This document shows, one piece after another, positions 1-41,818 of a DNA stretch of 41,818 nucleotides (within the stretch, counting starts at the first letter, position 1; each line of letters begins with the position of its first letter). The position numbers and the translations under genes were made by a program. The stretch covers positions 1 through 41,818 of the forward strand of contig CANGGG010000021.1 in assembly GCA_947453415.1 (NCBI GenBank). The letters are read 5' to 3'. The notes under the pieces were generated by a model. It was not told the origin of the DNA. It did not search any database and saw only the letters and a list, made by a program, of their open reading frames with translations. This DNA comes from Bacteroidota bacterium. Lineage in GTDB: Bacteria; Bacteroidota; Bacteroidia; UKL13-3.

Positions 1-3000
1 ACCTATATCCACTTTACCGTTTTCAGGTAGTACCTTACTATCTACTATATTTATATATGGTCCTTTGGTAGCATGCATGATAAAATCTGATAATGCAATT
101 TTTGTACTTGCACTTTTAAACGTTAAATTGTCTTGACCTTGTCGTTTAGATATTAAATAACTAGCCTGAGTTGAACTTTCTTCATGGGTTTTTCCAATAA
201 ACTCCATGGTTTTGGGATCCATTTCCCAATGTAATTTTTCAAAACTACCTTCGTATAAATTATAAGCAAAATCGCTATTTATTTCATAAGGATTTAGGTA
301 AGTAAAATCACCAAAACGCTTTTCTAAGTTGATATAAGCATTTATTTTTTTAGTAACAAAAGCTACTTTGCTTGTATCTCCTGGCCAATATTGACGAAAA
401 ATTGCATTCTTACTTAATATTTCTACAGGTTTTAATTCATACAAATCGGCTATTAATTCACCATCATCAATGGTCATACTTCCTTTTGCGTTCATAGCCA
501 TAGGAGTTAAAATTAATACTCCTCTTAATTCAGCTTTTCCATTTGATATTTTTAAAGGTTCACCTTGGTTAAATATAAACATGGTATCTTGATAAGGAAC
601 CCAATGATTATATACGCTTGTTGAACTAACAACTGATGGATACAAATCTGTTTGGTCATTTTTAAAATATTCACAATTGGCATTCATGCTATCCAATAAC
701 AAGTTAAACCTATTGCTTTTTGACTTTGATGACAAGTAAGTAATTATTCCATCGCCTATTAAACCTTCATTACTTAAACTTAAAGCAAATTGTCCGGTGC
801 CTTTTCCCTTGTATAAATTATAATTAGAATTAAAGTCGTTTGGAATATAAAAACCCAATGATTTATCGGGCTGTAAATTTATTTCTTGTCGCATATCTGG
901 AACAATTCCATCGCTATACAACATTCCTGGTAATGCCAAAGTATATAAATTTAAATCACTTAAACTGTCTATTTTAAAAGGATCTACAGAAAAGAAAAAC
1001 CTGTCTTGAACATAATTTCCTTGCTGTGTAGTTGGGTAATCATAATATACTTTTGAACCCACTTCACTTGTAAATTTGGGGTATCCAGGATAATTTTTTC
1101 TACTACTTTTGTTATAAGGATAATCTATTTCTAATGTTCCATATATATTTTGAAGTACACTTTTTACATTGGCCAAATATCCCAAAGTATCATCTTGATA
1201 TAAAAATTTAAGTGAATCAACATTGTTTAGTCTTACATCAAATTTGGTGTAATCAAACGAAAAATTACTTCCATAAAAATCGGCCATACCCGCACGTAAT
1301 TTCCCGTTAAAATCAATGGTTCTGTTTTTCTTAATTGTTAAAATTTGTTCTTTTGGCGTTACTTCTACATTTTGTGAATCACTGAACTTAAACTTACCAA
1401 CTCCTTGAATAATCAAATCATTGTTGATTAAACTCAAAGCAGCATTAGGAATTGCACTAATGATTGATTTAAAACTAATAGCATCATAATCTGTTCTTCC
1501 CATATGTGAGTTCACATAATCTTTCAGTTTTGTTTTAATAGTAACTGTTTTTAACTGTTCATTATAATTTAAAAAACCTCTATCATTTAACTCTATCATC
1601 ATTATTTTTATATCGCTTAAATCACTCTTGTGATAAGTAGCATACGACTCAATATTGAATGAAGTTATTTTATATTTTTCACAATAAGTTTTTATGCGTT
1701 GCAATGGATTATAATCCAACATTCCTTGTAATCTTTCATAAATAATATCTCTAAAATAATTAATTGATTGAAATTTTGCTGGATCATCTCCAGCTATGTT
1801 ATTTAAATCAATTTTCGGATTATTAACATTCCATTGTAGTTCATCTACATAAAACTCTAAATTGTGAAAATAATCAACAAATGGAGCGGCACTTATTCCC
1901 ATTTTTTTATCACGGTACAAGCTTATTTTATCTTCATTTACCAAATAAGTAAACTTCAATTGTGGATGAAAAATAGAGTCTTTATCTAAAAAAATTGTTA
2001 ACTCTACTTTATCATTTGTAATTTTATTATCGCGCATAAAAAACTCATCACTGGCAATTCGCATCACAGGTTTATTTTTAAAATAAAAATACAATTCAGC
2101 TTTTTGATTATCCGAGCTTTTACCTACTACCAATGCACCTTTTAATCCAAAACCACCTTTATATTTTGCTTTGCCATAAGTAATTCCACTAAATGTTTGC
2201 GAGGTGCTTTCAAACTGCGGATAAATTGATTTATTTCCTTGGTTACTTCCTAATGGTTTATCATATACTTTCCCCATTACAGGCTCTTTAAATCTATCTT
2301 TATAGGTAAGCATGGCGCTATCTGCAGTCATTAAACCATCGTATAAATTAATGGAGTAATTATTCAATTTTGCAAATACTCGCGCTGTATCTAAACCCAC
2401 TCTCGACCAATCTACTTTTCCACCCTTGCCCACAAACTGATTGGTACCTGCATAATACTTTCCATTTGTTCTTAAAATTTCAAAAGTATCTCCAGGTGTA
2501 TAACATATTAAATCTAAATTCTTAAAAATAAAAGTAGCTTGTCCTTCCATTTTTAAATCCACATCAGCAGCGTTACAAACCCAAACCGAAGTTCCCATTT
2601 TAAGCATTACATTATCGGCAAATACATTTTTTGAAACATTTAAAAATCTTTTAAATTCCTCAGAATTTTTCTTCAAAGCACCCGCTAAAGTTTTTTGCCA
2701 ATTGTCAAATTTTACTAATTGATTATTTGCCACCAATGCATTGATAGTTTGCATGTAAAAATAAAATTCAGTACTTGGCTGCATTTGTTTTTGAAGCATT
2801 TCGTTACAAAGCTTTACCATTTGCTGCTTTTGTGGCAAACTGAATTTTCCAGTATTATAATTTGCTGAAAAATTTTCTGCTTCATCTTTTGCATCGCTTT
2901 TTCCACTTCGCATAAACGATTCAAATTCGCTTATAAAAACATTGGGATCGTAAGAGAAACTTGTTGGACGTTGGGCTAATAAATTAGTGTTTGATAAAAT

Positions 3001-3033
3001 GTATAAAAGCGCAATAAATATGGTTTTTTTCAT
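1..3033 (-). CDS. Large secreted protein of unknown function, 3' end outside window
   Basis: An open minus-strand frame of 1011 codons runs from an ATG at 3031-3033 to the window edge without a stop, so the C-terminus is missing. The N-terminus is a clear signal peptide (MKKTIFIALLYIL, ending near LLAQ), so the protein is exported. After it comes a helical stretch of about 150 residues, then a very long region rich in beta-strand-like, Asn/Lys/Tyr-rich sequence, with no cysteine-rich, PKD or enzymatic motif I recognise. Its size and composition suit a large periplasmic or cell-surface protein of Bacteroidota. I do not recognise the family and assign no function. Because the C-terminus is cut off, the presence of a T9SS sorting domain cannot be judged. 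The reading frame and start are secure; the role is unknown. Confidence 0.85.
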   Translation of the reverse strand, partial: MKKTIFIALLYILSNTNLLAQRPTSFSYDPNVFISEFESFMRSGKSDAKDEAENFSANYNTGKFSLPQKQQMVKLCNEMLQKQMQPSTEFYFYMQTINALVANNQLVKFDNWQKTLAGALKKNSEEFKRFLNVSKNVFADNVMLKMGTSVWVCNAADVDLKMEGQATFIFKNLDLICYTPGDTFEILRTNGKYYAGTNQFVGKGGKVDWSRVGLDTARVFAKLNNYSINLYDGLMTADSAMLTYKDRFKEPVMGKVYDKPLGSNQGNKSIYPQFESTSQTFSGITYGKAKYKGGFGLKGALVVGKSSDNQKAELYFYFKNKPVMRIASDEFFMRDNKITNDKVELTIFLDKDSIFHPQLKFTYLVNEDKISLYRDKKMGISAAPFVDYFHNLEFYVDELQWNVNNPKIDLNNIAGDDPAKFQSINYFRDIIYERLQGMLDYNPLQRIKTYCEKYKITSFNIESYATYHKSDLSDIKIMMIELNDRGFLNYNEQLKTVTIKTKLKDYVNSHMGRTDYDAISFKSIISAIPNAALSLINNDLIIQGVGKFKFSDSQNVEVTPKEQILTIKKNRTIDFNGKLRAGMADFYGSNFSFDYTKFDVRLNNVDSLKFLYQDDTLGYLANVKSVLQNIYGTLEIDYPYNKSSRKNYPGYPKFTSEVGSKVYYDYPTTQQGNYVQDRFFFSVDPFKIDSLSDLNLYTLALPGMLYSDGIVPDMRQEINLQPDKSLGFYIPNDFNSNYNLYKGKGTGQFALSLSNEGLIGDGIITYLSSKSKSNRFNLLLDSMNANCEYFKNDQTDLYPSVVSSTSVYNHWVPYQDTMFIFNQGEPLKISNGKAELRGVLILTPMAMNAKGSMTIDDGELIADLYELKPVEILSKNAIFRQYWPGDTSKVAFVTKKINAYINLEKRFGDFTYLNPYEINSDFAYNLYEGSFEKLHWEMDPKTMEFIGKTHEESSTQASYLISKRQGQDNLTFKSASTKIALSDFIMHATKGPYINIVDSKVLPENGKVDIG

Positions 3034-3101
3034 TGGGTGCAAGATAAGAATTTTGATTTGTGATTTTTGAATTTTGAATTACTTGTTTTTCGTTGGCTAT
3101 A

Positions 3102-3123
3102 CTTCGACTTTGCTCAGTAACCG
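3102..3123. repeat. Interspersed CTTCGACT-type repeat fragment
   Basis: The sequence CTTCGACTTTGCTCAGTAACCG in the gap between two minus-strand genes resembles the short interspersed element (CTTCGACTCCGCTCAG...) seen between genes in many Bacteroidota genomes. Related sequences occur here at 29896-29921 and 33023-33082. The family assignment rests on memory of that motif; it is a fragment, not a complete palindrome. Confidence 0.45.
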
Positions 3124-3138
3124 TGAACGGCAATTGAT

Positions 3139-3196
3139 CTATTGTCTATTGTCCATCGTCTATCGTCTATCGTTCATTGTTTGTCGTCTATTGTTC
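3139..3196. repeat. Short-period repeat of CTATTGTC/CTATCGTC units
   Basis: About six imperfect copies of a 7-10 base unit (CTATTGTC, CCATCGTC, CTATCGTC) lie directly beyond the stop codon of the S66 peptidase gene. The minus-strand stop TAG of that gene lies inside one unit (CAATAGACGA). The same unit recurs at 17028-17098. This looks like an interspersed simple repeat that has inserted at, or expanded from, gene 3' ends. Confidence 0.6.
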
Positions 3197-4084
3197 AAAG
3201 TAAACCAAATTGTCATCAACGGAAATACTACAATTTTTACCTAAGTAAACGCTTAAATTCAAGTTTTCGTGACCGGCCGGAAAGCCATAAAATACAGGAA
3301 AATTATATTCTTGGACAGCTTCTTGAATAATTTCAAAACAAGATTTATTAAAAGCAAATGGCGCTGAATTTTCATTCATATCGTTCATTCCGCCTACTAT
3401 TAAAGCTTTTAAATTTTTTAATTTTCCCGCACGTTTAAATGTTTGCATCATTCTATCTATGTGATAAAAATATTCGCCAATGTCTTCAATAAAAAGAATT
3501 TTATTATCAAAGTCTAAATCGCTGCTGCTTCCTAATAAGCTAAATAAAACTGATAGATTTCCACCTACTAATTCACCCGAAACGTTTTTGTTTTTATTGA
3601 ATGGGTGCTGCGCAAATTGCATAGTAATTGGATTGCCAAACAATGCGTTTTTTAAACTTTCAATGGTTTCTGTATTAAAATATTTGCCTTGCATGGTAAC
3701 AGGCATGCAACTATGCAAAGTTGTTATTCCAAAGTTTTGATTGATATGTGCATGCAAAACAGTTACATCGCTAAAACCAGCTATTATTTTAGGTTTCTGA
3801 ACAAACTTTGTAAAATCCAGTTGATCTATAATTCTAACCGTTCCATAACCTCCTCTTGCAATAATAATGGCGTTTACTTCCTCATTATCCATTAGTTCTT
3901 GGAAAGCATTTGCCCTTATTTCATCACTACCTGCAAAGGCATTTTGCTTTGCAAACAATGATTCATTGACCAATACATTTAAACCCCAACTTTCAAAAAT
4001 GTTTGTTGCATTTTCAATCATTTCTTTATCTACATGCCTTGCTGTGGCTGCTATTGCAATGGTGCTTCCCTTCGTTAAAAACAT
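3188..4084 (-). CDS. LD-carboxypeptidase family protein (peptidase S66)
   Basis: This 298-residue protein matches the S66 family, serine peptidases that cut the L,D bond before the terminal D-Ala of murein tetrapeptides during peptidoglycan recycling (LdcA) or detoxify microcin C (MccF). Visible landmarks are ARGGYG at 76-81, the nucleophile motif GFSDVT with Ser105, ELVGGNLS at 171-178, the acidic motif FIEDIGE with Glu200, and GFPAGH with His272 near the C-terminus. These correspond to the Ser-Glu-His triad. There is no signal peptide, so it acts in the cytoplasm, as LdcA does. The length is usual for the family. The final codons and TAG stop abut a short-period repeat. LdcA versus MccF cannot be decided from sequence alone; recycling is the likelier role. 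Confidence 0.9.
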   Translation of the reverse strand: MFLTKGSTIAIAATARHVDKEMIENATNIFESWGLNVLVNESLFAKQNAFAGSDEIRANAFQELMDNEEVNAIIIARGGYGTVRIIDQLDFTKFVQKPKIIAGFSDVTVLHAHINQNFGITTLHSCMPVTMQGKYFNTETIESLKNALFGNPITMQFAQHPFNKNKNVSGELVGGNLSVLFSLLGSSSDLDFDNKILFIEDIGEYFYHIDRMMQTFKRAGKLKNLKALIVGGMNDMNENSAPFAFNKSCFEIIQEAVQEYNFPVFYGFPAGHENLNLSVYLGKNCSISVDDNLVYFEQ

Positions 4085-4219
4085 GATTTATCAAGTTAAT
4101 TTTTTCAAAAATAGTTTTTTCAAAAGAATTAATTTGAGTTTATTCCTGAAAAAAAGTTTTAAATTAAAACCAATTAATTAATATTGATGTTTAAATAAAA
4201 AAAATAATACTTGCAACCA

Positions 4220-4918
4220 ATGAAAAAGATACTACTTGCCATTTTAATTTCAATATTTTATTTAACACCTTTATTGGCTCAAATTGGTAAATTACAAATT
4301 GGCGTTCAAACAGGTTTTGCAAAACCTATAGGACAATTTGCAAGTGGTTTTGGTTTTTATCCTGATAATGGATATGCAACAATTGGAAGTAATTATAAGG
4401 TTTATGCAGAATATAGGGCAAAGGGAGTTTTATATTTTGGATTAAATTACATCAATTTTTCCAACTCACTTGATGAAGGAAATTTGAGGTATGGATTTAA
4501 TAATAGGTTTTCAACCAATAATGTAAAAATTGATGAAAAATCAAACACACAAGGAGTTTTAGGAGCTTTAATAATTAAAGGTACTGAAACTCCATTGTTT
4601 ATAAAAGGTTATTTAGGAATGGGTTATTCCACATCTGCAAAATTTAGTGCCAAAAATACAATTGAATCCACTTCAGTTCTATCCTCCACCTCAGATTTAG
4701 GATTTGTTTCAGGAATTGGTATAGGTTTTTATGTGCCAATTTCAAATAAATGGTTCATTGAATTGGAAGGTGACTATTTAACAAGTTATGCAAAACCTAA
4801 AAATATTACTTATCAAAATAATTTAAACAACGATAGTGTAATTTTAGGTGACATAAGCTACAACCAAACAGTAATCAATATCAATGTTGGAGTAGGTATT
4901 TTCTTGTTCAACGACTAA
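4220..4918 (+). CDS. Predicted outer-membrane beta-barrel protein
   Basis: This protein of 232 residues begins with a signal peptide (MKKILLAILISIFYL, cleavage near PLLAQ). The body has alternating Gly/aromatic strand patterns typical of an 8-10 strand porin-like barrel: an early GVQTGFAKP strand, several YxGxxY-type segments, and a terminal strand NINVGVGIFLF ending close to the C-terminus. It belongs to the broad family of small Bacteroidota outer-membrane beta-barrel proteins of no fixed function. I chose ATG 4220 rather than the in-frame TTG at 4211, because that TTG lies inside a promoter-like TAATACTTGC sequence and the ATG starts a classical signal peptide. It is separated by 60 bp from rpe and has no obvious functional link to it. 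Confidence 0.75.
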   Translation: MKKILLAILISIFYLTPLLAQIGKLQIGVQTGFAKPIGQFASGFGFYPDNGYATIGSNYKVYAEYRAKGVLYFGLNYINFSNSLDEGNLRYGFNNRFSTNNVKIDEKSNTQGVLGALIIKGTETPLFIKGYLGMGYSTSAKFSAKNTIESTSVLSSTSDLGFVSGIGIGFYVPISNKWFIELEGDYLTSYAKPKNITYQNNLNNDSVILGDISYNQTVININVGVGIFLFND

Positions 4919-4978
4919 ATTCAAATATATAATTGACATATTATTTTTAGCGTTATAATTTATAATTATATTCGCAGC

Positions 4979-5638
4979 ATGATGTCAAAACACTTAATAG
5001 CTCCTTCCATTCTTTCAGCCAACTTTGCGCAGCTTGGAAACGATATTGAAATGATTAATAAAAGTGAAGCCGATTGGTTTCATGTAGATATTATGGATGG
5101 TGTTTTTGTTCCTAATATTTCATTTGGTTTTCCAATTATGAAATCGTTACAAAAGCTAGCAACCAAAACTTTAGATGTTCATTTAATGATTGTTCAACCT
5201 GAACGTTATATCAATGATTTTAAAGATACTGGAGCAAATATTCTTTCAGTTCATTACGAAGCTTGTACGCATTTACACAGAACCATTCATGCCATTAAAG
5301 AAGCAGGAATGAAGGCTGGTGTGGCTATCAATCCTCATACCTCTATTGATTTGTTAAAGGATGTAATAGCCGATATAGATTTAGTATGTATGATGAGTGT
5401 GAATCCAGGTTTTGGTGGACAAAAATTCATTGAAAATACCTATCAAAAATGTACTGATTTGAAAAATTTAATTCTTCAAAAAAACAGTCATTGCTTAATA
5501 GAAATTGATGGGGGTGTAAATGAAATAACCGCTCCAAAATTATTAGCAGCTGGCGCAAATGTATTGGTAGCAGGAAATTATGTTTTTTCATCAAAAAATC
5601 CTATTGAAACAATAGCTAGTTTAAAAGCTTTGCAATAA
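4979..5638 (+). CDS. rpe: Ribulose-phosphate 3-epimerase
   Basis: This enzyme interconverts ribulose 5-phosphate and xylulose 5-phosphate in the cytosolic pentose phosphate pathway. The 219-residue TIM barrel shows the full family signature: APSILSANF at 8-16, HVDIMDGVFVPN with His35 and Asp37, DVHLM with His68, MSVNPGFGGQKF at 139-150, and the second catalytic aspartate in IEIDGGVN (Asp177). The metal-binding His and Asp residues are all present and the length is normal. Two ATGs in tandem (4979 and 4982) are possible starts. A promoter-like TATATTCG sits at 4967-4974, only a few bases before the start, suggesting a very short or absent leader. It is followed by pdxA on the same strand after 65 bp. 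Confidence 0.97.
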   Translation: MMSKHLIAPSILSANFAQLGNDIEMINKSEADWFHVDIMDGVFVPNISFGFPIMKSLQKLATKTLDVHLMIVQPERYINDFKDTGANILSVHYEACTHLHRTIHAIKEAGMKAGVAINPHTSIDLLKDVIADIDLVCMMSVNPGFGGQKFIENTYQKCTDLKNLILQKNSHCLIEIDGGVNEITAPKLLAAGANVLVAGNYVFSSKNPIETIASLKALQ

Positions 5639-5703
5639 AATTTCTAGAAATAATTGTTCTTCAAAAAACTTTTGTAATTTCACCCAATAATATTTCCCTA
5701 AAA

Positions 5704-6771
5704 ATGAATAAACTTCCTATCATTGGTATAACCATTGGCGATTTAAATTCAATTGCTCCAGAAGTAGTAATAAAAACTTTAAGCGACTCTAGAATTTGCG
5801 ACTATTGTATTCCTGTTATTTATGCTTCTCCTAAAGTAATTGGCTTTTGGAAAAAGTTAGTGGGCATGCCCGATTTTTTTGTAAATATTATTAGAAATGT
5901 AGAACAAGTTCATACCAAAAAAGTAAATTTGGTTACTTGTTGGGAAGAAGAAGTTGAAATAAAAATTGGTGAAGCCAATGAAAATGGTGGCAAGTATGCT
6001 TTTAAAAGTTTAGAAATTGCAACACGTGATTTAAAAGATGGTAAAATAGATGGTTTAGTAACTGCACCATTGAATAAAAATTTAGTAAATAGCGAATTAC
6101 TTCCATTTAAAGGACATACAGAATATTTAGCTCATGAATTAAATAGTCATAATTATTTGATGTTTTTAGTAAGTGAGAACCTGAAAATTGGTTTAGTAAC
6201 CGGTCATGTTCCTATTAAAGAAGTGGCAGCAAAATTAACTACTGAAAATATTTTAAAGAAAATAAAAACAATGAATGAGTCGTTGAAAAACGATTTCAAT
6301 TGTCCAAAACCAAAAATAGCAGTGTTAGGTTTAAATCCGCATGCGGGCGATAATGGTTTAATTGGAAATGAAGAAAAAACTATCATAATTCCAGCGGTTA
6401 CCGCAGCACAATCAGAAGGAATTACCGCTTTTGGTCCTTATCCAGCAGATGGATTTTTTGGCTCAAAACAATATGAAAAATTTGATGGCGTTTTAGCCAT
6501 GTATCACGATCAGGGTTTGATTCCATTTAAATCGTTTGCATTCAGTGATGGAGTAAATTACACTGCTGGACTTAAAATGGTAAGAACATCGCCCGACCAT
6601 GGAACTGCATACGACATTGCTGGAAAAAACAAAGCTGATGAGAGTAGCATGAGAAACGCACTTTACTTAGCATTAGATATTATTGCCAGAAGAACTGATA
6701 ATGCAATTTTAAAAGCAAATCCGCTTGCTTTCCAACAGTTTAAACGTGAACGTTTTAGAATGGATTTTTAA
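5704..6771 (+). CDS. pdxA: 4-hydroxythreonine-4-phosphate dehydrogenase
   Basis: PdxA oxidises 4-phosphohydroxy-L-threonine with NAD in the DXP-dependent vitamin B6 pathway. The 355-residue protein has the family landmarks: the N-terminal GITIGD segment, KGHTEYLA with His138, LNPHAGDNG with His213, and MYHDQGLIPFK with His268, the three histidines that bind the divalent metal. PTSPDHGTAYDIAG-like sequence (TSPDHGTAYDIAG) near residue 297 also fits. One variation is GDLNSIAPE at 12-20, where the family usually reads GDxNGIGPE. The neighbour rpe handles sugar phosphates but no B6 operon is visible. Length and domain layout are normal, and I am confident of the call. Confidence 0.95.
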   Translation: MNKLPIIGITIGDLNSIAPEVVIKTLSDSRICDYCIPVIYASPKVIGFWKKLVGMPDFFVNIIRNVEQVHTKKVNLVTCWEEEVEIKIGEANENGGKYAFKSLEIATRDLKDGKIDGLVTAPLNKNLVNSELLPFKGHTEYLAHELNSHNYLMFLVSENLKIGLVTGHVPIKEVAAKLTTENILKKIKTMNESLKNDFNCPKPKIAVLGLNPHAGDNGLIGNEEKTIIIPAVTAAQSEGITAFGPYPADGFFGSKQYEKFDGVLAMYHDQGLIPFKSFAFSDGVNYTAGLKMVRTSPDHGTAYDIAGKNKADESSMRNALYLALDIIARRTDNAILKANPLAFQQFKRERFRMDF

Positions 6772-6854
6772 ACATTTTAAAACAATATTACATGATAACA
6801 GTTATTTTATAAAAAGAATAAATTGTTCATATTGCAAAACTTTTAAATAAACTA

Positions 6855-7928
6855 ATGGCAAAAATAAAATTTGATAATAAAAATCCTGAATTCTTCAATG
6901 TATTAAAAGGCAGAGTTGAAGAATATTTTGAAACAAAAAATATAAAACAAACTGGAAATTATAAGTTGTTTACTAAAACAGCAATTTTATTTTCTGTATT
7001 AATAGCATGTTATACCATTTTAGTATTTTTTACTCCAGCATCTAATATGCTTAGTGCTGCTATATGTGTAATATTAGGAATCAATTTTGCATCTATTGGT
7101 TTCAACATTATGCACGATGGTGCACATGGAAGTTATTCTACTAAAAAATGGGTCAATGAAATCATGAGCTTATCTCTTAATGTGTTAGGCGGAAGTAGTT
7201 ATATGTGGAAATTAAAACACAATATTAACCACCATTCATATACTAATATTGAAGGCATGGATGATGATATTGATATCAAACCTTTTATCAGAGTTCATCC
7301 TGAGCAAGATGGAAAGTGGTTTCATCGTTTTCAACATATTTATAGTTTTTTATTGTATGGTTTAACTTATTTATTTTGGATTTACTTTAACGATTTTAAA
7401 AAATATTTTGGAGGGCAAGTTTCCAAATTTGTTCCGTTGCGCAAAATGGATTTAAAAGAACATTTTATATTTTGGACCACTAAAATTGTTTATGTCTTTT
7501 TGTTTTTATTATTGCCTTTTTATTTTGCTGGGGTAGTAAAAACTTTGGTAGGTTATTCCATCGTAGTATTTGTAACTGGTTTAGTAATAGCTATTGTATT
7601 TCAATTGGCACATATAGTAGAAGACATGCCTTTTATTGATACCAATGGCACATCTCATAAAATTGAAACTGAATGGGCTATTCACCAAATTAATACCACA
7701 GCTGATTTTGCAACCAAAAGTAAAACCATGACATGGTTCATGGGTGGATTAAACTTTCAAGTTGAACATCATTTGTTCCCAAAAATTAGTCATGTTCATT
7801 ATCCTCAAATTCACAAAATAGTAAAACAAGCTTGTAAAGAATTTGATGTAAAGTATCGCGAGTTTCCAACAGTAATTAGTGCTGTACAATCGCACTTGTT
7901 ACATTTAAAAGCCATGGGAGTGGCATAA
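6855..7928 (+). CDS. Membrane fatty acid desaturase (acyl-CoA/acyl-lipid type)
   Basis: This 357-residue integral membrane di-iron enzyme introduces a double bond into a fatty acyl chain and helps set membrane fluidity. All three histidine boxes are visible: HDGAH at 87-91, HNINHH at 122-127, and the C-terminal QVEHH at 302-306. The QxxHH form of the third box is typical of front-end (delta-5/delta-6, linoleoyl-CoA-type) desaturases. Hydrophobic pairs at about 42-85 and 205-255 supply the membrane segments. Unlike eukaryotic front-end enzymes it has no fused cytochrome b5 domain, so a separate electron donor is needed. It is followed by a strong terminator at 7944-7980. The exact regiospecificity cannot be read from sequence. 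Confidence 0.92.
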   Translation: MAKIKFDNKNPEFFNVLKGRVEEYFETKNIKQTGNYKLFTKTAILFSVLIACYTILVFFTPASNMLSAAICVILGINFASIGFNIMHDGAHGSYSTKKWVNEIMSLSLNVLGGSSYMWKLKHNINHHSYTNIEGMDDDIDIKPFIRVHPEQDGKWFHRFQHIYSFLLYGLTYLFWIYFNDFKKYFGGQVSKFVPLRKMDLKEHFIFWTTKIVYVFLFLLLPFYFAGVVKTLVGYSIVVFVTGLVIAIVFQLAHIVEDMPFIDTNGTSHKIETEWAIHQINTTADFATKSKTMTWFMGGLNFQVEHHLFPKISHVHYPQIHKIVKQACKEFDVKYREFPTVISAVQSHLLHLKAMGVA

Positions 7929-7943
7929 AAAATATTGAAAAAC

Positions 7944-7980
7944 AAAAAAGCCATTCGTTGATTACGAGTGGCTTTTTTTT
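7944..7980 (+). terminator. Rho-independent terminator after the desaturase gene
   Basis: An 11-bp stem (AAGCCATTCGT / ACGAGTGGCTT, one G-T pair) with a 5-base loop is followed by a run of T. It starts 16 bases after the desaturase stop codon. The stem sequence is nearly the same as that of the terminator at 9404-9437. Confidence 0.85.
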
Positions 7981-8015
7981 TGGATTTATTGTAAACCTCG
8001 AACTATTTTTTTCAT

Positions 8016-8052
8016 AAAAAAAACCAATTCTGAAACAGAATTGGTTTTTTTT
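8016..8052. terminator. Bidirectional terminator between desaturase and sucC
   Basis: A perfect hairpin with arms AACCAATTCTG and CAGAATTGGTT around an AAA loop is flanked by A-run on one side and T-run on the other. It can therefore stop transcription from both strands. It ends 20 bases from the sucC stop codon and is probably the sucC terminator, backing up the desaturase one. Confidence 0.85.
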
Positions 8053-8072
8053 AAATTTATAACTGTTGTAAA

Positions 8073-9293
8073 TTATAAAGTTCCTGCTACCGCTTTTTGA
8101 ACTAAATCTGCAGCTTCTTTTAATACAATTGCAGAGTATACTTTCAATCCACTTTCATCTATTAATAATTTAGCAGCTTCGGCATTAGTTCCTTGTAAAC
8201 GAACAATAATTGGAACGGGAATGTTACCAATTGATTTATAAGCGTCCACAACACCTTGAGCAACTCTATCGCAACGAACAATTCCACCAAAAATATTGAT
8301 CAAAATTGCTTTTACGTTTGGATCTTTCAAAATAATACGGAAACCCGCTTCTACAGTTGTTGCATTAGCACTACCACCTACGTCTAAAAAATTTGCAGGA
8401 TCACCACCACTTAATTTAATAATATCCATTGTAGCCATTGCCAATCCAGCACCATTAACCATGCAACCAACGTTTCCATCCAATTTAACATAGTTCAAAT
8501 CATGTTTTTTAGCTTCTACTTCAGTAGGATCTTCTTCAGCTGTGTCGCGCATTGCAGCGTAATCAGCATGACGGTATAAAGCGTTGTCATCAATATCCAC
8601 TTTTCCATCTACCGCAATAATTTTATTATCGCTGGTTTTTAAAACTGGATTTATTTCAAACATGGCAGCATCAGAATTTGAATATGCTTTATATAAAGCA
8701 GTAACAAATTTTACCATTTGCTTAAATGCTTCCCCTTCGCAACCCAAAGTAAATGCAATTTTACGGGCTTGAAAAGCTTGTAAACCTACTTTAGGATCAA
8801 TGGTTTCTTTATGAATTAAATGAGGGGTATGTTCAGCAACATGCTCAATGTCCATTCCACCTTCAGTGCTATAAACAATAATGTTTTTGCTTTGACCTCT
8901 ATCTAACATTACACTCATGTAATATTCCTTAGGTTCGCTATCGCCAGGATAATATACATCTTGAGCAACTAAAACTTTACTTACCAATTTACCTTTTGGT
9001 CCAGTTTGAATAGTAACTAATGTACCTCCAATTAAATTACTCGTAATTTCTTTGGCTTTATCGGCATTTTTAGCAACGGCAACTCCACGTTGCTCTGAAC
9101 CAATAATACTTCCTTTACCACGTCCGCCAGCATGTATTTGTGCTTTAACAACTACCCAATCGCTTCCGTATTGTTCTTTTAATTTAAGTGCAGCTGTATA
9201 AGCTTCATCTGCAGTTTCAGCCACTATGCCTTCTTGCACAGCAACTCCAAACGATTTTAAAATTTGTTTGGCTTGGTATTCGTGTATATTCAT
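8073..9293 (-). CDS. sucC: Succinyl-CoA synthetase, beta subunit (ADP-forming type)
   Basis: SucC is the nucleotide-binding subunit that, with SucD, couples succinyl-CoA hydrolysis to ATP or GTP synthesis in the TCA cycle. The 406-residue protein opens with MNIHEYQAKQIL, the usual N-terminus of the ATP-grasp domain. It continues with KAQIHAGGRGKG, and ends with the C-terminal CoA-ligase fold carrying NGAGLAMATMD, DVGGSA and INIFGGIVRCD. Length is slightly above the 388 residues of the E. coli protein. No sucD gene lies beside it, so the alpha subunit must be encoded elsewhere. A promoter-like ATTG-N19-TATTTTCG lies upstream at 9325-9355 and a terminator downstream, so it is probably transcribed alone. 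Confidence 0.97.
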   Translation of the reverse strand: MNIHEYQAKQILKSFGVAVQEGIVAETADEAYTAALKLKEQYGSDWVVVKAQIHAGGRGKGSIIGSEQRGVAVAKNADKAKEITSNLIGGTLVTIQTGPKGKLVSKVLVAQDVYYPGDSEPKEYYMSVMLDRGQSKNIIVYSTEGGMDIEHVAEHTPHLIHKETIDPKVGLQAFQARKIAFTLGCEGEAFKQMVKFVTALYKAYSNSDAAMFEINPVLKTSDNKIIAVDGKVDIDDNALYRHADYAAMRDTAEEDPTEVEAKKHDLNYVKLDGNVGCMVNGAGLAMATMDIIKLSGGDPANFLDVGGSANATTVEAGFRIILKDPNVKAILINIFGGIVRCDRVAQGVVDAYKSIGNIPVPIIVRLQGTNAEAAKLLIDESGLKVYSAIVLKEAADLVQKAVAGTL

Positions 9294-9324
9294 TTTATTT
9301 TAAATGATGATTATTAATTGGGCA

Positions 9325-9355
9325 CGAAAATAGCAGATATACTCAATTACACAAT
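9325..9355 (-). promoter_or_regulatory. Bacteroidota-type promoter candidate for sucC
   Basis: On the minus strand ATTG (9352-9355) is followed after 19 bases by TATTTTCG (9325-9332), close to the Bacteroidota consensus TTTG-N19-TAnnTTTG. The -7 box deviates at one position (TTCG for TTTG). It lies about 32 bases before the sucC start codon. Confidence 0.5.
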
Positions 9356-9403
9356 TAAAATATTTAGCATATTTTGTGTTAAATATTAGCTTTTATATCA
9401 AAC

Positions 9404-9437
9404 AAAAAGCCATTCGTTTTAAAACGAATGGCTTTTT
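9404..9437 (-). terminator. Terminator of the TPR/OmpA-like lipoprotein gene
   Basis: A perfect hairpin (arms AAAGCCATTCGTTTT and AAAACGAATGGCTTT, essentially no loop beyond the central AT-rich bases) with T-runs lies 48 bases past the stop codon of the gene at 9485-11212. Its stem core, AAGCCATTCGT, repeats that of the terminator at 7944. Confidence 0.85.
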
Positions 9438-9484
9438 TATTTTTATTTAAATAATTTATTGCAAGGTCGTTGCAAGTAAATTCT

Positions 9485-11212
9485 TTATCTAATTGCTCCT
9501 TGAAATAAAGGATTGCTAAACATTTTAGCAAATTCCATATCACTTTTAGCCATGTTTCTTACTTCGCTGTTAGCGCCAATTGCTTTAATTAAGTTAGCAG
9601 CAACATCATCAGCATTGTTAGAACGAGCGGCAGCAACTGCTCTTAAATAATAATGATTCCATTTTAATTCATCAGGATTTAAAGCATCAATTGTAGCTTT
9701 ACAAGCAGCAGCATTTCCGTTTAACAAAAGTGCTAAGGCAGTATTAAAATCATTTATTTTACTGTTGTTAAATGATGAAACAGCTTCTACATAATTACCA
9801 TTTTTAACAGCTAATAAACCTAAGTTGTAACTTACGTCAGCGCCTTTAGTTCCTGCCATGTTATAATATTTTATTGCTTCAGCATAGTTTCCTGTTAATT
9901 TATAAACAACACCATAATTAGCTAATAAAGTTGGATTTTCTGGACTTAATACTAAAGCTTTATCTAAATTAGTTTTTGCAGCGGCAAAATCATTTTGTTG
10001 AATATTAGAAACAGCTAAGTTGTTATAACTTCTCCAATCCTCACTATTAATAACATTGTAAGCATTTAAAACTTCTTGTTTTTTAGTTAAATCAGTTGAA
10101 ATGATAGCTAAATGAAACAATTCTTTTGGAGATAATTTATCGTACATACCATAAAAAGTAAGCAATTCTGCATCAGTTTTCATTGGGCTTGCACCTTTAA
10201 TAATTAATTCCGATTTACGTAAACTTGGTAAAACGCTAACTTTTGCTTTTTCCCAAACTTTAGGGAAATTACGTCTTAATAAGCCTTCTCTTTCTTCGTC
10301 ACTAATTCCTTTATTTCTTAACACCTCAAGAATTGCATCTTTTTCTTTATATTCACTTGAAATAATTGCTTTTTCAAAACCTAACCAATCTTCAGCACTG
10401 CTATAACCACGTGTAAAGTTTTCATCATTCACTTCAGTAAAACCTAGTTTTCTCAATTCTTTTTTGAAGAATTTGAAAGTAGATTCTTCTCTGCCTTTCG
10501 ATAAATTTGTATTTCTATCTAATTCACCATCTGGAGAAGCATATGCATTAATTGCAATTCCTCTTGCTACAAAATTTGTATCAGCTTTTAACAAAATGCC
10601 TAATGCTTTAATTTGTGCTTTATTACTTAAGTTTTTACCTGCTGAAAATTTAGGATTAAATTTATCATTATCTAAAGGAAAATAGATATTGATTGATTTG
10701 TTTACTAATTCAACTTTGTAATCATCGCTAGTAAAAATTGTTTGATCGTTATTATTCAATAACAATGGAGTAACAATGGTACCTTCTGCTAATGCACCTA
10801 ATGTAATAGGAACTTCTTTTCCTAAAGCAGTAAATTTAGGCATTAATTTCGCATTTTTCATACTTGGTGTGTATGCAATTTTTGTACTGTATGATACTTT
10901 TCCACCCAATTTGGTGTCAACTGTTTCATCAGCACTTCCTTTAGCTTTTGTACCTTTTATGGTAGTTTCCTTCAAATTTATTACTGTTCCATCTTCACAT
11001 TTTAAATATGGAGAAAATGTAACAATTGTTTTTGGATTAATAGATTTAGCAGGAACATTTGCCTTAATAGTAATTTCTACACTGTCACCTTTTAACTCCA
11101 ATGGATTTGGAGAAACTGTGTAATTGTTTTTTGTAAAGTTGTTTTTTACGCTACATGCAGCTATTAAGCTAATGCAAGAAGCAGTAAAAATAACTTGTTT
11201 CATATGTCTCAT
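9485..11212 (-). CDS. TPR-containing lipoprotein with OmpA-like region
   Basis: The 575-residue precursor begins with a lipoprotein signal (MKQVIFTASCISLIAAC, lipobox IAAC), so it should be anchored in the outer or inner membrane facing the periplasm. Residues of about 20-175 form a beta-rich domain. The segment around 195-260 resembles an OmpA-like peptidoglycan-binding fold (INIYFPLDNDKF, then NAYASPDGELDRNTNLSKGRE). The C-terminal part, from about 370, contains tetratricopeptide-like repeats (AKTNLDKALVLSPENPTLLANYG, each split by short turns). The combination suggests an envelope scaffold linking peptidoglycan to another complex. I infer this from domain make-up only. Two starts are possible: ATG 11212 or ATG 11203; the latter gives the tidier signal peptide. 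Confidence 0.8.
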   Translation of the reverse strand: MRHMKQVIFTASCISLIAACSVKNNFTKNNYTVSPNPLELKGDSVEITIKANVPAKSINPKTIVTFSPYLKCEDGTVINLKETTIKGTKAKGSADETVDTKLGGKVSYSTKIAYTPSMKNAKLMPKFTALGKEVPITLGALAEGTIVTPLLLNNNDQTIFTSDDYKVELVNKSINIYFPLDNDKFNPKFSAGKNLSNKAQIKALGILLKADTNFVARGIAINAYASPDGELDRNTNLSKGREESTFKFFKKELRKLGFTEVNDENFTRGYSSAEDWLGFEKAIISSEYKEKDAILEVLRNKGISDEEREGLLRRNFPKVWEKAKVSVLPSLRKSELIIKGASPMKTDAELLTFYGMYDKLSPKELFHLAIISTDLTKKQEVLNAYNVINSEDWRSYNNLAVSNIQQNDFAAAKTNLDKALVLSPENPTLLANYGVVYKLTGNYAEAIKYYNMAGTKGADVSYNLGLLAVKNGNYVEAVSSFNNSKINDFNTALALLLNGNAAACKATIDALNPDELKWNHYYLRAVAAARSNNADDVAANLIKAIGANSEVRNMAKSDMEFAKMFSNPLFQGAIR

Positions 11213-11222
11213 ATAATTTTAT

Positions 11223-11253
11223 AGTTTTGTAGCAGCAATTATAATTATTTTCG
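11223..11253 (+). promoter_or_regulatory. Weak promoter candidate before the 67-aa gene
   Basis: TATTTTCG at 11246-11253 matches the -7 box seen before sucC, and TTTG at 11226-11229 could be the -33 box, but the spacing is 16 rather than 19. It would serve the 67-aa gene and the FtsE-like gene. It overlaps the upstream region of the divergent lipoprotein gene. Confidence 0.3.
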
Positions 11254-11279
11254 TTCAAAAAAACTCAATTAAAATATTT

Positions 11280-11483
11280 ATGTACTTAGTTAAAATAAAA
11301 GGAGTTGCAAAAATTCCAGATTATTTACAAATAAGAGATAACAACTTTACTCTAATTTGTTATACCCGAACCGATAGACCTGAAAAGGCCTTAGAGAAAT
11401 GTGGACTTGGTTTAAAAATAGAAAAAATAAAAGAATTAATGAACAAAGTTCCATTTGGTCAGGTTACTCCATTTGAATTTTAA
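11280..11483 (+). CDS. Small conserved-looking protein upstream of the FtsE-like gene
   Basis: This 67-residue cytoplasmic protein has no signal peptide or membrane segment. It starts MYLVKIKGVAKIPDYLQIRD and has the pattern of a compact alpha/beta fold: strand, loop with aromatic residues, strand LICYTR, then a basic helix KALEKCGLGLKIEKIKELM and a final strand. It ends 31 bases before the start of the FtsE-type ATPase on the same strand, so the two are probably co-transcribed. I recall similar short proteins beside ftsE-like genes in other Bacteroidota, but I cannot name a function. The ATG start, coding pattern and intact frame support it as a real gene. Confidence 0.75.
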   Translation: MYLVKIKGVAKIPDYLQIRDNNFTLICYTRTDRPEKALEKCGLGLKIEKIKELMNKVPFGQVTPFEF

Positions 11484-11514
11484 ATTAAATAAATCATAAA
11501 TAAAATTGTTAAAT

Positions 11515-12216
11515 ATGAATAAATCAGTAATTATAAACTTAAAAAACGTAAGTGTTTTTCAGCAAAATACTTTAATTCTTTCCAATGTAAACCTTGATAT
11601 ATTAGCATCAGAATTTATATATTTAATAGGACAAACAGGAAGTGGTAAATCAACTTTGTTAAAAACAATTTATGCTGAACTATCTCTAAATAAAGGAGAA
11701 GGTAAAGTAGCTGGCTTTAATTTACATCAACTAAAAGCCAATCAAGTTCCATTTTTAAGAAGAAAAATTGGAATTGTATTTCAAGATTTTCAATTACTTA
11801 CCGATAGAAGTGTTTATGAAAATTTATATTTTGTGTTACAAGCAACAGATTGGAAGAATAAAGCTGAAATGGATTCTAGAATCAATGAAGTTTTGGAAAT
11901 GGTAGGTTTGGATACCAAAAGCTTTAAAATGCCTTTTGAATTAAGTGGTGGAGAACAACAACGATTAGTTATTGCAAGGGCATTATTAAATAAACCTGAA
12001 GTAATTTTAGCCGATGAACCAACGGGAAATTTAGATCCTGAAACTAGCAATGGAATTATGGAATTATTGCACAAAATTGCTAAAAGCGGAACAGCCATTT
12101 TAATGGCAACTCATGATTATAGATTAATAACCAAATTTACTGGAAGAATTATTAAATGCGAAAAAGGTTCAATTAATGAATTGGCCGTCATTGAAGAAAA
12201 GTTAATGGGTAACTAA
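11515..12216 (+). CDS. ftsE: FtsE-type ABC transporter ATP-binding protein
   Basis: This 233-residue cytoplasmic ATPase has every ABC motif: Walker A GQTGSGKS at 39-46, Q-loop Gln90 in GIVFQDFQLL, signature LSGGEQ at 143-148, Walker B VILADE at 163-168, D-loop region NLDPE, and H-loop His200. The sequence is closest in style to FtsE, which with the membrane protein FtsX controls peptidoglycan hydrolases at the division septum. No ftsX lies next to it; in this phylum the two are often unlinked. I use ATG 11515, because the in-frame TTG at 11506 adds only three residues. A LolD/MacB-type ATPase is the main alternative, since all these families are similar. Confidence 0.85.
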   Translation: MNKSVIINLKNVSVFQQNTLILSNVNLDILASEFIYLIGQTGSGKSTLLKTIYAELSLNKGEGKVAGFNLHQLKANQVPFLRRKIGIVFQDFQLLTDRSVYENLYFVLQATDWKNKAEMDSRINEVLEMVGLDTKSFKMPFELSGGEQQRLVIARALLNKPEVILADEPTGNLDPETSNGIMELLHKIAKSGTAILMATHDYRLITKFTGRIIKCEKGSINELAVIEEKLMGN

Positions 12217-12223
12217 TTAGCTT

Positions 12224-12318
12224 CTAGCAAATGGCTTTCTATTGTTTATTATTTAATATTTCAATTAATTACTTTAATTAAATTGGCTTTTAGCCAAATG
12301 CTAGGTGCTAGCAGCTAG
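12224..12318. repeat. CTAGC-rich imperfect inverted repeat
   Basis: CTAGCAAATGGCT at 12224-12236 is mirrored by AGCCAAATGCTAG at 12292-12304, differing only in the central three bases. The second arm runs on into GTGCTAGCAGCTAG. It fills the gap between the ftsE-like gene and the hydrolase gene and resembles the TAGCTGCTAGC-type interspersed repeats of Bacteroidota. It could also form a long stem in the transcript. Confidence 0.5.
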
Positions 12319-12327
12319 AATAAAAAG

Positions 12328-13098
12328 ATGGAATTAAACTACAAAAAATATGGTGAAGCAAATGATACATTGATTATAATTCATGGTTTTTTGGGCTCAT
12401 TAGATAATTGGCATACCCTAGCAACTTCATTTGGCAACCACTTTTCTGTTTACACCATTGACATGCGAAACCATGGAAAATCGCCACATACCGAGCACCA
12501 TACTATTGAATTAATGGTAAATGATTTGGCTGCTTTTATGGACAAACATCAAATAATATCTGCAAATATTTTGGGTCATAGCATGGGCGGAAAAGTAGCC
12601 ATGCAATTTGCCTTTGATTTTCCCGATAAAATTGAAAAATTAATAGTTGCAGATATTGCACCTAGACAATATAAACGTGGACACGACTCAGTTTTTGAAG
12701 CGTTAAACGCTATAAAATTTGACCAAATTACAAAAAGAAAAGATGCGGAGGACATGCTTTTTCATTTGATACCAGATTTTGGAACACGTCAGTTTTTATT
12801 AAAAAACCTGACTCAAAATTCTGAAGGTGCTTATGCTTGGCGAGTAAACTTACCTGTTTTAGAAAAAGAATACGATGAAATTACTAAACCAATTATTTAT
12901 TCAGGTGTATTTTTAAAACCTGCATTGTTTTTACGTGGTTCACTTTCACTTTATATTCAAGCCGCTGACGAAATTGAAATTCAGGAACATTTTATTTTAG
13001 CTCAAATTTATACCATTGAAAATGCAGGACATTGGCTTCATGCTGAAAAACCAAAAGAATTTTATGAAAAGGTGTTTTCGTTTTTAAATGAAAACTAA
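12328..13098 (+). CDS. Alpha/beta-fold hydrolase (YbfF-like esterase)
   Basis: The 256-residue cytoplasmic protein is a compact alpha/beta hydrolase. It shows the oxyanion region IIIHGFLGSLDNWHTLA at 16-32, DMRNHGKSPH at 45-54, the nucleophile elbow GHSMGG with Ser85, VADIAP at 107-112, and the catalytic histidine in NAGHWLHAEKP (His235). These features match the YbfF group, esterases that cleave short acyl or acyl-CoA esters in vitro. The natural substrate is not known. It follows the ftsE-like gene after a repeat-filled gap of 111 bp and may have its own promoter. The cap region around 120-190 is of usual size. Confidence 0.88.
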   Translation: MELNYKKYGEANDTLIIIHGFLGSLDNWHTLATSFGNHFSVYTIDMRNHGKSPHTEHHTIELMVNDLAAFMDKHQIISANILGHSMGGKVAMQFAFDFPDKIEKLIVADIAPRQYKRGHDSVFEALNAIKFDQITKRKDAEDMLFHLIPDFGTRQFLLKNLTQNSEGAYAWRVNLPVLEKEYDEITKPIIYSGVFLKPALFLRGSLSLYIQAADEIEIQEHFILAQIYTIENAGHWLHAEKPKEFYEKVFSFLNEN

Positions 13099-13229
13099 TT
13101 ACCATTCAAATATTATCATGAAAATGGCAGATTTGGATAAAAAGTCTGTAAGTTTATAAGCATTTTACAAAATTGTAAAATTGATTTTTAGCTACTTAAA
13201 CAAAAAAAAACAAAAAAAAGTGCTTATCA

Positions 13230-13260
13230 TTTGTATAACTTGAATGTTTTTATACTTTTG
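13230..13260 (+). promoter_or_regulatory. Consensus promoter of the tRNA pair
   Basis: TTTG at 13230-13233 is followed after exactly 19 bases by TACTTTTG at 13253-13260, a perfect match to the Bacteroidota vegetative consensus TTTG-N19-TAnnTTTG. It ends 15 bases before tRNA-Gly and should drive both tRNAs. Confidence 0.8.
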
Positions 13261-13275
13261 CACTCCCTAATCAAT

Positions 13276-13351
13276 GCGAAAGTAGCTCAGTTGGTAGAGC
13301 GCAACCTTGCCAAGGTTGAGGTCGCGAGTTCGAGCCTCGTCTTTCGCTCCA
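13276..13351 (+). tRNA. tRNA-Gly (GCC)
   Basis: The acceptor stem GCGAAAG pairs with CTTTCGC. The D arm GCTC...GAGC, the anticodon arm CAACC-TTGCCAA-GGTTG with anticodon GCC, and the T arm GCGAG-TTCGAGC-CTCGT (one G-T pair) are all intact. The discriminator T is followed by an encoded CCA at 13349-13351. Confidence 0.96.
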
Positions 13352-13393
13352 TTATTAATCAGCTTTTCTTTTATTAGAAAAAATAGTTAATAG

Positions 13394-13478
13394 GCCCGGG
13401 TGGTGGAATTGGTAGACACGCAGGACTTAAAATCCTGTATCCTTTAAAGATGTGCGGGTTCAAGTCCCGCCCCGGGTA
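13394..13478 (+). tRNA. tRNA-Leu (TAA)
   Basis: This is a class II tRNA with a long variable arm. The acceptor arm GCCCGGG pairs with CCCGGGT (first pair G-T). The anticodon arm CAGGA-CTTAAAA-TCCTG has anticodon TAA. The variable arm is about 16 bases, and the T arm is GCGGG-TTCAAGT-CCCGC. CCA is not encoded: the genome reads CTA after the discriminator A. Confidence 0.95.
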
Positions 13479-13480
13479 CT

Positions 13481-13513
13481 AAAGCCTTTGAATTTATTCA
13501 AAGGCTTTTTTTA
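13481..13513 (+). terminator. Terminator of the tRNA pair
   Basis: AAGCCTTTGAA and TTCAAAGGCTT form a perfect 11-bp stem around a four-base loop, followed by a T-run. It begins 3 bases after tRNA-Leu. Confidence 0.88.
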
Positions 13514-13645
13514 TGCTTTAAAACGCCAAATTCTTATAAGAATTTAATAGTTTACTTTAATTTGTCAATTGTAGTAATTTATAAAATATTTTGTAAGGCA
13601 TTTAAAGTTATATTTAAGATACCATTGAACAGACACTTACAAAAA

Positions 13646-16030
13646 TCAAATTTTTATAAATTTTATAACTTTATTTTTTATTTGAATAAAATAAATTCCT
13701 GGGTTTAGGTCGTAAATATTTATTTTACTTCCTGATCCAATTTTTGAAATACCACCACAAATATTTTTAATAATAAAGTTTTCAAAATCATCTACATTTG
13801 ATACGTTTATTATGTCACTTGAAGGATTAGGGTAAATATTTATATTTAAATCTAAATAAAGTGGTTTAATACTTGTTGTTGTTTTGTTTTCTAAATGCCT
13901 CTTCAATGCAATTGAATGGTTATTTCCAGCAGAAATTTCTTTCCATAAGGTATCTGTTCCAACTTTTTGAGGACTATTATAATTTATATTATTTCCCAAT
14001 CCTAATTGACCTGCAACATTTATGCCCCAAGACCATAAAGTGCCGTCATTTTTAAGTGCTAAAGTATGATTAGACCCAGATGATATTTTTTTCCAAGTAA
14101 TATCATTTCCAATCTGCCTTGGAGATTTATAATTAATTGTATCACCATGGCCAAGTTGCCCAATATCATTTCTCCCAAAAGACCATAGTTCACCGTTGTT
14201 TTTTATAGCAAAAGTATTATAACTTCCAGTTGTTATATTCCTCCAATTATTGTCAATTCCAATTTGCTGGAAATTATTGTAATTAATATTATTACCAAGT
14301 CCTAATTGACCACAATTATTCCAACCACTTGCCCAAAGTGTTCCATCTATTTTAATACCTATAAAATGATTACGTCCTAATGAAAAGTCAAGCCATTTTG
14401 TACCATCAATTTTTTGAGGTAAATTATATTTAGTATTATTAATTCCCAAACCTAATTGACCATAACTGTTATCTCCCCATCCAAACAAAGTACCATCTTT
14501 ATTTAATGCCATACTAGTTCGGTATCCAACTTTTATTACTATCCAATTACTATCTGTTCCTACTTTTTGAGGACTATTATAATTTATATTACTTCCCAAA
14601 CCTAATTGTCCTGAACCATTACTGCCCCATGACCATAAAGTGCCATCATTTTTAATTCCAAAAGATGACCATAACCCTGTTGAAATATTAACCCATGTAG
14701 TATCATTTCCCACCTTTTGAGGTGTATAAAATGTTTTATTATTACCTAAACCTAATTCACCATAATTGTTCAAGCCCCATGCCCATAGTGTGCCGTCATT
14801 TTTTATTCCAATAGTATGATCTTGATTTGTACTTATAATTTTCCAAATTGTATCTTGTTCGCATCTAACGGGTTTATTAAAATCGGAATTGGTATCTAAA
14901 CCTAATTGTCCAGAACCATTACTGCCCCATGACCACAATGTACCATCGAACTTAATTGCTAATGTATAACCTCCACCAGTAGATACTTTTGACCATTTGT
15001 ATTCGGTACTTGGCTTTACATAAACTTGTTGGGGGGTTTCATAATCTATAGTATCACCAATGCCAAGTTGCCCATTACCATTTGAACCCCATCCCCATAG
15101 TGTTCCATCTAATTTAATACCAATTAAATGACCAAGTCCAGGGGTACTAATTGAAATCCAATTTGAATTACTTAAAACTTTAGAAGGTATAGTATTTGGC
15201 CATCCCCATTCCCATATAGTGCCGTCAGTTTTTATTGCTAAAGACAGACAAAACCCTAACTCTATGAATTTCCAATTGTTGTCATTACCAACTTTTTGTG
15301 GAGTATTATAATCAATATAATTACCCAAACCCAATTGACCTGAACTGTTATCTCCCCATGCCCATAATGTTCCATCATTTTTTAGTGCCAAAGTATGGGT
15401 GTTACCAGAAACCATTAACCAATTACTATCTGTTCCCACTTTTTGAGGACTATTATAATTTATATTATTTCCCAAACCTAATTGACCATAACTGTTATCT
15501 CCCCATCCAAACAAAGTGCCATCATTTTTTATTGCAAATGTACCGGATACATATTTCCAATTATTTTCTATTCCAACCCTCTGAGGTCTATTATAGCTAA
15601 TATAATTACTAAGCCCTAATTCACCGGAGGAATTGTCACCCCAAGCCCAAAGTGTTCCATCTCGTTTTATAGCTAATGTAAAATTACCACTTGCTGAAAC
15701 AGAAATCCAATTAGTATCAACTCCTAATTTAGTTGGTTTATAATAATAAGTGAAATCACCTAAGCCTAATTGACCAGAAGAATTATCACCCCAGGCCCAT
15801 AAAGTGCCGTCATTTTGAATACCGTATACTGAACCTCCTGCACAATCTATCATTTTCCAATTTGAATTTAAGCCTACCTTTTGAGGTCTATTAAAATCAC
15901 AATTACCAACACCAAGCAAATTATTATTTGCACCCCAAACCCATAATGAGTTAAAATTTGTTTTTTGTGAAAAAAGATTTCCACATAATATAAAAATAAA
16001 AATAAAAATAAACTTTGATTTAATATTCAA
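13646..16030 (-). CDS. RCC1-repeat secreted protein with T9SS type A sorting domain
   Basis: The 794-residue protein starts with a signal peptide (KSKFIFIFIFILCGNLFSQ). It then carries about 14 RCC1-type repeats of roughly 50 residues, each built as GTLWAWGDNSSGQLGLG, a variable linker and PQKVG, followed by W and a serine-rich strand. RCC1 repeats fold into seven-bladed propellers, so two propellers are likely. Repeat 6 (GTIWEWGW...) is degenerate. The last 75 residues form a T9SS type A sorting domain: INIYPNPSSDIINVS, then LNPGIYFIQIKN and a basic end. The protein should therefore be exported by T9SS and anchored or released at the surface. Its ligand is unknown. The DNA of several repeats is nearly identical, suggesting recent duplication. 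Confidence 0.93.
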   Translation of the reverse strand: MNIKSKFIFIFIFILCGNLFSQKTNFNSLWVWGANNNLLGVGNCDFNRPQKVGLNSNWKMIDCAGGSVYGIQNDGTLWAWGDNSSGQLGLGDFTYYYKPTKLGVDTNWISVSASGNFTLAIKRDGTLWAWGDNSSGELGLSNYISYNRPQRVGIENNWKYVSGTFAIKNDGTLFGWGDNSYGQLGLGNNINYNSPQKVGTDSNWLMVSGNTHTLALKNDGTLWAWGDNSSGQLGLGNYIDYNTPQKVGNDNNWKFIELGFCLSLAIKTDGTIWEWGWPNTIPSKVLSNSNWISISTPGLGHLIGIKLDGTLWGWGSNGNGQLGIGDTIDYETPQQVYVKPSTEYKWSKVSTGGGYTLAIKFDGTLWSWGSNGSGQLGLDTNSDFNKPVRCEQDTIWKIISTNQDHTIGIKNDGTLWAWGLNNYGELGLGNNKTFYTPQKVGNDTTWVNISTGLWSSFGIKNDGTLWSWGSNGSGQLGLGSNINYNSPQKVGTDSNWIVIKVGYRTSMALNKDGTLFGWGDNSYGQLGLGINNTKYNLPQKIDGTKWLDFSLGRNHFIGIKIDGTLWASGWNNCGQLGLGNNINYNNFQQIGIDNNWRNITTGSYNTFAIKNNGELWSFGRNDIGQLGHGDTINYKSPRQIGNDITWKKISSGSNHTLALKNDGTLWSWGINVAGQLGLGNNINYNSPQKVGTDTLWKEISAGNNHSIALKRHLENKTTTSIKPLYLDLNINIYPNPSSDIINVSNVDDFENFIIKNICGGISKIGSGSKINIYDLNPGIYFIQIKNKVIKFIKI
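13957..15960. repeat. Internal DNA repeats of the RCC1 gene
   Basis: Roughly 150-bp units recur through the gene. The segment encoding NYNSPQKVGTDSNW is almost identical near 13957, 14557 and 15437, each containing CTTTTTGAGGACTATTATAA. Such identity makes unequal crossing-over and copy-number change between strains likely. It also makes short-read assembly errors possible here. Confidence 0.75.
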
Positions 16031-16054
16031 ATATAAAATATAATTTGAAATTTC

Positions 16055-16366
16055 CTAAAAATCATCCTCAAATTCATCATCTAGTAGCAAATCATCATTG
16101 AATAAAGTATCGTTCAAATTTGGAAACATGCGGTCTTTTTCACTTTGCTCTTCATGAAAATTATTTTCCTTTTTTATTGCTTTGATGCGTTTTAAAAGAG
16201 AATCAAATGAAGTAACTTCTGCAGGTAAGCACATTTCTTTAAAAGCAATCACTTCATCTTGAATATTTAACAAACGTTCTTCAAACTCATTGATATCCAA
16301 ATCATCAAATTGCTTTTCTAAATCTATCAAATTTGATTGTAATCTTTCTAACTCTATGTTTTTCAT
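16055..16366 (-). CDS. Small acidic, predicted coiled-coil protein of unknown function
   Basis: The 103-residue cytoplasmic protein has no signal peptide or membrane segment. Residues 1-70 show heptad-like leucine/isoleucine spacing (LERLQSNLIDLEKQFDDL), consistent with a coiled coil. The tail is strongly acidic (DDLLLDDEFEDDF). I do not recognise a family. It lies 24 bases upstream of the RCC1 gene on the same strand and could be co-transcribed with it, though the two proteins act in different compartments. The intact frame with ATG start and biased composition make it a plausible real gene. Confidence 0.65.
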   Translation of the reverse strand: MKNIELERLQSNLIDLEKQFDDLDINEFEERLLNIQDEVIAFKEMCLPAEVTSFDSLLKRIKAIKKENNFHEEQSEKDRMFPNLNDTLFNDDLLLDDEFEDDF

Positions 16367-16472
16367 ATAAGGACTTTTATTTTCAGTAAAAATACAAATT
16401 TGCTTTTCGTTTTTTATTTTTCAAAATTATAAATAAAACTATATTGCTTGAAGTTTGTAATTAAGTATAATT

Positions 16473-17027
16473 ATGTCGTTTAAAATATATACAAAAACTG
16501 GCGATACCGGCCAAACCTCATTGATTGGTGGTGTTAGAGTTCCCAAATTTCACTTAAGAATAGAAAGTTATGGCACCGTTGATGAATTAAATTCATACAT
16601 AGGTTTAATAAAAGATAGCATAACAAATACCCAATTTCAAGCCATATTAGCTGAAATTCAAGACCGATTATTTACTATTGGTAGTCTTTTGGCCAGTGAT
16701 CCTGAAAAAAGTAAAATGAAAGTTCCCGATATTTTTGAAAAAGACATTGAATTACTCGAAAATGAAATGGATGCAATGGATAAAACTTTACCTGAATTGA
16801 AAAGTTTTGTTTTGCCAGGTGGCAATATTGTTGCCTCTCATTGCCATGTGGCACGCTGTATTTGCCGAAGAGCAGAAAGATTAGTAGTCCATTTGGCAAC
16901 AGAAACAGAAGTAAATCCAATTGTTCCAAAATATTTAAATCGTTTGAGTGATTATTTATTCATGCTTTCTCGCAAAGTTGTCATTGATTCGGGTGCTGCA
17001 GAAATAGCTTGGCGACCAAGAATGTAG
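16473..17027 (+). CDS. Cob(I)alamin adenosyltransferase, PduO type
   Basis: This 184-residue cytoplasmic enzyme transfers the adenosyl group of ATP to cob(I)alamin, making coenzyme B12. The ATP-binding N-terminal motif KIYTKTGDTGQTSL is present at 4-17, followed by ESYGTVDELNS at 31-41. The second signature, LPGGNIVASHCHVARCICRRAER, runs from about 118 to 140 and includes the conserved arginines. The length and helical-bundle pattern are typical. It would serve an adenosylcobalamin enzyme such as methylmalonyl-CoA mutase. The nearby BtuF-like gene (18125) adds to a B12 theme, although a membrane-protein gene on the opposite strand lies between them. The TAG stop is followed at once by an ATAGACGATAG-type repeat. 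Confidence 0.93.
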   Translation: MSFKIYTKTGDTGQTSLIGGVRVPKFHLRIESYGTVDELNSYIGLIKDSITNTQFQAILAEIQDRLFTIGSLLASDPEKSKMKVPDIFEKDIELLENEMDAMDKTLPELKSFVLPGGNIVASHCHVARCICRRAERLVVHLATETEVNPIVPKYLNRLSDYLFMLSRKVVIDSGAAEIAWRPRM

Positions 17028-17098
17028 ATTAGACGATAGACCATGGTCGATAGTTGATAGTTGATGGAATAATTTTATTTGCTATCGTCTATTGTCCA
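17028..17098. repeat. ATAGACGATAG-type repeat with 10-bp inverted arms
   Basis: TAGACGATAG at 17030-17039 is mirrored exactly by CTATCGTCTA at 17082-17091. Between them are copies of GATAGTTGATAG and a CCATGG. The right arm lies within the 3' end of the convergent membrane-protein gene and encodes part of its final residues (WTIDDSK). The element is related to the repeat at 3139-3196 and may act as a bidirectional terminator stem for the two converging genes. Confidence 0.6.
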
Positions 17099-18040
17099 TG
17101 AACTATTAACCACCATCAGCATATAAAAATAGGAAAGCCAAATTATTCTGCCATCGGCAATGGTAGAATAATAAGAAAGGAAATATAAAATAATTGCACT
17201 GCCAATACTTGCCAAACATGCTAAATATAAAGGGTTTTCAATGATTTGACGAAAGGTTTTATTAATTAATTCTTTGAAAAACAATAAGCCAACCAAGCCA
17301 AAACTAAATATCACACTGAACCAAGAATTGAATCGGTAAAAATTAATAGAAGCACTTTCCAAATTAAAAGTCCAAAAATTATTACGCGTGGTTTCTAACG
17401 AAATAGGTGCGTACTTTCTAATAAAATAAAATCCATATAAGTATAAAATAAAAGTAACTAATGTTACAAAAATTGCATTTTTCCTGTTGTTTTTAAAATG
17501 ATAAAACAAGTAAAAAGGAATGCTGATGGCAATGGTCTCTTTCACACATAATCCCAATAAAATAGCCAATGTAAACAACCATGCTTGTTGTTTAAAAGTA
17601 GCGTATATACTGATTGCAATAAATAAAAAAAGCGCGGTATCAACATAAGCAATACTGGCATAATAAAACATGGGAAATGAAACCAAAAACAGCCAAATAG
17701 ATTGCCATTTTTTGATGTTTGGAATGTTTAATAATTGCAAAGCATGATAAAAAATAAACAGCCCTAAAGCTAAAAATAAAGCATTGATTAAATTAATGGA
17801 GGTAAGCGCAGAAAAAGGCAAATAACTAGCCGAAAATGGAACCAGAAACCGCCAGTTAGTGGCCGGACGTAATGCTAATTCCATAGGATTTCCTCTAAAA
17901 TATTCCACATAATTTTCAAAATATTTTGCATCGTAAGGCACTTGTTTAACAATTACTTGATTGCCGTTAAAACGTGGCAAAATCATGGCTATAAAAAGCA
18001 AACTGGTGATAATAAAATAAAATAAATTGCTACTTTTCAA
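17075..18040 (-). CDS. Multi-spanning membrane protein, possibly GT-C-like
   Basis: The 321-residue protein has about eight to nine hydrophobic segments: an N-terminal one at 6-22, then others at about 75-100, 115-135, 140-165, 165-185, 190-210, 245-260, 275-295 and a last one near 300-315. Loop one contains YDAKYFENYVEYFRG and RPATNWRFLVPF. The acidic residue pair and following aromatic-rich loops recall GT-C glycosyltransferases that use lipid-linked sugars, but no diagnostic motif is clear. I offer this as a possibility only. The C-terminal residues WTIDDSK are encoded by an interspersed repeat, suggesting that the original end was altered. Confidence 0.7.
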   Translation of the reverse strand: MKSSNLFYFIITSLLFIAMILPRFNGNQVIVKQVPYDAKYFENYVEYFRGNPMELALRPATNWRFLVPFSASYLPFSALTSINLINALFLALGLFIFYHALQLLNIPNIKKWQSIWLFLVSFPMFYYASIAYVDTALFLFIAISIYATFKQQAWLFTLAILLGLCVKETIAISIPFYLFYHFKNNRKNAIFVTLVTFILYLYGFYFIRKYAPISLETTRNNFWTFNLESASINFYRFNSWFSVIFSFGLVGLLFFKELINKTFRQIIENPLYLACLASIGSAIILYFLSYYSTIADGRIIWLSYFYMLMVVNSSWTIDDSK

Positions 18041-18075
18041 GTTCTAAATTAATATGGTGCTGATTAAAATTTAAA

Positions 18076-18083
18076 TACATTTG
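18076..18083 (+). promoter_or_regulatory. -7 promoter element before the BtuF-like gene
   Basis: TACATTTG fits TAnnTTTG exactly and lies 42 bases before the start codon of the BtuF-like gene. I see no good TTTG at the expected -33 position, so support is partial. Confidence 0.4.
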
Positions 18084-18124
18084 TATTGCAATTAACGCAT
18101 AAGAATTTTTAAAACAATAAAACA

Positions 18125-18934
18125 ATGACCATAAAAATATTTACCGACCAAATGAATCGCGAAATAAGCGTTCAATTTCCTCCAAAACGAATCATTTCGT
18201 TGGTACCATCACAAACAGAATTTTTATACGATTTGGGATTAAAAGATGAAATTATTGGGCAAACAAAATTTTGCATTCATCCAGAAGAAATGCGGAAGCA
18301 AAATACAATGATTGGCGGTACCAAAAACCTAAAATTGGAATTAATTGCGCAGCTAAAACCCGATTTAATTATAGGAAATAAAGAGGAAAATGAACAAGGA
18401 CAAATTGAATATTTAATGCAGCATTTTCCGGTATGGATGAGTGATATCAATACCATGGACGATGCTTATGAAATGATGCAAAAAATAGCTGAAATGGTTC
18501 ATAAAACCAATGAAGCAGAAGCAATCATTCATCAAATAAAAACGGATTTTGACCAATTAAAAATAAAAGTTAACGAGCATGAAAATAGCCAGAAAATAGC
18601 TTATTTTATTTGGCGAAAACCATATATGGTAGCTGCAAAAAATACTTTTATTAATCATTTAATTGAAACATTGAATTTTGAAAATGTATTTGCAAAAAAT
18701 TTAGAGAGATATGCCAGCGTAAGTGAAGAAGATATCATTGATAAAAACCCTGCTGTTATTTTCCTTTCAAGTGAACCTTATCCATTTAAACAAAAGCATA
18801 TTAGTGAATTACAAAACTTATTGCCATTGGCAAAAATAATATTGGTAGACGGTGAAATGTTTAGTTGGTATGGTAGCAGGTTGCGCTTCAGTGCAAATTA
18901 TTTTAAAGAACTTTTGAACCAGTTATCAAATTAG
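18125..18934 (+). CDS. BtuF-like helical-backbone metal receptor, no signal peptide
   Basis: The 269-residue protein matches the periplasmic binding proteins for vitamin B12 and iron chelates (BtuF/FhuD fold). RIISLVPSQTEFLYDLGL at 22-39, IIGQTKFCIHP at 43-53, and LKPDLIIGNKEENEQGQIEYL at about 78-98 are characteristic, followed by a long backbone helix and a second domain with VIFLSSEPYPFK. Unusually, the N-terminus MTIKIFTDQMNREI has no export signal, so the product looks cytoplasmic. Many Bacteroidota carry this leaderless form. No ABC permease or ATPase gene is adjacent. With the cobalamin adenosyltransferase nearby, a corrinoid-related role is plausible but unproven. Confidence 0.85.
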   Translation: MTIKIFTDQMNREISVQFPPKRIISLVPSQTEFLYDLGLKDEIIGQTKFCIHPEEMRKQNTMIGGTKNLKLELIAQLKPDLIIGNKEENEQGQIEYLMQHFPVWMSDINTMDDAYEMMQKIAEMVHKTNEAEAIIHQIKTDFDQLKIKVNEHENSQKIAYFIWRKPYMVAAKNTFINHLIETLNFENVFAKNLERYASVSEEDIIDKNPAVIFLSSEPYPFKQKHISELQNLLPLAKIILVDGEMFSWYGSRLRFSANYFKELLNQLSN

Positions 18935-18980
18935 TTATAATCAAGTTTTCCATATTTAACATTTGATACCATTTTTTTTA

Positions 18981-18988
18981 TACTTTTG
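18981..18988 (+). promoter_or_regulatory. -7 promoter element almost touching the next start codon
   Basis: TACTTTTG fits TAnnTTTG and is the same octamer as in the tRNA promoter. A TTTG lies at 18962-18965, but the spacing of 15 is short. The ATG at 18995 is only 6 bases beyond the box, so the mRNA would have almost no leader. Confidence 0.45.
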
Positions 18989-18994
18989 TACAAT

Positions 18995-19924
18995 ATGGAA
19001 GAAAATAAAGAAAAAAGAAATCGTTTAGCAATTTTCATACCTTGGGCTTTAGTAGCCATATTAACCGTTTTGAATGGTTTTTTTATTTATAATTATTTTA
19101 AAACCGATAAAAAATTAGCAGATACTGAAGAAGTTTTATTTGATACCAAAGAAGCCAAAAGCTCCTTAGATTCATTGCTAAGCATTACCAATAATGAGCT
19201 GGCTAGTTATAAAGGCCAAAATGCTTCGTTAGATAGTTTGGTGATTCAAAAAGACAATGATTTAAAGGTATATGCCGATAAAATTAAACGTCTTTTATCG
19301 CAAGATAAAATTAGTAAAGGAGCTTTAGAAAAAGCACTAGAAGAAATAGAGAAATTACGCTATTACAAGCAAAAATACTTGACCCAAATTGATTCCCTTT
19401 CAGGTGAAATTGTGATGTTAAATCGCGAAAATTATAAACTAAAAGGAAATATTGACAATCAAAAACGTTCGAACGAAAACTTAAGCATGGAAAATGCTGG
19501 TTTGAAAAACAAAGTGGCCATTGGAGCTAAATTAAATACTTCTGCGTTGGTAGTTACTGGCATAAAAATGCGTAGCAATGGCAAGGAAAAAGAAACCATG
19601 AAAGCCAAACAAGTAGAACAAATAAAACTGACTTTTAAAATAGCCGAAAACTATGTAGCCGAAAAAGGTAAAAAGGAAGTTTATTTAAAAATTACCAGTT
19701 TAGACGGAACCACATTGTATAACCAAGCTACCGGAACAGCTACTTTTAACTATCAAGGAGAAGCTTCATTGTATACTCAAAAAAAGATTGTAGAATTTAC
19801 ACAAGAAGCGCAAGATGTAAGTATTTATTGGGCAAAAGGAACAGAGTTTAACGTTGGTAAATACAAAGCAGAATTATTTGCTGATGGATTTAAAATTGGC
19901 GCTGTTGATTTTGAATTGAAGTAA
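18995..19924 (+). CDS. Membrane-anchored coiled-coil protein of unknown function
   Basis: The 309-residue protein has a short charged N-terminus (MEENKEKRNR), one membrane helix at about 12-33 (AIFIPWALVAILTVLNGFFIY), and a coiled coil of about 40-175 with many Leu heptads and Ser/Asp linkers. It ends in a beta-rich domain of about 120 residues (TSALVVTGIKMRSN ... GKYKAELFADGFKIG). The layout puts the coiled coil and beta domain in the periplasm. I recognise the general Bacteroidota pattern but no named family. I start at ATG 18995, since the in-frame TTG at 18986 sits inside the promoter octamer TACTTTTG. A good terminator follows at 19944. Confidence 0.75.
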   Translation: MEENKEKRNRLAIFIPWALVAILTVLNGFFIYNYFKTDKKLADTEEVLFDTKEAKSSLDSLLSITNNELASYKGQNASLDSLVIQKDNDLKVYADKIKRLLSQDKISKGALEKALEEIEKLRYYKQKYLTQIDSLSGEIVMLNRENYKLKGNIDNQKRSNENLSMENAGLKNKVAIGAKLNTSALVVTGIKMRSNGKEKETMKAKQVEQIKLTFKIAENYVAEKGKKEVYLKITSLDGTTLYNQATGTATFNYQGEASLYTQKKIVEFTQEAQDVSIYWAKGTEFNVGKYKAELFADGFKIGAVDFELK

Positions 19925-19943
19925 ATAAAACAATACCTCATTG

Positions 19944-19980
19944 AAAGCCATATTTAATAAATTTAGATATGGCTTTTTTT
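19944..19980 (+). terminator. Terminator after the coiled-coil gene
   Basis: AAAGCCATAT and ATATGGCTTT form a 10-bp stem around an AT-rich loop and are followed by a T-run, 20 bases after the stop codon. Confidence 0.8.
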
Positions 19981-20047
19981 ATCAAATAGATTCTTTTAAA
20001 AAAGTATTTTTGTTTTCAATATTAATCATTCTAAACATTCATTTTTA

Positions 20048-20713
20048 ATGAAAAAAACAGCATTAATTGTAGCAGGAGGTAACGGTTCTAGAATGGAATC
20101 TGATTTGCCAAAACAGTTTATTTTATTAGCTGGTAAGCCAATATTGATGCACACTATTGACGCTTTTTATCATTGTAATGTTTCAAATATTATTGTGGTT
20201 TTACCATTAAATCAAATTGATTTTTGGAAAAAATTATGTACTGAATTTTCTTTCAATTTAGCACACCAAATAGTGGCTGGTGGTGCTTCCCGATTTGAAT
20301 CAGTTCAAAATGGTTTATTGCTTTGTAATGAGGAAGATTTAGTAGCCATTCACGATGGCGTTAGGCCGTTTATAACTGCTGAAATAATTAATAATAGTTT
20401 TGATGTAGCTGCCCAAAAAGGCAATGCTGTAGCTGCAGTTCGCTTAAAAGATTCCATTAGAAAAGTAGATTTATTAGGTAACAAAAACGTGAACCGTGAT
20501 GCTTATTTTTTGATTCAAACGCCTCAAACTTTTAAATGCAACATTATTAAAGATGCTTACCAAGCACAAGACCATATAAACTTTACCGATGATGCCAGTG
20601 TGTTAGAAGCCAACGGACATGCCATTAACCTGATTCCTGGCGATTACAAAAACATAAAAATTACTACGCCCGAAGATTTATTAATAGCTGAAGCATTTTA
20701 TAAGCATCAATAA
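20048..20713 (+). CDS. ispD: 2-C-methyl-D-erythritol 4-phosphate cytidylyltransferase
   Basis: IspD makes CDP-methylerythritol from MEP and CTP, the third step of the non-mevalonate isoprenoid pathway. The 221-residue protein shows the nucleotide-binding loop IVAGGNGSRM at 7-16 with Lys22 in LPKQF, HDGVRPF at 102-108, the RDAYFLIQTPQTF block at 150-162, and FTDDASVLE at 179-187. All positions known for CTP binding and catalysis are present. The usual partner IspF is not adjacent. The variant GGNGSRM replaces the more common GxGxRM. A -7-like TATTTTTG occurs at 20005-20012. The gene ends at the edge of a REP-like repeat cluster. Confidence 0.96.
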   Translation: MKKTALIVAGGNGSRMESDLPKQFILLAGKPILMHTIDAFYHCNVSNIIVVLPLNQIDFWKKLCTEFSFNLAHQIVAGGASRFESVQNGLLLCNEEDLVAIHDGVRPFITAEIINNSFDVAAQKGNAVAAVRLKDSIRKVDLLGNKNVNRDAYFLIQTPQTFKCNIIKDAYQAQDHINFTDDASVLEANGHAINLIPGDYKNIKITTPEDLLIAEAFYKHQ

Positions 20714-20756
20714 TTTTTTATATTGCTTTTGAATTTTCTAACTTTGAATTACTGCC

Positions 20757-20779
20757 AGTGCGGTTTTGCAAACCGCACT
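20757..20779. repeat. REP-like palindrome GTGCGGTTT/AAACCGCAC
   Basis: Arms AGTGCGGTTT and AAACCGCACT form a perfect 10-bp hairpin with loop TGC, 44 bases after the ispD stop codon. There is no T-run, so it is not a standard terminator. It resembles the short GC-richer palindromes that are scattered between genes in many Bacteroidota. Confidence 0.7.
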
Positions 20780-20782
20780 TCA

Positions 20783-21035
20783 TATTAAAAGCATTTGCAA
20801 TGCAAAAAAATAAAAGTCTTTTTAAAAATTTGCTTTTGATTGACACAGTGGAATACGGATTACAAATCCTTACAGTAAATGGTTCGGATTACAAATCCGA
20901 ACCGGCTGGTATTAAAAGCATTTGCAACGCAAAAAAATAAAAGACTTTTAAAAATTTGCTTTTGATTGACACAGTGGAATACGGATTACAAATCCTTAAT
21001 GTAAATGGTTCGGATTACAAATCCGAACCGGCTGG
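20783..21035. repeat. Tandem duplication of a 127-bp unit with REP-like palindromes
   Basis: Unit one (20783-20909, 127 bp) and unit two (20910-21035, 126 bp) differ at only a handful of positions. Each unit holds GCATTTGCAA, a TTTGCTTTTGATTGACACAG segment, an imperfect ACGGATTACAAATCC palindrome and a perfect palindrome with arms GGTTCGGATT / AATCCGAACC around ACA (20881-20903 and 21007-21029), ending in GGCTGG. An open frame across the units is an artefact of the repeat. This accounts for nearly all of the 359-bp gap between ispD and the next gene. Confidence 0.9.
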
Positions 21036-21072
21036 AAATATATTGATTACTATATATTTTAGTTTCATATTT

Positions 21073-21675
21073 TTATTTTATAATTATGTAATTTTTATTA
21101 ACTACTTTATCAATAAAATAAAATAGGCCTTCATCTTTATTAATGTAACTTTCTGCTACTAATGAATCATAACTATTGGGATAAAGAACTATAACATCAT
21201 TGAAATTACTGTTTTTTATAATAACTGCTTTCTTAAATGTCCAATATCCATTATATCCTATTTGTTCATCACCGCATAAAAAATAAGAATTATTTATATT
21301 AAAATTAATTATGTTTGACATATCTTTATAGTCTATTTTTCTGCTATGTTTTACATCAAAACTTCCAACACCTTTAATTGTAGTATAAGTATTATGTATG
21401 GTTTGGTAACAAATTTTATAATTTGAAGCTAAAGATTGATTTTCGCAATACCAAGAAGTATCAGTTTTGGTTTTTACAAAAGTAAGTGTATCTCCTTTGT
21501 CACTAGCAAAACTAATGGTATCAAAAGCGGGGTTGGTAAAATAAGGTGTTTGGTTTAGTGCACCTGCTGTTAAATATTCATACTTAGTAATTGGATTCCC
21601 ACTTGGCAAGTCAGGTTCTTTTGAACAGCTTTGTAATAATATTACAAAGAGGGTAAGTAAGAAAATTAGTTTCAT
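21073..21675 (-). CDS. Small lipoprotein of unknown function
   Basis: The precursor of about 200 residues begins with a classic lipoprotein signal, MKLIFLLTLFVILLQSC, with the cysteine followed by SKEPD. Acidic residues after Cys fit surface- or outer-membrane-directed lipoproteins. The rest is beta-rich with many Tyr, Asn and Asp residues (DTSWYCENQSLASNYKICYQ, KGVGSFDVKHSRKI) and two or more cysteines, with no family that I recognise. Two upstream in-frame ATGs exist (21702 and 21729); I prefer 21675 because it gives the most compact signal. The gene sits between two clusters of REP-like repeats and has high AT content, so it may be a recent acquisition. That is inference. Confidence 0.7.
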   Translation of the reverse strand: MKLIFLLTLFVILLQSCSKEPDLPSGNPITKYEYLTAGALNQTPYFTNPAFDTISFASDKGDTLTFVKTKTDTSWYCENQSLASNYKICYQTIHNTYTTIKGVGSFDVKHSRKIDYKDMSNIINFNINNSYFLCGDEQIGYNGYWTFKKAVIIKNSNFNDVIVLYPNSYDSLVAESYINKDEGLFYFIDKVVNKNYIIIK

Positions 21676-21789
21676 CTTTTGGGTTTGAAAATTTGTTTTC
21701 ATAGTTTGGTTGTTTTTTTTTGCCAACACTTGGTATTTTCACCAACCGACTCTCAAAATTAAACTATTAGATGATAATACCAACCTTAA

Positions 21790-21920
21790 AAATACTTTAT
21801 TAGCATGATAAAAAGCGGATTATAAATCCATAGAGTAAATGGTTCGGATTACAAATCCGAACCGGCTGGCCGGCTGGGCAAATACTTTATTAGCATGGTA
21901 GAAAGCGGATTATAAATTCA
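21790..21920. repeat. Direct repeat pair and REP-like palindrome upstream of the lipoprotein gene
   Basis: A segment beginning AAATACTTTATTAGCATG and ending in GCGGATTATAAAT(C/T)CA occurs at 21790-21830 and again at 21880-21920, 90 bases apart. Between them at 21841-21863 is a third perfect copy of the GGTTCGGATT/AATCCGAACC palindrome, followed by GGCTGGCCGGCTGG. The 21814-21868 part is homologous to the second half of the 127-bp unit at 20783-21035. Confidence 0.85.
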
Positions 21921-21939
21921 AAAATCGGGCTTGCTAAAC

Positions 21940-21966
21940 AAAAAAGGTTGGTGAAAACACCAACCT
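21940..21966 (-). terminator. Rho-independent terminator of the lgt operon
   Basis: On the minus strand AGGTTGGTG and CACCAACCT form a perfect 9-bp stem around TTTT and are followed by a run of T. It lies 24 bases past the lgt stop codon, at the end of the map-speB-lgt transcript. Confidence 0.85.
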
Positions 21967-21982
21967 CAGGCGTATTTTTATA

Positions 21983-22003
21983 GTTCGGATTACAAATCCG
22001 AAC
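21983..22003. repeat. REP-like palindrome overlapping the lgt stop codon
   Basis: Arms GTTCGGATT and AATCCGAAC around ACA are the same palindrome as at 20881, 21007 and 21841. Read on the minus strand, this copy encodes the last residues of Lgt (SSDL) and its TAA stop codon at 21990-21992. Confidence 0.88.
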
Positions 22004-23303
22004 TGGCTCCGTTCGAGCTTGCTGGAGCAGTAGCTTCTATTTTCCTAGTATAAAAATAATAGAACATCAATGCGCCAACAATGACCATGGAAGTAGAAAT
22101 TAACTGCGCTTGTGTTGGGTGAAATCCGCCAATAGAATAGGTGGTGTTTACCCTTATTTTTTCAATGGTAAAACGTTCAATTCCGTTTATGATCATGTAA
22201 AAACTAATCAAAGTTCCTGGCTTAATAAACTTAGCCCTGAATACCCACAATCCAACAAATAAAAGGATGCAAACAATGGCTTCATACAAGGCAGTTGGGA
22301 AAACCGGATTGGGTAACATGTAGCAATGTGAACCTGTGCAATTGGTCATTTGAACACCCGCTTTTATTACATTGTTATGGTAATTAAATCCCCAAAACCA
22401 ATCAGGTAAAAAACTCCATCCTTCAAAATAAATGGCTCTTACATTTGCTAATCCGCCAAACTCGTTGGCATAATAATCGCTAAAATTTGGTAATACATTG
22501 GCTTCAAAAAAACCTGGAACAGCTTTCATCATTTCACCGGCACCATTGCTCATGTATGCTGAATTCACCACGCCCCAATCGCCATCGCCACTTAAATGAC
22601 AACCAATTCGCCCAATTCCATAAGCTAACATTAAACCTGGTGCAAGTGCATCAGACAAATGAATGGGATCAATGTGATTCTTTTTTGCATAATAAATAAC
22701 AGACGCTGCCGCTACTATTAAGCCACCATAAAAAGTTAAACCACTGAACGAAACCAACGAATTAATTGGATCAGCCATTAACTCATCTATGTTTTCTAAA
22801 TTATGAAATATTTTAGCGCCCAAAATTCCTGTTATGGCAGCTATAAAAAGTATATTCCACATGTGATTATGTGGGAACATAATTCGTTCAATTTCTTTTG
22901 GAGTTTTGTCTGCTAATTTTTTATCGACACTATAAATAGTATAATAACCATAAGCAGCACCAGCCAATAATCCTAAAATACTTCCTTTGGTTGATAAAAT
23001 AAATTCTTGTGGATTTTGAACTAATGCATCATAATCAAGAGCAGCTTCTAGCATTTTAAAACCAATAAAAGCCCAAGTAATAATAGCAGTTAATGTTTCA
23101 ATCGTTGTTGATTTTTTATTGATCCAAATTTTAGAAATGGTTGATTTTAAAAAACCCAATTTCTCTCTTCTTTTCAGTTCGTTTACCGAAGTCATAAATG
23201 CCCCAGCAAACGCCAAACCCATCATTAAACCAAAGGTTTGAATAGGCAAAGGCAAGTTAAATCCGAACAAGTCTTTTAGTAAATCACTCAGGGTTGCGTA
23301 CAT
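21990..23303 (-). CDS. lgt: Prolipoprotein diacylglyceryl transferase
   Basis: Lgt transfers diacylglycerol from phosphatidylglycerol to the lipobox cysteine of prolipoproteins in the inner membrane. The 437-residue protein has about nine membrane segments and the family signature in the form GRIGCHLSGDGDWG at 231-244, with Arg232 in place. Further features are SGLTFYGGLIV at 187-197, PTALYEA, and ERFTIEKIRVN near the C-terminus. It is much longer than the 290 residues of E. coli Lgt. The extra length lies in an insertion around 40-150 and a loop at 250-300. The E. coli catalytic His103 aligns with Tyr192 and Asn146 with Cys235, differences I believe are common in this phylum. It is the last gene of the map-speB-lgt operon. 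Confidence 0.92.
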   Translation of the reverse strand: MYATLSDLLKDLFGFNLPLPIQTFGLMMGLAFAGAFMTSVNELKRREKLGFLKSTISKIWINKKSTTIETLTAIITWAFIGFKMLEAALDYDALVQNPQEFILSTKGSILGLLAGAAYGYYTIYSVDKKLADKTPKEIERIMFPHNHMWNILFIAAITGILGAKIFHNLENIDELMADPINSLVSFSGLTFYGGLIVAAASVIYYAKKNHIDPIHLSDALAPGLMLAYGIGRIGCHLSGDGDWGVVNSAYMSNGAGEMMKAVPGFFEANVLPNFSDYYANEFGGLANVRAIYFEGWSFLPDWFWGFNYHNNVIKAGVQMTNCTGSHCYMLPNPVFPTALYEAIVCILLFVGLWVFRAKFIKPGTLISFYMIINGIERFTIEKIRVNTTYSIGGFHPTQAQLISTSMVIVGALMFYYFYTRKIEATAPASSNGASSDL

Positions 23304-23349
23304 CGTTTTTTAAAATATTAGTGGTGAATTTATTTTTATTGCTTAGCAA

Positions 23350-24240
23350 TTAAATGCCTTTTAAAGTTAAATAACCAATTAATTTATATACCAATTTGGC
23401 CATGGTGTATTCTGTTAAAATATTTCCTTTTACAGGAGCAATTTCAACTACATCAAAACCAACAATATTTTTAGTGGCAATTACTTTTTTCAAAAACTGA
23501 ATGGTTTCATTCCACTGCATTCCGTTTGGTTCAGCGGTACCCACCGCAGGCACAATGCTTGGATCAAAACCATCGGCATCAATGCTGATATAAACATTAT
23601 CGCCAAGGGATGCAATGGCTTCATCGGCCCAATTGGGATTATTGCGAATTTCATGCGCATAAAAAGTATGGATATGGCTTGATTCTTTAATCAAATTAGC
23701 TTCTTCAATGCACTGCGCCCTGATTCCAATTTGAGTTAAAGGAACGCCTAACTCTTGAACTCTAAACATAACACTGGCATGCGAATAAATATTGTCGTTA
23801 TAAGAAGAACGTAAATCGCTGTGTGCATCTATTTGTAAAACATGTACGTTTGGTGTTTTTTCTTTTACCGCTTTTATACAGCCCAAACTAATGGTATGTT
23901 CAGCACCTAAAGTAATTGGGAATTTATTGTCAGCTATTAATTTTGCTGTTTCATTTTCAATCAACTTTACAGCTTTTGCATCTACTTTATTTTTAAAATC
24001 CATGGGATGCAAAGTGCAAATTCCACCTAACAAATAGCTTTCTTGTTCTAATTCTTCATCGTATAATTCTACAAATTGACTTGCCTTAATGATTGCTTCA
24101 GGACCTTTATCAGAACCACTTAAGTAGCTTGAGGTATATTCATAGGGAGCAGATTGAATAACATATTTGGAGTTTTTATAACTACAAAAATTACTGTCTT
24201 CAATGGCTAAAAAATTTTTTTTATGATTGTAAAATTTCAT
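23350..24240 (-). CDS. speB: Agmatinase family ureohydrolase
   Basis: The 296-residue enzyme belongs to the arginase/agmatinase fold, which hydrolyses a guanidino group to urea using two Mn ions. All metal-binding motifs are visible: LGAEHTIS with His115, DAHSDLR with Asp138, His140 and Asp142, and SIDADGFDPS with Asp221 and Asp223. EPNGM at 237-241 fits the agmatinase branch, which makes putrescine from agmatine. The N-terminal 30 residues are less conserved. It lies 31 bases after map and 46 bases before lgt on the same strand, so the three are probably one transcript without a shared pathway. Substrate could instead be another guanidino compound. Confidence 0.9.
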   Translation of the reverse strand: MKFYNHKKNFLAIEDSNFCSYKNSKYVIQSAPYEYTSSYLSGSDKGPEAIIKASQFVELYDEELEQESYLLGGICTLHPMDFKNKVDAKAVKLIENETAKLIADNKFPITLGAEHTISLGCIKAVKEKTPNVHVLQIDAHSDLRSSYNDNIYSHASVMFRVQELGVPLTQIGIRAQCIEEANLIKESSHIHTFYAHEIRNNPNWADEAIASLGDNVYISIDADGFDPSIVPAVGTAEPNGMQWNETIQFLKKVIATKNIVGFDVVEIAPVKGNILTEYTMAKLVYKLIGYLTLKGI

Positions 24241-24271
24241 GGTATTTATAAAATATATTTTTGATTAAAAA

Positions 24272-25063
24272 TTAAAAAACACTTGTTGGAATAACAAATT
24301 CATTGTCAATATCCGTTAAAACCAAAGGTTCGGCATTGGTAATACAAATGGTATGTTCAAACTGAGCCGATAATTTTCCATCAATTGTTCTGGCTGTCCA
24401 CTTGTCTTTTTTGTCCACTTTAGCTCGGGCTTTTCCAGCGTTAATCATGGGTTCAATGGTAAATATCATTCCAGGAACCATTTCGGGACCAAGATCTTCA
24501 GTTCTGCAATGACCAACTTCTGGTTCCTCGTGAAACTTTAAACCAACTCCATGTCCGCAAAACTCATACACAACCGAATAACCCAAAGCACTTACGTATT
24601 TATCAATGGCATTTCCAATATAGCCAATTTTATTTCCGGCTTTACATTGTTTAATTCCAATGGCTAAACTTTCTTTGGTGGCATTAATTAATTTTTGAGC
24701 ATATTCATTGATTTGCCCTACGGCAAACATGGTAGAAGTATCGCCATAATAACCATTTAAAATAGTGGTTACATCAATGTTCATGATATCGCCATCACGC
24801 AAAACATAAGGACCAGGAATGCCATGGCAAATTACATCATTAACCGAAATACAAGTTTCTGCAGGATAGCCTCTGTAACCTAAAGTAGCGGGAATGGCTT
24901 TGTTATCGCGCATGAATTGGTTACAAATATCATTTAAATATTTGGTGGTAACGCCTGGTTTTACGAATGGTGCAACCGTTTTTAAAGTTCTTGCTGCTAA
25001 AATTGAACTTGCTTTTATTCCTTCAATCTGCTCTTGAGATTTAATTATAATTTTCTTCGACAC
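24272..25063 (-). CDS. map: Methionine aminopeptidase, type I
   Basis: Map removes the initiator methionine from new proteins in the cytosol and is usually essential. Counted from the GTG start used here (263 residues), the five metal ligands are Asp97 and Asp108 (NIDVTTILNGYYGDTS), His171 (GHGVG), Glu204 (FTIEPMI) and Glu236 (QFEHTI). The substrate-site His80 in VICHGIPG is also present. The C-terminal extension is normal for type I. A longer frame begins with TTG at 25090, but that TTG lies inside a promoter-like TACCTTGC (25087-25094), so GTG 25063 is the better start. It leads the operon with speB and lgt. Confidence 0.95.
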   Translation of the reverse strand: MSKKIIIKSQEQIEGIKASSILAARTLKTVAPFVKPGVTTKYLNDICNQFMRDNKAIPATLGYRGYPAETCISVNDVICHGIPGPYVLRDGDIMNIDVTTILNGYYGDTSTMFAVGQINEYAQKLINATKESLAIGIKQCKAGNKIGYIGNAIDKYVSALGYSVVYEFCGHGVGLKFHEEPEVGHCRTEDLGPEMVPGMIFTIEPMINAGKARAKVDKKDKWTARTIDGKLSAQFEHTICITNAEPLVLTDIDNEFVIPTSVF

Positions 25064-25208
25064 TGTAAAATTTGAAATTTTCGCTTGCAAGGTAAATTAA
25101 ATTATAGCCTTATACAATTTAAGTTTATCATACTTAGTTACCTTTTTTTATATTTACTTTGTAAGTAGTATTTAATTAATGAACTTATTTTTACTAAAAC
25201 TAAAAAAG

Positions 25209-26354
25209 ATGAAAAATTTATTTATTAAAACAATTTGCTTAACAGCAATTTTAGTTTATTCAAAAGGAGCATTGGCTCAAACGGAAGCAGCAAGTTTTAT
25301 TCGTGCGGGTGAAAGCGATTCAAAAAAATTAATTGGCGCATATTTGCAACCCATTACAAAAGGTTTGGCAAGTGGAATAAACGATGCTTGGTATAGCACC
25401 GCAAAGCCATTAGGTTTGTTTGGTTTTGATATACGATTTGGTTTTGGAGCTTCCATAGTGAATAACGATTCCAAGACCTATACTTTAAATGGAATTGGAA
25501 TTAATTCGGACCCAAATGGTAAGTTTCTTTTAACACCTATTAACGGTGACAGAAATACCGATCAACCAACAATTGTTGGTGATGGAAACGGATCAAAATT
25601 AGCTGTTTCCACTTTAAATCCAATTGATAATTCAAGAATTTATCTTGATACAATAAGGTCGTTTAGTGGAACTAAAAGTCCGGTTTCATTAGGCGCTATT
25701 CCTTTTATTCAAGCAAGTTTGGGTTTGGTAAAAGGAACTGAAATCATGTTTAGAATAATGCCAATTCAAAGTGGTGATTTTTCATCAAGTGGTTTTGGTT
25801 TTGGAATCAAACATTCTATTTCACAATGGATTTGGGGAGTTGATATATTACCCATTGACATTTCTGGAATTTATACTTTTAACAATAATAATTTAGAATA
25901 TGCTTTTGGTAGTAGTTTTTTAGACGCAGATAGAAACAGTGCAAATGCACTTACAACTAGTGAATACAAAAATTCGCAAAAGTTAACAATTACCTCTTCT
26001 GGACATCAATTAGGGGCAATTATTTCAAAGAAATTAAGTTTTTTTACTCCTTATGCAGGATTTACAATTAACAGAGCAACCTCACAAATTGCCATGAAAG
26101 GAATATATCCAATTCAATCTATTAGGGAGAAATCAACAGGCATATATGAAAAATTTAATGACAATATCACTGATCCTATTTCGTTTTCAAATACTGTAAA
26201 CTCAACAAGAGCGGCTATAGGATTCAGAATGAAATTTGTGCTGTTTACATTTGGCGCTGAGTACAACCATGCTTTTTCGGCTGATCAGTTTAACACTTTC
26301 AATGCTACATTTGCTTTAAATATTCAACAGCTTTCCCCAATTCCAAAATTATAA
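25209..26354 (+). CDS. DUF6588-like outer-membrane protein
   Basis: The 381-residue protein has a signal peptide (MKNLFIKTICLTAILVYSKGALAQ). The body fits the DUF6588 group of Bacteroidota proteins: after the signal comes LIGAYLQPITKGLASGINDAWYSTAKP, then FDIRFGFGASIV, and later FGFGIKHSISQW and a C-terminal strand NATFALNIQQL. The alternating strand pattern suggests a beta-barrel in the outer membrane. The function of the family is unknown. I start at ATG 25209; ATG 25179 upstream would add ten residues and weaken the signal peptide. The closest promoter-like sequence is TACTTTG near 25155. Confidence 0.8.
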   Translation: MKNLFIKTICLTAILVYSKGALAQTEAASFIRAGESDSKKLIGAYLQPITKGLASGINDAWYSTAKPLGLFGFDIRFGFGASIVNNDSKTYTLNGIGINSDPNGKFLLTPINGDRNTDQPTIVGDGNGSKLAVSTLNPIDNSRIYLDTIRSFSGTKSPVSLGAIPFIQASLGLVKGTEIMFRIMPIQSGDFSSSGFGFGIKHSISQWIWGVDILPIDISGIYTFNNNNLEYAFGSSFLDADRNSANALTTSEYKNSQKLTITSSGHQLGAIISKKLSFFTPYAGFTINRATSQIAMKGIYPIQSIREKSTGIYEKFNDNITDPISFSNTVNSTRAAIGFRMKFVLFTFGAEYNHAFSADQFNTFNATFALNIQQLSPIPKL

Positions 26355-26410
26355 TTTAATGTAAATTAGCAATTCGAATTTCTTACAAAGGGCATTAATT
26401 TTTATCAAAC

Positions 26411-26770
26411 ATGAAAGATTTATTATTAGAACAAGATGTTGACTTTTTAGTGGAAACATTTTATTATAAACTTCAAAAAAACGATGTTTTATCTCCTTTT
26501 TTTATTCATACAAATTGGGAGCTACATTTACCAAAAATGAAACACTTTTGGAATTTTATTTTATTTGATAAACCTGGATTTAGAGGGAATATTTATGATT
26601 CGCATGTGAATAGACAAATAAAATCTCCTCATTTTGACATTTGGTTGCAATTATTTTGTGAAACGGTAAATGAAAATTTTAAAGGATTGAATGCAACAAA
26701 AGCTACTGAAAAAGCCCGAGAACTCTCCCTATTATTCAGCTGGAAGTTAGAAGAAATGGAAGGAAAATAA
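26411..26770 (+). CDS. Group III truncated haemoglobin
   Basis: This 119-residue protein is a short 2-on-2 globin. The proximal haem ligand is His74 in SPHFDIWLQLF, the typical group III sequence. The N-terminal VETFYYKLQKNDVLSPFF supplies the distal-side helix B/E residues (Phe/Tyr at 17-19), and MKHFWNFILF at 43-52 is helix E. Length and lack of a pre-A extension fit class III. Such globins bind oxygen or nitric oxide in the cytoplasm; roles in NO or redox handling have been suggested for relatives. It is between a DUF6588-like gene and the secreted-protein cluster, with no clear partner. Confidence 0.9.
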   Translation: MKDLLLEQDVDFLVETFYYKLQKNDVLSPFFIHTNWELHLPKMKHFWNFILFDKPGFRGNIYDSHVNRQIKSPHFDIWLQLFCETVNENFKGLNATKATEKARELSLLFSWKLEEMEGK

Positions 26771-26835
26771 ACTAGAAAAAAAAATCTTCATAATTTATTA
26801 GAAAATAGTATGTTAGTCCCAAAATTTTTTAGGTC

Positions 26836-27948
26836 TTGGTAAAACGCATTGTTAATATTGTTTTTTGTGTAATTATTTTGCTTTTTTGTTTTGAAAAAAC
26901 AAAAGGGCAACCTACTGTTTTGGGAACAGATGCTGCAAATTATAACACTTATGCTACTTATAATTTAACAGTTTTAGGCAAAGTTCGTCAGTATAAACTT
27001 CAAGCGCTTACAACTACAACTAGCGGACAAGCAAAGTGGGAATTTGCAATTGGAACAGCGGCTTCACCAAATTATACTACCAATTGGCGTCCGTATACTG
27101 GACCATTTACCTTGTTTGCTTTTGATTCAATTATTTCACCAAATTCAACTCCAAATGTTGGAGCAATGTATAACAGTGGTACCGGAGGTGCCAGCGGTTT
27201 TTTGCCTGCCTTATCTTCGGGTAACTTTTATACAGTAAATGTTAGTGATTCTACAGGCAATAACTATTTAGCAGTTTGGCAAACTACTTTCAATCCTGCT
27301 GTTATTACGGTGGTACTTCAAAATCCTACTATTGTATGCGAGGGTGGTGATTCTGTAACTGTTAATGTAACTTCAAACCAAGCTTTAAATGTGAGTGAAA
27401 ATGCATATTTACGCTATTCAACAACTAATACTTTTAATAATTCTACCTTGGTTCCATTAACTTTTTTGGGTACAAGTGGTTCAGCTAAAATTCCTGTTCC
27501 AGCCAGTTCAAGCACTATTTATTTTTATGTATTCACTTCAAAATATAGTACTACAAAATTAGCTCCTGGTGGTTTAGTTAATGAGCGGTATTGCGACTTA
27601 AGTTCACTTTCATTAAACAATAATAGCAATAGTAATTATAGTTTTACAGTAATATCAGGAGCCATTCCTAACACAAACTTTACCTCTAGTAATTATTGTG
27701 TTGGGTTGCCAACTACTTTAAATAATTCAAGCTCCATTTCAGGAGGTTCTATTACTTCATACAGTTGGAATTTTGGAAATGGAAATACTTCTACTTCTAG
27801 TGCATCAACTTTAACCAATACTTATGCCTTTGTAGGAAATTATTCAGTAAGCTTAATTGCAACTAGCAATTTAGGTTGTCAAAAAACAAATACACAAAAT
27901 ATTACTATTAATTCATTGCCAGCGGCAAACTCAATAAACGCAAACTAA
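26836..27948 (+). CDS. Secreted PKD-domain protein, first of a three-gene cluster
   Basis: The 370-residue protein starts with TTG (no nearby ATG in frame) and a signal peptide (VKRIVNIVFCVIILLFC, cleavage near KTKGQ). Residues of about 25-155 and 160-270 are beta-rich domains with Thr/Asn-rich strands. A PKD-like domain lies at about 275-358 (TSYSWNFGNGNTS, then GNYSVSLIATSNLGC). It ends ITINSLPAANSINAN without a recognisable T9SS sorting domain. The next gene ends with a similar sequence (TINAIPLSNPIIAN). The three genes share strand and frame phase and are spaced by 21 and 60 bases, so they are likely one operon producing cell-surface proteins. The exact function is unknown. Confidence 0.75.
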   Translation: MVKRIVNIVFCVIILLFCFEKTKGQPTVLGTDAANYNTYATYNLTVLGKVRQYKLQALTTTTSGQAKWEFAIGTAASPNYTTNWRPYTGPFTLFAFDSIISPNSTPNVGAMYNSGTGGASGFLPALSSGNFYTVNVSDSTGNNYLAVWQTTFNPAVITVVLQNPTIVCEGGDSVTVNVTSNQALNVSENAYLRYSTTNTFNNSTLVPLTFLGTSGSAKIPVPASSSTIYFYVFTSKYSTTKLAPGGLVNERYCDLSSLSLNNNSNSNYSFTVISGAIPNTNFTSSNYCVGLPTTLNNSSSISGGSITSYSWNFGNGNTSTSSASTLTNTYAFVGNYSVSLIATSNLGCQKTNTQNITINSLPAANSINAN

Positions 27949-27969
27949 AAAATATAACAATATACAATC

Positions 27970-28758
27970 ATGAAAAACAATTCTAAAATTAAAGCTGCAA
28001 TTTTTGTTTTGTTGTTAACATCAATCAGCTTTATAGTTCAAGCTCAAAAAAATATGTGGACAGGGAACAGTTATGTATTTAATATTAATTCAGCTACAAA
28101 TGTTACATCAAGTATTGCTTGGAACGAAACAACATTTTCGGCTGGAACTTTAACAGCGGGAAGTGAGGTTTTAAGTGGAACAAGAAATTCAATTTACACT
28201 AACACTTTTACCAATTCTTCAAGTGTATTTCAAACTTGCTCATTAACAGTAACCGAAACAGTAAATAGTTGTGATAAAGTTAATACTTTAAATTTAAGTA
28301 TTTATCCTGCTCCAACTTTTACTGCTAATTCTACTATTACTTCCTGTGCAGCTTTAGCCACAGCTCCAGGAACTTTAAATGCTGTAGTAGCCAATTTTAC
28401 AAACATAAAAGGAATTACTTCAAATGGAAATGACTTTACTTTAACTTACCAACTTTACGATAATTCAAATGTAGCAGTTGTAGGTGTTGGTGCTACTGGA
28501 ACTTTAACACTGGCTGCCGGCACTTCTGCTTCTACTGGAACGGTATCGTTAAGTGTAGCGCAAATAGCAGCTTTATACGCCATATTAAATGCACAAACTG
28601 CAGGAACTTATAATTTAAAAATTAAAGCTTTTACCACACCTGCTACACCAACATCAACCGAAGCTGGAGCTGTAACATCAATTGCCACCACTCCAATAAC
28701 TATTCAAACTTTTACTATTAATGCCATTCCTTTATCTAACCCAATTATAGCTAATTAA
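27970..28758 (+). CDS. Secreted beta-rich protein, second of the three-gene cluster
   Basis: The 262-residue protein begins with ATG and a clear signal peptide (KIKAAIFVLLLTSISFIVQAQ). The mature part is Thr/Ser/Asn-rich with Ig-like strand patterns: CSLTVTETVNSC around 93-104, then a strongly repetitive Ala/Thr/Gly section (VGATGTLTLAAGTSASTGTVSLS) around 172-194. Its C-terminus, TFTINAIPLSNPIIAN, resembles that of the preceding protein. I see no type A or type B sorting domain, so its route past the outer membrane is unclear. It could be periplasmic, or secreted with a partner. No family recognised. Confidence 0.72.
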   Translation: MKNNSKIKAAIFVLLLTSISFIVQAQKNMWTGNSYVFNINSATNVTSSIAWNETTFSAGTLTAGSEVLSGTRNSIYTNTFTNSSSVFQTCSLTVTETVNSCDKVNTLNLSIYPAPTFTANSTITSCAALATAPGTLNAVVANFTNIKGITSNGNDFTLTYQLYDNSNVAVVGVGATGTLTLAAGTSASTGTVSLSVAQIAALYAILNAQTAGTYNLKIKAFTTPATPTSTEAGAVTSIATTPITIQTFTINAIPLSNPIIAN

Positions 28759-28818
28759 GCATTCATAGTACATTGTAGTTTACATAAGAAAAAAAACCGA
28801 TTATTAAAAAACAACTAT

Positions 28819-29850
28819 TTGAATCAAACCTCCAAAATATTATTATTAGTTATCGTTATATTTTTACATGTTAAAACCTATGGACAGATAGTAGACACAG
28901 CCTGTGTTGGCGAAGTAAATGTAAGGTATAAAGTTAACCAAAATCCTGGATCAACTTATTTGTGGCAGGTTACTGGAGGAGTTATTGCTAATGGGCAAGG
29001 CACCAATGACATTGGAATTGACTGGGGATTTACTCCGGGAATATATAATATAAACATGACCGAAACCAATGTGTCAAATTGCGTAGGTGATGTAATTTCG
29101 GCTAAAGTTATAGTACAAGCAAAGCCTGATGTTACTTTTTTAGGACCCGATTCTGTTTGTAAAGATGAAAAATTTAGTTTACAGGCAAAAGGCGCAACCA
29201 ATTATATTTGGGAAGGTGGAAGCACTGGCAATGCATTATTTATTAAAGCTGTTCAAACCAAAACTTGGTTTGTGGTGGGAACTAACTTTGTTTGTAATAG
29301 CGATACTGCTTATAAAACAGTAATAGTTTTACCTAAGCCTAGCGCTATTTTTACTGCAAACATTAATTACGATTGGACAAAAAATGATGAGGTAATTTTC
29401 ACTTCCATTGATCCATCTGTAAGTAAATGGATTTGGGAAATAAATGGTAAAAATTTAAATAATAACAATCCAAATTTGAAATATATTTTTAATGATACTG
29501 GTCAAAACCGAATCATTTTAACAGCCACTAATTCCTATAATTGTATCGATACTTTTTCCATTACAAGAAATGTATTTAACCGTTTTGAAATATATTTACC
29601 TACAGCATTTACGCCCAATAATGATTATTTAAATGATGTTTTTGAGCCCGTTGGTATTAATTATTCCAGTTATTTTATGCAAATATTCGATCATTTTGGA
29701 GGCTTAGTTTACGAAGGAACGAATAAAGGCTGGGATGGAAAAATTAATGGAAATGAATATGCCACCGATAATTATACTTACAAAATAGTAATTACCCTGC
29801 TCAATGGTAAAAAGAAATATGTAGATGGAAACGTAGTGTTAGAAAGGTAA
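28819..29850 (+). CDS. Secreted protein with T9SS type B (CHU_C) sorting domain
   Basis: The 343-residue protein begins with TTG and a signal peptide (KILLLVIVIFLHVKTYGQ). Two or three Ig/PKD-like domains follow, with CVGEVNVRYKV, GPDSVCKDEKFSL and a PKD-like block FTANINYDWTKNDEVIF. The last 85 residues are a canonical type B sorting domain (gliding motility-associated C-terminal domain): LPTAFTPNNDYLNDVFEP, then MQIFDHFGGLVYEG, GWDGKINGN, and YKIVITLLNGKKKYVDGNVVL. The protein should be exported by T9SS and attached at the surface. It is the last gene of the cluster. No PorP/SprF-like gene follows, although such partners often accompany type B substrates. The TTG start is supported by the signal peptide alone. 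Confidence 0.88.
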   Translation: MNQTSKILLLVIVIFLHVKTYGQIVDTACVGEVNVRYKVNQNPGSTYLWQVTGGVIANGQGTNDIGIDWGFTPGIYNINMTETNVSNCVGDVISAKVIVQAKPDVTFLGPDSVCKDEKFSLQAKGATNYIWEGGSTGNALFIKAVQTKTWFVVGTNFVCNSDTAYKTVIVLPKPSAIFTANINYDWTKNDEVIFTSIDPSVSKWIWEINGKNLNNNNPNLKYIFNDTGQNRIILTATNSYNCIDTFSITRNVFNRFEIYLPTAFTPNNDYLNDVFEPVGINYSSYFMQIFDHFGGLVYEGTNKGWDGKINGNEYATDNYTYKIVITLLNGKKKYVDGNVVLER

Positions 29851-29870
29851 TGTTAATTGTTGAATTGTTT

Positions 29871-29921
29871 TCCCGATACATTGGGAGTTGAACTGCTTCC
29901 TTCCACAAGCTCAGGATGACA
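29871..29921. repeat. Interspersed repeats TCCCGATACATTGGGA and CTTCC...CTCAGGATGACA
   Basis: TCCC-N8-GGGA at 29871-29886 is a short palindrome. It is followed by CTTCCTTCCACAAGCTCAGGATGACA (29896-29921), whose reverse complement begins TGTCATCCTGAGCTTG, a motif that I know as an abundant intergenic element in Bacteroidota. It lies between two convergent genes. Confidence 0.6.
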
Positions 29922-29942
29922 AATTTGTTGGTTGCAAATTGC

Positions 29943-31292
29943 TTATTCAAACAATAAAACCTTGTGCTGATTCTCCATGGCGAAAGCCACAATTTGATTA
30001 ATCATAAAGAAGTTTTCTTTGTATTTTTTAATGTATAAAATAACTTCGTCAATATCGTTTTTATCAATTTCTTTAGGCACATAACCCATTCCTACAAATT
30101 TTCCTTTTTGCACATAAATGGCCGAATATTCGTCTTTATTTCTACCAATATCAGTGATCAAATAACTTTCTTTGGTGCTTAATTGAACAATTAAATCATT
30201 GGCTTTGGCATTGTAAATAAAAACAGTTTCTTCCTTTTTACATGCACAATTTAAATCAACACAATGTGTTTGAATGCCGCAAAACTGCGGACATAAATCA
30301 AAGGTTTCAGCTAATTGTTTTATGTGATCTAATGCTTGAACTTTGCCGCTGTATTCCATGAGTGGCTTGGCTTGGCGGTGTTTGGTAATGAGCTCCACTC
30401 CTAGCCTAATGATTCCATTTCTATCTTCATAATCATACAAACCATACTTGGGTTCATAGCTTTTTTGTGCTTTATTTAATACCGGCCAATGTTGTTTTAT
30501 TTCGTGCGATTCTAATAACAAAGCCATTAACTCTGTGGCGGTTTCTTCAAACGAAATAGAGTGAATATCGCGCATAAATTCTTGCTTTTGTTTATTAGCC
30601 GAATTATTTGAAAAATGGCTGCTTACCCTACTTTTAATGGAAATGGCTTTGCCTATATAAATAATTTTTCCTTCGTGGTTATGGAAATAATAAACTCCGG
30701 GTTTGCTTGGTAATTGTTCAAATTGTTGTTTGGGTAAATTTGCTGGTAAAGCTTGTTCTTTCGAACCTTTTTTAAGCATTTTTCCTATTTCACCATCCGC
30801 ATCTTTGTTCAATAATATTTCAAATAATTTTACCGTTGCAGCTGCATCACCTTTGGCCCTGTGCCTATCAAACATTTTGATGTTTAAATAACCACATAAG
30901 TTTCCTAAGCTATAACTTGGAAAACCTGGAATTATTTTGCGGCTTAACCTTACCGTACAAAGCTTATTGGTGTTTAAATTGTAGTTACATAAACCAAGCG
31001 AATGCTTAATAAACGAGTAATCAAAATTTACATTATGAGCTATAAATATTTTGCCTTGCAATAAATTAAAAACCTTTTCGGCAATATGGCTAAATGGAGG
31101 CGCATGCCTTACCATTTCATTGCTAATTCCGGTTAATGATTCAATGAATCTTGGAATTTCCACACCTGGATTGACCAATGATTCATACATATCAATGATT
31201 TTTTCTCCATCATAAATAAAAATACAAATTTCAGTGATTCCATTCGTGGAGGCATGTCCGCCTGTGGTTTCAATATCTACAATTGCATACAT
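29943..31292 (-). CDS. DEDDh exonuclease fused to a GIY-YIG (UvrC-like) domain
   Basis: The 449-residue protein joins two nuclease domains. The N-terminal DnaQ-like exonuclease (about 1-165) has motif I DIETTGG with Asp6 and Glu8, motif II AHNVNFDYSFI, and motif III HRAKGDAAATVKLF. From about 190 a GIY-YIG domain as in UvrC and Cho follows: LPSKPGVYYFHNHEGKIIYIGKA, then ISSHFSN and EFMRDIHSISFEETATELMALLLE with the catalytic Glu. The C-terminus includes several cysteines (CGIQTHCVDLNCAC) and may bind a metal. Proteins of this layout are often labelled DNA polymerase III epsilon, but nucleotide-excision repair is a likelier role. I start at ATG 31292, before MYAIVDIETT; the frame extends 15 residues upstream. 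Confidence 0.88.
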   Translation of the reverse strand: MYAIVDIETTGGHASTNGITEICIFIYDGEKIIDMYESLVNPGVEIPRFIESLTGISNEMVRHAPPFSHIAEKVFNLLQGKIFIAHNVNFDYSFIKHSLGLCNYNLNTNKLCTVRLSRKIIPGFPSYSLGNLCGYLNIKMFDRHRAKGDAAATVKLFEILLNKDADGEIGKMLKKGSKEQALPANLPKQQFEQLPSKPGVYYFHNHEGKIIYIGKAISIKSRVSSHFSNNSANKQKQEFMRDIHSISFEETATELMALLLESHEIKQHWPVLNKAQKSYEPKYGLYDYEDRNGIIRLGVELITKHRQAKPLMEYSGKVQALDHIKQLAETFDLCPQFCGIQTHCVDLNCACKKEETVFIYNAKANDLIVQLSTKESYLITDIGRNKDEYSAIYVQKGKFVGMGYVPKEIDKNDIDEVILYIKKYKENFFMINQIVAFAMENQHKVLLFE

Positions 31293-31390
31293 AAAGGCTG
31301 TAATAATAAGGAAATAATTGGTGGAAATTAAATTCAAAAAACAAAATTTGAAACGTTTTATGAATTTGAAAATGAAATATTATTTGTAGA

Positions 31391-31447
31391 GACGTTGCAC
31401 GCAACGTCAAATAATGATAAAGACGTTGCGTGCAACGTCTTTATCAT
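31391..31447. repeat. Paired GACGTTGC palindromes (REP-like)
   Basis: GACGTTGC-AC-GCAACGTC at 31391-31408 is followed at 31414-31447 by a perfect 16-bp-armed palindrome ATGATAAAGACGTTGC-GT-GCAACGTCTTTATCAT. The shared GACGTTGC core shows that the two are related, and the layout resembles paired REP hairpins that RAYT transposases mobilise. No such transposase gene is in the window. Confidence 0.8.
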
Positions 31448-31452
31448 ATTAA

Positions 31453-31490
31453 ACCACCCCGGTCTGCGACCACCCCTCAAAAGGGGAATT
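31453..31490. repeat. CCACCCC...AGGGGAATT interspersed repeat
   Basis: CCACCCCGGTCTGCGACCACCCCT is followed by AAAAGGGGAATT. It contains two nested stems, GGTC-TGC-GACC and CCCCT-CAAA-AGGGG. The composition is far more GC-rich than its surroundings. I recognise the CACCCCGGTCTNCGGCCACCCCT-type motif as a repeated Bacteroidota intergenic element. Confidence 0.6.
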
Positions 31491-31503
31491 GGATTACAGG
31501 AAC

Positions 31504-32889
31504 TTATTCATTCAAATTCACCTTTGTGATGGTAGCTTTTCCTCCAGGAGCAGGAGTTAATTCAATCATGTAAATGATGTTCAATTGCTTCAAATTTAAA
31601 TCCTTGTTTTGGTTTAAAATGTAATTATGAAAAGGCTCGCGAAGCCAAGCTCTGTCTTGCATAATTAAGTATTCAGCATACTTTCTCCAACGATCATTTT
31701 TCACTGTTTTTAAAATATTTTCAGGTTTTTTATAATGGACTTTTTGATTGTTATTATTCAAATCTAAAGTATCATTATTTACCGTAATGGCTTCATATAT
31801 TAGCCAACCATCTTCCTTAAAAACATTGGGAGCAAACATGCCCCAATTTTGATTTAAACCAGTTGCAAAAGCAAAACTTTTAAATCTTTTTGCCAATCCA
31901 TATTTGAACTGTGGAATATAATTGGTGTTCCAAAGTAAGACATAAACCAATAAAAAACCCACAAAATAATTGGTAAATTGATCAGGTTTTAAACTCCAAT
32001 CTGTTGGATTTTCTTTAATTTTAAAATAATTAAAAAAGCTGCTTGGTAACAATGGAATCAGTGCAGTAAGATTAATTAAGTAAAATAAACCTACAAACAA
32101 AGTAGAAGAAATTCCGATTTGAAAAACTACAAAAATTCCAATACCAATCAGTCGAAAAACATTGTTTTTAAAAGGAATAAAAAACAAGATTGGAACGATA
32201 ATTTCGAGGTAAAAAATTATTGGAGTTAAAAACTGAAGCAATGCCGGAAACTGCAATAAATATTTGGCCAAGGGCCATTGAATACAATCTAAGTTAAAGG
32301 CATAATACAAAGCAGTTCCTTCGCTATGCCATTCGGGCGAGGTTTTCATGAGTGCTGAAACCCAATAAACCATCATAACTTGGAACATAAATATTAAGGC
32401 CGGAATGGTAAAATTATATTTTACCGGTTTAGTTTGAACCGCCCAAACTGCATTTAAAGGTAAAAACAGACTAAACAGAAGCATGGCACGTAACAAGTCG
32501 TCTCCACCTTGTAATAAGTATGGATTGCGCATGTGTAAGCTAATGTAAAACACCAATAAAATTATTTGAAACAACTTGGTTCTGTAACCAATTGCAAAGC
32601 ATAAAACTGCTATTATTTGCAAAGCAAAACAAATACCCACAAACCAAGGAGCATCGTTTAATTGATAAATAGGAATGAAGTAATATTTTGAAAAATATTG
32701 ACTAAAATATTCGAAGGGTAAAAGACCTTGGTTGGTGTAGAAAGCTTTAAAATCGCTGAGGCGAATGCTTAAATCAATTAACATAACAAGCCCAAAAATA
32801 ATTCGAAACAAGGCAAAAGCCCTTAAGTCGAATTGATAAGCATTGCTCAATTTTTGTAGCAGATTTTGTATGTTAATTGTTTTTTTCAA
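31504..32889 (-). CDS. HTTM-domain membrane protein (vitamin K gamma-carboxylase-like)
   Basis: The 461-residue protein has about eight membrane segments and belongs to the HTTM (horizontally transferred transmembrane) family, which includes vitamin K-dependent gamma-glutamyl carboxylase. Visible family signatures include LRAFALFRIIFGLVMLIDL at 22-40, the loop SDFKAFYTNQGLLPF, and MRNPYLLQGGDDLLRAMLLF near 120-140. A soluble C-terminal part of about 130 residues, with GLNQNWGMFAPNVFKEDGW, follows. The charged residues in the ARNP/GGDD loop are those typical of bacterial members. Bacterial function is mostly unknown and vitamin K dependence should not be assumed. It lies between two repeat-filled gaps and looks monocistronic. 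Confidence 0.88.
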   Translation of the reverse strand: MKKTINIQNLLQKLSNAYQFDLRAFALFRIIFGLVMLIDLSIRLSDFKAFYTNQGLLPFEYFSQYFSKYYFIPIYQLNDAPWFVGICFALQIIAVLCFAIGYRTKLFQIILLVFYISLHMRNPYLLQGGDDLLRAMLLFSLFLPLNAVWAVQTKPVKYNFTIPALIFMFQVMMVYWVSALMKTSPEWHSEGTALYYAFNLDCIQWPLAKYLLQFPALLQFLTPIIFYLEIIVPILFFIPFKNNVFRLIGIGIFVVFQIGISSTLFVGLFYLINLTALIPLLPSSFFNYFKIKENPTDWSLKPDQFTNYFVGFLLVYVLLWNTNYIPQFKYGLAKRFKSFAFATGLNQNWGMFAPNVFKEDGWLIYEAITVNNDTLDLNNNNQKVHYKKPENILKTVKNDRWRKYAEYLIMQDRAWLREPFHNYILNQNKDLNLKQLNIIYMIELTPAPGGKATITKVNLNE

Positions 32890-33022
32890 AAGGGTAAATT
32901 ATAAAAAACAAGAATAGTTGTTTTAAACAAATCTTTTAAATAAAAGCCATGATAAAATTTGGGGAATTTTAAAATATTTAGCAGAAAGTGTTTTTAAAAA
33001 CCCAAATTGAATAAAGTTGTAA

Positions 33023-33082
33023 TGTCATGTCGAGCGGAGTCGAGACATTTGTAACTGGTTCTCGACTACGCTCGAACTGACA
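33023..33082. repeat. Inverted pair of TGTCA-TCGAGCG-GTCGAGA elements
   Basis: TGTCATGTCGAGCGGAGTCGAGAC (33023-33046) is matched on the other strand by a second copy (TGTCAGTTCGAGCGTAGTCGAGAACC, 33057-33082). Together they make a long imperfect hairpin with a short loop. It fills part of the 284-bp gap between the GT4 and HTTM genes; the rest of that gap is AT-rich with no feature that I can name. Confidence 0.7.
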
Positions 33083-33173
33083 TAATGTTTTTATGTTCCT
33101 ATTTAAAGAAATAATAAACTCCTAAATAATTACAAATACTATATCACATAAACACCCAAAAACTTTAAAACTT

Positions 33174-34301
33174 TTAAATATCCAACAATTGTTCTGTTAA
33201 ATATTTCCAAGTAAATTTTAGTTTTTCTACTTCCATATTGGCAGTAAATTCCTGTTCACGGTTTGCTAAATAAAAATCATTGATTGCCGCAGCAATTTCA
33301 GTCGTGTTTTTATCAACTACATAACCAACTACTTCATGAGGCACAAGCTCCGCAAGCCCGCCAACATTGGTAACGAGCATTGGTTTGCTGTAGTAATAAG
33401 CTATTTGTGTAACGCCACTTTGCGTAGCTGTTAAATAAGTTTGAACTATTAAATCGGCAGCCGAAAAATATACGCCTACTTCATTATTTGGAATAAAATC
33501 AGTTCTGAGAATCACACTGTTTTCTAATCCTAAATTTTTTATTTGTTGTAAATAAGGTTCACTGTTTTCGTAAAATTCACCTGCTACAATCAATTTTAAA
33601 TTTGGATGCGAATGTTTCAATAAAACAAAACTATCCAACAATAAACTTAAACCTTTGTATTTTCTTATAAATCCAAAAAATAATAAATAATCATCGGCTT
33701 CATTCAAACCCAATTTTCTTTTAGCTTCTTGCTTATCCAATAATGGCCCAAACATATCATACATTGGGTGCGGCACATATTTTTTTGGTTTGCCTGTGGC
33801 AAATAAATCAACATGGGCATATACTTCCCTACTCATGGCCAAAAAACCATCGCAAGCATCTATAAAATATTGGGTAAATGCGGTATCAAAAAACTGTTGT
33901 TCGTGAGGAATAATGTTATCGGCAATGGTAATGATTTTTGTCTTCCCGTTTGCTTTCATTAAGCGTGCAATGGTTCCAAATGCAGGCGCCATAAAACTCA
34001 TCCAATACCTAAAAATCACTACATCGTATTCCTTATTTTTTAATTTATTTCCAACCAAAAACCAGTTCAGTGGATTGATAGAATTAATGATAGAATAAAT
34101 GGTAATATCAGTTGGTTTTGGGTCATCGCTCATTTGCGTTTTTCCGGGAAACAATAATTTAGGATATTGTAATGAAAAACTAGCAATTTCGCACTCATGA
34201 CCTTGAGCATTAAACTCTTTGCAAAGGCGTTCGTTATAAGTAGCCAAACCACCTCTTAAAGGCCAAGCCGGACCAATAATTAGGATCTTTTTCTTAGTCA
34301 T
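33174..34301 (-). CDS. Glycosyltransferase family 4 protein
   Basis: The 375-residue cytoplasmic protein has the GT-B fold typical of GT4 enzymes. It opens with KILIIGPAWPLRGGLATYNERL, where the GG loop binds the acceptor or nucleotide. The second domain contains LLFFGFIRKYKGLSLLLDSF at about 205-225 and the donor-binding region ADLIVQTYLTATQSGVTQIAYYYSKPMLVTNVGGLAELV at 290-330, in which Gln replaces the first Glu of the usual EGFG/EAFG motif. It overlaps the upstream GT2 gene by 8 bases, so the two are translated from one transcript. Its sugar and acceptor are not known; surface polysaccharide or lipid glycan synthesis is likely. Confidence 0.92.
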   Translation of the reverse strand: MTKKKILIIGPAWPLRGGLATYNERLCKEFNAQGHECEIASFSLQYPKLLFPGKTQMSDDPKPTDITIYSIINSINPLNWFLVGNKLKNKEYDVVIFRYWMSFMAPAFGTIARLMKANGKTKIITIADNIIPHEQQFFDTAFTQYFIDACDGFLAMSREVYAHVDLFATGKPKKYVPHPMYDMFGPLLDKQEAKRKLGLNEADDYLLFFGFIRKYKGLSLLLDSFVLLKHSHPNLKLIVAGEFYENSEPYLQQIKNLGLENSVILRTDFIPNNEVGVYFSAADLIVQTYLTATQSGVTQIAYYYSKPMLVTNVGGLAELVPHEVVGYVVDKNTTEIAAAINDFYLANREQEFTANMEVEKLKFTWKYLTEQLLDI

Positions 34302-35265
34302 TATAACCGATGTATTTGGTTATTCCATAATGGTTTCTTTCGTTTGAATTTCGGCTAATTAATTCACCAATAAATCCAGCTAAAAACAATTGCATACCAA
34401 TTATGATTGAAACCAAAGAAACATAAAACATGGGTTGTTCTGTAATTCCCCTATTTAAATTCATATTATGTGAAATATACCATAATTTTTGGAGACCAAT
34501 ATAAGCTGCTCCAAAAAAACCAAACATAAAAAATAAAGTACCTAAAACTCCAAAGAAATGCATGGGTTTTTTACCAAATTTTGAAACAAAAAATATGGTT
34601 AACAAATCAAGGAAACCATTGATAAAACGGTCGAAACCAAACTTGGTAACACCATATTTACGCGCTCTATGAACAACTTCTTTTTCTGTAATTTTTGTAA
34701 AGCCATTCCACTTAGCTAAAACCGGAATGTAACGGTGCATTTCATTATAAACTTCAATGGCTTTAACCACATCTACTTTATATGCTTTTAAACCACAATT
34801 GAAATCGTTCAATTCTATTCCACTCATTTTGCGAGTTGCCCAATTAAAAATTTTTGTAGGAAGAGTTTTAGTAATTGGATCGTAACGTTTCTTTTTCCAA
34901 CCACTTACCAAATCAAAACCATCGTTAACTATCATGTTATATAAACCCGGAATTTCATCAGGACTATCTTGCATATCGGCATCCATTGTTATTACCACAT
35001 TGCCTTGCACTTTATGAAAAGCTACGTTTAATGCGGCAGATTTACCATAATTTCTTCTGAATTTGATGGCTTTAATAAATGGATTAGTTACTGAAAGTTT
35101 TTCTACAACGGCCCAACTATTATCGGTGCTGCCATCGTCAACCATAATAATTTCATAAGTGAAATTATTTTCATTCATTACGCGTTCAATCCAAGCCAAC
35201 AATTCTGGCAACGATTCATCTTCATTATAAAATGGTATTACAACCGATATTTGAATTTCTTTCAC
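34294..35265 (-). CDS. Family 2 glycosyltransferase (DPM1/GtrB-like)
   Basis: The 323-residue protein begins with a GT-A domain: VVIPFYNEDESLPELL at 9-24, IIMVDDGSTDNSW around 39-51, RNYGKSAALNVAF at 70-82, and the metal-binding DADMQDSPDE at 95-104. A motif NDFNCGLKAYK follows at 153-163. Two membrane helices near residues 232-255 and 280-305 anchor it. This layout matches enzymes that move a sugar from a nucleotide to polyprenyl phosphate on the inner face of the cytoplasmic membrane (DPM1/ArnC/GtrB-type). It is the fourth gene of the five-gene operon. The donor sugar is not defined by the sequence. Confidence 0.93.
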   Translation of the reverse strand: MKEIQISVVIPFYNEDESLPELLAWIERVMNENNFTYEIIMVDDGSTDNSWAVVEKLSVTNPFIKAIKFRRNYGKSAALNVAFHKVQGNVVITMDADMQDSPDEIPGLYNMIVNDGFDLVSGWKKKRYDPITKTLPTKIFNWATRKMSGIELNDFNCGLKAYKVDVVKAIEVYNEMHRYIPVLAKWNGFTKITEKEVVHRARKYGVTKFGFDRFINGFLDLLTIFFVSKFGKKPMHFFGVLGTLFFMFGFFGAAYIGLQKLWYISHNMNLNRGITEQPMFYVSLVSIIIGMQLFLAGFIGELISRNSNERNHYGITKYIGYND

Positions 35266-35301
35266 TTATAAATAGTTTTATGGTTAATATTATTGATTTT
35301 A

Positions 35302-35859
35302 TTACATGTCAAGGCTTTTGTAAGTATCTTCAGGATTGCGTTTTTGAACAAAAATAGCAATGATTAAACTTACAATCAATACATAAAAATTTACTCCAAA
35401 TAATTGTCCTGAAATTTTTGATTCTGCAGAATTTTTATCTTTCATGGCTCCGATTATTTCCATTTTTTTATCTTCATCAAAATAATCCATTTCCAAAATT
35501 GCTTTTTTAGCAGTTTCAATCTCTTTCAACAACTCTTCAGGATTAATGAATTTATAAAAAATAAACTTCCAAGCTGCTAAAATTATAGAAGCCATTACCC
35601 CAATAAACAAAGCTGTTTTCAACACTTCTGAATATTTGCTAAATCCATTAACTTGTTGGTCTCTTCTTATTTTCATTCCTAAAAATAATGTGGTAACCGA
35701 TGAAGTCAATAAAACAACAGAATCTATCAATGGATGTTCGCCTCTGTTAACTCCAGCAATCAAAAATACTAAATCGAGAATGATAATTGCAGCAGCATAA
35801 ATAATTCCAAATTTTAAAGCATGAAGCCAAAGTGGTGTTTCGTTTTCTTGGTATTCCAT
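35302..35859 (-). CDS. DUF4199 membrane protein
   Basis: The 185-residue protein has four membrane segments (about 12-33, 40-60, 82-104 and 152-172) and matches the DUF4199 pattern: LHALKFGIIYAAAIIILDLVF, then SVTTLFLGMKIRRDQQVNGFSKYSEVLKTALFIGVMASII, a charged segment rich in Glu/Lys (EELLKEIETAKKAI), and the final membrane helix. The function of DUF4199 is unknown; it commonly lies beside glycosyltransferase and dihydroorotase-like genes in Bacteroidota, as here. It starts 5 bases after the upstream gene and 36 bases before the GT2 gene. Confidence 0.88.
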   Translation of the reverse strand: MEYQENETPLWLHALKFGIIYAAAIIILDLVFLIAGVNRGEHPLIDSVVLLTSSVTTLFLGMKIRRDQQVNGFSKYSEVLKTALFIGVMASIILAAWKFIFYKFINPEELLKEIETAKKAILEMDYFDEDKKMEIIGAMKDKNSAESKISGQLFGVNFYVLIVSLIIAIFVQKRNPEDTYKSLDM

Positions 35860-35864
35860 TTAAA

Positions 35865-36527
35865 TTAATTATGGTTGGTAAAGGCTAATAATGCAGCAAG
35901 CACACTTATTTCAAAAGCATTGTATTTGCCTTTAAATTGACCTAACATTTCAGTTGAATATGGTGTTTGGAAAAACATCACCATTGGAATAAATATTTCT
36001 TTTATTTCCGATGAATCTGGTAAAGTAGCTTTCAATTTTGTCAAATCGTCAAAATCAGCTTCATCCAAATCGTTTTCTATCAAAGGCTCATATATTTTAA
36101 ATTCATCTTGAAATTCGTCCATGTCAGTTAACAAAAATTCATTCAAGAAATCTTCAATCGAAATATTTGCATCCGCATCATTGGCTTCATTAATGTATAA
36201 AAACACATTTAATAATTCAGTGCCGCGTTCTACTGTTTTCTCTTCTATTTCTTCCCATTCTTCTGAGTCAAAATACTCTTCATCGTGTGCAAAAGCTGAT
36301 AAAAAATGAACCAACATTAAGTCAAAAACTACCTCTTCTATTTCGCCATAACCGCCTTTATTCATTAATGTATCCAGCGATTTCATTTTGTTTTCAAACG
36401 AATCTATCGACACAAATATTTGACTGCAATTGTCATATATATTTGTTAAATTTTTTCCTTCTGCATAAGTTCCAAGCAAAGCTTGTAGTGAATTCAATAT
36501 CACTTTATTTTGGTGTTCTATGATCAT
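35865..36527 (-). CDS. Acidic cytoplasmic protein of unknown function
   Basis: The 220-residue protein is all-helical in appearance and strongly acidic, with runs such as HDEEYFDSEEWEEIEE (79-96) and ENDLDEADFDDLTK. It has no signal or membrane segment. I do not recognise a family. It lies 3 bases from the dihydroorotase-like gene and 5 bases from DUF4199, so it is certainly co-transcribed with both. The tight linkage suggests a role with the glycosyltransferases or the degenerate dihydroorotase, but that is inference from position. A possible protein-protein adaptor is one reading. Confidence 0.72.
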   Translation of the reverse strand: MIIEHQNKVILNSLQALLGTYAEGKNLTNIYDNCSQIFVSIDSFENKMKSLDTLMNKGGYGEIEEVVFDLMLVHFLSAFAHDEEYFDSEEWEEIEEKTVERGTELLNVFLYINEANDADANISIEDFLNEFLLTDMDEFQDEFKIYEPLIENDLDEADFDDLTKLKATLPDSSEIKEIFIPMVMFFQTPYSTEMLGQFKGKYNAFEISVLAALLAFTNHN

Positions 36528-36530
36528 TTT

Positions 36531-37814
36531 TTAAAATGTTTGTATTTTGTTTTTATAGTAAGTGGCAATTACTTTGCCTTTTAATTCTTTGTTGTAAACC
36601 ATGCTATTTCTTGATTTCGAAAAATTGGTTTTATCATTCAATATCCATTTTTTATTGGCATCAAAAATAATAAAATCTGCTGCTTCTCCTTTTTCAAAAA
36701 CAGGAATTGGTTTGTTTAAAATTGTTCTTGGATTGGTGCTTAATTTCTGAACCAATAAATTGGTATCAAAATTATTAGGTGCATTTGCTAACAGCAATGG
36801 CAATGCAGTTTGTAGCATTATCATACCTTCGTCAGCATATTCAAATTCTACTTCTTTTAGCTCTGTATTTTGGGGCAAATGGTCAGTTACAATCGCATCA
36901 ATTGTTCCATCTATTAATCCATTCCAAAGTGCTTTTCTATCTTCTTTGCTGCGCAATGGTGGATTCAATTTTAAGTTAGAATTATAATCAACCAAATCGG
37001 TATCGGTAAAACATAAATTGGCAATGGCCACATCGCAGGTAATTGGCAAACCTTTTTTCTTGGCTTTTTGAATAATTTCAACTGAAACTTTACTTGAAAT
37101 ATGCGAAAAATGAATGCTTGAATTGGTGTATTTTGCTAATTCAATATCACGTTTAATGGCCAATTCTTCTGTAATGGAAGGAATGCCTTTTAAACCCAAA
37201 AGCACACTGGTATTTCCTTCGTGCATTCTTCCTCCGTTACTTAAATTCAAATCTTCGGCATGAGTAAAAACTTTAGCACCAAATATTTGAGCATATTGCA
37301 AAGCACGAAGCATTAAACTGCTATTTTTAACAGCATGATTAGCATCTGTAAAACCAATGGCTCCGGCTAAGTGCATGTCGTACATTTCACTCATCTCCTT
37401 GCCTTCCATTTTATTACTTAATGTGCCAAAAGGCAATAAAGTTACCGGTAAATTCTTTGATTGATTGATGACATATTCCACCGCACTTTTACTGTTAATG
37501 CTTGGCTCACTGTTGGGCAAAACACATACAATTGAAAATCCGCCAGCATTTGCTGTTTGAGCCAAAGTGGCTAAAGTTTCTTTGTGTTCATTACCGGGGT
37601 CGGAGCTGTGAGTGCGCAAACAAACCAAACTTGGTAATAAACTGGCTTTTTTGGCATCAATAACTTGCTTGTATTTTTGAGTTTTTGAAAATGATTTTTT
37701 GCTACTTAAAACTATAGTATCAATATGATTATCAACTATCAATACATCGCAAACTTTATTTAAAAAAGGACTTGCAGGAAAGCAAACAGTGGCATTTAAA
37801 ATGAGTATTTCCAT
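36531..37814 (-). CDS. Dihydroorotase homologue with degenerate active site
   Basis: The 427-residue protein is clearly of the amidohydrolase/PyrC class (multifunctional-type): it has PSLVCLRTHSSDPG at 61-74, CVLPNSEP, VFTHAEDLNL, HFSHISSK, TCDVAIANLCFTD, and AIVTDHLPQN. In an active enzyme the first motif is DxHxHxREPG: here Asp is Cys65, the first His is Arg67, and Arg is Ser71, while His69 remains. The TPHH metal-ligand motif is replaced by AIAN. Later His and Asp residues persist. Loss of several metal ligands makes dihydroorotase activity unlikely. A non-catalytic structural role, as for the PyrC-prime of Pseudomonas, is possible, as is a new function. It leads the five-gene operon. Confidence 0.88.
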   Translation of the reverse strand: MEILILNATVCFPASPFLNKVCDVLIVDNHIDTIVLSSKKSFSKTQKYKQVIDAKKASLLPSLVCLRTHSSDPGNEHKETLATLAQTANAGGFSIVCVLPNSEPSINSKSAVEYVINQSKNLPVTLLPFGTLSNKMEGKEMSEMYDMHLAGAIGFTDANHAVKNSSLMLRALQYAQIFGAKVFTHAEDLNLSNGGRMHEGNTSVLLGLKGIPSITEELAIKRDIELAKYTNSSIHFSHISSKVSVEIIQKAKKKGLPITCDVAIANLCFTDTDLVDYNSNLKLNPPLRSKEDRKALWNGLIDGTIDAIVTDHLPQNTELKEVEFEYADEGMIMLQTALPLLLANAPNNFDTNLLVQKLSTNPRTILNKPIPVFEKGEAADFIIFDANKKWILNDKTNFSKSRNSMVYNKELKGKVIATYYKNKIQTF

Positions 37815-37895
37815 AAAAAATTAAGCTTGGCGAATGTAAGGAATTGTATTGTAAAATCAAATTAATTGAAAATGAACAAAAAATAGTGCTTTTAA

Positions 37896-38606
37896 TTAAT
37901 GCATTTTACCAATTACTAACCACCTGAAAGCCCAAGCCCATTTTAATTTAATATTACTGAATTGAACATTGCAATTTTCTATTATTTGAAGCCAATCATT
38001 TTTAACAAAACCCCTTGCTACAGAATGCTTCGCATCGTTTTTCACTAAATACGATTTGCTAAATATTTGCGTAAGCCAAGCAATGGAATAATAAGCAAAA
38101 AAATGGCGGTGTAAATCGTTGATGATAAAACCTTGTTTGGCATTCGCGTTACACCATTTTATTAATTTAATAATTTCTTGGTCTGTTAAATGATGAGTAA
38201 ATAAACAAGCTAAGGCAAAATCAAATTGAATATTCATGCTTGGCAAATGCTTATAATCTGCTTCAATAAATGTAATTTCAGGAAAATCTTTTGCTTGCTT
38301 TATTGCATAATCAATGCAATCTTTTTTTAAATCAACACCAATAAAATTAAATTTAAAACCATTTTTTCTTGCCCATTTGGACAAATAAATTAGGTTATCG
38401 CCACCACCACAACCAATATCTATTAAAGTATAAACTGTATTTTTTTCAAGTTTAAATTGCTTTAATCCTTTTAACGTAACTTGATGTCCGCCAAGCCAAG
38501 TATTTATAATATTTAGCTCTAATAAATTTTGGTATAAATCCCTAGCTGGAATATCGTTTTGGTCTAATAATTCTTTTTGTAATGACCTAGCTTTGAAGTT
38601 TAACAT
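37896..38606 (-). CDS. Class I SAM-dependent methyltransferase
   Basis: The 236-residue cytoplasmic enzyme has the Rossmann methyltransferase core: motif I LIDIGCGGGDN at 62-72, the acidic motif II FIGVDLKKDCIDYA at 87-100, FIEADYKHLP at 112-121, and the post-core FDFALACLFTHHL at 128-140. The N-terminal KARSLQKELLDQNDIPARDLYQNL and the C-terminal FFAYYSIAWLTQI resemble a methyltransferase commonly found beside type III polyketide synthase or flexirubin-like genes in Bacteroidota. None of those is nearby. The acceptor is unknown. It is monocistronic, with 81 bases to the pyrC-like gene on the same strand. Confidence 0.85.
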   Translation of the reverse strand: MLNFKARSLQKELLDQNDIPARDLYQNLLELNIINTWLGGHQVTLKGLKQFKLEKNTVYTLIDIGCGGGDNLIYLSKWARKNGFKFNFIGVDLKKDCIDYAIKQAKDFPEITFIEADYKHLPSMNIQFDFALACLFTHHLTDQEIIKLIKWCNANAKQGFIINDLHRHFFAYYSIAWLTQIFSKSYLVKNDAKHSVARGFVKNDWLQIIENCNVQFSNIKLKWAWAFRWLVIGKMH

Positions 38607-38760
38607 TGCATTAGCAAAGCAAACATTTTTTTATTAGTTATAGTAAAAATAAATTATAAAAAAATAGACATTATCATTCAAAAATGTGTTTTTTAGCAGA
38701 ATCAACTTTTCAAAAACAAATTATTAGCTTTAATTCGCAAATCTAAAAAACCAAAAAAGT

Positions 38761-39552
38761 ATGAAGAAAAAGATTTTTACTGCATTATGCGCTTTCCTTT
38801 TAACTATCTATAGTAATGCAACAATTTTAAACACCACTATTAACAAAACAGTAGAAAGTGTAAATACTAGCTACCAATTAGATGTAACCAATGATGGCGC
38901 TTATGATATAACATTCAATTATTTTGCAAATGGTTCCATTACCATAACTGGAAGAATAGGCAATGGAAACAATAATTATTTGGCTACTGGAACCATCAGT
39001 GGTGGAAATAATTACCCCGTAAAAGTAAATAATAATAAAATTTTTACAAGTTTAAGCACCTGGAAATCAAATCCTATTTTTATTCAAAGTCCTGTTTTAA
39101 CATATACTGATTTTGCAGGAAAAGGAAATCAATACATAGTAGGTAGAATGAATTACGGTACACCTGAGCTTTTTTACTTTTGGATTTTGGTAAATGTTTC
39201 AAGTAATGGCTCCACTTTAAATATTTTAAAATGTGCTTATGAAACAGAACCAGATTCTTCACTTGCCACCGGCAATGAAGGACAAAATGGCCCTGGTTCA
39301 TTTACAAATCATGTGTTTAGCAATGCTAATTTTAGTGTATTCCCGCAGCCAGCAAGCTCCCAGATAGAAATTCAAACCAATGAAATAATTCAAGGTTATA
39401 AAATTTTTAACCTAAATGGTCAATTATTAAATGAGCAAAATTATTTAAAAAACAAAATAATAGATGTTGCCAATTTGCCAAAAGGTATTTACTTGCTTCA
39501 ATTATTAAACAATAATAATTTTATTTCAACTAAGAAAATAATAATTGAATAA
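38761..39552 (+). CDS. Secreted protein with T9SS type A sorting domain
   Basis: The 263-residue protein starts with ATG and a signal peptide (KKKIFTALCAFLLTIYSNA). The middle (20-185) is beta-rich and Asn/Gly/Thr-rich with no recognised enzyme motif (GNGNNNYLATGTISGGNNYP). The last 75 residues are a type A T9SS sorting domain: FSVFPQPASSQIEIQ, a strand GYKIFNLNGQLL, then IDVANLPKGIYLLQLL and KKIIIE. The usual PNP at its beginning is PQP here. The stop codon at 39550-39552 precedes the M49 peptidase start by only 4 bases, so both are probably one transcript. The function is unknown; export to the cell surface is well supported. Confidence 0.85.
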   Translation: MKKKIFTALCAFLLTIYSNATILNTTINKTVESVNTSYQLDVTNDGAYDITFNYFANGSITITGRIGNGNNNYLATGTISGGNNYPVKVNNNKIFTSLSTWKSNPIFIQSPVLTYTDFAGKGNQYIVGRMNYGTPELFYFWILVNVSSNGSTLNILKCAYETEPDSSLATGNEGQNGPGSFTNHVFSNANFSVFPQPASSQIEIQTNEIIQGYKIFNLNGQLLNEQNYLKNKIIDVANLPKGIYLLQLLNNNNFISTKKIIIE

Positions 39553-39556
39553 ATAC

Positions 39557-41632
39557 ATGAAAATAAACAAATTTATTTTAACAATGGTAGCAAGCACCAG
39601 TCTTGTGGTATCAAGTTATGCTCAAAACAAACCTCAAAAAATGACTGACAAAAAAAGTGTAAATACAGTTCACAAATTTGAAGTGGAAGCCGATCGCTTT
39701 GCCGATTTACAAGTATTACGATACGAAATAGAAGGATTTGATGAACTTACACCTAAACAAAAAGAGTTAGCATACTATTTATTTGAAGCTGCCAATTCAG
39801 GTAGGGATATTATTTACGACCAAAAATATAAATATAATTTAACCATTCGTAAAACCATTGAGGCTATTTTCAATACTTATATGGGTAATAAAAAAGATGC
39901 CCAATTTCAAAAGTTTGAAACCTATGCCAAACGTGTTTTCTTTTCAAATGGAATTCACCATCATTATTCTAATTTAAAATTTGTTCCTGAATGTACTTAC
40001 GACTTCTTTAAAGTATTGGTTCAAGGTTCTGATTATAGATTATTGCCATTAAATGGCAAATCAATTGATGATTTTTTATTGGATTTGAAGCCTATTATGT
40101 TCGACCCGAAATTTGAAAACAAAACTGTTGATTTAGCCTCAGGCATTGACAATGTAAAAGCATCATCAAATAATTTTTATGAAGGTGTTACTCAAAAAGA
40201 AGTAGAAGAATACTACGATGCTAAAATGACCAAAGACGATACTCAACCAATTTCATGGGGGTTGAATAGTAAAATGGTAAAAGAAAATGGTGTGGTAACA
40301 GAAAAAGTTTGGAAAGTTGGTGGCATGTATAGCCGATCAATGGAACAAATGGTTTATTGGCTAAAAAAAGCAGTAAATGTTGCTGAAAATGACCAACAAA
40401 AATTGACTTTATCATTACTTGTTGAATACTTTAAAACGGGTGATTTAAAAAAATGGGACGAGTATAATATTGCTTGGGTTTCGGATGTAAATAGTAGATT
40501 AGATGTAGTAAATGGTTTTATAGAAGTATATGATGATGCCATTGGAAAACGTGGAGCTTTTGAATCAGTTGTTTCGCTAAAAGACATGATAGCTACCAAA
40601 AGAATAGAAGCAGTAGCAAAAGAAGCTCAATGGTTTGAAGATAATTCACCAATAGCTGCTGAACATAAAAAGAAAGAAGTGAAAGGAATTACGGCAAAAG
40701 TAATTACTGTTATTCAAGAGTCGGGTGCAAGTGCGCAATCAACTCCAATAGGAATTAACCTCCCAAATGCAAATTGGATTCGCCAACAACATGGTAGCAA
40801 ATCTGTTTCATTAAGCAATATTGTTCATAGCTATAATATAGTTGGTGCTAAAAGTCCCATGTTAAAAGAATTTGCTGAAAACGAAAAACAAATTGAACTT
40901 GCTAAAAAATATGGTTCTTTAGCTGGTGATTTGCATACTGATATGCATGAAGTTATAGGCCATGCAAGTGGACAAATTAACAAAGGAATTGGCGATCCTG
41001 ACCAAACTTTAAAAAATTATGCAAGTACATTAGAAGAAGCTCGTGCCGATTTAGTAGCATTGTATTATGTGTTAGATCAAAAATTAGTTGACATGGGTGT
41101 AATGCCTAGTCTTGATTGTGGTAAAGCAGAGTACGATGGCTATATTATGAACGGTTTGATTACACAATTAACCCGTTTAAATATTGGCGAAAACTTAGAA
41201 GAAGCACACATGCGTAACCGCCAATTAAATGCAAAATGGGCTTATGAAATGGGTAAAAAAGACAATGTAATTTCATTTATAAAACGCAATGGAAAAACTT
41301 ACGTTAAAGTAAATGACTATAATAAATTACGTAATTTATTTGGACAATTATTGAAAGAAATTCAACGCATTAAATCGGAAGGTGACTTTAAAGCTGCTAC
41401 TGAATTAGTAGAAAATTATGGTGTTAAAGTAGACCAAACATTATTAAAAGAAGTAAAAAGCCGTTTTAATAAATTAAATGTTGCAGCATACAAAGGATTT
41501 ATTCAACCAAAGTTAGTACCTGTTATGAATGGTGAAACAATAGTAGATGTAAAAGTTGAGTACCCAACTGACTTTTTGAAAACACAATTAGAATTAAGCA
41601 AAAAATATAGTTTTTTACCTGCTATAAACTAA
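39557..41632 (+). CDS. Secreted dipeptidyl peptidase III-like metallopeptidase (M49)
   Basis: The 691-residue protein begins with a signal peptide (KINKFILTMVASTSLVVSSYAQ). It matches family M49, zinc exopeptidases that remove dipeptides from the N-terminus of peptides. The zinc motif HEVIGH lies at 464-469, preceded by DLHTDM, and the second motif EEARAD lies at 493-498, supplying the third zinc ligand. The full domain length is preserved. Unlike animal DPP III, which is cytosolic, this one is exported, as in several Bacteroidota. I chose ATG 39557; the TTG at 39545 overlaps the upstream gene. It is probably co-transcribed with that T9SS protein. Confidence 0.92.
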   Translation: MKINKFILTMVASTSLVVSSYAQNKPQKMTDKKSVNTVHKFEVEADRFADLQVLRYEIEGFDELTPKQKELAYYLFEAANSGRDIIYDQKYKYNLTIRKTIEAIFNTYMGNKKDAQFQKFETYAKRVFFSNGIHHHYSNLKFVPECTYDFFKVLVQGSDYRLLPLNGKSIDDFLLDLKPIMFDPKFENKTVDLASGIDNVKASSNNFYEGVTQKEVEEYYDAKMTKDDTQPISWGLNSKMVKENGVVTEKVWKVGGMYSRSMEQMVYWLKKAVNVAENDQQKLTLSLLVEYFKTGDLKKWDEYNIAWVSDVNSRLDVVNGFIEVYDDAIGKRGAFESVVSLKDMIATKRIEAVAKEAQWFEDNSPIAAEHKKKEVKGITAKVITVIQESGASAQSTPIGINLPNANWIRQQHGSKSVSLSNIVHSYNIVGAKSPMLKEFAENEKQIELAKKYGSLAGDLHTDMHEVIGHASGQINKGIGDPDQTLKNYASTLEEARADLVALYYVLDQKLVDMGVMPSLDCGKAEYDGYIMNGLITQLTRLNIGENLEEAHMRNRQLNAKWAYEMGKKDNVISFIKRNGKTYVKVNDYNKLRNLFGQLLKEIQRIKSEGDFKAATELVENYGVKVDQTLLKEVKSRFNKLNVAAYKGFIQPKLVPVMNGETIVDVKVEYPTDFLKTQLELSKKYSFLPAIN

Positions 41633-41675
41633 TTAGCATTTAAACAATTATTATAAAAAAAAGGCCTCAATATAG

Positions 41676-41818
41676 TGCACCCAAAAGTTTAGACAAATTT
41701 ATAATTAATTTTGATAATAATGAGCTCGATAATTTATCGGGCTCATTCCGTTTAAATTTAGTTTAATTCTTTCATTATTATAATAAGTAATGTATTCTAT
41801 TATTTCATTTTTCAGGTG
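41676..41818 (-). mobile_element. 3' end of an IS3-family insertion sequence
   Basis: Starting near 41676, TGCACCCAAAAGTTTAGACA is a typical terminal inverted repeat of IS3-group elements. Inside it, on the minus strand, is the end of a transposase gene. The element continues beyond the window, so its other end and target duplication cannot be seen. Confidence 0.8.
41705..41818 (-). CDS. IS3-family transposase C-terminus (partial)
   Basis: A minus-strand frame open at the window edge encodes 37 residues up to TAA. It reads HLKNEIIEYITYYNNERI, then LNLNGMSPINYRAHYYQN. The YNNERI...LNGxSPxxYR pattern is the C-terminus of the IS3-type (OrfB) DDE integrase core. The rest lies outside the window, so whether it is intact cannot be judged. 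Confidence 0.85.
   Translation of the reverse strand, partial: HLKNEIIEYITYYNNERIKLNLNGMSPINYRAHYYQN

Follow-up and report, generated by a model that had tools for sequence, protein, structure and literature searches.

The class A2 aspartate transcarbamoylase (ATCase) of Pseudomonas consists of PyrB and PyrX (PyrC'), an inactive, full-length homolog of type I dihydroorotase (DHO), with a separate protein serving as the catalytic DHO. In P. aeruginosa, PyrB is an inactive monomer that forms an active dodecamer when the inactive DHO chain PyrX is added, and the ATCase activity of this bacterium requires PyrX, without which PyrB does not assemble into active trimers (PMC7053772). Disruption of the PyrX candidate of Sinorhizobium meliloti results in pyrimidine auxotrophy (PMC5929573). 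The class A1 complex of Aquifex aeolicus (3d6n, 4bjh) combines ATCase with a DHO that retains H61, H63, D153 and D305 and functions as an enzyme within the complex. In the fungal CAD-like protein (Ura2, Chaetomium; 5nnl), an inactive DHO that is held with ATCase forms one of the domains of a single long chain.

The window, that is, the whole stretch of 41,818 nucleotides of Bacteroidota DNA analyzed here, encodes a type I DHO homolog that invites comparison with these systems; we denote this protein and its orthologs pseudo-DHO (pDHO). Like PyrX, pDHO is, judging by its sequence, an inactive full-length homolog of type I DHO that coexists with a separate catalytic DHO, and it occurs with PyrB and without PyrI. 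The presence of pDHO also follows the type of PyrB. Unlike the complex of Pseudomonas, a complex of pDHO with PyrB is a prediction. Adjacency to pyrB is a usual but not a defining feature of class A2, and pDHO does without it in all 75 loci surveyed in the class to which this bacterium belongs, unlike the Sinorhizobium gene. The fold of pDHO is the same as that of the Aquifex DHO, and its nearest active homologs adjoin pyrB but, in contrast to the Aquifex enzyme, pDHO lacks the counterpart of H61. The arrangement in the fungal protein resembles the one that we propose for pDHO, although the sequence similarity is weak (E 7e-7). Finally, the PRK09236-type DHO of Bacteroidota, represented by the Porphyromonas gingivalis structure 2gwn, belongs to the same superfamily and is encoded in the same genome but, unlike pDHO, is the probable catalytic DHO.

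Active-site residues of the window protein and other dihydroorotases of the genome

The window protein matches TIGR00857 with 327 bits (cut-off 279), and the homology extends over its whole length. In the alignment with the Aquifex DHO, the segment L-V-C65-L-R67-T-H69-S-S71-D-P-G corresponds to I-D-I-H61-V-H63-L-R65-D-P-G, with Cys in place of the motif Asp, Arg in place of the first His and Ser in place of the following Arg, the second His of the metal motif being retained (H69, equivalent to H63). In the position of the TPHH motif (NPNH in Aquifex), the protein contains AIAN, which ends with Asn266. The other ligand positions, namely, Asp157 (D153), His185 (H180), His238 (H232) and Asp311 (D305), are occupied by the same residues as in the active enzyme. 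The original prediction, which described a full-length homolog with CLRTH in place of DxHxH and AIAN in place of TPHH but with the remaining motifs intact, is thus borne out by the Aquifex alignment and the profile match.

The Arg that follows HxH and the His of TPxH bind the substrate in DHO enzymes; both are absent from the window protein, with Ser71 and Asn266 found instead. The full zinc-ligand and catalytic set H61, H63, D153 and D305 that characterizes active type I DHO of the TIGR00857/PRK09357 kind is incomplete as well. The Aquifex DHO binds a single zinc via H61, H63 and D153, and retains activity when H180 and H232 are replaced with Ala (PMC3880350). Because H61, H63 and D153 hold the zinc whereas H180 and H232 are dispensable in that enzyme, the replacement of H61 is the weightiest of the losses. 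Without the residues that define an active DHO, the window protein should not go under this name; as had been predicted, it probably is incapable of normal DHO activity.

Table 1. Coordinates of pDHO, its replaced active-site codons and the neighboring genes in the window
Feature	Position	Strand	Basis or remark
Methyltransferase gene	37896-38606	-	same strand, 81 nt upstream of pDHO
pDHO, type I DHO homolog, 427 aa	36531-37814	-	ATG start; TIGR00857, predicted structure, tree
Arg67 codon (metal ligand His61 in Aquifex)	37614-37616	-	alignment with Aquifex DHO
Ser71 codon (substrate-binding Arg65 in Aquifex)	37602-37604	-	alignment with Aquifex DHO
Asn266 codon (His of the TPxH motif)	37017-37019	-	alignment with Aquifex DHO
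Acidic, all-helical 220-aa protein	35865-36527	-	3 nt downstream of pDHO
DUF4199 protein	35302-35859	-	PF13858, 64 bits; frequent but not constant neighbor of pDHO
Family 2 glycosyltransferase (GT2)	34294-35265	-	PF00535; PRK10714-like below the cut-off
Group 1 (GT4-type) glycosyltransferase	33174-34301	-	PF00534

The search for a second DHO that the original prediction called for yielded two further DHO homologs in the genome, both of the PRK09236 type and 27-28% identical to pDHO, which rules out pDHO as the sole DHO of this bacterium. In one of these (locus L012, 4625-5962), which closely resembles 2gwn (E 1e-151), the carbamylated-Lys motif is intact (VKIFMGSSTG). A DHO of the PRK09236 type was detected in all 18 pDHO-containing genomes tested (53-70% identity) and also, without pDHO, in a PyrI-linked genome (G300) and in a genome with a Bacillus-like PyrB (G075). 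The PRK09236-type DHO is the probable catalytic DHO of the window's genome. The remaining homolog (locus L011, 4345-5688, minus strand; G000 contig C31), which adjoins a gene for a 278-aa protein, has CGITDDGLY rather than CGVKIFMGSSTG in the carbamylated-Lys region and may be another DHO that has degenerated or been re-purposed.

Conservation and phylogeny of the pseudo-dihydroorotases

A clear ortholog of pDHO (41-97% identity) is encoded in 61 of the 64 genomes of the window's order, and the three genomes without it are 65-84% complete. The position of the first His is occupied by Arg in all 30 orthologs compared, so Arg67 is not a sequencing error, and several of these proteins have lost further ligands. 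Beyond the order, a phylum-wide search and motif tables show that almost every genome sampled from the class encodes pDHO; the named relatives that carry it include Spirosoma, Dyadobacter, Larkinella, Emticicia, Cesiribacter, Litoribacter, Brumimicrobium and Fluviicola, which points to Bacteroidia as the class in question. The ligand replacements differ from family to family; homologs from outside the class retain the H-x-H, D, H, H, D series.

Comparison of 98 pDHOs (70% non-redundant) with 23 active homologs showed that none of the former contains all four of H61, H63, D153 and D305, and in 94 of them the first His is absent. Among the 98 proteins, the H61 column is more variable than 76% of the alignment columns and the H63 column is more variable than 94%. 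The Arg after HxH is present in all 23 active homologs but only in 19 pDHOs, and the His of TPxH in 21 and 37, respectively. By contrast, the motif Asp is retained in 97 of the 98 pDHOs, its replacement with Cys being peculiar to the window's genus. The comparison of orthologs that had been proposed as a check thus confirms the substitution of the first His as a shared feature but limits the Asp to Cys change to a single genus.

The dN/dS values between the window gene and five congeneric relatives range from 0.05 to 0.16, that is, pDHO is under purifying selection, and together with the retention of the gene across the order, this supports the earlier claim that selection acts on the protein. 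Taken with the residue losses, these values lend good support to the view that an apparently dead enzyme is maintained by purifying selection. The orthologs and the dN/dS values rule out a pseudogene or sequencing error. In one genome of the window's family (G032, contig C21:44835-46088), the match to pDHO contains two in-frame stop codons, TAG and TAA, which reflect either decay of this copy or an error of assembly.

Phylogenetic analysis of 84 DHO sequences, from which the Pseudomonas PyrX was left out, showed that the pDHOs with lost ligands comprise a single clade with 99% SH-aLRT support, located beside the active DHOs of the same phylum. The active members of pyrB-DHO pairs from this phylum (G329, G298 and G067) fall outside the clade, and 20 of the 23 active DHOs that are the nearest named homologs are encoded directly next to pyrB. 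A recent, local loss of the ligands in the window's genus is ruled out given that the loss is class-wide and has a single origin. The position of the clade next to the active DHOs of its own phylum suggests, at the level of sequence, that pDHO was inactivated separately from the Pseudomonas PyrX. Under the simplest history, an active DHO would have been in complex with PyrB at the outset; a DHO of the PRK09236 type would then have arrived or been put to use; the old DHO would have lost catalysis, remaining as a frame for ATCase, and moved away from pyrB; and, finally, pDHO would have been lost where a self-sufficient or a PyrI-bound ATCase took over.

Distribution of pDHO and types of PyrB

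In all 93 genomes with a clear pDHO (65 genomes of the class from the phylum sample and 28 from the class sample), there is a PyrB that matches the PyrB of the window's genome with E<1e-90. Of the 24 class genomes without pDHO, 15 encode PyrI and a PyrB that is 34-38% identical to it, six have a PyrB of 40-44% identity and no PyrI, and three gave no PyrB match. We take the PyrB of these six genomes to be Bacillus-like, a judgment made by the closing motif and the resemblance to the B. subtilis PyrB rather than by a tree. Thus, pDHO is found in none of the 15 PyrI genomes of the class, and a search for a PyrI chain in the window's genome found none. The association between pDHO and PyrB type is characterized by a Fisher p of 2e-25, a value that ignores shared ancestry. 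Because most of the genomes share ancestry, the pattern is underlain by few independent changes, perhaps about five by our estimate, so that its strength lies in the agreement of these changes and not in the p-value. The PyrBs of the pDHO genomes themselves form one clade (99%), apart from the PyrI-linked and the Bacillus-like PyrBs.

Several individual genomes depart from the common arrangement. In G134 (contig C23:494500-496836; L270), an active type I DHO located beside a 47% identical PyrB stands in place of both pDHO and the usual PRK09236-type DHO, as though a complete ATCase-DHO pair had been brought in by exchange; both PyrB and pDHO are missing from a congener, G228. In G381, a PyrB of 61% identity accompanies a pDHO-like protein that is very diverged, and in G373 (contig C230; L269, L237), the pDHO-like protein is extremely diverged and PyrB was not found, a divergence that might be expected if the loss of PyrB lifts the constraint on pDHO.

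In the window's genome, pyrB is located on another contig, next to a pyrR-like gene. Among solved ATCases, the nearest in sequence to its product is 6pnz, just ahead of the Aquifex ATC, and no DHO chain is shown in the 6pnz entry. The segment IKKVP near the N-terminus, which is shared by this PyrB and the PyrBs that adjoin active DHOs, was examined as a candidate signature of PyrB in complex with DHO and dropped, being missing from the Aquifex ATC.

Gene neighborhood, alternative explanations and proposed role

The pDHO gene belongs to a tight, co-directional gene array, with gaps of 3 and 5 nt, in agreement with the operon described originally, but it does not clearly lead this array: the methyltransferase gene precedes it on the same strand (Table 1), and no terminator-like site was found between the two. 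In many relatives, a BatA-like gene comes before pDHO. The 220-aa protein, with 46 Asp/Glu and 13 Lys/Arg residues, has 47 non-redundant homologs beside pDHO orthologs and is encoded directly after pDHO both within the window's order and in families f2, f66 and f82. It matched no family in Pfam or NCBIfam, and its all-helical predicted model (pLDDT 88.9) has no convincing counterpart in the PDB, the best Foldseek E value being 2.1 and the VIA Z of 9.2, to a helical protein, being within noise; this protein is the best lead to something new at the locus. The family 2 glycosyltransferase resembles undecaprenyl-phosphate sugar transferases. Elsewhere in the window (13646-16030, minus strand), there is a gene for a 794-aa protein with repeated, RCC1-like WGDNSxGQLGLG units and a C-terminal sorting-like domain.

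With BatA, DUF4199 or GT2 adjoining pDHO in many families, and given the tight array and the recurrent 220-aa protein, pDHO might serve envelope or glycan biology together with its neighbors, its link to PyrB reflecting merely shared ancestry. However, pDHO stays while the neighbors differ: some families have BatA, the 220-aa protein, DUF4199, GT2 and GT4, family f5 has BatA together with a hydrolase and a 108-aa protein, and Spirosoma and Dyadobacter have GcvH with DUF4199. Moreover, DUF4199 is found in 22 of 23 class genomes without pDHO, which, along with the changing neighbors, weakens any derivation of function from the operon, and the absence of pDHO where PyrB differs or is absent would have no explanation. 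We therefore consider this possibility improbable, and the role outside pyrimidine synthesis that had been suggested from the operon is disfavored also by the correspondence between pDHO and the type of PyrB. It is similarly unlikely that pDHO has acquired a second role as a link between ATCase and the envelope/glycan operon, with the 220-aa protein as one conceivable connection; if so, the supply of pyrimidines (UMP/UDP-sugars) would be coupled to glycan assembly, and independence from pyrB and from catalysis would have enabled this coupling.

The two other alternatives hold that pDHO still is a catalyst. Action on a different substrate or by a metal-free mechanism could be read from the conserved motif Asp and D153 (the latter in 87 of the 98 pDHOs), from the invariant H312, K282 and R288, and from D146, E143, Y229 and E318, which are more conserved in pDHOs than in active DHOs. 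The metal- and substrate-binding positions nevertheless vary by family with no common replacement, and a single new constellation of residues in the old active site is not seen among the 98 proteins, which makes another reaction very unlikely. That pDHO is a weak DHO that continues to contribute to the third step of the pathway would fit the persistence, in the window's genus, of the second His, Asp157, both beta-site His and Asp311. Yet the lost H61 coordinates the zinc directly in the Aquifex DHO, Arg67, Ser71 and Asn266 occupy the places of that ligand and of the two residues that bind the substrate, the genome encodes a separate DHO, and some relatives have lost still more ligands, so that residual DHO activity is hardly to be expected.

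The reading that we consider likely is that pDHO is a non-catalytic, structural subunit of a class A2-like ATCase. Of the two roles mentioned in the original prediction, it is the structural partner that the comparative data favor, with PyrB as the partner. Most likely, the dead pDHO is retained because it still builds the frame for ATCase, the preceding enzyme of the pathway. Dimers of pDHO would join two PyrB trimers into a dodecamer and would stabilize the PyrB catalytic trimer in the manner of the Pseudomonas PyrX, and the separate PRK09236-type DHO would carry out the third step. Thus, pDHO would be in physical contact with PyrB, which would need it for activity or stability. The AlphaFold model of pDHO (pLDDT 93.3) has its best structural match in the Aquifex DHO of the ATC complex (3d6n; TM 0.92, VIA Z 56), which is weak evidence of a bound state because the lower scores of the free Aquifex chains are due in part to missing disordered loops. 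Counting against a role as an ATCase subunit, pDHO is encoded away from pyrB and has conserved non-pyrimidine neighbors in several families. The small number of independent changes behind the co-distribution, the diverged pDHO-like proteins of G373 and G381 and the similarity of PyrB to 6pnz likewise count against this role.

No description of a Bacteroidota pseudo-DHO was found in the literature searched, with subscription papers largely outside its scope; the work of Labedan et al. from 2004, on the evolution of ATCases, may touch on the subject. If the proposed role is correct, the annotation as dihydroorotase that this protein carries in a large part of Bacteroidia does not denote an enzyme, and a class A2-like ATCase, unrecorded in the literature searched, would operate in most of the class members that lack PyrI. 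The class then presents a natural experiment, with active ATCase-DHO pairs, a clade of pseudoenzymes whose active sites have decayed in a different way from family to family, and lineages without the pseudoenzyme that possess a PyrI-linked or Bacillus-like ATCase. Why a dead enzyme persists as a scaffold would thereby become a directly testable question in Bacteroidia.
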